This document shows, piece after piece, positions 1 through 43,476 of a stretch of 43,476 nt of DNA. Under the pieces are notes generated by a model. That model did no database searches. It saw only the letters and a program-made list of their open reading frames with translations, and had not been told where the DNA came from. Every line of letters starts with the position of its first letter. Positions within the stretch are counted from its first letter, which is position 1. The DNA is taken from the NCBI GenBank assembly GCA_945906945.1, contig CAMDSZ010000003.1:1-43476 (forward strand), in the 5' to 3' direction. A program made the translations under genes and the position numbers. Source of the stretch: Akkermansia muciniphila (GTDB taxonomy: Bacteria > Verrucomicrobiota > Verrucomicrobiia > Chthoniobacterales > Chthoniobacteraceae).

Positions 1-395
1 CCGGAAAGCATCTGCATCGAGCCTGCGGGATGTCCTGCGGCCTTCTGGTTCATCGAGCGCAGCACCGTGAGCTTGTCCGCGATCTTAGCTTGCAAGGGCA
101 GCAATTCGGTAAAATGAAGCCCGGGTACTTTTGTCTGGATGGTCTTAAACGGGCCGCGGTATTCGGAGCCGATATCGGGTTTTGGATCGTACGTATCGAT
201 ATGCGAGCAGCCGCCCGGCTTCCACACCATGATCACGGCGGTGCGCTCTGAGTTGGTCTTCGATGGGGACGCTGCGCGCATCCGCAGCAGCCCTGGAAGT
301 CCGAGTGAGGCGAATCCCGTCAATCCGATGCGCATGAATCCTCGACGATCAAGAGGGCCGCGGCAGTTGGAAAAAATATGTGAATGCTCCGACAT
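1..395 (-). CDS. DUF1501 domain-containing protein (N-terminal part; runs off the left edge)
   Basis: Minus-strand reading from ATG at 395: MSEHSHIFSNCRGPLDRRGFMRIGLTGFASLGLPGLLRMRAASPSKTNSERTAVIMVWKPGGCSHIDTYDPKPDIGSEYRGPFKTIQTKVPGLHFTELLPLQAKIADKLTVLRSMN..., with the Tat-like leader and GGCSHIDTYDPKP motif of DUF1501; open to window edge. Confidence 0.88.
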   Translation of the reverse strand, partial: MSEHSHIFSNCRGPLDRRGFMRIGLTGFASLGLPGLLRMRAASPSKTNSERTAVIMVWKPGGCSHIDTYDPKPDIGSEYRGPFKTIQTKVPGLHFTELLPLQAKIADKLTVLRSMNQKAAGHPAGSMQMLS

Positions 396-465
396 AGGCT
401 TTAGGGGTGCTTGGAGTTCTTGTGGAGGGTAGTTCCCGGAAATGAAAAAGATAGTCCGCAGGTAT

Positions 466-1377
466 TTATCGATTGCCGAAGGTGGCGAGTTCCTTGCCCG
501 TGGCAGAATCCCAAACGCGTAAAGCGCTGTCTTCGCCGCCGGCGACGATCACGTAAGCCGTGTGGGCGCTCGCGGCCGATTGCATGAAATCGGGAAGCTT
601 TGTCATCGCCCGCACTTCGGTGCCATCGTCCGAGACGATCCGGACTTGGTTGTCGCCGCAAGATGCGACGATCTGGCTGGTGGCGCCCATGTACGGGAGG
701 GCGGTGACCTCTTTGCTCCACCCAACGATCTTCTTTTTGCGTTCCCCCGATTCCATGTCCCATACGTTGACAACGCCGCCTGCGCCGGAGGTCGCAAGCG
801 GCTTGTCATCCGCACGGAAGTAGACGCTCAGGACGTGGTGTGTGTGCGCTTCAAGTGCATAAACCTGTCTCCCTGTCGCAATCTCCATCACTTTTGCGAG
901 CCGGTCCGCGCTGCCGCTCCCGATCCACTTGCCATTGGAAGAAAAGTCCAGCGCCAGTACCGAATCCCTGTGCTTGTCTCGCCACACAGCTGATAGTTTT
1001 CCGGAGCCAACTTCCCACAAGTGCACGTCGCCACTAAGCGAAAACTCGCCGCTGCCGGTGGCGAGCATTTTGCCATCCGGACTGAAACGCACCGCGCTGA
1101 CGCGTTCTGAGATGGATTCATCTCCGGACGAGGGAACAAGCGCCGGACCCGAGTCGCCGCCTTTGCGAATCGTGTCGGGTGTCCCAAGATTCAGCCCTGA
1201 TTCAGAGCTTGTTTTATTGTGACACGAAACGCAGTTCGATTCGAGTGCGGGAAAGACGTCCTTGTAGAAGTCCAACTCCTGCGCGTACCCAATCCCCGCA
1301 GGCCACAGAAACGCAAACACCCAAGCCATCACGGCTGGGGTGCTCTGCTCTTTGGTGCCTTGGGATTTGTCCAACAT
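466..1377 (-). CDS. PSCyt-type c-type cytochrome domain plus WD40 repeat protein
   Basis: 303 aa; NCVSCHN heme motif, SGLNLGTPDTIRKGGDSGPALVPSSGDESIS (planctomycete cytochrome domain), then about five WD40-like repeats (FSPDGKMLATGSG..., VNVWDMESGE, LRVWDSATGKE). Confidence 0.85.
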   Translation of the reverse strand: MLDKSQGTKEQSTPAVMAWVFAFLWPAGIGYAQELDFYKDVFPALESNCVSCHNKTSSESGLNLGTPDTIRKGGDSGPALVPSSGDESISERVSAVRFSPDGKMLATGSGEFSLSGDVHLWEVGSGKLSAVWRDKHRDSVLALDFSSNGKWIGSGSADRLAKVMEIATGRQVYALEAHTHHVLSVYFRADDKPLATSGAGGVVNVWDMESGERKKKIVGWSKEVTALPYMGATSQIVASCGDNQVRIVSDDGTEVRAMTKLPDFMQSAASAHTAYVIVAGGEDSALRVWDSATGKELATFGNR

Positions 1378-1398
1378 TACTTTTGCATGAGTTCGGAG

Positions 1399-3564
1399 TT
1401 ATTTCGTCGCAGCCGGCTTGATGCGCACGCGAATCGGCTCGGAGAAGACGATGTCAGCTATGTCTTTTGGCGGCTCTGCTGCAGGTGTCGCAGCAGCAGG
1501 TGTTGCCTCCTTCGTGGCCTTCGGCGTGTCACCGGCTTCGCCCTTGACGGTACTTGCCGCTTTTGAGGGCGCAATGGATGCGAGTTCCGCGGGCTTTTGC
1601 GGGGCGGGCACGGACGGATACTTCGCAACGTAACCGCCGTGAACCGAAAAGGCGTACTCGCCCGGAGGTGTCTTGAGCGTGGCGAGTTCAAGCACAACCT
1701 CTGTTTGGGCGGTTTTTGCAGGGACGTCGAACGGCTTGATGCCTGCAAAGTCGAGTCCCAGCGGTTTGAGCTTGATTGAGCCTCCCGAGAAATCGCCACG
1801 CCATACAAGGTTCAACGGAATGGTCAGCTTTTCGCCCTCCGTCGCCTCCCAAACACGGTCTTCAGCGGGCCGGATGCTCAGGGGAGTGAGTTCATCGCCG
1901 CCGACAGAGACGGGAGTGTCCGCGAAAAGGCGCGGAGTGGGTGTTTCCTGGCTCGCATCTTTGACAGGCCAGACCATCGAGGCTGTGGGGCAGTCGCGCA
2001 CCAACTCCGCGCCGTTCACGTTGGCGCATCCGAGGATCTTGCCAAGCGCCATACCGCGCGGCGCATCATCGTCTGCAGTGATAAGAACCGTCCCTACATT
2101 TTTTCCGGCTGGAATTCTAAGGCCACTCGCGCGAACGCCCGGAGGCAGTCCGTCCATGCTTAGTGTGATTTCACCCTCGAACCCGTCTCTGCGAACCGCC
2201 ACGACTTCCATCGCCATAGTGACGCCCCTCCGTAGTGCGATCGGCTTTGAGACGGCGTTTCGATCGCCGTTGCGCAACTCCATGTGCAAGGCCCACGCCG
2301 CCAGCGCAAAGTCGGGCAGCGCCTTGCGGATCATGAGGGCATAGGTGTGGTGGGGCTCGGCACGTGTGGCACCGAACAAATCTCGTATTTGGATGCGATG
2401 AATGCCGTCCTCTTTGATTTCCATTTTGCCGAGGACGTCCGCAGATCCCATGTCGTACGGAGGGCCGTCGTACGCATAGCCATTGGATGAAAGCTTCACG
2501 GGACTGCTGATGTCGTTCAACTCGACGAGATCTTTGAGTTTCTCGGATGTACCGTCTTTCACGACGTGTTGAACGAGCACGAATGGATCGGTCGGGGAGC
2601 CGCGTCGCTCCGAGACGGTTTCGATCCACCAGACCTCGCCCTTTTTCGCTTCGAACTCGTACGTGTCGACATCGCCAGCTGTCGCAAATGCGCCTTCAAT
2701 AGTGCAGGGGAGGGAGATTTTTTGCGCCTGCGCGTGGGTGTTGTTCGGTTCGGTCTCGCTGAGGCGGAGGGACGGTGTGTGGTGCTCGCCCGGGAGCGAG
2801 GCTGCGGAAACAGACTTTGTTCGGGGATGATAAGTGACGGTATCCGACGCCCCGAGCTCTTGGATTACGAGACGGTAAAAATTCTCCGCGCCCCCCTGGA
2901 AAGTCAGTCCGTGCACTTTGATCACATAAGTGCCGTCGGCGGGCGCGGTGAAATCTAGAAACCCTGTACGCCGGTTCACCAAGAGGTCGCGTCCGGCTGG
3001 ATCCGCGACAATCAGCACGGGAGTGAGTTTGGAATCGATGCCGGAAGTGGCGCATTCGATTACGTAGCGGTGACCCTTGGTTGTCTGGATCGAATAGTAG
3101 TCGACTGCCTTTGTTGTGGTGGTTGCGTTGCAGATAGAGTTGGCCGGGAGCGGCAGTGCGGTTTGCAGCGTGGTGTTGGGCTTTTCACGAACAACCTCGT
3201 CCAGGGTGTGGATGCTGAAAGCGCGTGACGAAGAAATACCGCGCTGTGTCATCACTCGCGCCTCGCAGATTTGTGGTGTGGCGTCTGGCGCGATACTGAC
3301 AACAAATTTGTTCTGCACCACAAGGCCCTCAGCGTTTCGTTTCGGCACGGCCGATACTTTTGAATAGGAAAACTGGAGCTGCGCTTCCTCAATGTGTTCT
3401 CCGGTGACGGTGACTTCGACAGTCGTTCCGGCTTTTGCGCCCATCGGCATGGTGGTCAGCAGGCGCGGAGCCGGTAGAATCACGAGTTGCGCGTGGCTGT
3501 GCGCGATGCAGCCGAATCCCAGCGAAAGAGAGGCAAGGGCGGTTGGTATGATCCGTGTGTTCAT
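1399..3564 (-). CDS. Exported protein with bacterial pre-peptidase C-terminal (PPC) domains
   Basis: ORF 1399..3726; the likely start is MNTRIIPTALASLSLGFG at 3564 because the ORF extension overlaps the upstream gene. PPC-like DVDTYEFEAKKGE and VDYYSIQTTKGHRYVIE motifs. Confidence 0.8.
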   Translation of the reverse strand: MNTRIIPTALASLSLGFGCIAHSHAQLVILPAPRLLTTMPMGAKAGTTVEVTVTGEHIEEAQLQFSYSKVSAVPKRNAEGLVVQNKFVVSIAPDATPQICEARVMTQRGISSSRAFSIHTLDEVVREKPNTTLQTALPLPANSICNATTTTKAVDYYSIQTTKGHRYVIECATSGIDSKLTPVLIVADPAGRDLLVNRRTGFLDFTAPADGTYVIKVHGLTFQGGAENFYRLVIQELGASDTVTYHPRTKSVSAASLPGEHHTPSLRLSETEPNNTHAQAQKISLPCTIEGAFATAGDVDTYEFEAKKGEVWWIETVSERRGSPTDPFVLVQHVVKDGTSEKLKDLVELNDISSPVKLSSNGYAYDGPPYDMGSADVLGKMEIKEDGIHRIQIRDLFGATRAEPHHTYALMIRKALPDFALAAWALHMELRNGDRNAVSKPIALRRGVTMAMEVVAVRRDGFEGEITLSMDGLPPGVRASGLRIPAGKNVGTVLITADDDAPRGMALGKILGCANVNGAELVRDCPTASMVWPVKDASQETPTPRLFADTPVSVGGDELTPLSIRPAEDRVWEATEGEKLTIPLNLVWRGDFSGGSIKLKPLGLDFAGIKPFDVPAKTAQTEVVLELATLKTPPGEYAFSVHGGYVAKYPSVPAPQKPAELASIAPSKAASTVKGEAGDTPKATKEATPAAATPAAEPPKDIADIVFSEPIRVRIKPAATK

Positions 3565-3574
3565 GGAGGGGGGC

Positions 3575-5776
3575 TCAGTGGTTGTAGAGAAATTCCTTGG
3601 TATTGCACAAAGCCCAGAGGATGTCTTCGTAGCCGATCTTTTTACTGGCCAGCGCATCAAGCGGAGCGCCCTCCGCACTCGTGCGCGGGACCGCAAGATG
3701 TGCCAGCGCCGTGGACAGCTCGGCAACCCTTGGTTCCCGGCAGAATGTCAGCACATAAAGATCTCGCAGATTGTCCTCGTCCGTCTTCTCGGATTTCGCG
3801 AGCTGATCAGCGCGGCCGCTCGGCTTATTGAGCTTCGTCTTGATGTCGGCTGCATTCATGAGGTGCAGGCTCTGCGATAAATTTGGAGCCTGCACGCGTT
3901 CGCACTCGCAAACGCTGTCTCCCTCAGGGCGCCCGAAAACGGTGAGAAAGTACGATGCCTTGTTGTAGCTGTTGTCAGGAAGCGCGATGGCCCGTGTGCC
4001 CGAAGGCAGATCCGAAAAATCCGTGGTCGTATCGGCGACACGGTCAATGCTGTCGAGTAAGACTTCGGCGTTGAGGCGACGCGGATAGTAGTGAGAAAAG
4101 TTTTGCCTGTCGGCGGCGTTTTGATCGTTGCTCGCCGAGCTGAGCCGGTAGGTGTTGGAGCGGGTGATCGCAAAAACAAGCGCTTTCAGATCGTACCCGC
4201 TCTCGGTGAAATGCTGCGCGAGCGCGTTCAAGAGCTCTGGGTTTGAGGGTGGATTGGATTCACGCATGTCGTCCTCTGGCTCCACGAGCCCGCGGTTGAA
4301 AAAGTGTTTCCAGTATCTGTTCACAAGAGCCTTTGCGAAAAACGGGTTGTCCTTTGAGCTCATCCAGTCTGCAAGCTGCAGGCGCGGGTCCTCGTCGGGT
4401 GAGATGTCCTTTTGCACGGCGCCCAGTCCGACGGGTTTGACCGGTTCCTTGGTCTTCTTGTGTTCGGTCTGTGCGACGCCGCGTTTGTGAAAGATAAGCG
4501 ACTGGCCTGCCGTGGCGGTGGGTCGTCGGCCAATCTGGCTGAAGAAGGCCGAGAGCCCGTAGTAGTCCCTCTGGCTCCAGCGCTCAAATGGGTGGTGATG
4601 GCATTGCGCACATGTCATGCGCACACCGAGAAAGAGCTGGGAGACGTCCTCGAGTTGTTGCTCGGGCGTTTTTACTTGGTTGTACCAAGCCACGGGAGGG
4701 TTCGATACCGGGTCGCCTGTGGCTGCCAGCAGTTCGCGCACCATCTGGTCGTAGGGCTTATTAGCCAGCATCCCGTCGCGCACCCATGAGTGGAACGCGA
4801 AGCTCGCCTTGGTTCCCTTGTCGATGCGTTTGTTCCGCAAAATCGCGGCCCATTTGTTTGCGAAGAAATCAGCGTATTCGGACGTTTCAAGAAGTGATTG
4901 AATGAGCGTGTCCTGCTTGTTGTCCGATTTGTTCTCCAGAAAAGATCTGGTTTCCTCCGGAGTGGGCAGGCGCCCAGTGATGTCGAGGCTTACGCGGCGC
5001 ACAAAAGTAGAGTCGTCCGCAATCGGCGAGGGCGGAATTCCAAGACGCTTGAGGTTGGCAAAAACAAGCTCGTCCACGAAGTTGCGCGTAGCCGGCAAAT
5101 TTTCCACCGGAGCTCCCAGCGGAATTGAGGCGGCGTGCACCGCCACGAGGTTCTGATAACGCACCATCACCGAAACGTTTCCGGGCAGATCCGAAAAGCG
5201 GATCAATCCAGCCTCGTCTGCGGACGCCAAACTCTTGTCGTTGGGTTCGTAGATCGCAAGGCGTGTGACATCCCGAACGTGGCCGTCCGAAAAGTGCGCT
5301 AGCACTTTGAGCTGCTGCGTGGATCGCATCTGGCTTGTGGACGCGGCGGGCGAGACTTCCAGGCGGGTCATCCTTGGATCTGATTCGCGCCCGTAAACCA
5401 TCCCCTGTGAGATCCAGTCCACGATCAAACGGTGTCCGGCGCTGCCCTGCGGAAGTTTGTTGCCGCCTCCGTGCGGAGTGGCGTTGCTGGCCTTGAGCAG
5501 CAGCAGACTCTGCTCCGGAGCGTTTGGAAAAATCCGGCGTCCATGCCCTTCCTTCACAATGTGCTCGTAGTCCTCTTCTGGTTCGTAGCCGAAAAGCGAA
5601 AGTCGAAACCCGTTTTGGCCGTTACCGGCCTTTGCGTGGCAAGCGCCCGCGTTGCACCCTGCCTTAGTGAGGATGGGGGACACGTCGTTGATGAAGGTGA
5701 GGGGGCGCGCGGGTTCGGCCGCGGCCGAGGAAACGGCGGCTATCAGGGCGAGACTCAGCGAGGGGAACAAGCGCAT
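3575..5776 (-). CDS. DUF1549/DUF1553 domain-containing protein (PSD1 family)
   Basis: 733 aa; signal peptide, GCNAGACHAKAGNGQNGFRLSLFGYEPEEDY, CAQCHHHPFERWSQRDYYGLSAFF, NPFFAKALVNRYWKHFFNRGLVEPEDDMRESNPPSNPELLNALA. Confidence 0.9.
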   Translation of the reverse strand: MRLFPSLSLALIAAVSSAAAEPARPLTFINDVSPILTKAGCNAGACHAKAGNGQNGFRLSLFGYEPEEDYEHIVKEGHGRRIFPNAPEQSLLLLKASNATPHGGGNKLPQGSAGHRLIVDWISQGMVYGRESDPRMTRLEVSPAASTSQMRSTQQLKVLAHFSDGHVRDVTRLAIYEPNDKSLASADEAGLIRFSDLPGNVSVMVRYQNLVAVHAASIPLGAPVENLPATRNFVDELVFANLKRLGIPPSPIADDSTFVRRVSLDITGRLPTPEETRSFLENKSDNKQDTLIQSLLETSEYADFFANKWAAILRNKRIDKGTKASFAFHSWVRDGMLANKPYDQMVRELLAATGDPVSNPPVAWYNQVKTPEQQLEDVSQLFLGVRMTCAQCHHHPFERWSQRDYYGLSAFFSQIGRRPTATAGQSLIFHKRGVAQTEHKKTKEPVKPVGLGAVQKDISPDEDPRLQLADWMSSKDNPFFAKALVNRYWKHFFNRGLVEPEDDMRESNPPSNPELLNALAQHFTESGYDLKALVFAITRSNTYRLSSASNDQNAADRQNFSHYYPRRLNAEVLLDSIDRVADTTTDFSDLPSGTRAIALPDNSYNKASYFLTVFGRPEGDSVCECERVQAPNLSQSLHLMNAADIKTKLNKPSGRADQLAKSEKTDEDNLRDLYVLTFCREPRVAELSTALAHLAVPRTSAEGAPLDALASKKIGYEDILWALCNTKEFLYNH

Positions 5777-5849
5777 TCCAATTTAAGTATACCGAATGCA
5801 GGGCGGGCACTTAGGTTTGTTTTTTACGGGAAAACAGGTTCAAAAAAGC

Positions 5850-5855
5850 TATAAT
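5850..5855 (+). promoter_or_regulatory. Candidate -10 box (TATAAT) upstream of the cNMP-ZIP gene
   Basis: Perfect TATAAT hexamer in the divergent intergenic region; no convincing -35 seen. Confidence 0.4.
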
Positions 5856-5861
5856 GTAAGT

Positions 5862-6026
5862 TGCGTGGAGCGCAGGCCTCTCAGGCGTTTGGTAAACGGT
5901 TGAAAATGGCCACTTCAAACGGCCATGCGGCCCGCCCGCCCCATGGGAAGCCCGCGCTTTGGTGATTGCCGAGGGGTGCCGAGCCGCTTTAGTTTTGCTG
6001 GTCGGCTCAGTCTTACTTTCGGCAAA
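5862..6026 (+). promoter_or_regulatory. Structured 5' leader with nested stems and possible H-type pseudoknot
   Basis: CGTTT/AAACG hairpin 5886-5898; TTGAA 5900-5904 with TTCAA 5914-5918; ATGGCC 5906-5911 with GGCCAT 5921-5926; outer stem TTGCCGA 5966-5972/TCGGCAA 6019-6025 enclosing GAGCCG 5981-5986/CGGCTC 6003-6008. Confidence 0.4.
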
Positions 6027-6048
6027 CGCCCTAACCTAAACATTTGTT

Positions 6049-7431
6049 ATGATTACATTCCTTGCTTCGACCTCGCCTGCCGAGGGTGAAATGGCTCTTT
6101 CTGCTACCCGCGTGGCGATGGCCGCGGGTCTTGCCGTTGCCGCGATGGTTTCTGTGGTGATCGGGGCTTGGTTGGGCCTCACTTTTAAGGCGAGCGAGAA
6201 GCTGATCGCGAACATTCTCGCTTTCGGGTCCGGCGCATTGGTGAACGCCCTGGCCATTGACCTAGCCTACGGGACGACTGAACACCTGGTCCACGAGGGC
6301 GTCTCTAATATCCAGGCCTGGGCGATCGTCGCGGGTGGGTTCCTCGCAGGCGGTTTGGTCTATTTCACATGTAACCGTTTGGTTGCGAGTCACGGTGGCG
6401 CTGCGCGTCACAAGACCACAGCCCGCCAGTTCGCTCTGGATTTGAAGCGCGAGGAGAGCGCCGGCCTGCTGCAGCGGCTCGGGCAGAACGCAGTGTTGCG
6501 CTCCCTGCCGCCCTCGGAGATCGACGGGCTGCTGCCGTACATCCGCGATTTTCATCTCGATCAGGGCAAGTACCTCTTCAAGCAGGGGGATCCCGGTGAC
6601 GCCATGTATTTGGTGGAAGATGGCAGTCTCGGCGTTTTCATTCGGAACGATGCGACTCCCGAGGGTGACGGCAAGAAGATCGCGGAGATCAAAAGCGGTG
6701 ACATTGTTGGTGAGATGGCGCTTCTCGGTGCGGGTGTGCGTAACGCAACAGTCCTCGCACAGGCGCCCGTCGATGCGATGCGCATCGAAAAGGAGGACTT
6801 TGATCATCTGCTTCAAGTGTCGCCGCAGATGAAAGCGGCGGTAAAGGATCTCGCCGAGCATCGGACAATGGACAGCATCAAACAGCAGGCTGGAATGCTC
6901 GATAGCGCTACGTGGGCGAAGATGGCTACGGCGAGCATCCGTCAGTTGAGTGCTGGTGAAGTGGAAGCGGCGCTGGCCGAGCACGGCGGCGGCAATCCGA
7001 TGGCGATTTGGATCGGGAACATTCTCGATGCCATTCCCGGCTCACTGGTGATCGGAGCGACATTCGTTGGATTCGCAAAATTTAACCCGACGCTCTTGAT
7101 CGCGATCTTTCTGGCAAACTTGCCTGAAGCGATGGCGAGCGCGCATACGATGCGTCAAGCGGGTTACAGCAACCTCAAAATCTACACGCTCTGGGGATCG
7201 CTCCTGTTCATTGCTGCGGGCTTTGCAGCGGCCGGCAACCTCCTGCTTCCGATAATGCCGGTTCAGGTGCTGGGTCTTTTCGAGGCGATTGCCGGCGGCG
7301 CGATTCTGGCGCTGGTGGCGCAAGTGATGTTCCCGCACGCCTACGAGGAAGGCGGTGACGTGGTGTCGCTCTCGACCATCGGTGGATTCATCGCTGCATT
7401 CTTCCTTACCGCGATGGACATGAAGCACTAA
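6049..7431 (+). CDS. ZIP-like integral membrane protein with inserted cyclic nucleotide-binding domain
   Basis: 460 aa; N-terminal TM helices (LIANILAFGSGALVNALAIDLAYG), central cNMP domain (FKQGDPGDAMYLVEDGSLGVFIR...GDIVGEMALLGAGVRNATVLAQ), C-terminal TM helices with NILDAIPGSLVIG and FLANLPEAMASA resembling ZIP TM4/TM5. Confidence 0.8.
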   Translation: MITFLASTSPAEGEMALSATRVAMAAGLAVAAMVSVVIGAWLGLTFKASEKLIANILAFGSGALVNALAIDLAYGTTEHLVHEGVSNIQAWAIVAGGFLAGGLVYFTCNRLVASHGGAARHKTTARQFALDLKREESAGLLQRLGQNAVLRSLPPSEIDGLLPYIRDFHLDQGKYLFKQGDPGDAMYLVEDGSLGVFIRNDATPEGDGKKIAEIKSGDIVGEMALLGAGVRNATVLAQAPVDAMRIEKEDFDHLLQVSPQMKAAVKDLAEHRTMDSIKQQAGMLDSATWAKMATASIRQLSAGEVEAALAEHGGGNPMAIWIGNILDAIPGSLVIGATFVGFAKFNPTLLIAIFLANLPEAMASAHTMRQAGYSNLKIYTLWGSLLFIAAGFAAAGNLLLPIMPVQVLGLFEAIAGGAILALVAQVMFPHAYEEGGDVVSLSTIGGFIAAFFLTAMDMKH

Positions 7432-7556
7432 AGTTGCGGCGCGCAGTAGCCCTCCGCAGCGCACGATCACGGGATGGCGCGCTTCTGCATGCGGTGAAGA
7501 AATTCCAACAGTCAGTAGCGGTAGCCTCGATGGAGGCGTGTTCCTCAAGCCCTGGG

Positions 7557-8915
7557 TTAACCGAGCCGTGTCAGTGCAGCGATGATGAGCTTTGCGACAT
7601 CCCTGTGATGATGTGCGTTCACCGCTTCCAGCGCCCGGCTTGAAGCGATCAGAATGGGCCCATCCTCCGGCAAAAGCGGTGCCAGCCCGTGACTGCCCTT
7701 CACCAGCCGCGCGTCGAGCGGGCAGGGCGCGAGCACGTAACGCAGGCCGAGTTTTTTGCGCAAAAGCGCCTTCGCCGCGCGCAATTTTCCACCGTTGGGA
7801 TCAAAGAACAATTCGCGCGGATCGTATCCAGGTTTTTTGTGAATCTCGACGGCCTGCGCGAAGTCCGGCTTGAGCGCATCCTGCAGCCAGTAGTCGTAGG
7901 CGAACCACCAGCCTTGTTTTGCGGTGATGATGAGTTCGCCGCTGCGCGGATGGTTGAGTCCCAGCTCGGCGCGTTCTTTGTCGGAGTAAACGCGCTCAAC
8001 GCCGCGCAGGCTCGAAAGACAATCCCGCACCTTTGCCAGATCCCTCGGATCTTTCACGTACACATGTGCGAGCTGATGGTCGCACACGGCGAACGCCTTT
8101 GACATTCCCGGATCAATCAACTCGCCCGCCGCATTGGTGGATACCGAAAGCATCCCCGCCTCCCGAAGCGCGCGGTTAGGGAACGCCGCGTCCTGCACCG
8201 GCGCAATTCCGTACTCGCTGACAACCATCACTTGAGCGCCCCCGGCCTGCACGTGGTCGATGATCCTGCCCGCGCAGGCGTCGATTTCAGCCAGATTGCC
8301 CGCGAGATGCGCGCCCTCCGGGCCGTAACGCTGTAAATCGTAGTCGAGGTGAGGGAGGTAGCAGAGTCCGAGATCCGGCTTTTGGTGGTCCCAGGCGGTG
8401 ATGAAACTCTGAGCGATCCACCGGGTGCTCTGGGGGCCTGCGGTCGGTCCCCAGAAGTTGAAGAGGGGGAAGGTCTCGTGGTTTTTAAGGAGCGTTTCTC
8501 TCAGGTCCGGGGGCCACGCGTAGAAGTCAGGGGATTTGCTGCCGTCATGATGGTAGACGGGGCGCGGGGTGACCATGGCGGCGGTGCCGGTGTTCATCGC
8601 GTACCACCAAAAGTGTTTGAGTACTTTCCAGGGACGCCCCTCCCAGACGTGCGGGGCTTGGACGAGCTTCTCGCTTTGGCGCCAGAGCAGGATTTCGTTC
8701 AGATCCCTGAAATACCAACCGTTGGCCACGATGCCGTGCTGTTCGGGATCCACTCCGGTGAGCATCGAGACCTGTGCGGTGGTGGTCACCGCCGGCAGGG
8801 CGGGGGCGAGTGGTTTGGCGAATCCTTCCCTCGCCAGGCGGGATAAGTTGGGGGTGTGCGGGCCCAGGTGCCGAGGGGTGAGCCCGACGCAGTTCAAAAG
8901 CACGAGTGGTTGCAT
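7557..8915 (-). CDS. Alkaline phosphatase superfamily protein (nucleotide pyrophosphatase/phosphodiesterase-like)
   Basis: 452 aa; LPAVTTTAQVSMLTGVDPEQHGIVANGWYFRD and MVVSEYGIAPV motifs. Confidence 0.8.
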   Translation of the reverse strand: MQPLVLLNCVGLTPRHLGPHTPNLSRLAREGFAKPLAPALPAVTTTAQVSMLTGVDPEQHGIVANGWYFRDLNEILLWRQSEKLVQAPHVWEGRPWKVLKHFWWYAMNTGTAAMVTPRPVYHHDGSKSPDFYAWPPDLRETLLKNHETFPLFNFWGPTAGPQSTRWIAQSFITAWDHQKPDLGLCYLPHLDYDLQRYGPEGAHLAGNLAEIDACAGRIIDHVQAGGAQVMVVSEYGIAPVQDAAFPNRALREAGMLSVSTNAAGELIDPGMSKAFAVCDHQLAHVYVKDPRDLAKVRDCLSSLRGVERVYSDKERAELGLNHPRSGELIITAKQGWWFAYDYWLQDALKPDFAQAVEIHKKPGYDPRELFFDPNGGKLRAAKALLRKKLGLRYVLAPCPLDARLVKGSHGLAPLLPEDGPILIASSRALEAVNAHHHRDVAKLIIAALTRLG

Positions 8916-9054
8916 GAAGGTGGTTGTGGTGGGAAAACGGGTTTCAGAGGCGCCGGTCCGCCGCGCCGTTGAAGCCCGCCGGATTGGCTGGTTTTAGAAA
9001 ACAGACAATCCAGAGTTGCTTAAAGACGTTAAACAGAAAAGAAATAGAAGATCT

Positions 9055-9345
9055 ATGAGCGCACAGGAACCAAACTCCGTCCCCCCTGCTTCCAATGCTT
9101 CACTGGATCCGTTGATCGCAAGCGTCGAAAACTACACGCGCAAGGAGCCCACCAAAGCGGTCAGTGCCGCCTTCGGTGCGGGTTTGATTCTTACGCTGTT
9201 GCCAGTGGGAGGAATCGTGCGGTTGCTCTTCATTGCATTGCGTCCGCTCTTGCTGGTGCTGGGTTTCATTAAGCTGTACGAGGAAATCGAAAGCCGCCGG
9301 CGTCAGGCTGCCACGCCGACGGAGCCGGAAACGGATCCGTCTTAG
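9055..9345 (+). CDS. Small membrane protein of unknown function
   Basis: ORF 9016..9345; likely start MSAQEPNSVPP at 9055; hydrophobic segment GAGLILTLLPVGGIVRLLFIALRPLLLVLGFIKLYEEI. Confidence 0.6.
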   Translation: MSAQEPNSVPPASNASLDPLIASVENYTRKEPTKAVSAAFGAGLILTLLPVGGIVRLLFIALRPLLLVLGFIKLYEEIESRRRQAATPTEPETDPS

Positions 9346-9411
9346 TCCGAGGAAAGCGCGGGCGTTGTTTGAGGGGCGTGTCGGGTTCAACGTCCTTGTC
9401 GCCGTGCTGAG

Positions 9412-9525
9412 GCAGTCGGAGCCGACTGCATCATGTCGGGCACCACGCAGCGCAGAGACGTCGCGCGGTTTTTTGGCTCTCAACTGCCGGAAGCTGGATC
9501 AGATTATCCCTGCGGTGGCAGTTGA
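9412..9525. repeat. Composite palindromic element
   Basis: GCAGTCGG-AG-CCGACTGC (9412-9429, perfect 8-bp arms) and TCAACTGCC (9480-9488)/GGCAGTTGA (9517-9525) enclosing GGAT/ATCC. Confidence 0.5.
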
Positions 9526-9580
9526 ATTGACGACATGGCCGTGATTGACTTGAGGTGCTGCACCGTTCGGCGCATTTCCC

Positions 9581-11020
9581 ATGAGCAATCGTCCTCGTTC
9601 CCTTTTCGCATGGTGCGCTTCTTTCCTCATCGGAGCCGGGCTCGGCATAGCTGCGAACTTTCTTTCCGCAAGCCGCGCGGGTGATGCAGCGGAAACGCAG
9701 CCTAGAGCGTCTGCCCCTGCTCGCGCCACGGGAGACGACATGGCATTGCAGTCTATCCAAAGTCCGACGCCGGTCGCGCCGCTTAATACATCCGAGCTTT
9801 TGGGATTCGAAAAGCTTTCGCTCGAAAAACAAGTCGAGGCGCTTCAGCGCATTTCTGACAAGCGTCCTAAAGATGAAGAGTACGCGCCAGGCATCCAAAT
9901 CTGGATTGCACGCATGGCGAAAGAGCTTACCGCTGATCAGGCCGCGGCCTTGATTGAGGCGCTGCCTCAGGGCAAGGAGGGTGACGAGTTTTTGCGGGCG
10001 ACCATCGCCGCGCGGCTCGCCGCGCAGGATCCGATGCGCGCTCTTGAGCTTGGCAAAAAACTCGATGACCCGCGCACCATGGCTTGCGCCATCGCCGCCC
10101 TCGCGCAGAACAATGGAGCGGACGCTCTTCGCGCCGTATCCGAGATTGGCGAAGCCAAGCGGGGGCAGGTGTGGGACAATCTTTTTCGCGAGGGCAACTT
10201 CCAGTCGGGCGGCTCGTTTCAGGAAATGGCGGGCGTTCTGCGGGAAAAACCCGAGCTGCTAAAAGACATGCGCGGCAATTGGGCCATGAGTCGCATTCTT
10301 GGCATGGCCCTCACCCACACGGCGATGAGCGATCCAGCCGCAGCGCTCGCCTTGGTGCGTGAATTTGGCGCAGAGATCGAAAAGTCGGCTCCTGCCGACG
10401 CCAATGAGGGAGCCTCTGGACGCGACGCACGGCGCGGCGGCAATCGCGGTGGTTCACGCCCCTCCATGGTTAGCAGCATGATCCAGTCCACCCTCTCCGA
10501 AATGCGCGCCAGCAATCCCGACGCAGCCTCTCGTTTTTTTGATTCGCTTGGTGAAAAGGAAAAGTCCTCGTGGATGCATTCCGACGAGGCAATCACCCGT
10601 TTCCAGCGCCAGGGCATCGACGCCGCTGTGAGTTTTGCAGAGAAGCAAACCAACGATGAATCCATGCGCTCTGCAGCGCTTGGCACTTGGTGGGTGCTTG
10701 CGCAGCGTGACCGTCCCGCAGCCGTGGGGTGGATCGATTCGCTGCCCGAAGGCGCTTTCAGACAGGGAGTACTGAGCGCGGTCATGATTGACGCATGGAA
10801 TCAGTCGCGCACTTGGGGCAGCGAGCAGGCTGCCATCGAGGCGGGTGCGACCCTCGGATCCGAATCCACGAAGATCGACTACTTTGCTTCGCTCATGTCC
10901 GACCGCGCCTTTGGGTTCGGACGCGGTTCCTCGCGGGCTGAGTTGATTCAGTCGCTTCCAATCACCGACGCCCAGAAGTTCGCACTCCAGCAACGCCTCG
11001 CGCCTATCAAGGCGAAGTAA
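9581..11020 (+). CDS. Exported alpha-helical repeat protein, unknown function
   Basis: 479 aa; N-terminal TM/signal segment, A/P-rich linker, then repeated DP.(A/R)AL and W.DSLPEG.-type units. Confidence 0.6.
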   Translation: MSNRPRSLFAWCASFLIGAGLGIAANFLSASRAGDAAETQPRASAPARATGDDMALQSIQSPTPVAPLNTSELLGFEKLSLEKQVEALQRISDKRPKDEEYAPGIQIWIARMAKELTADQAAALIEALPQGKEGDEFLRATIAARLAAQDPMRALELGKKLDDPRTMACAIAALAQNNGADALRAVSEIGEAKRGQVWDNLFREGNFQSGGSFQEMAGVLREKPELLKDMRGNWAMSRILGMALTHTAMSDPAAALALVREFGAEIEKSAPADANEGASGRDARRGGNRGGSRPSMVSSMIQSTLSEMRASNPDAASRFFDSLGEKEKSSWMHSDEAITRFQRQGIDAAVSFAEKQTNDESMRSAALGTWWVLAQRDRPAAVGWIDSLPEGAFRQGVLSAVMIDAWNQSRTWGSEQAAIEAGATLGSESTKIDYFASLMSDRAFGFGRGSSRAELIQSLPITDAQKFALQQRLAPIKAK

Positions 11021-11061
11021 GTGTTACTTGCCCCGTCACGCCGCGTCTGTTTTTCAACCGA

Positions 11062-12351
11062 ATGAACCGTTCACTTTTTTTGCTAGCGAGTTTTGTCTGC
11101 GGAATCGCGGGATTCTTTGCCGGCCGCATGTTTTCGCCAGTCGCGCGCGCTGCTTCGAGTCTCACTGAGACCTCGCCCAAGGGTGTTGGAGTTCGAGCAA
11201 AATTAGCTGATGCCACAAACGCCGGCTCAGGCGCCGAAGTAGATGAGGGCGCCGCTTCCAAAGTGCCGTCAGTTGCTGCAGAGCAGACCACAAAACAAGC
11301 CGACCCTTTTGTTGCACCGCGCACGCTCAAGGAGCTCTACGACGCAATACAGCGCGACAGCGGCTCGCCCGCCGACGCGCGGCTAGCCGTGATGGAGACA
11401 ATCGGCCGGATGAACCCAGAGCAGTTGGAGACGCTTTTGACCGCCGAGGCTAATAACCCCGATTTTTTCCGACGCATGCGCTTTGACTTTCAATTTGCTG
11501 CCCGTCGCTTTGCTGAAATTGCCCCCCAAATGGCCGCACAACTTTGGCTTCAAAACGCATCCCTGCGCTTTCAGGCCGACACATTACTGGGCGTGTGGGC
11601 TAAGCGGGAGCCGAGGGCTTTTGTGACGTGGATCCTCGCGCTTCCGGCGGATTCGCAGCGCGCCACCGCTTCGGTGGTTGGCGGCATTGCGAAGTCTTCG
11701 CCGGAGGATTTTGCCGCCGTCGCGCCTCTGATCGCCGACACGCCTTCCGCGCCAACGGCCGCGCGGGCGGCCATGCAGTCAATGATTGCATCGGCGTCCG
11801 CAGGGGCAGACCCCGGCGGTGCAATCCGCTACGCCGAGTCCCTGCCTGCGGGCCCGACGCGCAATGCCGCTCTCGCGCAGCTCGCCCAGTGGCCCGGCAT
11901 TGATTTGAAGCAGCATCCTGAGATTTCCGAATCCATCGCCTCATTACCCCGTGAGGACGCCATTCGGCTGGGGCGTGATTTGGGAAAAAACGCGGCCGAC
12001 CTCCCCGCTGGATTTGCGCGTGATGCTGCGTTTGCTGCGAGTGTTCGGTATCAGGCCGAAAAGGATTTTCCGGCGGCTACCACGCGCATGGAATCCCTAG
12101 TGGGGACTCCAGACTATGCGGCCGCCGCGCGGGGGTTCGTGGATGCCACGGCCTCGAAGGATCCGGCGGCGGCTGCGGAGTGGGCGCTTAAGATTGATCC
12201 CAGTGCGCCCGCCCAAAGGGCGGCTGCCCTCGAGCGGGTGGCTCGAGAAATGTTTTTAAAAAATCCGGACGACGCTCGGGCGTGGGCGGAGAAAGCACCC
12301 CTGAGTGACGCTGAATACGCCCAGCTTACCGGCCGCCAGCGCCAGCGCTAG
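11062..12351 (+). CDS. Exported alpha-helical repeat protein, probable paralogue of the preceding gene
   Basis: 429 aa; N-terminal TM segment with same layout, W.KREPRAFVTWILALPADSQRATAS, ASKDPAAAAEWALKIDPSAPAQRAAALERVA repeats. Confidence 0.6.
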   Translation: MNRSLFLLASFVCGIAGFFAGRMFSPVARAASSLTETSPKGVGVRAKLADATNAGSGAEVDEGAASKVPSVAAEQTTKQADPFVAPRTLKELYDAIQRDSGSPADARLAVMETIGRMNPEQLETLLTAEANNPDFFRRMRFDFQFAARRFAEIAPQMAAQLWLQNASLRFQADTLLGVWAKREPRAFVTWILALPADSQRATASVVGGIAKSSPEDFAAVAPLIADTPSAPTAARAAMQSMIASASAGADPGGAIRYAESLPAGPTRNAALAQLAQWPGIDLKQHPEISESIASLPREDAIRLGRDLGKNAADLPAGFARDAAFAASVRYQAEKDFPAATTRMESLVGTPDYAAAARGFVDATASKDPAAAAEWALKIDPSAPAQRAAALERVAREMFLKNPDDARAWAEKAPLSDAEYAQLTGRQRQR

Positions 12352-12549
12352 CGGTAGAGAGCTTACAGAGTCCGGAGGTTGCGTGAGCCGGAGTTTTGGT
12401 CCGGCTGCCTGCCTCGGTTTTGGCAGCGGAGGCGAGTGGAGGTGGCGGGTTTGGGGTCAGGGCGGTGAATTCGGGTCGTAAATTGTGGCAATTGAGCGTT
12501 TGCAAAATCTCTGGAGCGGATATCGTTCCTACCCCTTTTTTACAGATTT

Positions 12550-13869
12550 ATGAATGTTGTCGTTGAAGCCCTCCCCAATTGTTTGGCCAGTATCCGAGTA
12601 GAAGTTGGCCCGGAAGTCGTCTCTAAAACCCGTGAACAGATCGTCGCCAAGATAACCAAGGAGGCGAAAATACCGGGTTTCCGCGCGGGTAAAGTGCCAC
12701 GCAGCATGGTGGAAAAGCGCTTTCAAAAAGATATCGCTGAGGAGCTTGAGTCAGTCATGCTCTCCCAGGCTCTGGATGACGCCGTTCGTGAAAAGGGGCT
12801 CAAGATTATCGAGGTAAAAAACGTTGATGAGGTGCAGTTCAGCGAGGACAAGGCGTTCTCTTTTTCTGCAACGCTTGTCACGGTGCCTGAGTTCGAGCTT
12901 CCAGAGTACAAGGGAGTCTCCATCGCGGTTCCAAGCGATGAGGTTAAGGCGGAGGATGTTGACGCAGCTCTGGAAAACCTCCGGGAGCGCCGGGCGGACT
13001 TTGTGGATGTCACTGAGGATCGCGGTGCGGCAATGGACGATTTCGTGGTGGTCGACTACAAGGGCACCATCGGTGGAAGCCCCCTCCACGAGGCTTTTCC
13101 AAAGCTTGGAAAAATTCTTGGTGAAAACGAAGGGTTCTGGATCCGCATGACCGAGGAGGCGTTTTTCCCAGGGTTCTGTCAGAACCTGGTCGGTGCGAAG
13201 AAAGGCGAGAACCGGAAGTTTCAAATCGAGGTGCCTGCGGATTTTCCGATCGAGGGGTTGCCTGGACAGAAGGTCGATTACGACGTGACCTTGAAAGAGA
13301 TCAAGAAGAGGGAGTTGCCCGAGCTCAACGACGAGTTTGCGGCGAGCTTCCTTGAGGGCAAGACGCTGGCCGACCTCCGGGAACTGGTCCATAAAGACTT
13401 GGATGCGCGTAAAAAGTCGGAAGTGGAATCGGTGAAGCGCGACCGTGTCATGAGTGTTTTGCTTGAGAAGGTCGAGTGTGAGTTGCCTGAGGATCTTGCG
13501 CGCGCCGAGTCCAACCGGGTTTTGCGTGAGATGGTCAAAGCCAATCAGGAACGCGGGATTAGCGAGGACATCCTCAAAGAAAACGAGAAGGAACTGGTTT
13601 CGACTGCGTCGCAGACGGGCCGTAACCGGGTGAAGGGTTCCTTCATTCTCACCAAGATCGCTGAATCAGAAAAGATCGAGGTAACAAACAACGAGATGAT
13701 GAGCTGGATCTCGGTCGCTGCGCGTGAAAACGACATGACGGTGGACCGTGTGGTGAAAGAGATGCGTAAGCGGCGGGCGTTTGCCCAGGTGCGCTCCGAT
13801 ATTCTCACCAGTAAGGCCCTTGATTTCGTGGTCTCCAACGCTACGGTGACAGTGGAAGGCGCCGCCTAG
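12550..13869 (+). CDS. tig: Trigger factor
   Basis: 439 aa; KITKEAKIPGFRAGKVPRSMVEKRF, PPIase-like VVDYKGTIGG...GFCQNLVGAKKGE, and position directly upstream of clpP-clpX. Confidence 0.95.
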   Translation: MNVVVEALPNCLASIRVEVGPEVVSKTREQIVAKITKEAKIPGFRAGKVPRSMVEKRFQKDIAEELESVMLSQALDDAVREKGLKIIEVKNVDEVQFSEDKAFSFSATLVTVPEFELPEYKGVSIAVPSDEVKAEDVDAALENLRERRADFVDVTEDRGAAMDDFVVVDYKGTIGGSPLHEAFPKLGKILGENEGFWIRMTEEAFFPGFCQNLVGAKKGENRKFQIEVPADFPIEGLPGQKVDYDVTLKEIKKRELPELNDEFAASFLEGKTLADLRELVHKDLDARKKSEVESVKRDRVMSVLLEKVECELPEDLARAESNRVLREMVKANQERGISEDILKENEKELVSTASQTGRNRVKGSFILTKIAESEKIEVTNNEMMSWISVAARENDMTVDRVVKEMRKRRAFAQVRSDILTSKALDFVVSNATVTVEGAA

Positions 13870-13917
13870 AGGCGGGCTTCTGGAAAAAGAAGGTCCACTG
13901 AAAGTATTATACAAGCC

Positions 13918-14661
13918 ATGAAACTCCCATCAAACACTGCAAGCTTCGGTATGTCTCAGGGTGAGGCGCATCAGTCGGTGTCCAGTTACATCCCCTACGT
14001 TGTGGAGCAAACCGGTCGTGGCGAGCGGTCGTACGACATTTACTCTCGGCTGCTGAAGGATCGCATCGTGTTTCTCGGGACGGAAGTCAACGATCAGGTC
14101 GCAAATTCGATCATCGCCCAGTTGTTGTTCCTGCAGATGGAAGATCCAAAGAAGGACATCCATCTTTACATCAATTCGCCCGGTGGCTCCGTGACCGCTG
14201 GGCTCGCGATCTACGACACGATGCAGTTCATGACCTGCGACGTGAACACCTACTGCATCGGAATGGCTGCAAGCATGGGCGCTGTCCTTCTTGCTGCGGG
14301 AACACGCGGCAAGCGTTTCGCGCTGCCGAATTCCGACATCATGATTCACCAGGTTTCGGGCGGTGCCCGCGGCACGGCGAGCGACGTCGAGCGGACTGTG
14401 GAGTTCATGTTCAAGCTCAAGAAGCGCTTGATCCGGATTCTCTCCGATCACACGGGCAAGTCCGAAGAACAAGTCAAAACAGACTCGGACCGCGACTACT
14501 ACATGTCCGCCCAAGAAGCCAAGGAGTACGGACTTGTGGACGAAGTCGTGAAGAGCCGTAAGGAAGTGCCGGGACCGGTCAAAAGCGAGTCGAAGGAAGG
14601 CAAATCCGACACCCGCGGTGACTCAAAATTGGAGCCGAAGACGGACGCGTCTTCCGAGTAG
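13918..14661 (+). CDS. clpP: ATP-dependent Clp protease proteolytic subunit
   Basis: [83 protein letters not shown]. Confidence 0.97.
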
Positions 14662-14750
14662 CCGGAAGGCCGAGGCACTCCCGAGAACCAACCTCCAGCA
14701 AATCCACGGTTTCATAAACTAAAGTTCAGCAATTCAATCCTAGAATTCCT

Positions 14751-16055
14751 ATGGCGCGCGCTTCCAATCTGACGATGTGCAGTTTTTGCGGTAAAAGTCA
14801 CGCGGAAGTCCGCAAGTTGATCGCGGGTCCCGGTGTGTACATCTGCGATAGTTGCATCAATGTTTGTAAGGGAATTTTAGACAAGGAGCTCAGTGACGAA
14901 AAGCGCAAGCAGACCACGACGCTCCGCGTGCCCAAGCCGATGGACATCCGGCGCGCATTGGATCAACATGTGATCGGTCAGGACCGCGCGAAGAAGGTCC
15001 TGTCTGTCGCGGTGCACAACCATTACAAGCGCATCCTGCACGGGGGCCCGAGTATTGGAACGGCGTCCTCCCCACAGTTTGACGCGCTATCGGAAGTGGA
15101 AATCGACAAGAGCAACATCCTGCTGCTGGGTCCCACGGGCTCCGGCAAGACGTTGCTCGCCAGAACACTGGCCCGTGTGCTTGACGTGCCGTTCTGCATC
15201 GCCGACGCGACCACGCTCACCGAGGCGGGCTACGTGGGTGAAGACGTTGAAAACATCATTCTGCGCCTGCTTCAGGCCGCGGAATACGATGTGAAGCGTG
15301 CAGAAATAGGGATCGTTTACATCGACGAGATCGACAAGATCGGGCGCAAGACCGAGAACGTTTCGATCACTCGCGACGTGAGCGGCGAGGGCGTGCAGCA
15401 GGCGCTTTTGAAGATCCTGGAAGGAACGGTTTGTAACGTGCCGCCACAGGGTGGCCGCAAGCATCCGCATCAGGAGTACATCCAAGTCAGCACGGATAAG
15501 ATTCTTTTCATTTGCGGCGGCGCTTTCGTCGGCTTGGACAAAATTGTCGAAAAACGGCGCGGGAAAAATGTATTGGGATTTGCCTCGGCAAAAACACCGC
15601 TTGAGACCGGCGCGAGCGCTGTCCCTGCCGATGTCCTCAAGAGCGAGCTTTTGCGTTTCGCGGAGCCGGAAGATCTTTTGAGCTTCGGCATGATCCCTGA
15701 ATTTATCGGACGTTTGCCAGTGCTCGCCGCGCTGGATCCGCTCACCGAGGACGAACTCATGAGCATTCTGACCGACACTAAGAACGCGCTTGTGAAGCAG
15801 TATGCCAAGCTGCTTTCAATCGAGGGTGTGTCGCTCAATCTCACGAAGGACGCCTTGCGCGCGCTTGCCGAACAGGCGGTCAAGAAGGGGACTGGCGCAC
15901 GTGCGCTCCGGTCGATGCTCGAGCGGATCATGCTCGATGTGATGTACGATATTCCGAGTCGTGAAGACGTGGCGGAGGTCACTATCAACCGTGCGGTGGT
16001 TGAAGGAAAGCGACAGCCAACCGTGCGTCGCAAACAGGACAAGGATGCTGCGTAA
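14751..16055 (+). CDS. clpX: ATP-dependent Clp protease ATP-binding subunit
   Basis: C4 zinc domain [11 protein letters not shown]...[10 protein letters not shown], Walker [25 protein letters not shown]. Confidence 0.97.
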
Positions 16056-16082
16056 GGGTTGGAGAAGCCTCTAACGGACAGT

Positions 16083-17543
16083 ATGGCCACCGCATCAAAT
16101 CGATCTTTAGGATTGGAGAGGTGGCTGCTGGCAGGGTCTTTCGCGGCCGCTGTTGCGGTGTGCTTGGCGCCGGCGTGTTTTGCCCAAGGCTCGAAGGATG
16201 GAGTGAAGGATGGTGCTCTTCCTGAGATGCCTCTGAAAGTTGTGCCTGAGCGGGCTCCGGCCAAGTCAGAAGCGGCATCGAAAACAGAGCCAGCCCCAAA
16301 GTCCGATTCGGCCGTCACTGTGCCGGTCGATCCCACAGCCTATGAGCAGCTCAGCATTTTTGCGCGTGCGCTGCAGTTGGTGAAGCAGGATTTCGTTGAT
16401 GAAAGCAAGGTCGGGTATAAGGAACTAATGCATGCGGCGTTGAGGGGAGTGCTCTCTAGTCTGGATCCGCATTGTCAGTTCTTGGATTCAAAGGAATACA
16501 AGTCCGTGCAGGAAGACACGCGTGGACGCTTTAGCGGAGTCGGGCTGGTGGTCAGTCACAAGGACGGTAAGTTGGTGGTCGTTACTCCGATGGAGGGGGG
16601 GCCTGGGTTGCGCGCCGGCATTTTGAGTGGTGATGTCATTCTGAAGGTGGACGACAGATTGACTGAAAAGTTCGGTGCCAACGAGGTGGCGGGCCTGCTT
16701 CGTGGTGACACTGGAAAGGCCGTGAAGCTCACGCTCTACCGTCCGCAGACAAAGCAGACCATTGAACTGGAGGTGGTCCGCGAGGCGATTCAAGTCGCGA
16801 CTGTGCGCGACGCCAAAATCTTGGCGACGCAGGATCCGGTGGGCACGAAGGTCGGGTATGTGCGGATCTCGCAGTTTAGCGTGCCGACAGCCGCTGAACT
16901 TTCTAAAGCGCTGGATGAGCTTGAGAGGCAGGGAATGCAGGCGTTGGTGCTGGATTTGCGCCACAACCCGGGAGGCGTCTTGGAGTCAGCTGTCGATGTC
17001 GCTGGAGAGTTTTTGCCCGCCGAATCGCTTGTGGTCTCTACGGAGGGACGACTTGCCTCACAGCGGCGCGAGTACCGCACGCAAGCTGGGTCTAAAACTC
17101 GTCCAGCGTATCCGCTCGCGGTTCTCGTAAACCACGGCAGCGCGAGCGCTGCGGAAATCGTCGCGGGCGCTCTTCGCGACTTGAAGCGCGCGGTGCTTGT
17201 GGGTGACACCACGTTTGGCAAGGGATCTGTTCAGAGCGTGGTGCCGCTTCAGGATGGCAGCGCGTTGCGCCTGACCACGGCAAAGTATTACACCCCGGTA
17301 AAACAAGTCATCCACGAACGAGGTGTTGAGCCAACCATCCGATCCGTCATGGGACCCGAACAAGAACGGCTACTTAGTTTGCAGCGGCGCGAGGATACGC
17401 TCACCGAGCGCGAAATCCGCGAGGTTGCGGAATTTAGAGATCCCCAGCTTGAGCGTGCGGTGGATACTTTGCGTGCAGTGGTGATTTATTCGGCGAAGTT
17501 CCAGCCGCAGTCGCAGGATTCGCGTCCCGCGCAGACGAAATGA
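16083..17543 (+). CDS. ctpA: S41 family carboxyl-terminal processing peptidase
   Basis: PDZ domain VVTPMEGGPGLRAGILSGDVILKVDD, LVLDLRHNPGGVL, NHGSASAAEIVAGAL, TFGKGSVQ; start taken at MATASNRS. Confidence 0.92.
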   Translation: MATASNRSLGLERWLLAGSFAAAVAVCLAPACFAQGSKDGVKDGALPEMPLKVVPERAPAKSEAASKTEPAPKSDSAVTVPVDPTAYEQLSIFARALQLVKQDFVDESKVGYKELMHAALRGVLSSLDPHCQFLDSKEYKSVQEDTRGRFSGVGLVVSHKDGKLVVVTPMEGGPGLRAGILSGDVILKVDDRLTEKFGANEVAGLLRGDTGKAVKLTLYRPQTKQTIELEVVREAIQVATVRDAKILATQDPVGTKVGYVRISQFSVPTAAELSKALDELERQGMQALVLDLRHNPGGVLESAVDVAGEFLPAESLVVSTEGRLASQRREYRTQAGSKTRPAYPLAVLVNHGSASAAEIVAGALRDLKRAVLVGDTTFGKGSVQSVVPLQDGSALRLTTAKYYTPVKQVIHERGVEPTIRSVMGPEQERLLSLQRREDTLTEREIREVAEFRDPQLERAVDTLRAVVIYSAKFQPQSQDSRPAQTK

Positions 17544-18610
17544 GTCACGCGGATTCGCCAAAAGGGGATGTGCGGCGGGGGGCGTGTATCCTTGCGATGG
17601 AAACCTCGTGCGATGAAACGGCGGTCGCTATTTTCAAAGATGGTCGTTTGGTTGCTTCGGAGGTTGCGTCGCAGATTGCGATTCATTCGGAGTTTGGCGG
17701 AGTGGTGCCCGAGGTGGCTTCGCGAAATCATTTGCGAGCGCTGCGTCCGACTTTAGACCGCACGCTTCGCTCGGCGGGTTTGGTTTTGCGGGAGATTGAT
17801 GCGATTGCTGCGACCAACGGGCCCGGGTTGGCCACTTCGCTCATGCTGGGCATGAGCATGGCAAAGGGGTTGGCTGTTGCGCTCAAAAAGCCCTTCATCG
17901 CAGTGAACCATATGGAGGGGCACCTTCTATCGCCTTTCATGAATGATCCTAGCGGGCCGTGCGATTCGGTCGGGCTGGTGGTCAGTGGCGGGCACACGCT
18001 CTTGGTGAGGGTGCTAGGCATCGGCCGGTACCAGATGCTTGGCAAAACGGTGGACGACGCGGCGGGCGAGGCATTTGACAAGGTGGGGAAGCTGCTTGGG
18101 TTGCCGTATCCGGGAGGGCCCAGAGTTGCCGCTTTGGCCGAGCATGGGAACGCCAGCCGGTTTGAGCTGCCTAGAAGCATGCTGCACTCGGGAGACTATC
18201 AGTTTTCGTTCAGTGGCTTAAAAACCGCCGTGCGCTATCTTCTGCCCAAACACGACCCCGTGCCGGTGGCGGACATTTGCGCGTCGTTCCAGGAGGCGGT
18301 CGTGGACGTCTTGGTCGAGAAGACGATGCGCGCTGTCAGGCTTTCGGAAGTGAGAACTCTGGCGCTCAGTGGCGGGGTCAGCTGCAATGTGAGGCTTCGC
18401 GAGTGCTTTCAGAAAGCGTGTTCCGATGCCGGCGTGAGGCTGCTCTTGGCGCCTCACGCGCTTTGCACAGACAACGCCGCCATGATTGCTTATGTCGCGT
18501 TTTTGCACCTCCGCGATGGAGCGGCGGGCGATCTGGCGGCCGACGTGTGCCCCAACCTCGCTGCAATGAATTGGCTTTGCAGGGAGTCTAAGCTGACACC
18601 AGCTGGCTAG
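17540..18610 (+). CDS. tsaD: tRNA N6-adenosine threonylcarbamoyltransferase
   Basis: METSCDETAVAIF, NHMEGHLLSPF, SGGHTLLV, DDAAGEAFDKVGKLLGLPYPGGP, ALSGGVSCN; ATGA overlap with ctpA. Confidence 0.97.
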   Translation: MSHADSPKGDVRRGACILAMETSCDETAVAIFKDGRLVASEVASQIAIHSEFGGVVPEVASRNHLRALRPTLDRTLRSAGLVLREIDAIAATNGPGLATSLMLGMSMAKGLAVALKKPFIAVNHMEGHLLSPFMNDPSGPCDSVGLVVSGGHTLLVRVLGIGRYQMLGKTVDDAAGEAFDKVGKLLGLPYPGGPRVAALAEHGNASRFELPRSMLHSGDYQFSFSGLKTAVRYLLPKHDPVPVADICASFQEAVVDVLVEKTMRAVRLSEVRTLALSGGVSCNVRLRECFQKACSDAGVRLLLAPHALCTDNAAMIAYVAFLHLRDGAAGDLAADVCPNLAAMNWLCRESKLTPAG

Positions 18611-19488
18611 TATTCCCGAACCAGGAGGGAGTTGGATATTTCCCGCATAATATCGCCTTTTTTGCCAAAGGGCTTTAGTGCGGCAGTCGCTTTATCGGTG
18701 AGTTCATGTGCGACAGCTCGCGCGCGCTCCAGTCCGAAAAGGGCGGGGTAGGTGGCCTTGGTTGCAGCGACGTCCTTGCCAGCGGTTTTGCCGAGCTTTT
18801 CGGTGGTCTGTGTGACATCGAGGATATCGTCAATAACCTGAAAGGCAAGGCCTAGGGCCTGTCCAAACTCTGTGATCGACTGCAGCTTGGAGGGGGTGGC
18901 ATTCGCGCTCATTGCTCCTAGCCGCAGGGCGCATGTGAGGAGAGCCGCGGTTTTCGCCTGGTGAATGAACCGGAGGGCCGACTTGGAAACTGCCGCCCCT
19001 TCTCCCTCGATGTCCATCACCTGTCCCGCAATGAGCCAGCGGCTTCCGGATGCGGCCGCCAGTTCTTGGACCATCATGGCGGGCGTGTGGCGCTTGGAGC
19101 CGCTGCTTTTCGCGAGAATTTCAAATGCGATGGTGAGCAGGGCATCGCCTGCAAGCACTGCGATCCCTTCGCCAAAAACCTTGTGGCTGGTCGGGCGACC
19201 GCGGCGCAGGTCATCGTCATCCATGCACGGCAAGTCGTCGTGGATGAGCGAATAAGTGTGGATGCATTCAACGGCGCAGGCCGCTGGCATTGCGTCGGTT
19301 GCCGATCCTTCGCAGAGTTCGGCGGAGGCGAGCGCCAGAATCGGGCGCAGGCGCTTCCCTCCAGCGAACAAACTGTAGCGCATCGCCTTGTGGATGGTCG
19401 CCGGCTTGGTCGAGGCTTTTGGGAGAAAACCGTCCAGAGCGCGGTCGATGGCGCTCATTTTTGCGCTGATGAATTTTGAAAGGCTCAT
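18607..19488 (-). CDS. ispA: Polyprenyl synthetase (farnesyl/geranyl diphosphate synthase)
   Basis: 293 aa; GGKRLRPIL, DDLPCMDDDDLRRGRPTSHKVFGE (first DDxxxxD), FQVIDDILDVTQTTEKLGKTAGKD. Confidence 0.93.
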   Translation of the reverse strand: MSLSKFISAKMSAIDRALDGFLPKASTKPATIHKAMRYSLFAGGKRLRPILALASAELCEGSATDAMPAACAVECIHTYSLIHDDLPCMDDDDLRRGRPTSHKVFGEGIAVLAGDALLTIAFEILAKSSGSKRHTPAMMVQELAAASGSRWLIAGQVMDIEGEGAAVSKSALRFIHQAKTAALLTCALRLGAMSANATPSKLQSITEFGQALGLAFQVIDDILDVTQTTEKLGKTAGKDVAATKATYPALFGLERARAVAHELTDKATAALKPFGKKGDIMREISNSLLVREY

Positions 19489-19630
19489 GGGGTGGGCGTT
19501 CGGATGCGGGCAACTGGGTTGCGGGTTAAAAATGGGGAACTGTTGACCATAGGCAAAGGCAAAAAGATGGGCTTTTTGGCCCTAAAAGGTCGAAATCCTC
19601 CCTTTGGATGTTCTCGAACAGAGGAATCTG

Positions 19631-19658
19631 TTGACACCCCTCCCCCCTTTGCTAGGTT
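19631..19658 (+). promoter_or_regulatory. Candidate promoter for the tRNA-Thr/tuf unit
   Basis: TTGACA (19631-19636), 16 nt spacer, TAGGTT (19653-19658) followed by GC-rich discriminator, about 90 nt upstream of tRNA-Thr. Confidence 0.45.
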
Positions 19659-19748
19659 GCGCCTCCGCTTTTTTGCTAAATTTTCGGGAAGTCCCTCGGG
19701 GTTTCCTGCGGTTTGCAGAGGGGCAAGCCTTGCGCGAGAGCAGCAAGT

Positions 19749-19824
19749 GCCTGGGTAGCTCAGTTGGTAGAGCACGTCCTTGGTAAGGACGAGGTCGCCG
19801 GTTCAATCCCGGTCCCAGGCTCCA
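19749..19824 (+). tRNA. tRNA-Thr(GGT), CCA encoded
   Basis: GCCTGGG...CCCAGGC acceptor stem, anticodon arm CGTCC-TTGGTAA-GGACG, GGTTCAATCCC T arm, terminal CCA. Confidence 0.97.
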
Positions 19825-19885
19825 CTTGTTGCAGCGACCGCTTTAATTAACTGAACCTAAACAAAACAACCACTGACCTGACCCT

Positions 19886-21076
19886 ATGGCCAAGGCGCAA
19901 TTCGAACGCACGAAACCGCACGTCAACGTTGGCACTATTGGCCACGTCGACCACGGAAAGACCACCCTCACTGCTGCTATCACCACGATCCTTTCTAAGA
20001 AAGGCTACGCGGAAGCAAAGAAGTATGATGAGATCGACGCAGCTCCAGAAGAAAAGGAGCGTGGCATCACCATTAACACTGCTCATGTCGAATACCAGAC
20101 CGACAAGCGCCACTACGCTCACGTAGACTGCCCCGGCCACGCCGATTATGTGAAAAACATGATCACTGGCGCCGCTCAGATGGACGGAGCGATTCTCGTT
20201 TGCTCCGCAGCAGACGGCCCGATGCCTCAGACCCGCGAGCACATTCTTCTCGCTCGTCAGGTGGGGGTGCCTTCGATCGTTGTTTTCCTCAACAAGTGCG
20301 ACATGGTGGATGACCCCGAGTTGCTCGAGTTGGTTGAAATGGAAGTGCGCGATCTGCTGTCTTCTTACGATTTCCCAGGCGACACCATTCCGATCGTCAA
20401 GGGTTCCGCAAAAGCGGCTCTTGAATCTGGCGATCCAGCCTCAGCCGCTGCGAAGTGCATCGCGGATTTGATGGACGCCGTTGACGACTACATTCCGCTT
20501 CCTGAGCGGCCGGTCGATCAGCCTTTCCTCATGCCTGTTGAAGATGTTTTCAACATCGAAGGCCGTGGAACAGTGGCGACGGGCCGTGTGGAGCGTGGCA
20601 TCCTCAAGAAGATGGAGGAAATTGAAATCGTCGGTCTCAAGGACACCGTGAAGACCACGGTTACCGACATTGAAATGTTCCGCAAGCTTCTGGACGAAGC
20701 GCGTGCAGGTGACAACGTTGGCGTGTTGCTGCGCGGCATCAAGAAGGAAGACGTCGAGCGCGGCCAGGTTCTGGCCAAGCCAGGCTCCGTGAAGGCGCAC
20801 AAAAAGTTCAAGGCTGAGGTGTATGTCCTCTCCAAGGACGAAGGTGGCCGTCACACTCCTTTCTTCAACAACTACCGCCCTCAGTTCTATTTCCGCACCA
20901 CCGATGTGACGGGTTCCGTAACCCTCCCTGAAGGTGTCGAAATGGTGATGCCTGGTGATAACGTGAGCGTCTCTGTTGAGTTGATCACGCCTATCGCTAT
21001 GGAAAAAACCATGCGCTTCGCTATCCGTGAGGGTGGCAAGACAGTGGGTGCTGGCCGTGTCGGGGAAATTGGCTAG
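19886..21076 (+). CDS. tuf: Elongation factor Tu
   Basis: [48 protein letters not shown]. Confidence 0.99.
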
Positions 21077-21150
21077 TCTCTCTAGTTTAGTTCTCGTGGC
21101 GCATTCCTGAGGGAATGCTCTTCGAGAGATGTGACAATTCACTTTGAAAT

Positions 21151-21184
21151 ATTCCCCCGGTCGAAAGGCCGCGGGGAATTTTCA
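21151..21184 (+). terminator. Candidate terminator after tuf
   Basis: ATTCCCC...GGGGAAT stem with inner CGG/CCG pairing, followed by TTTT. Confidence 0.6.
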
Positions 21185-21237
21185 CCCTCAGAAGGTAGGA
21201 GTTTAATTTCAGCTCAGAAAACAATGAGCCGTGAAAA

Positions 21238-21310
21238 ACGGCAGTAGCTCAATTGGTAGAGCAGCGGTCTCCAAAACCGCTTGTTGGGGGTTCAAGTCCC
21301 TCCTGCCGTG
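21238..21310 (+). tRNA. tRNA-Trp(CCA)
   Basis: ACGGCAG...CTGCCGT acceptor, anticodon arm GCGGT-CTCCAAA-ACCGC, GGGTTCAAGTCCC T arm; located between tuf and secE. Confidence 0.96.
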
Positions 21311-21387
21311 CTCCTAATTTATCACTTTAAGCGGACTTCGGTTAAGCGGTTCAAAAGCCCAGCTCGAATTTCCCTACCCCTCTCCAG

Positions 21388-21600
21388 ATGCTTGCTAAAA
21401 CACGAACATTTTTCTCGGAAGTTAAGTCCGAACTCCAGAAGGCCTCCTGGCCTTGGGACCCGCAGGAACGCGGCGTAAAAAAGTATCGCGAGCTGATAGA
21501 CTCCACGACCGTTGTGATAGTCGCCATGCTCCTGCTGAGCGGCTTTGTTTCGCTCTGGGACTTGGTCATGATGAGCTTGGTGGGCACCTTAACGAAGTAA
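21388..21600 (+). CDS. secE: Preprotein translocase subunit SecE
   Basis: 70 aa; FFSEVKSELQKASWPWDPQERGVKKYRELIDSTTVVIVAMLLLSGFVSLWDLVM, upstream of nusG. Confidence 0.93.
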   Translation: MLAKTRTFFSEVKSELQKASWPWDPQERGVKKYRELIDSTTVVIVAMLLLSGFVSLWDLVMMSLVGTLTK

Positions 21601-21603
21601 GCC

Positions 21604-22185
21604 ATGACTGAAGAACAAAAGCGCAAGCAGTGGTTTGTGGTCCACGTCCTTTCCGGACAGGAACAGAAAGTCCGGGACAACCTCGTGAAACGGATGAAGA
21701 CCGAGGAAATGGGCGACTTTATTTACGAAGTCATCCTTCCAACAGAGCGTGTATCTGAGGTCAAACGCGGAAAAAAGACCGAATCCACACGGAAGTTTTT
21801 CCCTGGTTATCTTATCGTAAACATGTGGCTCTTTGATGATCCCACTGATTCGAAGAGGGTGAACCTGGTGGATCGTACTTGGTATTTCATCAAGGACACG
21901 TCCGGCGTAATTGGTTTCGCTGGAACCAAGGATCAGCCGATCCCGATGCGTGATTCTGAAGTGGCAGCGCTGCTCAATCAGGTTCGCGAAAGAGAAGAGA
22001 GTGTCATCCCAAAGATTTCATTCTCGATCGGCGAGACCGTGAAAGTGGCGGATGGGCCGTTCGAAAATCAGAGTGGGGTCGTCGAAGAAATCGATCCAGA
22101 GCGCGGCAAGCTGCGGGTTTCGGTCAGCATCTTCGGCCGCAATACGCTGGTGGATCTTGAATACTGGCAGGTGGAGCGCGCCTAA
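21604..22185 (+). CDS. nusG: Transcription termination/antitermination protein NusG
   Basis: QWFVVHVLSGQEQKVRDNL, FFPGYLIVNM, GETVKVADGPFENQSGVVEEID. Confidence 0.96.
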   Translation: MTEEQKRKQWFVVHVLSGQEQKVRDNLVKRMKTEEMGDFIYEVILPTERVSEVKRGKKTESTRKFFPGYLIVNMWLFDDPTDSKRVNLVDRTWYFIKDTSGVIGFAGTKDQPIPMRDSEVAALLNQVREREESVIPKISFSIGETVKVADGPFENQSGVVEEIDPERGKLRVSVSIFGRNTLVDLEYWQVERA

Positions 22186-22242
22186 GTTGAAGCGCGTGCC
22201 TAAGGCCGAAAAACACATTTTACAAATAAGGAATAACGAACC

Positions 22243-22668
<426 letters not shown>

Positions 22669-22738
22669 ACATCCGATCGCGAGGACGCAGCGATTCTTCA
22701 CTGAACGCTTGTTCCCTGAGGTCACATTGAGTTTGCTT

Positions 22739-22778
22739 GGGGCGCTTTCCGTTAAAGGCGGAATGCGCCCCTTCTTTT
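22739..22778 (+). terminator. Rho-independent terminator after rplK
   Basis: GGGGCGC-TTTCCG-TTAAAGG-CGGAAT-GCGCCCC followed by TTCTTTT. Confidence 0.85.
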
Positions 22779-22867
22779 GTTGGGGGGGAACACCCGCTGC
22801 GGCGCTTGTTTTTTGGAGGATTTGCTTTGATGAAACTTTGTGTTGGAGGTGAATGGAGAGAACGGAA

Positions 22868-24106
22868 ATGAAGAGTTTGATTCTAACGAATGAGTTTCCA
22901 CCGAATATCTATGGTGGAGCTGGCGTGCACGTCGATTACCTCACTAGAGAACTCTCGCGCTTGATGGAAGTGGAGGTTCGCTGCTTCGGTTCTGATGGCC
23001 GTGATCTACGCGTAAACGATCAGTCGTTGAAGGCCACGGCATACGGCGTTGACGCCTCCGAATACGGTGCGCCGCGGCCGTTGCATTCGGTTTTCACTGC
23101 CCTTGAGCGCTGCCTAGATTGGAACAGCGCGGGCATAGACGCGGACGTCGTGCATCTGCACACTTGGTACACTCATTTCGGGGGGATTCTGGCAAAGTTA
23201 AACTACGGAATTCCGCTCGTTCTCACGGTTCATTCTCTCGAGCCGCTGAGGCCGTGGAAGCGCGAGCAACTCGGTGGCGGCTACGATTTCAGCTGCTGGG
23301 TTGAGCGCACGGCGATAGAGATGGCTGATGCCGTGGTTGCTGTCTCCGCGGACACCAAGGCGGATGTCTTGCGCCTCTTCAACGTGCCCGAATCAAAGGT
23401 CCGCGTCATCCACAACGGAATTGATTTGAATGAGTTCAAGGCAGTCAATGCGGACGCTGTCCTGGCAAAGTACGGCATTGATCCATTGCGGCCTTACATG
23501 CTGTTCGTCGGCAGAATCACGCGTCAGAAGGGCATCCTGCATCTGGCGAATGCGATCCGCCACATGAGCAAAGATTTTCAGATCGTGTTGTGTGCGGGTG
23601 CGCCCGATACACCCGAGATCGCCGCTGAAATGCGCTGCAAAGTGGATGAGGCTCAGGCTCTGCACGGCAGCGTCATCTGGGTGGAGTCCATGGTCGCGAA
23701 GCAGGATTTGATCGCGCTGTATTCGCGGGCTGCGGTGTTCTGTTGCCCGTCGGTTTACGAGCCTTTTGGAATCATTAATTTGGAAGCGATGGCTTGCGAA
23801 ACCGCCGTTGTGGCGAGCGCCATAGGCGGAATTCCGGAAGTGGTCGTGCCTGAAGAAACCGGGATCCTGGTTCCGCTTGCGCTCAAGCACGGAACCTTTG
23901 AGCCGCAAGATTCCGAGGCTTTTGAAAAGGGATTGGCTATGGGCGTGAATCGGTTGATGTCCGACGAAGCTCTCCGTGTTCGAATGGGCTCGGCTGGGCG
24001 TCGGCGAGCTGAACAGCATTTTTCATGGTCGTCCATCGCGGCCAAGACTCACCAGCTCTACAGCGAGCTGCTCCAATCCCGGAAATCCGCACGCACCTCA
24101 GGTTAA
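22868..24106 (+). CDS. glgA: Glycogen synthase, GT4 (Corynebacterium-family type)
   Basis: MKSLILTNEFPPNIYGGAGVHVDYLTREL, VRVIHNGIDLNEFK, FVGRITRQKGILHL, CCPSVYEPFGIINLEAMACETAVVASAIGGIPEVV. Confidence 0.85.
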   Translation: MKSLILTNEFPPNIYGGAGVHVDYLTRELSRLMEVEVRCFGSDGRDLRVNDQSLKATAYGVDASEYGAPRPLHSVFTALERCLDWNSAGIDADVVHLHTWYTHFGGILAKLNYGIPLVLTVHSLEPLRPWKREQLGGGYDFSCWVERTAIEMADAVVAVSADTKADVLRLFNVPESKVRVIHNGIDLNEFKAVNADAVLAKYGIDPLRPYMLFVGRITRQKGILHLANAIRHMSKDFQIVLCAGAPDTPEIAAEMRCKVDEAQALHGSVIWVESMVAKQDLIALYSRAAVFCCPSVYEPFGIINLEAMACETAVVASAIGGIPEVVVPEETGILVPLALKHGTFEPQDSEAFEKGLAMGVNRLMSDEALRVRMGSAGRRRAEQHFSWSSIAAKTHQLYSELLQSRKSARTSG

Positions 24107-24122
24107 GTAGAAACGTTACCCC

Positions 24123-25241
24123 ATGTTTGTTGATCATATTCGAGTCGAGGCGTACGCCGGTGCGGGAGGCAATGGATGCGTTTCGTTCAGGCGCGAGGCT
24201 TTTGTCCCCAAGGGCGGTCCCGACGGTGGCGACGGTGGCAAGGGAGGGTCGATCATCCTGCGTGCCGATGTGCACACGGACAATCTCACGAACTTCTTCT
24301 ACGAACCTATCCTGCGCGCCCACCATGGCCAACATGGCATGGGGAAAAAGTGTTACGGCAAATCCGCTGAAGACAAGGTATGCCGCGTCCCGGTTGGTAC
24401 TCTGGTGTTCCGGTTACCCTCGAAGAAATCCGGTGATGAGCTCGAGGCTTCCGTGCTCTATGGCACCTCTTCCACGTTTGTGGATTTGGCGAAATCGCCG
24501 GAGGACGAACCCGAGGTCCCTACAGAAGGGGATGTGCAGGAAAAAGAACTAATTGCTGATCTCACAGAGCCCGGTCAGGAGTTTGTGCTCTGCAAGGGGG
24601 GGAAAGGTGGACTGGGGAACGTGCATTTTAAAAGCTCCCAGAACCGGGTGCCCACTGAATTTACCTACGGCGAGGAGGGGGAGTCTGGGCTGTTTTACTT
24701 TGAACTCCGCACCATCGCCGACATTGGTTTGGTCGGATACCCGAATGCGGGAAAATCCACCCTCCTCACAAGCATTTCGGCTGCCCACCCAAAAGTCGCC
24801 TCCTATCCTTTCACCACATTGACCCCGCACATTGGGGTTGTGAAACTTCCGGAGTTTGAGCGTTACACCGTTGCAGACATACCGGGGTTAATCGAGGGGG
24901 CCCATAAAAATGTGGGTCTTGGCCACGAATTTTTACGGCATATCGTGCGTTGTAAGCTCCTTGCTTTTGTGGTGGATGCGGCCGGCAGCGAGGGGCGCGA
25001 CCCCATCTCTGACCTGCAGAATCTTAGGAAGGAAATTGATCTCTACGATTCCAGCCTCTCCGAGCGGCCTTGGGTCATTATTGCCAACAAAACGGACCTG
25101 GAAGGCGCTGCGGATTTCCTGCCCGTTCTCAGGCAGCGCTTCAAACGCGTTGAGATATTCGAGGTCAGCGGCTTGAAGTCCGACGGGGTGGAGGCGATGA
25201 AAAGGCGGCTCGGGGAAATTGTGGGAACGGCCGTGGTTTGA
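24123..25241 (+). CDS. obgE: GTPase ObgE/CgtA
   Basis: Obg fold GAGGNGCVSFRREAFVPKGGPDGGDGGKGGSI, GYPNAGKSTLL, TVADIPGLIEGAHKNVGLGHEFLRHI. Confidence 0.97.
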   Translation: MFVDHIRVEAYAGAGGNGCVSFRREAFVPKGGPDGGDGGKGGSIILRADVHTDNLTNFFYEPILRAHHGQHGMGKKCYGKSAEDKVCRVPVGTLVFRLPSKKSGDELEASVLYGTSSTFVDLAKSPEDEPEVPTEGDVQEKELIADLTEPGQEFVLCKGGKGGLGNVHFKSSQNRVPTEFTYGEEGESGLFYFELRTIADIGLVGYPNAGKSTLLTSISAAHPKVASYPFTTLTPHIGVVKLPEFERYTVADIPGLIEGAHKNVGLGHEFLRHIVRCKLLAFVVDAAGSEGRDPISDLQNLRKEIDLYDSSLSERPWVIIANKTDLEGAADFLPVLRQRFKRVEIFEVSGLKSDGVEAMKRRLGEIVGTAVV

Positions 25242-25290
25242 TCCAGGTCCCGCGCTCGGGGGAAGGGTTCCTTTGGCCTGCGGGGCGAGC

Positions 25291-25308
25291 TTGTGAAATT
25301 TTTCACAA
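25291..25308. promoter_or_regulatory. Candidate Rex (NADH/NAD+-sensing repressor) operator
   Basis: TTGTGAAATTTTTCACAA: full match to the Rex consensus TTGTGAA-N4-TTCACAA; in the obg-atpB intergenic region. Confidence 0.7.
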
Positions 25309-25431
25309 AGTCCTTGCGGCTTTCGCGGGCTTTGGGTTTCCTACACGACTCCCCAGTGCCTTGACGTATCGTTTCCTATGCCGTTACGAAAAGCTGCGGG
25401 GCGACAGGTCGTTTCCAATTACTCTCTGAAG

Positions 25432-26367
25432 ATGTTCCATTTTTTTATCAACATGTTGAGGCGTCTAAGCCGGCAAGCTTCCCTGCAGGCCTGCGGTGCG
25501 CTCATGTTTCTTGGCGGCGCTGCATTGGCTTCTGACCCCTCGCACGCTGCTCATGCGGATGTGAGTCTTCCTCAGGCGGCGCCCGTACTTTTCAATATTG
25601 GCCCTCTGCCGGTGAGCAATTCAATGGTGGTGACTTGGTTGGTGACGATCTTGATCATCACGGTTGCGCGCCTTGCAACCCGGAGCATGAAAGAGACTCC
25701 TGAGGGGTTGCAAAATTTTGTGGAATGGATTGTCGAAAGCCTCAGGAACTTTCTGGAAAGCGTGCTTGGCCGCGAGCTCACTGCAAAGACCTACTGGTTT
25801 TTTGCCACGTCCTTTGTCTTCATCATGGCAACGAACTGGTTTGGACTCCTCCCAGGCGTCGGGACGATTGGATGGGGCGTACCTGATGAGACCGGCGCAC
25901 TGCATCACATCAGCCGCCCGCTTTTGCGTGGTGCAAACGCGGACTTGAACCTCACCCTCGCAATGTCAGTTGTCTTTTTCGGAGCATGGTTTGGCTGGGC
26001 ACTGCGCGCAAATGGCGTGGGCGGTTTTCTACTCCATATCTTCGGGCCCCGCGGTGACTCAAAAGGGTTGATGAAGCTTTTGATGGTTGTGGTGTTTCTT
26101 TGCGTAGGCGTGCTTGAAATGGTTTCGATCCTGTTCCGCCCGGTTTCGCTCTCGTTCCGCTTGTACGGAAATATTTTCGCGGGGGAAACGATGTTGGAAG
26201 CCATGTCGAATCTAGTGCCGGCGCTTGCTCCGCTGATTCCAGTTCCGTTTTATTTCATGGAGCTGCTCGTCGGCTTCGTTCAGGCGCTGGTCTTCACGCT
26301 CCTTACCGCGGTCTTCACATTGTTGATTTGTTCTCACGGGGACGAGCACGGAGAGGCGCCTCATTAA
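25432..26367 (+). CDS. atpB: F0F1 ATP synthase subunit a
   Basis: ORF 25378..26367; likely start at 25432 (MFHFFINMLRR); SLSFRLYGNIFAGE motif with conserved Arg; upstream of atpE. Confidence 0.95.
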   Translation: MFHFFINMLRRLSRQASLQACGALMFLGGAALASDPSHAAHADVSLPQAAPVLFNIGPLPVSNSMVVTWLVTILIITVARLATRSMKETPEGLQNFVEWIVESLRNFLESVLGRELTAKTYWFFATSFVFIMATNWFGLLPGVGTIGWGVPDETGALHHISRPLLRGANADLNLTLAMSVVFFGAWFGWALRANGVGGFLLHIFGPRGDSKGLMKLLMVVVFLCVGVLEMVSILFRPVSLSFRLYGNIFAGETMLEAMSNLVPALAPLIPVPFYFMELLVGFVQALVFTLLTAVFTLLICSHGDEHGEAPH

Positions 26368-26510
26368 GCTCTTTTGACGAATATCGCCGGCCGCTGCGCA
26401 CGTTTTGTAACCACCCAGATCCCACCGCTTTTCTAACAAACCAATTTCACGCAACTGACCGTGGCAAGCCTGCGGGGCTGCGTGTGAGACAAACCCAAAC
26501 GACAAAAACC

Positions 26511-26723
26511 ATGAACATAACAACAATCGCTGAATTAGCAGGCAACCTACACATCGGTCTTGCTGCTATCGGTTCCGCTCTTGCAGTGGGAATGATCGGA
26601 TTCAAGGCATCGGAAGCAGTGGGACGCAACCCAGGTGCGGCCACGCCAATCCTGATCCAGGCGATCCTCAGTTCGGCTCTGGCCGAAGGAATCGTCTTCT
26701 TCGCGATCTTCCTCGCGAAGTAG
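26511..26723 (+). CDS. atpE: F0F1 ATP synthase subunit c
   Basis: 70 aa MNITTIAELAGNLHIGLAAIGSALAVGMIGFKASEAVGRNPGAATPILIQAILSSALAEGIVFFAIFLAK; start corrected from ORF 26328. Confidence 0.96.
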   Translation: MNITTIAELAGNLHIGLAAIGSALAVGMIGFKASEAVGRNPGAATPILIQAILSSALAEGIVFFAIFLAK

Positions 26724-26735
26724 TAAGTTTGCGAG

Positions 26736-26760
26736 CGCGGGGGGGCGCAATCCCCCCGCG
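26736..26760 (+). promoter_or_regulatory. Intercistronic hairpin between atpE and atpF
   Basis: CGCGGGGGG-(GCGCAAT)-CCCCCCGCG perfect 9-bp stem, no U tract. Confidence 0.65.
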
Positions 26761-26798
26761 TCTCCTTCGCCACAGCGTTTAAGTCACAACACATTTTT

Positions 26799-27353
26799 AT
26801 GATTTCCGCCGCATTTCTCGCAGCAGCACCTCAGGCTAGTATTTCGGACACAGCCCGCGCCATGGGGGAAACCTTTGGATTCAACTCCTGGGCGTTTGTC
26901 GCGCAAATCCTCTCTTTCTCGATCGTTTGTGCGGCTCTGTACAAACTCGCCTATCATCCGATCCTCAAGGTTCTCGAAGATCGACGTCAGCGGATCGAGG
27001 CGACATACCGCGAGGCAGCGGCACTCAAAATCCAGGTTGCCGATGCCGAGAAGCGGGCGAGTGAGATAGTGGTGCAAGCCTCATCAGGCGCCCACAAGTT
27101 GGTGGAAGACGCCAAAGTTGCCGCACTGGAGTTTCAGGAGAAGCAAATGCAGCAGGCCAAGGCCGAGGCGGAGGCGCTGGTTGCAAAGGCAAGGGCAGAT
27201 ATCAAGCGTGAGCGCGAAGTGATGCTTGCGGAGTTGCGCTCGGAAGTCGCCAGCTTGGTAGTGCGCACAACCGCGAAGGTTGCGGGCAAGGTGCTCACCG
27301 ACGATGACCAGCGCCGACTCACCGACGAGGCTAGTCGCGAACTTGCTGCTTAA
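26799..27353 (+). CDS. atpF: F0F1 ATP synthase subunit b
   Basis: N-terminal TM plus long charged helix (LKVLEDRRQRIEATYREAAALKIQVADAEKRA), operon position. Confidence 0.94.
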   Translation: MISAAFLAAAPQASISDTARAMGETFGFNSWAFVAQILSFSIVCAALYKLAYHPILKVLEDRRQRIEATYREAAALKIQVADAEKRASEIVVQASSGAHKLVEDAKVAALEFQEKQMQQAKAEAEALVAKARADIKREREVMLAELRSEVASLVVRTTAKVAGKVLTDDDQRRLTDEASRELAA

Positions 27354-27377
27354 ACCTTTTGATAATTTTTCGAATCG

Positions 27378-27776
27378 ATGAAACTCAGTAAAGAAGCTCG
27401 GCTTGGCGCTAAATCCTTGGCGAAGGCATGCATGTCGGGAGGTACTTTGGATCATTCCAAGGTCTCTCGTGTTCTCTCTGAAGTTTCCAGCAAGCGTCCC
27501 GCGGGCTACGCACAGATGCTTCACGAGTTTCATCGGTTGGTGCGGCTCGAAGTGGAGAGAAAGACGGCGCTCATCCAGACGGCTAGTCCTATCGATGCCG
27601 CCGGCAGGGATTCGCTAACCAAGGCGGTTCGCCAGCGCTTCGGCGCCGATGTTGAAACGCACTTCTCTGTGAATGCCGAATTGATAGCGGGCGTCAGAAT
27701 CAGGGTGGGAAGCGACTTGCTAGATTCAAATGTGAGGGAGCGTCTTACGAGACTCGAAGCGGACCTTGCGCACTAG
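27378..27776 (+). CDS. atpH: F0F1 ATP synthase subunit delta (short form)
   Basis: 132 aa; OSCP-like C-terminus ELIAGVRIRVGSDLLDSNVRERLTRLEADL, operon position. Confidence 0.85.
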   Translation: MKLSKEARLGAKSLAKACMSGGTLDHSKVSRVLSEVSSKRPAGYAQMLHEFHRLVRLEVERKTALIQTASPIDAAGRDSLTKAVRQRFGADVETHFSVNAELIAGVRIRVGSDLLDSNVRERLTRLEADLAH

Positions 27777-27854
27777 AGCGTGAGTTTCTGCACCGAACTT
27801 GCCGCGCAACCCGGCCAATCATCACCCAAATTTTAAAAACCAACGTTTAAACAA

Positions 27855-29384
27855 ATGAGTAATATCCTCCAAGAAATAGAAGCCACGATCTCGGGCATGA
27901 AGACCGGAGCCGTGCGTTCCAATGTCGGCATTGTGCGCCAAGTGGGCGATGGTGTCGCGCGCATCGAAGGGCTGAGCGATGTGATGCTCAATGAAATGAT
28001 CGAGTTCCCAGGCGGCCTGTACGGCATTGCCTTGAACCTTGAGGAAACCGAAGTTGGCGCCATCCTCCTCGGGGAGGACAGAGCAGTGACCGAGGGCATG
28101 GAAGTCCGCACCACAGGCAAGCTTCTGTCCGTTCCGGTGGGCAAGGAATTGTTGGGGCGCGTCGTGAACAGCCTCGGTGAGCCGATCGACGGCAAAGGCC
28201 CGATTCACTCGACAAAACAGTATCCTGTCGAAAAAATTGCTCCAGGCATCATCAAGCGGCGTTCGGTCAGTCAGCCGATGACAACAGGCATCATGGCCAT
28301 CGATGCCATGATTCCAATCGGCCGCGGGCAGCGTGAGTTGATCATTGGTGATCGCGCAACGGGTAAGACCACGATCGCCGTGGACACTATCATCAATAAC
28401 GCTCGTACCAATAAGCTCAACGCCGGTAAGCCCGGATTCAGACCCGTGTATTCGATTTACGTCGGCGTGGGTCAGAAAAACGCGAACATCGCAAGAACCG
28501 TGGCCGTGCTCGAAGAAGCCGGCGCGCTGGAGTACACGATCGTCCTTTCAGCTCCAGCATCCGATACCGCAACCAACCAGTACCTCGCGCCTTTCGCCGG
28601 CTGTTCGATGGGTGAATGGTTCATGGATAATGGAATGGATGCTGTCATTGTTTTTGATGATTTGTCCAAACACGCCGTCGCCTACCGGCAGGTGTCACTG
28701 CTGCTGAAGCGTCCCTCGGGCCGCGAGGCTTATCCCGGTGATGTGTTTTATCTGCACTCCCGTCTGCTCGAGCGCAGCGCTCGTTTGAGCGAGAAAAGCG
28801 GCGATGGCTCGCTCACGGCGCTGCCGATTATTGAAACGCAGGCGGGTGACGTCTCTGCCTACATTCCGACCAACGTGATTTCGATTACAGACGGCCAGAT
28901 TTATCTGGAGACGGATTTGTTTTACCAAGGCGTAAGACCGGCTGTTTCCGTGGGTCTTTCGGTGAGCCGTGTGGGTTCCGCCGCGCAGATCAAGGCGATG
29001 AAGCAGGTGGCTGGCAAGATCAAGGGTGACCTTGCACAGTTCCGGGAATTGGCTGCTTTCGCGCAGTTCGGCTCTGATCTGGACGCGAAGACAAAGGCCC
29101 AACTGGACCGCGGTCAGCGTATTGTCGAGGTGTTCAAGCAGACACAGTACCAGCCGATGCCTGTCGAGCTTCAGGTGTCTACGCTGTGGGCCATTCAAAA
29201 CGGTCACTTCGACGACGTTCCAGTCGCCTCGGTGAAGGACTTCCAAAACAAACTCCAGGATTTCTTTGTGACTCGCAAGGATGCGGTGTTGGCAAAAATC
29301 CGCGACAAGGGCGCTGTGGACGACGCCATCACTGAAGATCTCAAAACTTCACTGGCCGAATTCAAGCAGGGCTACAAAGCCTAG
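27855..29384 (+). CDS. atpA: F0F1 ATP synthase subunit alpha
   Basis: [33 protein letters not shown]. Confidence 0.99.
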
Positions 29385-29442
29385 TAGGTCTCTGGGATAA
29401 GTTCACGGAAACGTTCGGTTTTAAACAGACGCACAACGCCAC

Positions 29443-30345
29443 ATGGCCGCCAACACTCGAGATATCCGCCGACGCATTAAGTCGGTGAAAAATACGGCGC
29501 AGATTACTAAGGCGATGCAGATGGTCGCCGCATCGAAGATGCGCAAGGCACAGCAGGCTGCGATCGCCAGCCGCCCGTATGCCGAGGAGCTCTCGCGCCT
29601 GCTTCGCCCCTTCATCGACATGTTGGGTGATGAAGATCGGGCTCCACATCCACTGATGGACTCCCGCGAAGTGAAGCGTGAGTTGGTGCTTGTCCTCTCC
29701 ACGGACAAGGGCCTCTGCGGTGCATTGAACACAAATCTTTTCCGCGAGCTTTCCCAGTTCGATCCCGCCAAGACAGACTTTGTTTGCGTGGGCAGAAAAG
29801 GCGCTCAGTTCCTGGTGCGCTCTAAGTGTTCAGTAATCGCTGAATTTGATCTGAAGGATAATTTTAGCTTCCACCATGCTCAGACGGTCGCGAAGTTCTG
29901 CATGGAAGAGTACATGAAGGGAAAGGTGGATCGAATCACGGTTGCCTACTCCGACTTCGTCAACACCCTCACACAAATTCCAAGCACACGCATCGTTGCT
30001 CCGGTTCATTCTTTTGATCTCGGAGCGACCGCGCTCGACGGAAAAAATGATGAAACCAGCGGGGCGAAAATCACTCCGCCAGATGTTACCGAGTACCTGC
30101 TGGAGCCGAACAAGGACACGCTGCTCGATGAACTTCTGCCACACTTTGTGTTCTTCAAGATCTACCATTTGGTGCTTGAAAGCCGCGCCTCGGAGCATTC
30201 CGCCCGGATGGTCGCGATGAAGAATGCGACGGATAACGCGAAACAAATCATCAAGGATCTAACGCTCGAATATAACAAAATCCGTCAGGCGAGTATCACG
30301 ACCGAGATTCTCGAAATCGCAACCGCGCAGATGGTGCTCTCCTAA
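29443..30345 (+). CDS. atpG: F0F1 ATP synthase subunit gamma
   Basis: DIRRRIKSVKNTAQITKAMQMVAASKMRKAQ, STDKGLCGALN, RMVAMKNATDNA. Confidence 0.98.
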   Translation: MAANTRDIRRRIKSVKNTAQITKAMQMVAASKMRKAQQAAIASRPYAEELSRLLRPFIDMLGDEDRAPHPLMDSREVKRELVLVLSTDKGLCGALNTNLFRELSQFDPAKTDFVCVGRKGAQFLVRSKCSVIAEFDLKDNFSFHHAQTVAKFCMEEYMKGKVDRITVAYSDFVNTLTQIPSTRIVAPVHSFDLGATALDGKNDETSGAKITPPDVTEYLLEPNKDTLLDELLPHFVFFKIYHLVLESRASEHSARMVAMKNATDNAKQIIKDLTLEYNKIRQASITTEILEIATAQMVLS

Positions 30346-31803
<1,458 letters not shown>

Positions 31804-31829
31804 GTAATTGGCTGATTCTCCGTCTGGCT

Positions 31830-31852
31830 CGCGTCGCATGGATTGCGGCGCG
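31830..31852 (+). promoter_or_regulatory. Intercistronic hairpin between atpD and atpC
   Basis: CGCGTCGCA-(TGGAT)-TGCGGCGCG, 9-bp stem with one G-U pair, no U tract directly after. Confidence 0.55.
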
Positions 31853-31898
31853 AACCAAAACGGGGATGCGCATTTTTCAACCACGCTGACTCTTCTCC

Positions 31899-32303
31899 AT
31901 GGCTACCGTAAGATTAGAAATAATAACCCCCGAGGCTGTTGCTTACAGGGATGATGTGGACATGGTTTTACTGCCTGCGGAATTGGGGGAAATGGGTGTT
32001 TATCCCATGCACGTTCCTCTCATCACCAAGATTATGCCGGGTGAGTTGGTGGTGACTAAAGGCGCTGAAAAGGCTCGGATCGCAATCGGAGAAGGGTTTG
32101 CGGAGATCACCCAGACGAACATTCGCGTGCTTGCTGACATGGCGATCGAAGAAGCGCAGATCGATGAAGAGGCCGCTGAAAAAGCGGTTGAACGTGCGCA
32201 GGAGCGGTTGCGTCAGGGAAGTCTGGGGGATGAGGAAGTGGCGATGGTAAACGTCATTCTCGCCAAATCACTCGCGCAGCTGAAGGTGAAGCGGCGCCGG
32301 TAG
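31899..32303 (+). CDS. atpC: F0F1 ATP synthase subunit epsilon
   Basis: 134 aa; VRLEIITPEAVAYRDDVDMVLLPAELGEMGVYPMHVPLIT, C-terminal helical part. Confidence 0.95.
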   Translation: MATVRLEIITPEAVAYRDDVDMVLLPAELGEMGVYPMHVPLITKIMPGELVVTKGAEKARIAIGEGFAEITQTNIRVLADMAIEEAQIDEEAAEKAVERAQERLRQGSLGDEEVAMVNVILAKSLAQLKVKRRR

Positions 32304-32341
32304 TCGGTGGCCGGTCGCTGGATTAGGTTGGGGTGGTTAGC

Positions 32342-32370
32342 AAAAATTCTCCGCTCCGACTCAAAGCGGA
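32342..32370 (-). terminator. Candidate terminator for the FGGY kinase gene
   Basis: On minus strand TCCGCT-TTGAGTCGG-AGCGGA-GAATTTTT, overlapping the stop codon. Confidence 0.4.
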
Positions 32371-33827
32371 TTCTGAGTTAAAACACGCTCCAACTCCGAA
32401 ATCCTTGCTCGTTGCTTTTGGTATTCCATCGCGGCCTTTTTCTGAGGCTGGATGGCGCGCGTGTTTTTGAGCGGGGTGATCGGTAGCCCAAGATTTTCCA
32501 GCGCGAAGATCGCGGCACCTCGAATGCTGGCCTCCGCCTCGGGATTGGGATGCAGAGGGCTGTTCATCACATTTGCGAGGCGCTGCATTGCGCTCTTGGA
32601 GGAGTGAATTCCGCCTGACACCAAAACCTTGTCTACTTCTCCGGTTTTCTTGGCCACCATTTCCGCAATCAACGCAAGCCGGTGATACGTGCCCTCTGTG
32701 ATCGCCTGCAGCAGATCAATTCCCGAGGTCGCCTGAGTGATCCCGAGAATGGTGCCGCTCAGTTTTTCATTCCAAGAAGGCGCTCGTTCTGTGGTCCAAA
32801 AAGGAACTACCGTGAGCCCGTGGGCGGGGCGCAGGCGGCGCGACATTTCCTTTTCCAAAGCTTCCAGAGAACCGGTCTGTAGATTGGCTATACCCCATGC
32901 CCTCAGGTTTCCCGCATTGCTCACCGCCCCACCTACCAAGTAGCGCGATGAGTCTACACGATAGCAAAATAACCCGAGCGGGGCCTTGGCGACCTTGCCC
33001 GCCCGCATCACACGGAGCGCCGCTGAAGTTCCGACATTGATTGCAGCCATGCCCGGTTTTGTGCAGCCCGACCCAAGGTTGGACGCCGCGCCGTCACCGA
33101 TTGCGGGGAACCAAAGCGCGCCTGCAAGCTCTGGAAAATAGCGCGCCGTTGAAGGTGACATCCCCGACGGTGTGTCGGAAATCTCAAGAAAGGAGGAGTC
33201 CTTCAACCTTAGAAAACTCAAAAGCTCCGGATCCCACTTTAACGTGGATGGATCAAACAGTCCTGTGCCGGTGGCCATTCCAATGGCGCAATGAGCAGAC
33301 CCTGCGATTTGCAGTTGTACCCACTCTCCCGGGGACATCCATTGACGGACCTTCTTAAATGCCGATGGATCCGTTCTTCGCAGCCACCGCAATTTTGCTG
33401 GCCAGAAAGAACTCCGCAGCATGCACCCCGTGCGCCCGTGAATTCTTGCCTCTGAAAACACATCCCGCATCTCGGCTGAGTCATCACGGCATCGTGAGTC
33501 TGCCCAAGTGATCACATCCGTCAAAGGTGCGCCCGTACTATCAACGCCGAGGAGACTGTGCCAAAAGCAAGAGACTCCGACAGCCGCGATAGGCCTGGAG
33601 CGGAGTTGCCGGTGTGATCTGGCGTATTCCAGCGTCTTGGCGATGCATTCGCGTACGGACTTTAACAATGCCGCCGGGCGCATCACACAGGTGCCATCTG
33701 CTTTGGTGAGCAGTGGTGATTTCTGGTGACTGGTCGACTCCACAATGCGAGACCCCGAATGCGTGAAAAGCGCCGCACGACTTGATGAGGTCCCCAGGTC
33801 GAGAGAGAGAATGAGCGGGTCCATCAA
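32361..33827 (-). CDS. FGGY family carbohydrate kinase (gluconokinase-like)
   Basis: LILSLDLGTSSSRAALF, ITWADSRCRDDSAEM, AAINVGTSAALRVM, VLVSGGIHSSKSAMQRLANVM. Confidence 0.85.
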   Translation of the reverse strand: MMDPLILSLDLGTSSSRAALFTHSGSRIVESTSHQKSPLLTKADGTCVMRPAALLKSVRECIAKTLEYARSHRQLRSRPIAAVGVSCFWHSLLGVDSTGAPLTDVITWADSRCRDDSAEMRDVFSEARIHGRTGCMLRSSFWPAKLRWLRRTDPSAFKKVRQWMSPGEWVQLQIAGSAHCAIGMATGTGLFDPSTLKWDPELLSFLRLKDSSFLEISDTPSGMSPSTARYFPELAGALWFPAIGDGAASNLGSGCTKPGMAAINVGTSAALRVMRAGKVAKAPLGLFCYRVDSSRYLVGGAVSNAGNLRAWGIANLQTGSLEALEKEMSRRLRPAHGLTVVPFWTTERAPSWNEKLSGTILGITQATSGIDLLQAITEGTYHRLALIAEMVAKKTGEVDKVLVSGGIHSSKSAMQRLANVMNSPLHPNPEAEASIRGAAIFALENLGLPITPLKNTRAIQPQKKAAMEYQKQRARISELERVLTQNPL

Positions 33828-33843
33828 AAGTGCGGTGTGGGTC

Positions 33844-34767
33844 TTACTTTAATCCTGTGGCGGCCTTGAGAGCCGCGCTCATCACTTCAACTGGTGCCGT
33901 CCGTTGAAGCCAGATCTCGAATGCAAGCGCCCCTTGGTGAAGGAGCATGCCTAGGCCATTCGCGCAGCGCGCGCCCGTATCTTCCGCGTCCTCGATAAGC
34001 TGAGTGCGGCGGCTGTAGATCGTGTCATACACAAAATGACGCGCCTCGATAGCCGGCTTAGGTAGCGGCGAGGGGTCGCCTTCCTTCATTCCAAGCGAGC
34101 TGCATTGCAGAACGATGTCCACCTCGGCAAGCGCACAAGAAAGGCTCTCGCTCGAGTCCGTAATGGCTCGAACCGATCGGGCAGAACTCCCCGCTGTCAG
34201 TTCGCGGAGTGAATGAACAAGAGCCTCGGCCTTTGACTGAGTGCGATTCACAAGAGTGATTTCACTGCACCCCTCGATCGCACATTGAATCGCAGCCGCG
34301 CGCCCAGCCCCGCCTCCCGCGCCAATGATCATCACCCTGAGCTCGCCCAATCTTGCGCCGAAGCTGACCATCACAGCCCTTACCAATCCCGGGCCATCCG
34401 TGTTGTATCCCCGGCTTTTGCCGTTCTCGAAGCGGACGGTGTTCACCGCACCCAATTTTTCCGCACTCGGATCAATGGAGTCGATCAAGGGGATGATGGC
34501 CGTCTTGTGTGGGATCGTCAGGTTTACGCCAGCGAATCCGTGCAGGGACAAAAGTCTGAACCCCTCCTCAAGTTCAGGGGGACGCAGGTGAATACGCACG
34601 TATTCCATGTCCATGCCGCACGCTTTCAATGCGGCATTGTGCATCGGCGGAGAAGCGGAATGCGCGACTGGATCACCGATCACGCCAAACCGAATGCCGC
34701 GGTCTTGAGCCTCCGAGGACCAATCCCGGAGGCTCTGTAAAGTGTATGGAGACTCGGTGGAAGCCAC
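33844..34767 (-). CDS. aroE: Shikimate dehydrogenase
   Basis: GVIGDPVAHSASPPMHNAAL, GVNLTIPHKTAIIPLID, GAVNTV, GAGGGAGRAAAIQ, DTIYSRRTQLIEDAE. Confidence 0.94.
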   Translation of the reverse strand: MASTESPYTLQSLRDWSSEAQDRGIRFGVIGDPVAHSASPPMHNAALKACGMDMEYVRIHLRPPELEEGFRLLSLHGFAGVNLTIPHKTAIIPLIDSIDPSAEKLGAVNTVRFENGKSRGYNTDGPGLVRAVMVSFGARLGELRVMIIGAGGGAGRAAAIQCAIEGCSEITLVNRTQSKAEALVHSLRELTAGSSARSVRAITDSSESLSCALAEVDIVLQCSSLGMKEGDPSPLPKPAIEARHFVYDTIYSRRTQLIEDAEDTGARCANGLGMLLHQGALAFEIWLQRTAPVEVMSAALKAATGLK

Positions 34768-34791
34768 AGTTGATGGATCTTGGTTTTAGTT

Positions 34792-36120
34792 TCAGGCTGC
34801 CTTTGAGTCCGCAGTTTGACGGATGCGGCGAATCGAACATTCGCGGCCCAGAACTTCCATCATGTGATAAAGACTCGGGCCTGAGCCGCGTCCGCTGACT
34901 GCAACCCGGGTTGGAAGCACGAGTGAGCCGGCCTTCACGCCGAGCTCCACTGCGGTGGCCTTGAGTGCTGCTTCGATGGATTCAGGCGACCAGTCCGCGA
35001 CCTTTTCGAACGCCGTTGCAAGTGCGTTGAGGCGCGCCGATGCACCGGGCTGGTTGAGTGCTTTCTCGGACGCCTCGGGTTCGAAACTGTAGTCTTCGGT
35101 GAAAAAATAACTGATTGCCGCGGGCACTTCCGCGAATGTCTTCACCTTCTCTTTTACCAATGCCAGGACCGGCTGAAGCTTCGCTGCCTCGAGGCCTTCA
35201 GCGTCAGTGCCAACGAGGAAAGGCGAGCACAGCTCCGCAAAGCGTTCGAGTGTGAGAGACGACATGTACTGTCCGCTAAGCCAGACGCATTTATCGATGT
35301 CAAAGTGGGCGTTCTTGCGGTTTACCTTCTCGAGATCAAAAAGCTGAACAACCTCTTCGATCTCGAGTTTTTCGCGTCCGTCCTTTGGTGACCAGCCCAG
35401 CAGAGTGAGGTAGTTCTTCACAGCTTCCGGAACAAACCCGCCGTCGATATAGCTCGTGATGCTTGCGCCTTCATCGCGTTTGCTCATCTTTGATCCGTCT
35501 TTGTTAAGAATCAGCGGAATGTGTGCGTAGCGCGGAGCGGGTTTGCCAAGTGCCTTGAAAAGCTCCAAGTGCTTTGGAGTGTTCGAAAGATGGTCTTCGC
35601 CCCGGATCACGTGTGAGATTCGCATCTCAATATCGTCCACAACGTTTACAAAATGAAAAATCCAGGATCCGTCGGGGCGTCGGATCGTCATGTCTGGGTG
35701 GGTCTCGTGATTTGAGAGGTCGAACTCGATTCGACCGCATATCATATCGTCCACCACGACGACTTCCCGCAGGGAACGAAACCGCCACGCGCCGTTGTCG
35801 AGGTACAGGTGACCTCCGGCTTCGAGTTGGTCGAAGTAGCGCTGGTAGATGTTTTCGCGCTCCGACTGAAAGTACGGGCCGTATTCCCCGCCCATCGAGG
35901 GACCTTCATCCCAGTCCATGCCCAGCCACCGCAATCCATCGAGGATTACCTGAACGGCTTCCTTCGAGTTTCGAGCCTTGTCGGTGTCTTCAATACGGAG
36001 AACAAAGGTGCCTTTGCAGTGCCTGGCGTAGAGCCAGTTGAAAAGGGCGGTGCGTGCTCCTCCGACGTGGAGGTAGCCGGTGGGTGACGGGGCGAATCGG
36101 ACTCGGACTTCAGATGTCAT
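34792..36120 (-). CDS. gltX: Glutamyl-tRNA synthetase
   Basis: Start MTSEVRVRFAPSPTGYLHVGGARTALFNWLYARH at 36120 (ORF to 36306 is extension); SKMSKRDE (KMSKR). Confidence 0.97.
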   Translation of the reverse strand: MTSEVRVRFAPSPTGYLHVGGARTALFNWLYARHCKGTFVLRIEDTDKARNSKEAVQVILDGLRWLGMDWDEGPSMGGEYGPYFQSERENIYQRYFDQLEAGGHLYLDNGAWRFRSLREVVVVDDMICGRIEFDLSNHETHPDMTIRRPDGSWIFHFVNVVDDIEMRISHVIRGEDHLSNTPKHLELFKALGKPAPRYAHIPLILNKDGSKMSKRDEGASITSYIDGGFVPEAVKNYLTLLGWSPKDGREKLEIEEVVQLFDLEKVNRKNAHFDIDKCVWLSGQYMSSLTLERFAELCSPFLVGTDAEGLEAAKLQPVLALVKEKVKTFAEVPAAISYFFTEDYSFEPEASEKALNQPGASARLNALATAFEKVADWSPESIEAALKATAVELGVKAGSLVLPTRVAVSGRGSGPSLYHMMEVLGRECSIRRIRQTADSKAA

Positions 36121-36293
36121 GGAGAGGTAAGCGTGCGAATAGCAATCGTCGGCTGCGAGCAAAAAGGCAGACCTGGCAGGGTGGCGCTCAAAAACCGTGT
36201 TGCGAGGTGTCAAATTTCGCCACGCGGCCCCCTCTTTTTGCCTTTGCCTCAGTTCAGCGGGGGCTAGAGTCGGGGTTTTTCCCGAAAATTCCC

Positions 36294-37889
36294 ATGAGCA
36301 TTCCAAAAGTTCTAGTTGCAGACCCCATCTCTGAGCGCGGCATTGCAGAGCTCGCAGAGGGCAAATTGTTGAAGGTCGATGTCATGACCGGCAAATCTGA
36401 ACAGGAGTTGCTAGCGATTATCGGCGAGTACCAGGGATTGGTGGTCAGGAGCCAGACCAAGGTGACGGCTAAGCTGCTTGAGGCTGCGACGAACCTGAAG
36501 GTTGTGGGCAGGGCCGGTGTCGGCGTCGACAACGTCGATGTTGACGCCGCGACCAAGAAGGGTGTCATCGTCATGAACACTCCGGGAGGAAACACGGTTT
36601 CAACCGCTGAACATGCCTTTTCGCTCTTGATGGCAATTTCACGCAACATCGCGCAGGCGGACGCCTCGGTCAAAAGCGGTAAATGGGATCGCAAGAGCTT
36701 CGAGGGCGTCGAGCTGTATGGAAAGACATTGGCGATTCTCGGCATGGGCCGGATCGGCGCCGAAGTTGCCACGCGCGCCCAGGCGTTCGGCATGCGTGTG
36801 CTTGCTTATGATCCGTACTTGTCTGCCGCGCGTGCAAAGGCGCTGCATGTCGAGTTGATCGAGCGACTCGATGAAATCGTGCCTCAGGCCGACTACATCA
36901 CCGTTCACATGCCCCTCACCCCGGAAACCAAGCACATGCTCAACCAGGAGCGACTTGCGAAAACGAAAAAAGGGGTGCGAATCATCAACTGCGCGCGGGG
37001 CGGGCTCATTGACGAAGTGGCGCTTTACGAGGCCCTCAAGACAAGGCAGGTGGCTGCCGCCGCGCTTGACGTATTCGAGCAGGAGCCGCCGCCCGCAAAC
37101 TTCCCGCTAAAGGAACTAAACAACATCATTTTCACGCCGCACCTCGGCGCATCGACAGCCGAAGCGCAGGAGAGCGTCGGCATCGAGGTCGCGCAGCAAA
37201 TCCGGGCAGCGCTCCTGCAGGGGGAAATCCGCAACGCAGTGAACATGCCTAGCGTCGACGCGAAGACGCTCGCGGAAATCGGGCCTTATATTTCTCTTGG
37301 AGAAAAGCTGGGACAGTTTCTCTCGCAGATTGTTTCCAAGCGCAGCAACGCGCTTAATGTGAATTTTCAAGGCAGAATCAACGATCTGAATACCAAGCCG
37401 GTTTCACGCTCGGTTTTGCTCGGCTTTCTCAGGTCGGCGGGAGGCGGTGAAGTCAATATTGTCAATGTGCCGGGCTTCGCGCAGCACCTCGGCTTGAAGG
37501 TAAGCGAGTCCAGTGAGTCAACGTCGTCGGATTTTGCAGAACTCATCGAACTCACGGCCACCGGCGAAAGCGGCTGGGCTTCGGTTGCAGGCACATTTTT
37601 TGGAACGACTCCGCGGATTGTGAAAATCAATGGGCGCCACGTGGAGGCCAAGCCCGAGGGCGTGTTGTTCATTTTTGAAAATAAAGATCGTCCGGGGATT
37701 GTCGGCGAGGTGGGGAACTTATTTGGAAAGCATGGCGTGAATATCGCTGGCATGTCGCTCTCGCGCAACGAGGTAGGCGGAAGAGCCCTGACGGTCCTGA
37801 ATTTAGACTCCGTTCCAGGACCTGATCTCGTCAAAGAACTGCTTGCGAACGCCGACATCTACTCCTGCCAGACGGTGAACCTCTCGTAG
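36294..37889 (+). CDS. serA: D-3-phosphoglycerate dehydrogenase with C-terminal ACT domain
   Basis: Start MSIPKVLVADPISERG at 36294; GRAGVGVDNVDVDAATKKGVIVMNTPGGN, LGMGRIGAEVATRAQAFGMRV, INCARGGLIDEVAL, ACT domain ENKDRPGIVGEVGNLFGKHGVNIAGMSLSR. Confidence 0.96.
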   Translation: MSIPKVLVADPISERGIAELAEGKLLKVDVMTGKSEQELLAIIGEYQGLVVRSQTKVTAKLLEAATNLKVVGRAGVGVDNVDVDAATKKGVIVMNTPGGNTVSTAEHAFSLLMAISRNIAQADASVKSGKWDRKSFEGVELYGKTLAILGMGRIGAEVATRAQAFGMRVLAYDPYLSAARAKALHVELIERLDEIVPQADYITVHMPLTPETKHMLNQERLAKTKKGVRIINCARGGLIDEVALYEALKTRQVAAAALDVFEQEPPPANFPLKELNNIIFTPHLGASTAEAQESVGIEVAQQIRAALLQGEIRNAVNMPSVDAKTLAEIGPYISLGEKLGQFLSQIVSKRSNALNVNFQGRINDLNTKPVSRSVLLGFLRSAGGGEVNIVNVPGFAQHLGLKVSESSESTSSDFAELIELTATGESGWASVAGTFFGTTPRIVKINGRHVEAKPEGVLFIFENKDRPGIVGEVGNLFGKHGVNIAGMSLSRNEVGGRALTVLNLDSVPGPDLVKELLANADIYSCQTVNLS

Positions 37890-37902
37890 CGTTTATCTCA
37901 AG

Positions 37903-39306
37903 ATGAAGGTCAGAGTCACTTCCGACGTGCCTTCAGACGGACATTTCACTGTCCGCCTGGTGGTGAAAGATCAGCGCGCGAAGCTCACACCGCCGCCCTC
38001 CGATGGCGAGTTTTCGGGCTCGGTCGGCTCGGTGCTCAATGACCGCTCCAAGCGCATCATGTACGTCGGGCTCGGAGACCGTGCGCAGCTTAATTCGACG
38101 GCCGTGCGGTCAGCTGCGGGAAGCGCCGCGCTTGTGCTCCGTCAGTACGGCCACAACAAAGTGGTGATGGTGCTTGAGGAGCGAACGGAGTTTGTCGAGG
38201 CAGCGGTCGAGGGGTTCGTGTTAGGGGGCTACCGGTACGAGGATTTTGTTCCCAAGAAAACGGCGGAAATTTCCGAGCTCGTTGTCTCGGTTCGCAAAGA
38301 GGATGTGACGGGCGCTCGCAAGGCGGCGGAGCGCGGGGTGGTGCTTGCGGAGTCGATCAATGCGGCGCGTCACCTCGGAAACGCCCCAGGAAATATCATT
38401 TACCCGGAAACGCTTGCGAAGCACGCCCTCGCCCTCGCCCGGCGCGCGAAGCTGCAGTGCAAGGTGATGGACGAAAAAGGTCTGCGCGCTGGCAAGTTTG
38501 GGGGAATTTTGTCCGTAGGTTCGGGAAGCGCACGTTCGCCGCGGCTCATCGCGCTCGAGCACTTGGGTGGTGGGAAGAACGAGGCGCCGCTGGTTTTTAT
38601 CGGCAAGGCGATCACATTTGATAGCGGTGGAATTTCGCTTAAACCTCCGGAGAAAATGGAGGAAATGATTTTTGATAAATGCGGCGGCATCGCGGTTTTG
38701 GGTGCCATGGAGTCGATCGCCCGGCTCAAGATAAAGAGAAATGTCGTGGGATTGATTGCCTCGGCGGAAAACATGCCGGGCGGCGGTGCGTTTCGTCCGG
38801 GCGATATCATACAGACGCGATCTGGGGTCACGGTCGAAATCGTCAACACCGATGCGGAGGGGCGCCTTGTCCTTGCGGATGCGCTCTCGTGGGCGCGTGA
38901 ACACTACAAGGCCTCCGCCATGGTCGATTTGGCGACGCTCACGGGCGCATGCGGGGTTGCTCTCGGCGAATCCTGCGCGGGACTTTGGAGCAATCATGGT
39001 GAATTTCTGAAGACGGTGCAAAGTTGCGCCACCAATGCGGGCGAGAAAACCTGGCACATGCCCCTCGGCCAGGAGTACAGCACCCAGATCAAGAGTAGCG
39101 TCGCACAGATCAAAAACAGTGCGGGTCGCCTGGGTGGCGCCTGCAGTGCTGCGGCTTTCCTTGAAGTCTTTGCAGGGGAAACCAAATGGGCGCACCTGGA
39201 CATCGCCTACACCGCGAGACAAACCGCTGACAAGGACGGCCTGGCGCGCGGCGCGACCGGGTTCGGCGTCCGCACTCTTGTCGCTCTCGCAGAAAGCCGA
39301 GGGTAA
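37903..39306 (+). CDS. pepA: Leucyl aminopeptidase (M17)
   Basis: GKAITFDSGGISLKPPEKMEEM, NTDAEGRLVLADAL motifs of M17. Confidence 0.95.
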   Translation: MKVRVTSDVPSDGHFTVRLVVKDQRAKLTPPPSDGEFSGSVGSVLNDRSKRIMYVGLGDRAQLNSTAVRSAAGSAALVLRQYGHNKVVMVLEERTEFVEAAVEGFVLGGYRYEDFVPKKTAEISELVVSVRKEDVTGARKAAERGVVLAESINAARHLGNAPGNIIYPETLAKHALALARRAKLQCKVMDEKGLRAGKFGGILSVGSGSARSPRLIALEHLGGGKNEAPLVFIGKAITFDSGGISLKPPEKMEEMIFDKCGGIAVLGAMESIARLKIKRNVVGLIASAENMPGGGAFRPGDIIQTRSGVTVEIVNTDAEGRLVLADALSWAREHYKASAMVDLATLTGACGVALGESCAGLWSNHGEFLKTVQSCATNAGEKTWHMPLGQEYSTQIKSSVAQIKNSAGRLGGACSAAAFLEVFAGETKWAHLDIAYTARQTADKDGLARGATGFGVRTLVALAESRG

Positions 39307-39420
39307 CCTCGGGGGCGAGCGGAGGCCAGGGAGGCGAGCGCATCCAGATCAGATGGGGGCGGTTGGTGGGGTGATGAAATATGAAGAGTTCAGTTTGAGG
39401 CAGACCTCAAATCCGCTAGG

Positions 39421-40566
39421 ATGAAGCCCTGCAGACTTTGCAGACAACCCTCATTTGAAAGGACCTCGATCGTGCAAGACTTTACCGGCGGTGGCATTCA
39501 TGCTCTTCCAAGTCGGACAACCCGTTCCACCGGAGATGCGGAGTTCGATCGAAAGGTGAAGGAGTTGGTCGGAGAGTGGGGCGGGGCGGAAAAAACTTCG
39601 GGGCTCATCGAGGAGCTAATCATTACTGCTCTGAAAATGGCTAGAGACGGCGTCAGTCTCGCCGACTTGAAACTTTTCAACCGTTCGCTGCGCGAGATGC
39701 GCAATGCAACCAAGGTTTTCGCGCCTTACCGTGCGAAACAAAAGGTCGTTGTATTCGGCTCGGCGCGCACCGCGAGTAGCGAGGTTGAGTATCAAGCTGC
39801 GGAGGTTTTCGCCGAAAAGATGCGCGACCTCGGTTACATGATCATGACCGGAGGCGGCGACGGAATCATGGGCGCGGCCCAGAAAGGTGCGGGACGGGAC
39901 GCCTCATTCGGGCTGAATATCCGGCTGCCATTCGAACAACGGGCGAACGAGACCATCGATGGCGATCAAAAGCTGATTAACTTCAATTATTTTTTCACAA
40001 GGAAACTGCACTTTGTGAAAGAGTCCCACGCCGTAGCGCTTTTCCCGGGAGGATTCGGCACCATGGACGAGGCGTTCGAAGTTCTTACACTCATGCAGAC
40101 AGGTAAGGCCCGGATTCTTCCAGTTGTGATGGTCGACAAACCAAACGGGACCTACTGGCATACATGGAACAGTTTTCTCGCCGAGTACCTGCTCAAGCTC
40201 GGGCTCATCTCCGCCGAAGATTTTAACCTCTTCAAAGTCACCGACAGCGTCGATGCGGCCATTGACGAAATTCAACAGTTTTACAGAAATTTCGTCTCGT
40301 ATCGTTGGGTCGATCAGAGGCTCGTGCTTCGTATTCGAACCGCCATCACAGACGGTGCGTTGGATGAAATCCGCGAAAACTTTAAAGACATCATCGGTGC
40401 AAATCACTTCGAGCAGACCGTTGCATTACCCGAGGAATCCAACGAGCCAGAGTTAGCTGGGCTTCCGAGGTTGGTGTTCGTTCCCGTAAAGAAAAACTTC
40501 GGACGACTACGGATGTTTATCGATGAGGTGAATGCCGCTTCCACCTCTGTCCCTCATTCCTCGTAG
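39421..40566 (+). CDS. TIGR00730/LOG family Rossmann-fold protein, extended form
   Basis: VVVFGSART, MTGGGDGIMGAAQKGA, LFPGGFGTMDEAFEVLTLMQTGK; exact start uncertain. Confidence 0.87.
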   Translation: MKPCRLCRQPSFERTSIVQDFTGGGIHALPSRTTRSTGDAEFDRKVKELVGEWGGAEKTSGLIEELIITALKMARDGVSLADLKLFNRSLREMRNATKVFAPYRAKQKVVVFGSARTASSEVEYQAAEVFAEKMRDLGYMIMTGGGDGIMGAAQKGAGRDASFGLNIRLPFEQRANETIDGDQKLINFNYFFTRKLHFVKESHAVALFPGGFGTMDEAFEVLTLMQTGKARILPVVMVDKPNGTYWHTWNSFLAEYLLKLGLISAEDFNLFKVTDSVDAAIDEIQQFYRNFVSYRWVDQRLVLRIRTAITDGALDEIRENFKDIIGANHFEQTVALPEESNEPELAGLPRLVFVPVKKNFGRLRMFIDEVNAASTSVPHSS

Positions 40567-40619
40567 GGTTATCTTTTGCCCCTTATCTCTATTTTTTAAA
40601 AACAGTTTGTGCGTTTGAA

Positions 40620-40928
40620 ATGGCTAACTTGAGCATCATCCGGAACGCAGGTGTCGATCTTCCCGACATCGAAGTGCGCGATTCAGTTTCTACGGATCTT
40701 CCGTGGAACGTCGTTGTTCACAACGATCCGGTCAATCTGATGTCTTACGTGACAAAAGTGTTTGTGAAGGTCTTTGGTTTTTCCGAGGCGAAGGCAAAAA
40801 AGCACATGCTGGAGGTTCATCAAAAGGGGCGCTCCATTGTTTGGTCCGGAGCGCGAGAACGTGCGGAGTTTTACGTCCAGCAACTTCACGGCTATCTTCT
40901 GCTTTCCACCATTGAAAAAAACTCATGA
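40620..40928 (+). CDS. clpS: ATP-dependent Clp protease adaptor ClpS
   Basis: PWNVVVHNDPVNLMSYVTKVFVKVFGFSEAKAKKHMLEVHQKGRSIVWSGARERAEFYVQQLHGYLLLSTIE. Confidence 0.95.
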   Translation: MANLSIIRNAGVDLPDIEVRDSVSTDLPWNVVVHNDPVNLMSYVTKVFVKVFGFSEAKAKKHMLEVHQKGRSIVWSGARERAEFYVQQLHGYLLLSTIEKNS

Positions 40929-41416
40929 GCCAGCAGCTAGTTTTTCGATCTAAAGACGATCACACATTCCTGCTCAGCGGCCTCGATGATTTTCTGATGG
41001 GTTTGGTGGCTGAAATTCCGAAGGCTGCGACTCCTGGCAGCGGGGCGGAAAAGCGCATTTTCCCTCAACCAACTGCAGGAGCGGACGAGGAGGCTGACGC
41101 CGAGTGGGAGACCTTTGTAAGACCGGATCTGGAGGAGCAGTTTGAGTTTAACAGGGACCGGGTGGCGCTTGATCTAAAGAGTGTGCGGCACGCTGGAAAA
41201 ATCGGCTTTGAGATGGAGATTCCCGCAGCCAATTTGCCGGCTTGGATCCACGCTCTGAATCAAGCGCGCCTTTGCTTGAGTGCGGCTCACAACCTTGGAG
41301 AAAAAGAATTGGAAAGCAGCGCTCGTTTGCACGGGCCTTCTGGCATCGCGATTTTTCAGATTCAATTCTATGGGATCCTACAAGAGTGGATGCTCGCGGT
41401 GACCAAAGACATCTAA
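40925..41416 (+). CDS. DUF2017-like protein, translationally coupled to clpS
   Basis: 163 aa; LPAWIHALNQARLCLSAAHNLG and FQIQFYGILQEWMLAV resemble the AWIxAVNDLRLALG...LTVLQEYLV pattern of actinobacterial DUF2017; ATGA overlap with clpS. Confidence 0.75.
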   Translation: MSQQLVFRSKDDHTFLLSGLDDFLMGLVAEIPKAATPGSGAEKRIFPQPTAGADEEADAEWETFVRPDLEEQFEFNRDRVALDLKSVRHAGKIGFEMEIPAANLPAWIHALNQARLCLSAAHNLGEKELESSARLHGPSGIAIFQIQFYGILQEWMLAVTKDI

Positions 41417-41441
41417 AACGCCGCCCGATCTTTTTGGGCAC

Positions 41442-42974
41442 CTATTCAATGAACTGTGGAGCCCAAAGCCCCTGATCTTTCTTGATCTCCGGCGTCAAGC
41501 CGCTAGCAGGAAATGAAGCTTTTGCGGCGTCTCGAATTTGGCGCTGCAGATTACTGACAATCGCTGCGTGCTCAGGCAAGCCAGCCACATTCACGAGCTC
41601 GTTGGGGTCCTTTTCGTGGTCGTACAATTCGCTGCCTTTCTTGCCCTCATCCCATTCGGTGTAGCGCCAGCGCTCGGTGCGCAGCGAGTAGCCGAAAAAA
41701 CGGCCGCCCTCGTCCCCAACCGCAGCACTCGCGCCGAATCGCTTGAACCCTCCGCCTCGAACCACCTGGCTGAGCGCCCAGCCGCGGCCCTGCGTCTTGG
41801 GGTCTGCTAGGGTGGAACAAAGGCTCTGCCCCTGAAGTCCCTCGGGCGCCTTCAATCCAGCGAGCTCCATCAGCGTTGGAAAAAGATCGATATGGCTCAC
41901 GGGCGTTTTTGCGACGGTGTTCTTAGACCTGCCTTCCGGCGTCACAATGAGCAGTGGGACACGGGCGCTTTCCTCGAAGAGGCTTTGTTTTTGCCATAAA
42001 CCATGTTCGCCCGTGTGATAACCGTGGTCGCTTGTGAAGACGACGATCGTGTTCTCGGATAAACCAAGACGGTCCAGCGCCCCGATCACATGACCCAGCT
42101 GGGCGTCCATGAAGCTGATGCTCGCGTAATAAGCCTGAAGCGCGCTGCGCCGTAGTTCGTCGGTGAGCTTGTCCTGCTCCGGTTTGTAGCTCGCAAGACC
42201 CGCGGCCGGGATGTCCGCCTGGTCTTCTTTGATGTTTGGAATGATCCGCATCTTTTCATTCGGATAAAAATCATAGTACGGCTTCTTCGGCGCGACGTAG
42301 GGGGTGTGAGGGCGGAAGAATCCGACTGCGAGAAAGAACGGCCGATCCTTCTGCTTCGCGCACCGCTCAAGCACCCACTCGGCGTCCGCAGCAATTTTTC
42401 CGTCCGTATGATCCTCATCCGGCTTTGGAGATGCGTACCAGCTGAGCGTTCCACCGAAAGAACCGGGGCGCAGTGAAAAGATGCGTGGTTCCTCCTCAGT
42501 CCTGTCCACTCCAGCCGGGTTGAGCTGGAGTTCCCATGAAGCTGGATCGTCATGCCCTTCAGTGCCGATTGATGCCGGGACGTTGTAGTGATAAAGCTTC
42601 CCGACGCGCGCGGCAAAATAGCCCTGCTGTCGAAACGCCTGCGGAAGGCTGACGCGTTCCGGGACGGTTTGCCGGAAGATTTGTGCATTCGCCTGAATGC
42701 CGTTTGAGTTCGGGTAGAGTCCAGTGAGCATCGAGTTGCGGCTTGGCCCACACAAAGGAAATGTGCAATACGCCTTTTCAAAGCGGACCCCTCTTGCCGC
42801 AAGCTTGTCCAGGTTCGGGGTTCTCGCGACGGGGTCGCCGTAGCAGCCCAGGAAAACATTCAAATCGTCCGCGATAATGAACAAAACGTTCGGCTTCTTT
42901 GTTTCGGCCGCTTGCAGGGGGGAGAGACTAAGGCCGGCGAGCAAAGATGCTGCCATGACGATAAGGTGTTTCAT
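41442..42974 (-). CDS. Sulfatase (iduronate-2-sulfatase-like), exported
   Basis: KPNVLFIIADDLNVFLGCYGDPVARTPNLDKLAARG, CGPSRNSMLTGLYP (CxPSR), FTSDHGYHTGEHGLWQKQSLFEES; probable start MKHLIVMAASLLAGLS at 42974. Confidence 0.95.
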   Translation of the reverse strand: MKHLIVMAASLLAGLSLSPLQAAETKKPNVLFIIADDLNVFLGCYGDPVARTPNLDKLAARGVRFEKAYCTFPLCGPSRNSMLTGLYPNSNGIQANAQIFRQTVPERVSLPQAFRQQGYFAARVGKLYHYNVPASIGTEGHDDPASWELQLNPAGVDRTEEEPRIFSLRPGSFGGTLSWYASPKPDEDHTDGKIAADAEWVLERCAKQKDRPFFLAVGFFRPHTPYVAPKKPYYDFYPNEKMRIIPNIKEDQADIPAAGLASYKPEQDKLTDELRRSALQAYYASISFMDAQLGHVIGALDRLGLSENTIVVFTSDHGYHTGEHGLWQKQSLFEESARVPLLIVTPEGRSKNTVAKTPVSHIDLFPTLMELAGLKAPEGLQGQSLCSTLADPKTQGRGWALSQVVRGGGFKRFGASAAVGDEGGRFFGYSLRTERWRYTEWDEGKKGSELYDHEKDPNELVNVAGLPEHAAIVSNLQRQIRDAAKASFPASGLTPEIKKDQGLWAPQFIE

Positions 42975-43050
42975 TTGGAATGTGAGCATTTTGGGGTGAG
43001 GAAGGTGTGAATGCGAAGCCGATGGGCGATTGGTTTAACTGAAAACCCTG

Positions 43051-43476
43051 TCACCGGCTCGTTGGTTGCGCCGAATCGAACTGGGAACGGTAAATTGTTG
43101 ATCGCCCGCTGACCCAATGCGCCACAAAGCAGCACGCTGAAAAGTACAGCGCGAATCCGGTTCCGAAGAGTTCGCAGCCCATGATCGCGCAGGCAATCGG
43201 CGTGTGACTCGCTGCTGCAAACACGCTCGCCAGTCCAAGCGCCGCGAACAAATCAGGAGGAGCGGAGGCAAATCCGGAGATGGAGTGCCCGAGCGATGCG
43301 CCGATAAAAAAGAGCGGAGTGACCTCGCCCCCTTTGAATCCAAAACTCAGCGTGCAGATCGTAAAAATCGCCTTCCAAAACCACGGCCAAGACGAGAGGT
43401 CGCCGGATGTGAAAAAAGAGGAAATCGTCAGCGCATTGGGGTCGGTCGAGAAGGTTCCGAGGCCCAAGTATTGATC
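43051..43476 (-). CDS. ClC family voltage-gated chloride channel/antiporter, C-terminal part (runs off right edge)
   Basis: FTICTLSFGFKGGEVTPLFFIGASLGHSIS...AALGLASVFAAASHTPIACAIMGCELFG; frame open to window edge. Confidence 0.9.
   Translation of the reverse strand, partial: DQYLGLGTFSTDPNALTISSFFTSGDLSSWPWFWKAIFTICTLSFGFKGGEVTPLFFIGASLGHSISGFASAPPDLFAALGLASVFAAASHTPIACAIMGCELFGTGFALYFSACCFVAHWVSGRSTIYRSQFDSAQPTSR

Follow-up and report, generated by a model that had tools for sequence, protein, structure and literature searches.

A ZIP-fold membrane protein of freshwater Verrucomicrobia with a cyclic-nucleotide-binding domain in its TM3-TM4 loop

Can the cytoplasmic loop of a ZIP transporter be exchanged for a cyclic-nucleotide-binding domain (CNBD) and, if so, is the resulting protein still a transporter? 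The question is raised by a gene at positions 6049-7431 (+ strand) of the window, by which we mean the whole 43,476-nucleotide stretch of contig CAMDSZ010000003.1 that was analysed; the gene is a single open reading frame of 460 aa that starts with ATG and ends with TAA. The initial annotation described the product as a ZIP transporter split by a cNMP-binding domain, and the strings that it quoted (FKQGDPGDAMYLVEDGSLGVF, GDIVGEMALLGAGVRNATVLA, LDAIPGS and LANLPEA) are all found in the translation. The split itself was borne out: PF00027 matches between the membrane parts with an E-value of 2e-18, and the reading frame and its orthologues give the order ZIP(TM1-3)-CNBD-ZIP(TM4-8), which is unchanged in full-length orthologues from five further MAGs (61-72% identity). 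Since all source sequences are MAGs, we considered a chimeric assembly or a gene-calling artefact that had fused a ZIP gene to a CNBD gene. This is vanishingly improbable, as the fusion is common to six separate assemblies at this level of divergence, with frames open and without stops; an assembly artefact is ruled out by the identical fusion in all six, and six MAGs with the same part order indicate that the fusion is genuine. Elsewhere in the window, positions 9581-11020 and 11062-12351 (+) hold consecutive open reading frames of 479 and 429 aa without a Pfam match.

The membrane part appears to belong to the ZIP family by fold and descent, not by its transport-site signature. TM1-TM3 cover residues ~17-118 (6097..6402, +), as placed by AF2 helices and alignment to BbZIP, and TM4-TM8 cover residues ~315-456 (6991..7416, +), as placed by alignment, hhalign, AF2 and Foldseek. 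Of the two Pfam matches, cNMP_binding is above its cut-off; Zip (PF02535) is detected on the TM parts yet falls short, at 16.6 bits (E 0.005) against a gathering cut-off of 35.1 bits. A clade of CNBD-less bacterial proteins carrying the motif LDGIPES, annotated "ZIP family zinc transporter", is likewise under the PF02535 cut-off (22-28 bits), and NCBIfam ZupT matches that clade at 5e-14, under the ZupT cut-off. Profile comparison by hhalign aligned the six fusion proteins with the CNBD-less clade over TM1-TM8 (99.9% probability, E 2e-32), and the CNBD-less clade with canonical ZIPs (97.4%, E 1e-11). A sequence search of the TM half against the PDB gave no real match.

Structure prediction points the same way. 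AF2 run on the six close orthologues alone gave a mean pLDDT of 38.9; with a wider alignment of 12 sequences that included CNBD-less and canonical ZIPs, the TM part rose mostly to 70-88, with helices 19-45, 50-82 and 87-114 mostly at 75-88. The CNBD and linker are of low confidence in this model (pLDDT 27-49), such that coupling geometry and pocket are unreadable from it. When the model was compared with the PDB by Foldseek, the ten best matches were all BbZIP chains (probability 0.99-1.00; TM-score by target 0.53-0.70), and the first structure unrelated to BbZIP had a probability of 0.02; E-values reached only 0.005-0.4 because the CNBD, which makes up about one third of the query, is unmodelled. 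The earlier proposal that the TM halves are ZIP-like is thus upheld both by hhalign and by comparison of the model with BbZIP, with the TM part predicted to adopt a ZIP fold. Like BbZIP/ZupT (ZIP, SLC39, PF02535), the protein would have eight TM helices in the same order, a cytoplasmic TM3-TM4 loop in the regulatory position, prolines at the TM4 and TM5 kinks, and the TM5 Asn/Glu pair. We also considered a channel of the CNG/HCN/SthK type and rejected it: the TM part is ZIP-like, and SthK and MloK1 match over the CNBD only.

In a phylogenetic tree, the six proteins form a single clade (100/100) on the LDGIPES side, with canonical ZIPs split off at 100/100. Their stem branch is long, at ~3 changes per column, and for this reason the tree does not fix an exact sister inside the LDGIPES clade. 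The nearest relatives of the TM part nonetheless appear to be the CNBD-less LDGIPES proteins (for instance L051-L053, with L019 and L020 from the same order), which are up to 38-42% identical over TM4-8 and share an Asp in place of the TM4 His, an acidic residue at the position of BbZIP S106, and a loop that starts RHRKRS where ours has ARHK. They differ in being ~250-290 aa long, in lacking a CNBD, and in having PES, a TM7 Asp and PEA, as opposed to PGS, Gln and PHA here. One LDGIPES-clade gene without a CNBD (G099:C133, L073) is interrupted in one genome of the order by TAG codons and a shift of frame, and may be a pseudogene or an assembly error. ZIP genes of both LDGIPES and canonical kinds occur on IMG/VR contigs (L056, L057 and L059-L066), which are probably host DNA beside proviruses.

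The point at which the CNBD enters the fold could be placed closely. In relatives without a CNBD, TM3 leads into GA(R/K)HRKRS and a short loop; in the present protein, it leads into GGAARHKT and then the CNBD, and the ZIP part picks up again at GG(N/S)P, ahead of TM4. The loop start AARHK (residues 119-123; 6403..6417, +), identified by alignment and profile comparison, corresponds to GARHRKRS, and the insertion begins right after it. Consistent with this, hhalign of the six-protein profile against the CNBD-less clade has one gap, of ~150 residues, that coincides with the CNBD; together with the alignment, it places the insertion exactly in the TM3-TM4 loop, as the initial annotation had proposed. 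In ordinary bacterial ZIPs, the TM3-TM4 loop is rich in His, senses zinc and bends back to cover the exit of the transport path; here, a CNBD stands in its place. In BbZIP, His149 and His151 of the loop (L(3,4)/IL2) form the M3 metal site with Asp144 and Glu276, and this site reduces zinc uptake at high intracellular zinc (PMC10256678; PMC11549095). In the present protein, the loop histidines are absent, and the equivalents of Asp144 and Glu276 are Asn109 and Val426. The CNBD therefore takes the single position of the fold for which a role in transport regulation has been established, and it lies on the cytoplasmic side, where cyclic nucleotides are found.

The inserted module spans residues 128-305 (6430..6963, +), comprising a leading helix, the CNBD and trailing helices, as delimited by homology to a module of REC-CNBD-HDOD proteins. 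Its core, residues 169-256 (6553..6816, +), matches PF00027 cNMP_binding with 66.6 bits (cut-off 27.5), and its top PDB matches are cGMP- and cAMP-dependent protein kinases, with cGMP-dependent protein kinase 1 first (1e-18). The phosphate-binding cassette VGEMALLGAGVRNATVL (residues 220-236; 6706..6756, +) contains the pattern G-E-x-A-L-x5-R: VGEMALLGAGVRNATV and GEkALqgedvRtAnv of PKG give an ungapped alignment. A check of the cassette residues found Glu222 and Arg231, the cNMP contacts, to be invariant in 6/6 orthologues; the position after Arg231 varies across the six (N, S, T, P, A, T), and the module elsewhere drops to 43-65% identity to that of the window.

This pattern bears on a reading in which the protein is an ordinary divalent-metal importer of the LDGIPES kind and the CNBD is nucleotide-blind, with a structural role in dimerisation or stability. 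The loop is variable in length and sequence among CNBD-less relatives, and the CNBD has diverged faster than the TM part, both of which fit a structural insert. However, Glu222 and Arg231 would be expected to be lost first, yet both are invariant in a domain that has otherwise fallen to 41-62% identity, and the TM part is not that of an ordinary importer, having lost the bridging TM4 Glu discussed below. We consider this reading improbable.

Residues 128-301 (~174 residues) are 48-56% identical to proteins of ~740-800 aa from the same order. These have a REC-CNBD-HDOD architecture, shown by Pfam for one of them (L012), and share the leading and trailing helices with the module; unlike the membrane permease proposed here, they have soluble receiver and HDOD domains. 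In a CNBD tree of eight REC-CNBD-HDOD and six ZIP modules, the two kinds emerge as sisters, with support of 97/98 for the joint clade and 92/94 for the split. The simpler reading, which we infer, is that a ZIP captured the module from a REC-CNBD-HDOD protein of the same order, because proteins of the latter kind span at least two families of the order, as against a single genus for the ZIP fusion. The REC-CNBD-HDOD proteins of Chthoniobacterales (L012-L018, L058), with receiver, cNMP-binding and HDOD domains, resemble a lineage-specific signalling protein in their own right.

Does the membrane part still hold a metal site? We mapped ligand positions by alignment on BbZIP, with ligand roles from PMC9873690. 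In TM4 (residue changes in TM4, TM5 and TM7 all lie within 6991..7416, +), H177, N178 and E181 are replaced by Asp327, Ala328 and Gly331; in TM5, Q207 and D208 become Ala356 and Asn357, and E211 is kept as Glu360; E240 is also replaced by Ala. In TM7, H275, E276 and E280 correspond to Gln425, Val426 and His430, and, within TM1-TM3, S106 and D144 correspond to Asp71 in TM2 and Asn109 in TM3. The signature HNxPEG / [HQ][ND]xPEG is absent, with LDAIPGS and LANLPEA in its place, and the TM4-TM5 ligand positions still filled are Asp327, Asn357 and Glu360 only. The initial annotation had given HNxPEG as the canonical TM5 motif too, which is incorrect for the reference, as the TM5 motif of BbZIP starts with Gln.

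Comparison with the CNBD-less clade dates these changes. In that clade, position 177 (BbZIP numbering) is Asp, 178 is Gly, 207 is Ser and 208 is Asn, and the TM6 Glu is lacking; position 106 is acidic as a rule, Glu is nearly always kept at 181 and 211, and so are a TM7 Asp and a TM7 Glu. Because CNBD-less relatives carry LDGIPES, the TM4 His-to-Asp change is older than the CNBD insertion. The earlier claim that the His ligands are lost and one Glu is left thus stands as regards the altered site and Glu360; the loss of the TM4 His is inherited, not specific to the fusion. From the motif Asp-x-x-Pro-Glu-Ser of LDGIPES, the fusion proteins retain Asp, Pro and Ser, with Glu changed to Gly in 6/6, such that the loss of the TM4 Glu (PEG/PES to PGS) is invariant. 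In BbZIP, this residue, Glu181, is the bridging ligand for both metals (PMC9873690). What is new in the fusion protein therefore appears to lie in TM4, where the bridging Glu is lost, and in TM7; these changes are shared by all six proteins. By alignment, little is left of the metal sites beyond Asp71, Asp327, Asn357, Glu360 and a new His430. With the equivalents of Glu181, Gln207, Asn178, Glu240, Asp144 and Glu276 gone, it is doubtful that zinc could pass by the known route; and with oxygen ligands and one new His remaining, zinc is the less likely substrate, suggesting another cation or a non-transporting derivative.

The second of these options is the main rival: a pseudo-transporter, whose ZIP fold moves no metal and may serve as a membrane-bound, cNMP-responsive receptor or scaffold, either with binding of a metal or other ligand altering cNMP binding, or with a cNMP-responsive module at the membrane acting on a partner protein. 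In its favour, all six proteins have lost most of the M1/M2/M3 ligands, the bridging TM4 Glu among them, and the inserted module descends from a signalling protein. We nonetheless regard it as unlikely: there is no catalytic, DNA-binding or interaction domain, no neighbouring gene is conserved at the five other loci, and TM positions, small residues and remaining polar residues are conserved beyond the needs of a scaffold. Indeed, these are the most conserved positions of the protein. Identity to the window's protein across orthologues is 73-82% for TM4-8, 68-78% for TM1-3 and 41-62% for the CNBD core; dS is saturated and dN/dS uninterpretable, so the conservation argument is one of amino-acid identity alone. 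Since TM4-8 is the most conserved region, the TM part appears to be under selection, not decaying.

The gene is narrowly distributed. Intact orthologues occur in 6/12 genomes of one Chthoniobacteraceae genus, in a group of freshwater Verrucomicrobia. Among 197 genomes of the order, other genera yielded no ZIP-CNBD fusion, and six other genomes hold CNBD-less members; none of the other matches in 388 genomes of the phylum has a CNBD. Phages gave zero matches, and no plasmid record covered 80% of the query; other phyla were sampled by a scan with query-derived patterns, which detects close relatives only. One rhizobial match (H1, query 38-280) was rejected as a ZIP, as by eye it resembles a protein of the K+/H+-antiporter type that carries a CNBD at its C-terminus. 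A PF02535 search, which misses the present protein too, found no second ZIP in the genus.

Across the six loci the gene neighbourhood is not conserved; the one shared feature, a divergent TerC gene, is limited to the two closest genomes, and the operon therefore gives no clue to the substrate. TerC proteins are associated with manganese handling. The TerC-family genes lie divergently upstream of the ZIP-CNBD gene (L002:2893-3780 and L003:2803-3696; Pfam 2.5e-48 for L002), and we take them as a hint, not as a conserved neighbourhood. In a single genome, the ZIP-CNBD gene is followed immediately downstream by a peptidase M48 (HtpX-like) gene (L005:4336-5214, CAMCIN010000074.1).

The genome to which the window belongs encodes a REC-class III cyclase (PF00211, 3e-61), whose motifs EKIKTIGD and YDLWGDTVNIASRM align with mammalian adenylyl cyclases, at positions that we take to specify adenine (Lys and Asp) and to serve catalysis (Asn and Arg) in those enzymes. 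By these residues, the cyclase appears to be an adenylate-cyclase-like enzyme. Class III cyclases are found in 12/12 genomes of the genus; a class I cyclase was searched for and not found.

We propose, at about even chances, that the protein is a cNMP-gated permease of the ZIP fold, in which a REC-CNBD-HDOD-derived module serves as the loop and a remodelled site probably binds a cation through oxygen ligands. Of the two possibilities raised by the initial annotation, such a nucleotide-gated permease with changed substrate appears better supported than a transporter-derived sensor, since conservation is highest in the TM core and there is no other output domain. A CNBD by itself has no output, which leaves the TM domain as the sole candidate. 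TM4 is part of the moving transport domain in the elevator mechanism. Binding of cAMP (or cGMP) would most likely shift the trailing helices, which presumably continue into TM4, and this shift could bias the elevator motion of the transport domain, opening or closing permeation; control by the substrate metal would thereby be swapped for control by a second messenger. The substrate would probably be a cation held by oxygen ligands (e.g. Mn2+, Mg2+ or Fe2+) and not bound at the standard ZIP zinc site, which is the weakest step of the proposal.

ZIPs, CNBDs and transporter-CNBD fusions are already known; a CNBD within a ZIP was not found in the literature searched. In the sperm Na+/H+ exchanger SLC9C1, the CNBD does not lie within the transporter domain. 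SLC9C1 further differs from the present protein in being eukaryotic, with an exchanger domain from another family and a voltage sensor, although it too is a transporter gated by a CNBD (PMC6052114). Bacterial MFS transporters fused to CNBDs are also known (PMC10710835), and these are alike in being bacterial transporters with a recruited CNBD; their fold is unrelated, and they are described as fusions, not as internal insertions. Our literature search found no paper on a CNBD inside a ZIP, and a pan-domain ZIP survey mentions neither cyclic nucleotides nor fusions (PMC5751234).

Regulation of ZIPs by the TM3-TM4 loop is an active question, for the BbZIP M3 site as for plant IRT1 and human ZIP4. 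Here, the loop seems to have been exchanged for a well-understood ligand switch, which would make loop regulation testable with added cAMP or cGMP, and the protein may serve as a naturally occurring model for engineering ZIPs gated by ligands. Likewise, the absence of the bridging TM4 Glu from all six proteins would be a natural experiment on the ligands that a ZIP requires. It is possible, though somewhat less probable than gating as such, that the protein is a second-messenger-gated ZIP with a site rebuilt for a cation outside those of known ZIPs, and that metal entry or exit is under direct, post-translational control by cAMP; if true, this would tie cAMP directly to metal traffic in bacteria.

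Follow-up and report, generated by a model that had tools for sequence, protein, structure and literature searches.

A predicted Rex operator upstream of the ATP synthase operon and a probable respiratory Rex regulon in rex-bearing Verrucomicrobiae

Introduction

We interpret the palindrome that precedes atpB, the first gene of the ATP synthase operon, as an operator bound by a Rex-family repressor that senses NAD(H), and we assign a probability of about 0.9 to this reading. It is also probable, at a lower level of confidence, that in the rex-bearing Verrucomicrobiae one NADH-sensing repressor governs nearly all of the oxidative phosphorylation chain (complex I, whose pieces are encoded separately, alternative complex III, NDH-2, ATP synthase and, in one genome, cytochrome bd) and also quinone synthesis, through MqnE and polyprenyl diphosphate synthase. 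This regulon would have ATP synthase among its best-kept targets and would have disappeared along with rex from several lineages. The sequence analysed, referred to hereafter as the window, is the whole 43,476-nt stretch of contig 3 from a 4.06-Mb assembly of 416 contigs that is about 89% complete.

Results

A perfect palindrome lies between obg and atpB

All the genes of the atp region described here lie on the + strand. The gene upstream of the operon is obg (GTPase ObgE/CgtA, 24123–25241), which scored above cut-off with NF008955 and TIGR02729; rplK (ribosomal protein L11, 22243–22668) and a glycogen-synthase-type glycosyltransferase gene (22853–24106) are its own upstream neighbours. The operon begins with atpB (F0F1 ATP synthase subunit a, 25378–26367; TIGR01131 above cut-off). 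Its start codon may be at 25378 or 25432, and the starts of matches vary from residue 16 to 26 in same-genus genomes. It is followed by atpE (subunit c, 26328–26723), matched weakly and below cut-off by PRK07159 over residues 53–130, with a true start that is probably later than that of the listed reading frame; by atpF (subunit b, 26799–27353; TIGR01144 above cut-off); and by atpH (a divergent subunit delta, 27378–27776), which matched several subunit-delta models, all below their own cut-offs. The remaining genes are atpA (subunit alpha, 27855–29384; TIGR00962), atpG (subunit gamma, 29443–30345; TIGR01146), atpD (subunit beta, 30373–31803; TIGR01039) and atpC (subunit epsilon, 31899–32303; TIGR01216).

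The obg–atpB intergenic region holds the putative Rex-type operator TTGTGAAATTTTTCACAA at exactly 25291–25308 (strand unassigned). Its arms, TTGTGAAA and TTTCACAA, form a perfect 8-bp inverted repeat with TT at the centre, and 16 of the 18 positions equal their own reverse complement. The Rex consensus, as given in a study of Streptomyces avermitilis, is TTGTGAAN4TTCACAA (PMC5355995), and TTGTGAAATTTTTCACAA is the sole match to it in the window at up to one mismatch. No such match was obtained in 100 dinucleotide-shuffled windows, the chance expectation in the window being none. The perfect 8-bp arms and the full consensus match claimed in an earlier note on this DNA are thus upheld, by exact position and by arm complementarity, and the match is unique in the window. 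When the pattern was relaxed to TTGTGAN6TCACAA with three mismatches allowed, 16 matches were found in the window as compared with 14.6 expected. Because loose matching is no richer than chance, it is the perfect site that carries all of the weight.

A perfect inverted repeat 50 nt past the obg stop codon could instead be a transcription terminator or an RNA element of obg. However, the stem would consist largely of A and U and close on a 2-nt loop, there is no T-run after it, folding of the region as RNA gives nothing out of the ordinary (z -0.68), and the same 18-mer stands before unrelated genes genome-wide and between divergent nuoD and NDH-2 genes. Given the ordinary fold, the missing T-run and the recurrence of the site in unrelated settings that are not those of a terminator, an RNA hairpin was rejected as extremely unlikely, and the palindrome is treated below as a candidate Rex operator.

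The genome carries one rex gene with intact DNA-contacting residues

A rex homologue, which the earlier note had suggested looking for, is present as a single gene (C18:22391, 66 bits against PF06971). Its product, of 206 amino acids, combines the PF06971 domain with a Rossmann domain and scored above cut-off with several NCBIfam Rex models, and its best PDB matches are Rex chains. The DNA-contacting residues of Rex have been described for the T. maritima protein (PMC8836258). All of the strictly conserved contacts (R12, S33, K43, Q46, R48, K49, G58, R60, G61 and Y64) are kept, an ungapped alignment placing their equivalents at an offset of +1 (R13, S34, K44, Q47, R49, K50, G59, R61, G62 and Y65). 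Glu34 and Ser52 of T. maritima Rex are not kept; both vary within the Rex family (PMC8836258). The NAD-binding GXGXXG motif is retained as GVGQLG.

No exact site was found near rex when this genome and 29 relatives from its order were scanned. Rex regulons are often autoregulated, autoregulation being common rather than obligatory. In G256, which belongs to another class, the only exact site lies ∼50 bp before its own rex.

Other sites adjoin respiratory and quinone-synthesis genes

The whole 4.06-Mb genome contains only three perfect matches to the consensus, one before atpB, one before the gene for the ActA-type multihaem cytochrome of alternative complex III (actA; L006/L118) and one before nuoD (L007/L117). 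The genome-wide scan proposed earlier, for sites upstream of respiratory genes and of rex itself, was therefore productive for nuoD and the alternative complex III operon and gave none before rex. Near-matches in this genome (one or two mismatches) were left out of the Rex site count. Those with a CG-type centre (GTGAATCCGTTCAC-like; G000 C207:1819, C9:6817, C19:630, C21:20418 and C31:9539; L017–L020 and L022) are probably operators of another regulator, perhaps of the LacI type.

Across the order, 52 exact sites besides those at atpB were examined, and all of them adjoin respiratory-chain or quinone-synthesis genes: nuoD (16 sites), actA (10), polyprenyl diphosphate synthase (10), mqnE (9), nuoEF (5), nuoB (1) and cydA (1). 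At eight sites (L139, L140, L147, L160, L163, L165, L166 and L169), one operator is common to nuoD and a divergent NDH-2-type gene. Three genomes from other families of the class carry sites before atpB, nuoD, nuoB, nuoE/F, NDH-2, actA and polyprenyl synthase, a list that leaves out one G328 site (L270, 3402); a site before an apparent nuoG was seen in them by eye only. At the mqnE and polyprenyl diphosphate synthase loci of relatives (L138, L141, L145, L124 and L129) the exact operator coincides with the start codon or stands immediately ahead of it, unlike its position in atp, act and nuo. This placement suggests a road-block or initiation-region mode of action at those genes.

The motif is conserved before atpB and co-occurs with rex

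The exact motif, TTGTGAAANNTTTCACAA, was found in 43 of 97 genomes of the order, and the reversed-pattern control in 0 of 97. The rex gene was found in 41. Both were present in 39 genomes, the motif only in four, rex only in two and neither in 52 (Fisher p ∼4e-20, a value that overstates independence because the genomes are related), with loss of both in several families. Among the 87 remaining genomes of the class, the motif is present in 14, which are exactly those with rex above cut-off (14/0/0/73; p ∼2e-16, or 6e-13 if four marginal below-cut-off rex matches are counted). One genome, G308, has neither rex nor any site, and its genus sisters G337 and G348 keep both, which we read as a recent joint loss. 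A search with the Rex protein found no rex in the four motif-bearing metagenome-assembled genomes (MAGs) that lack it, G046, G052, G063 and G086; MAG incompleteness may account for these. Genomes outside the class often have rex but almost never the exact motif, G256 being the one exception, so other forms of the Rex consensus are likely to be in use there.

Forty motif-bearing genomes of the order could be assessed at atpB, the DNA upstream of the gene being present, and in 37 of them an exact site precedes it. In G004 and G040 the equivalent position holds a degenerate version with the same CTTGC after it, and G041 has no version there. Named genomes that match AtpB belong to the Verrucomicrobiota. 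The version found before atpB in Chthoniobacter flavus Ellin428 (L184) reads TTGTGAAAAAATTCACAA. The palindrome is thus kept before atpB in rex-bearing relatives, a point that the earlier note had put forward for checking; together with the presence of rex, this supports its reading of the site. In G094 there are two atpB matches (C215:355 and C182:11257), each with an exact site upstream, reflecting either a duplicate operon or assembly redundancy.

The main rival is an operator of the CRP/FNR family, because the palindrome also fits the CRP consensus: the inner 16-mer, TGTGAAATTTTTCACA, matches TGTGA-N6-TCACA, the E. coli CRP operator, letter for letter. The atp operon would then answer to cAMP or another CRP-family signal, and the distance from the operator to the predicted -35 element (see below) would suit a CRP-type activator. 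However, no CRP-type helix-turn-helix protein scored above cut-off in this genome (the best match, at 25 bits, is partial), genomes with full-length CRP matches, such as G008, G064, G087 and G095, have no motif, and rex-bearing genomes without any CRP match carry it. Conservation also extends inwards to AAA/TTT, which is demanded by the Rex consensus and not by that of CRP, and the occurrence of the motif follows rex. As there is no above-threshold CRP homologue here and the motif does not track CRP across the order, we rejected this alternative as very improbable and retained Rex as the predicted regulator.

The operator adjoins a predicted promoter

A scan of the obg–atpB intergenic region with the sigma-70 consensus gave no promoter, and the promoter was therefore placed by comparing relatives. 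Twenty atpB sites and two other sites from this genome were aligned, 22 in all. CTTG occurs 4–6 nt past the operator in 20 of the 22 (chance P ∼0.06 per site), and a TTTT[AC]T box at 17-nt spacing is conserved in relatives (first T in 21/22, last T in 18/22). The comparison places a putative -35 element, TTGCGG, at 25314–25319 on the + strand and a putative -10 element, TTTCCT, at 25337–25342 on the same strand, separated by a 17-nt spacer, with transcription predicted to start at ∼25349. The operator adjoins this predicted promoter, ending 5 nt before the conserved -35/-10 pair, and its predicted centre is at about -50, just upstream of the -35. The TTGACG hexamer to which attention had been drawn earlier does exist downstream, at 25361–25366, ∼53 nt away. 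As a promoter element it is not conserved, TTGAC[AG] being found in the corresponding stretch of 0 of 19 relatives, and it is probably not the promoter.

In records named Pedosphaera or Limisphaerales the atpB site reads TTGTGAAANNTTTCACGA. These genomes appear, when read by eye, to have a lineage variant of operator and promoter in which the operator may contain the -35, because TTGTGA sits 17 nt before CAATTT-like boxes. At L182, L189, L193, L197, L204, L220 and others among these records, the atpB site ends in TTTCACGA or TTTCACAT and is preceded by an A-tract.

An operator that ends 5 nt before the -35 and has its predicted centre at about -50 could also serve an activator, so that Rex might bind yet activate atp, or act as its dual regulator, from just upstream of the -35. 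Several observations make this improbable. In S. avermitilis, Rex represses atpI, where its footprint spans -50 to -22, the -35 included (PMC5355995), and a Rex footprint reaches past the 18-mer by several bp. In related orders the -35 itself seems, when read by eye, to fall within the operator (TTGTGA-N17-CAATTT), and the mqnE and polyprenyl-synthase operators abut the start codon. Since a -35 within the operator and abutment on the start codon both suit blocking, repression is favoured over activation.

Discussion

By analogy with the Rex family, 25291–25308 would be occupied by a Rex dimer carrying NAD+ (or little NADH). Lying over or directly against the -35 at 25314–25319, the dimer would deny RNA polymerase access to the atpB promoter. 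A rise in NADH would then release Rex and allow transcription of the atp operon alongside that of complex I, of alternative complex III and of the other respiratory genes bearing the same operator.

The kind of regulation is known already, because Rex control of atp has been proven in S. avermitilis by EMSA, ChIP, footprinting and higher transcript levels in the mutant (PMC5355995); the Streptomyces precedent invoked earlier is accordingly sound for this species. The S. avermitilis regulon resembles the present one in its consensus, in the Rex family of its regulator, in its targets atp, nuo, cyd and ndh2, and in that the operators of atp and nuo lie at or over the -35 (PMC5355995). It differs in that its sites are degenerate, whereas those found here are near-invariant, and in that rex-hem is autoregulated there, whereas no site is found at rex here. 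The targets given in the available part of that paper do not include alternative complex III, mqnE or polyprenyl synthase (PMC5355995). The same source records that oxygen limitation lowers S. avermitilis atpI whether or not Rex is present (PMC5355995); redox gating may therefore be only part of the control of atp. The operator of S. aureus Rex, TTGTGAAW4TTCACAA, is matched exactly here, including A/T at the four central bases, but S. aureus Rex targets genes of fermentation and anaerobic respiration (PMC2883068), whereas respiratory-chain and ATP synthase genes are the targets here.

We found no published account of Rex in Verrucomicrobia in the openly accessible literature, and within that literature alternative complex III, MqnE and polyprenyl synthase appear to be new Rex targets. 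Ravcheev et al. 2012 is said to be a large comparative study of Rex.

The NADH-sensing Rex switch has been characterized mainly in Gram-positive bacteria, and the Verrucomicrobiota are abundant, poorly studied bacteria of soil and freshwater. A Rex switch appears to run respiration in this phylum, because the site recurs before respiratory genes and is kept almost only where Rex is kept. The finding would thus extend the NADH-sensing respiratory switch to the Verrucomicrobiota, and it predicts that the synthesis of ATP synthase in these bacteria follows the NADH/NAD+ ratio.
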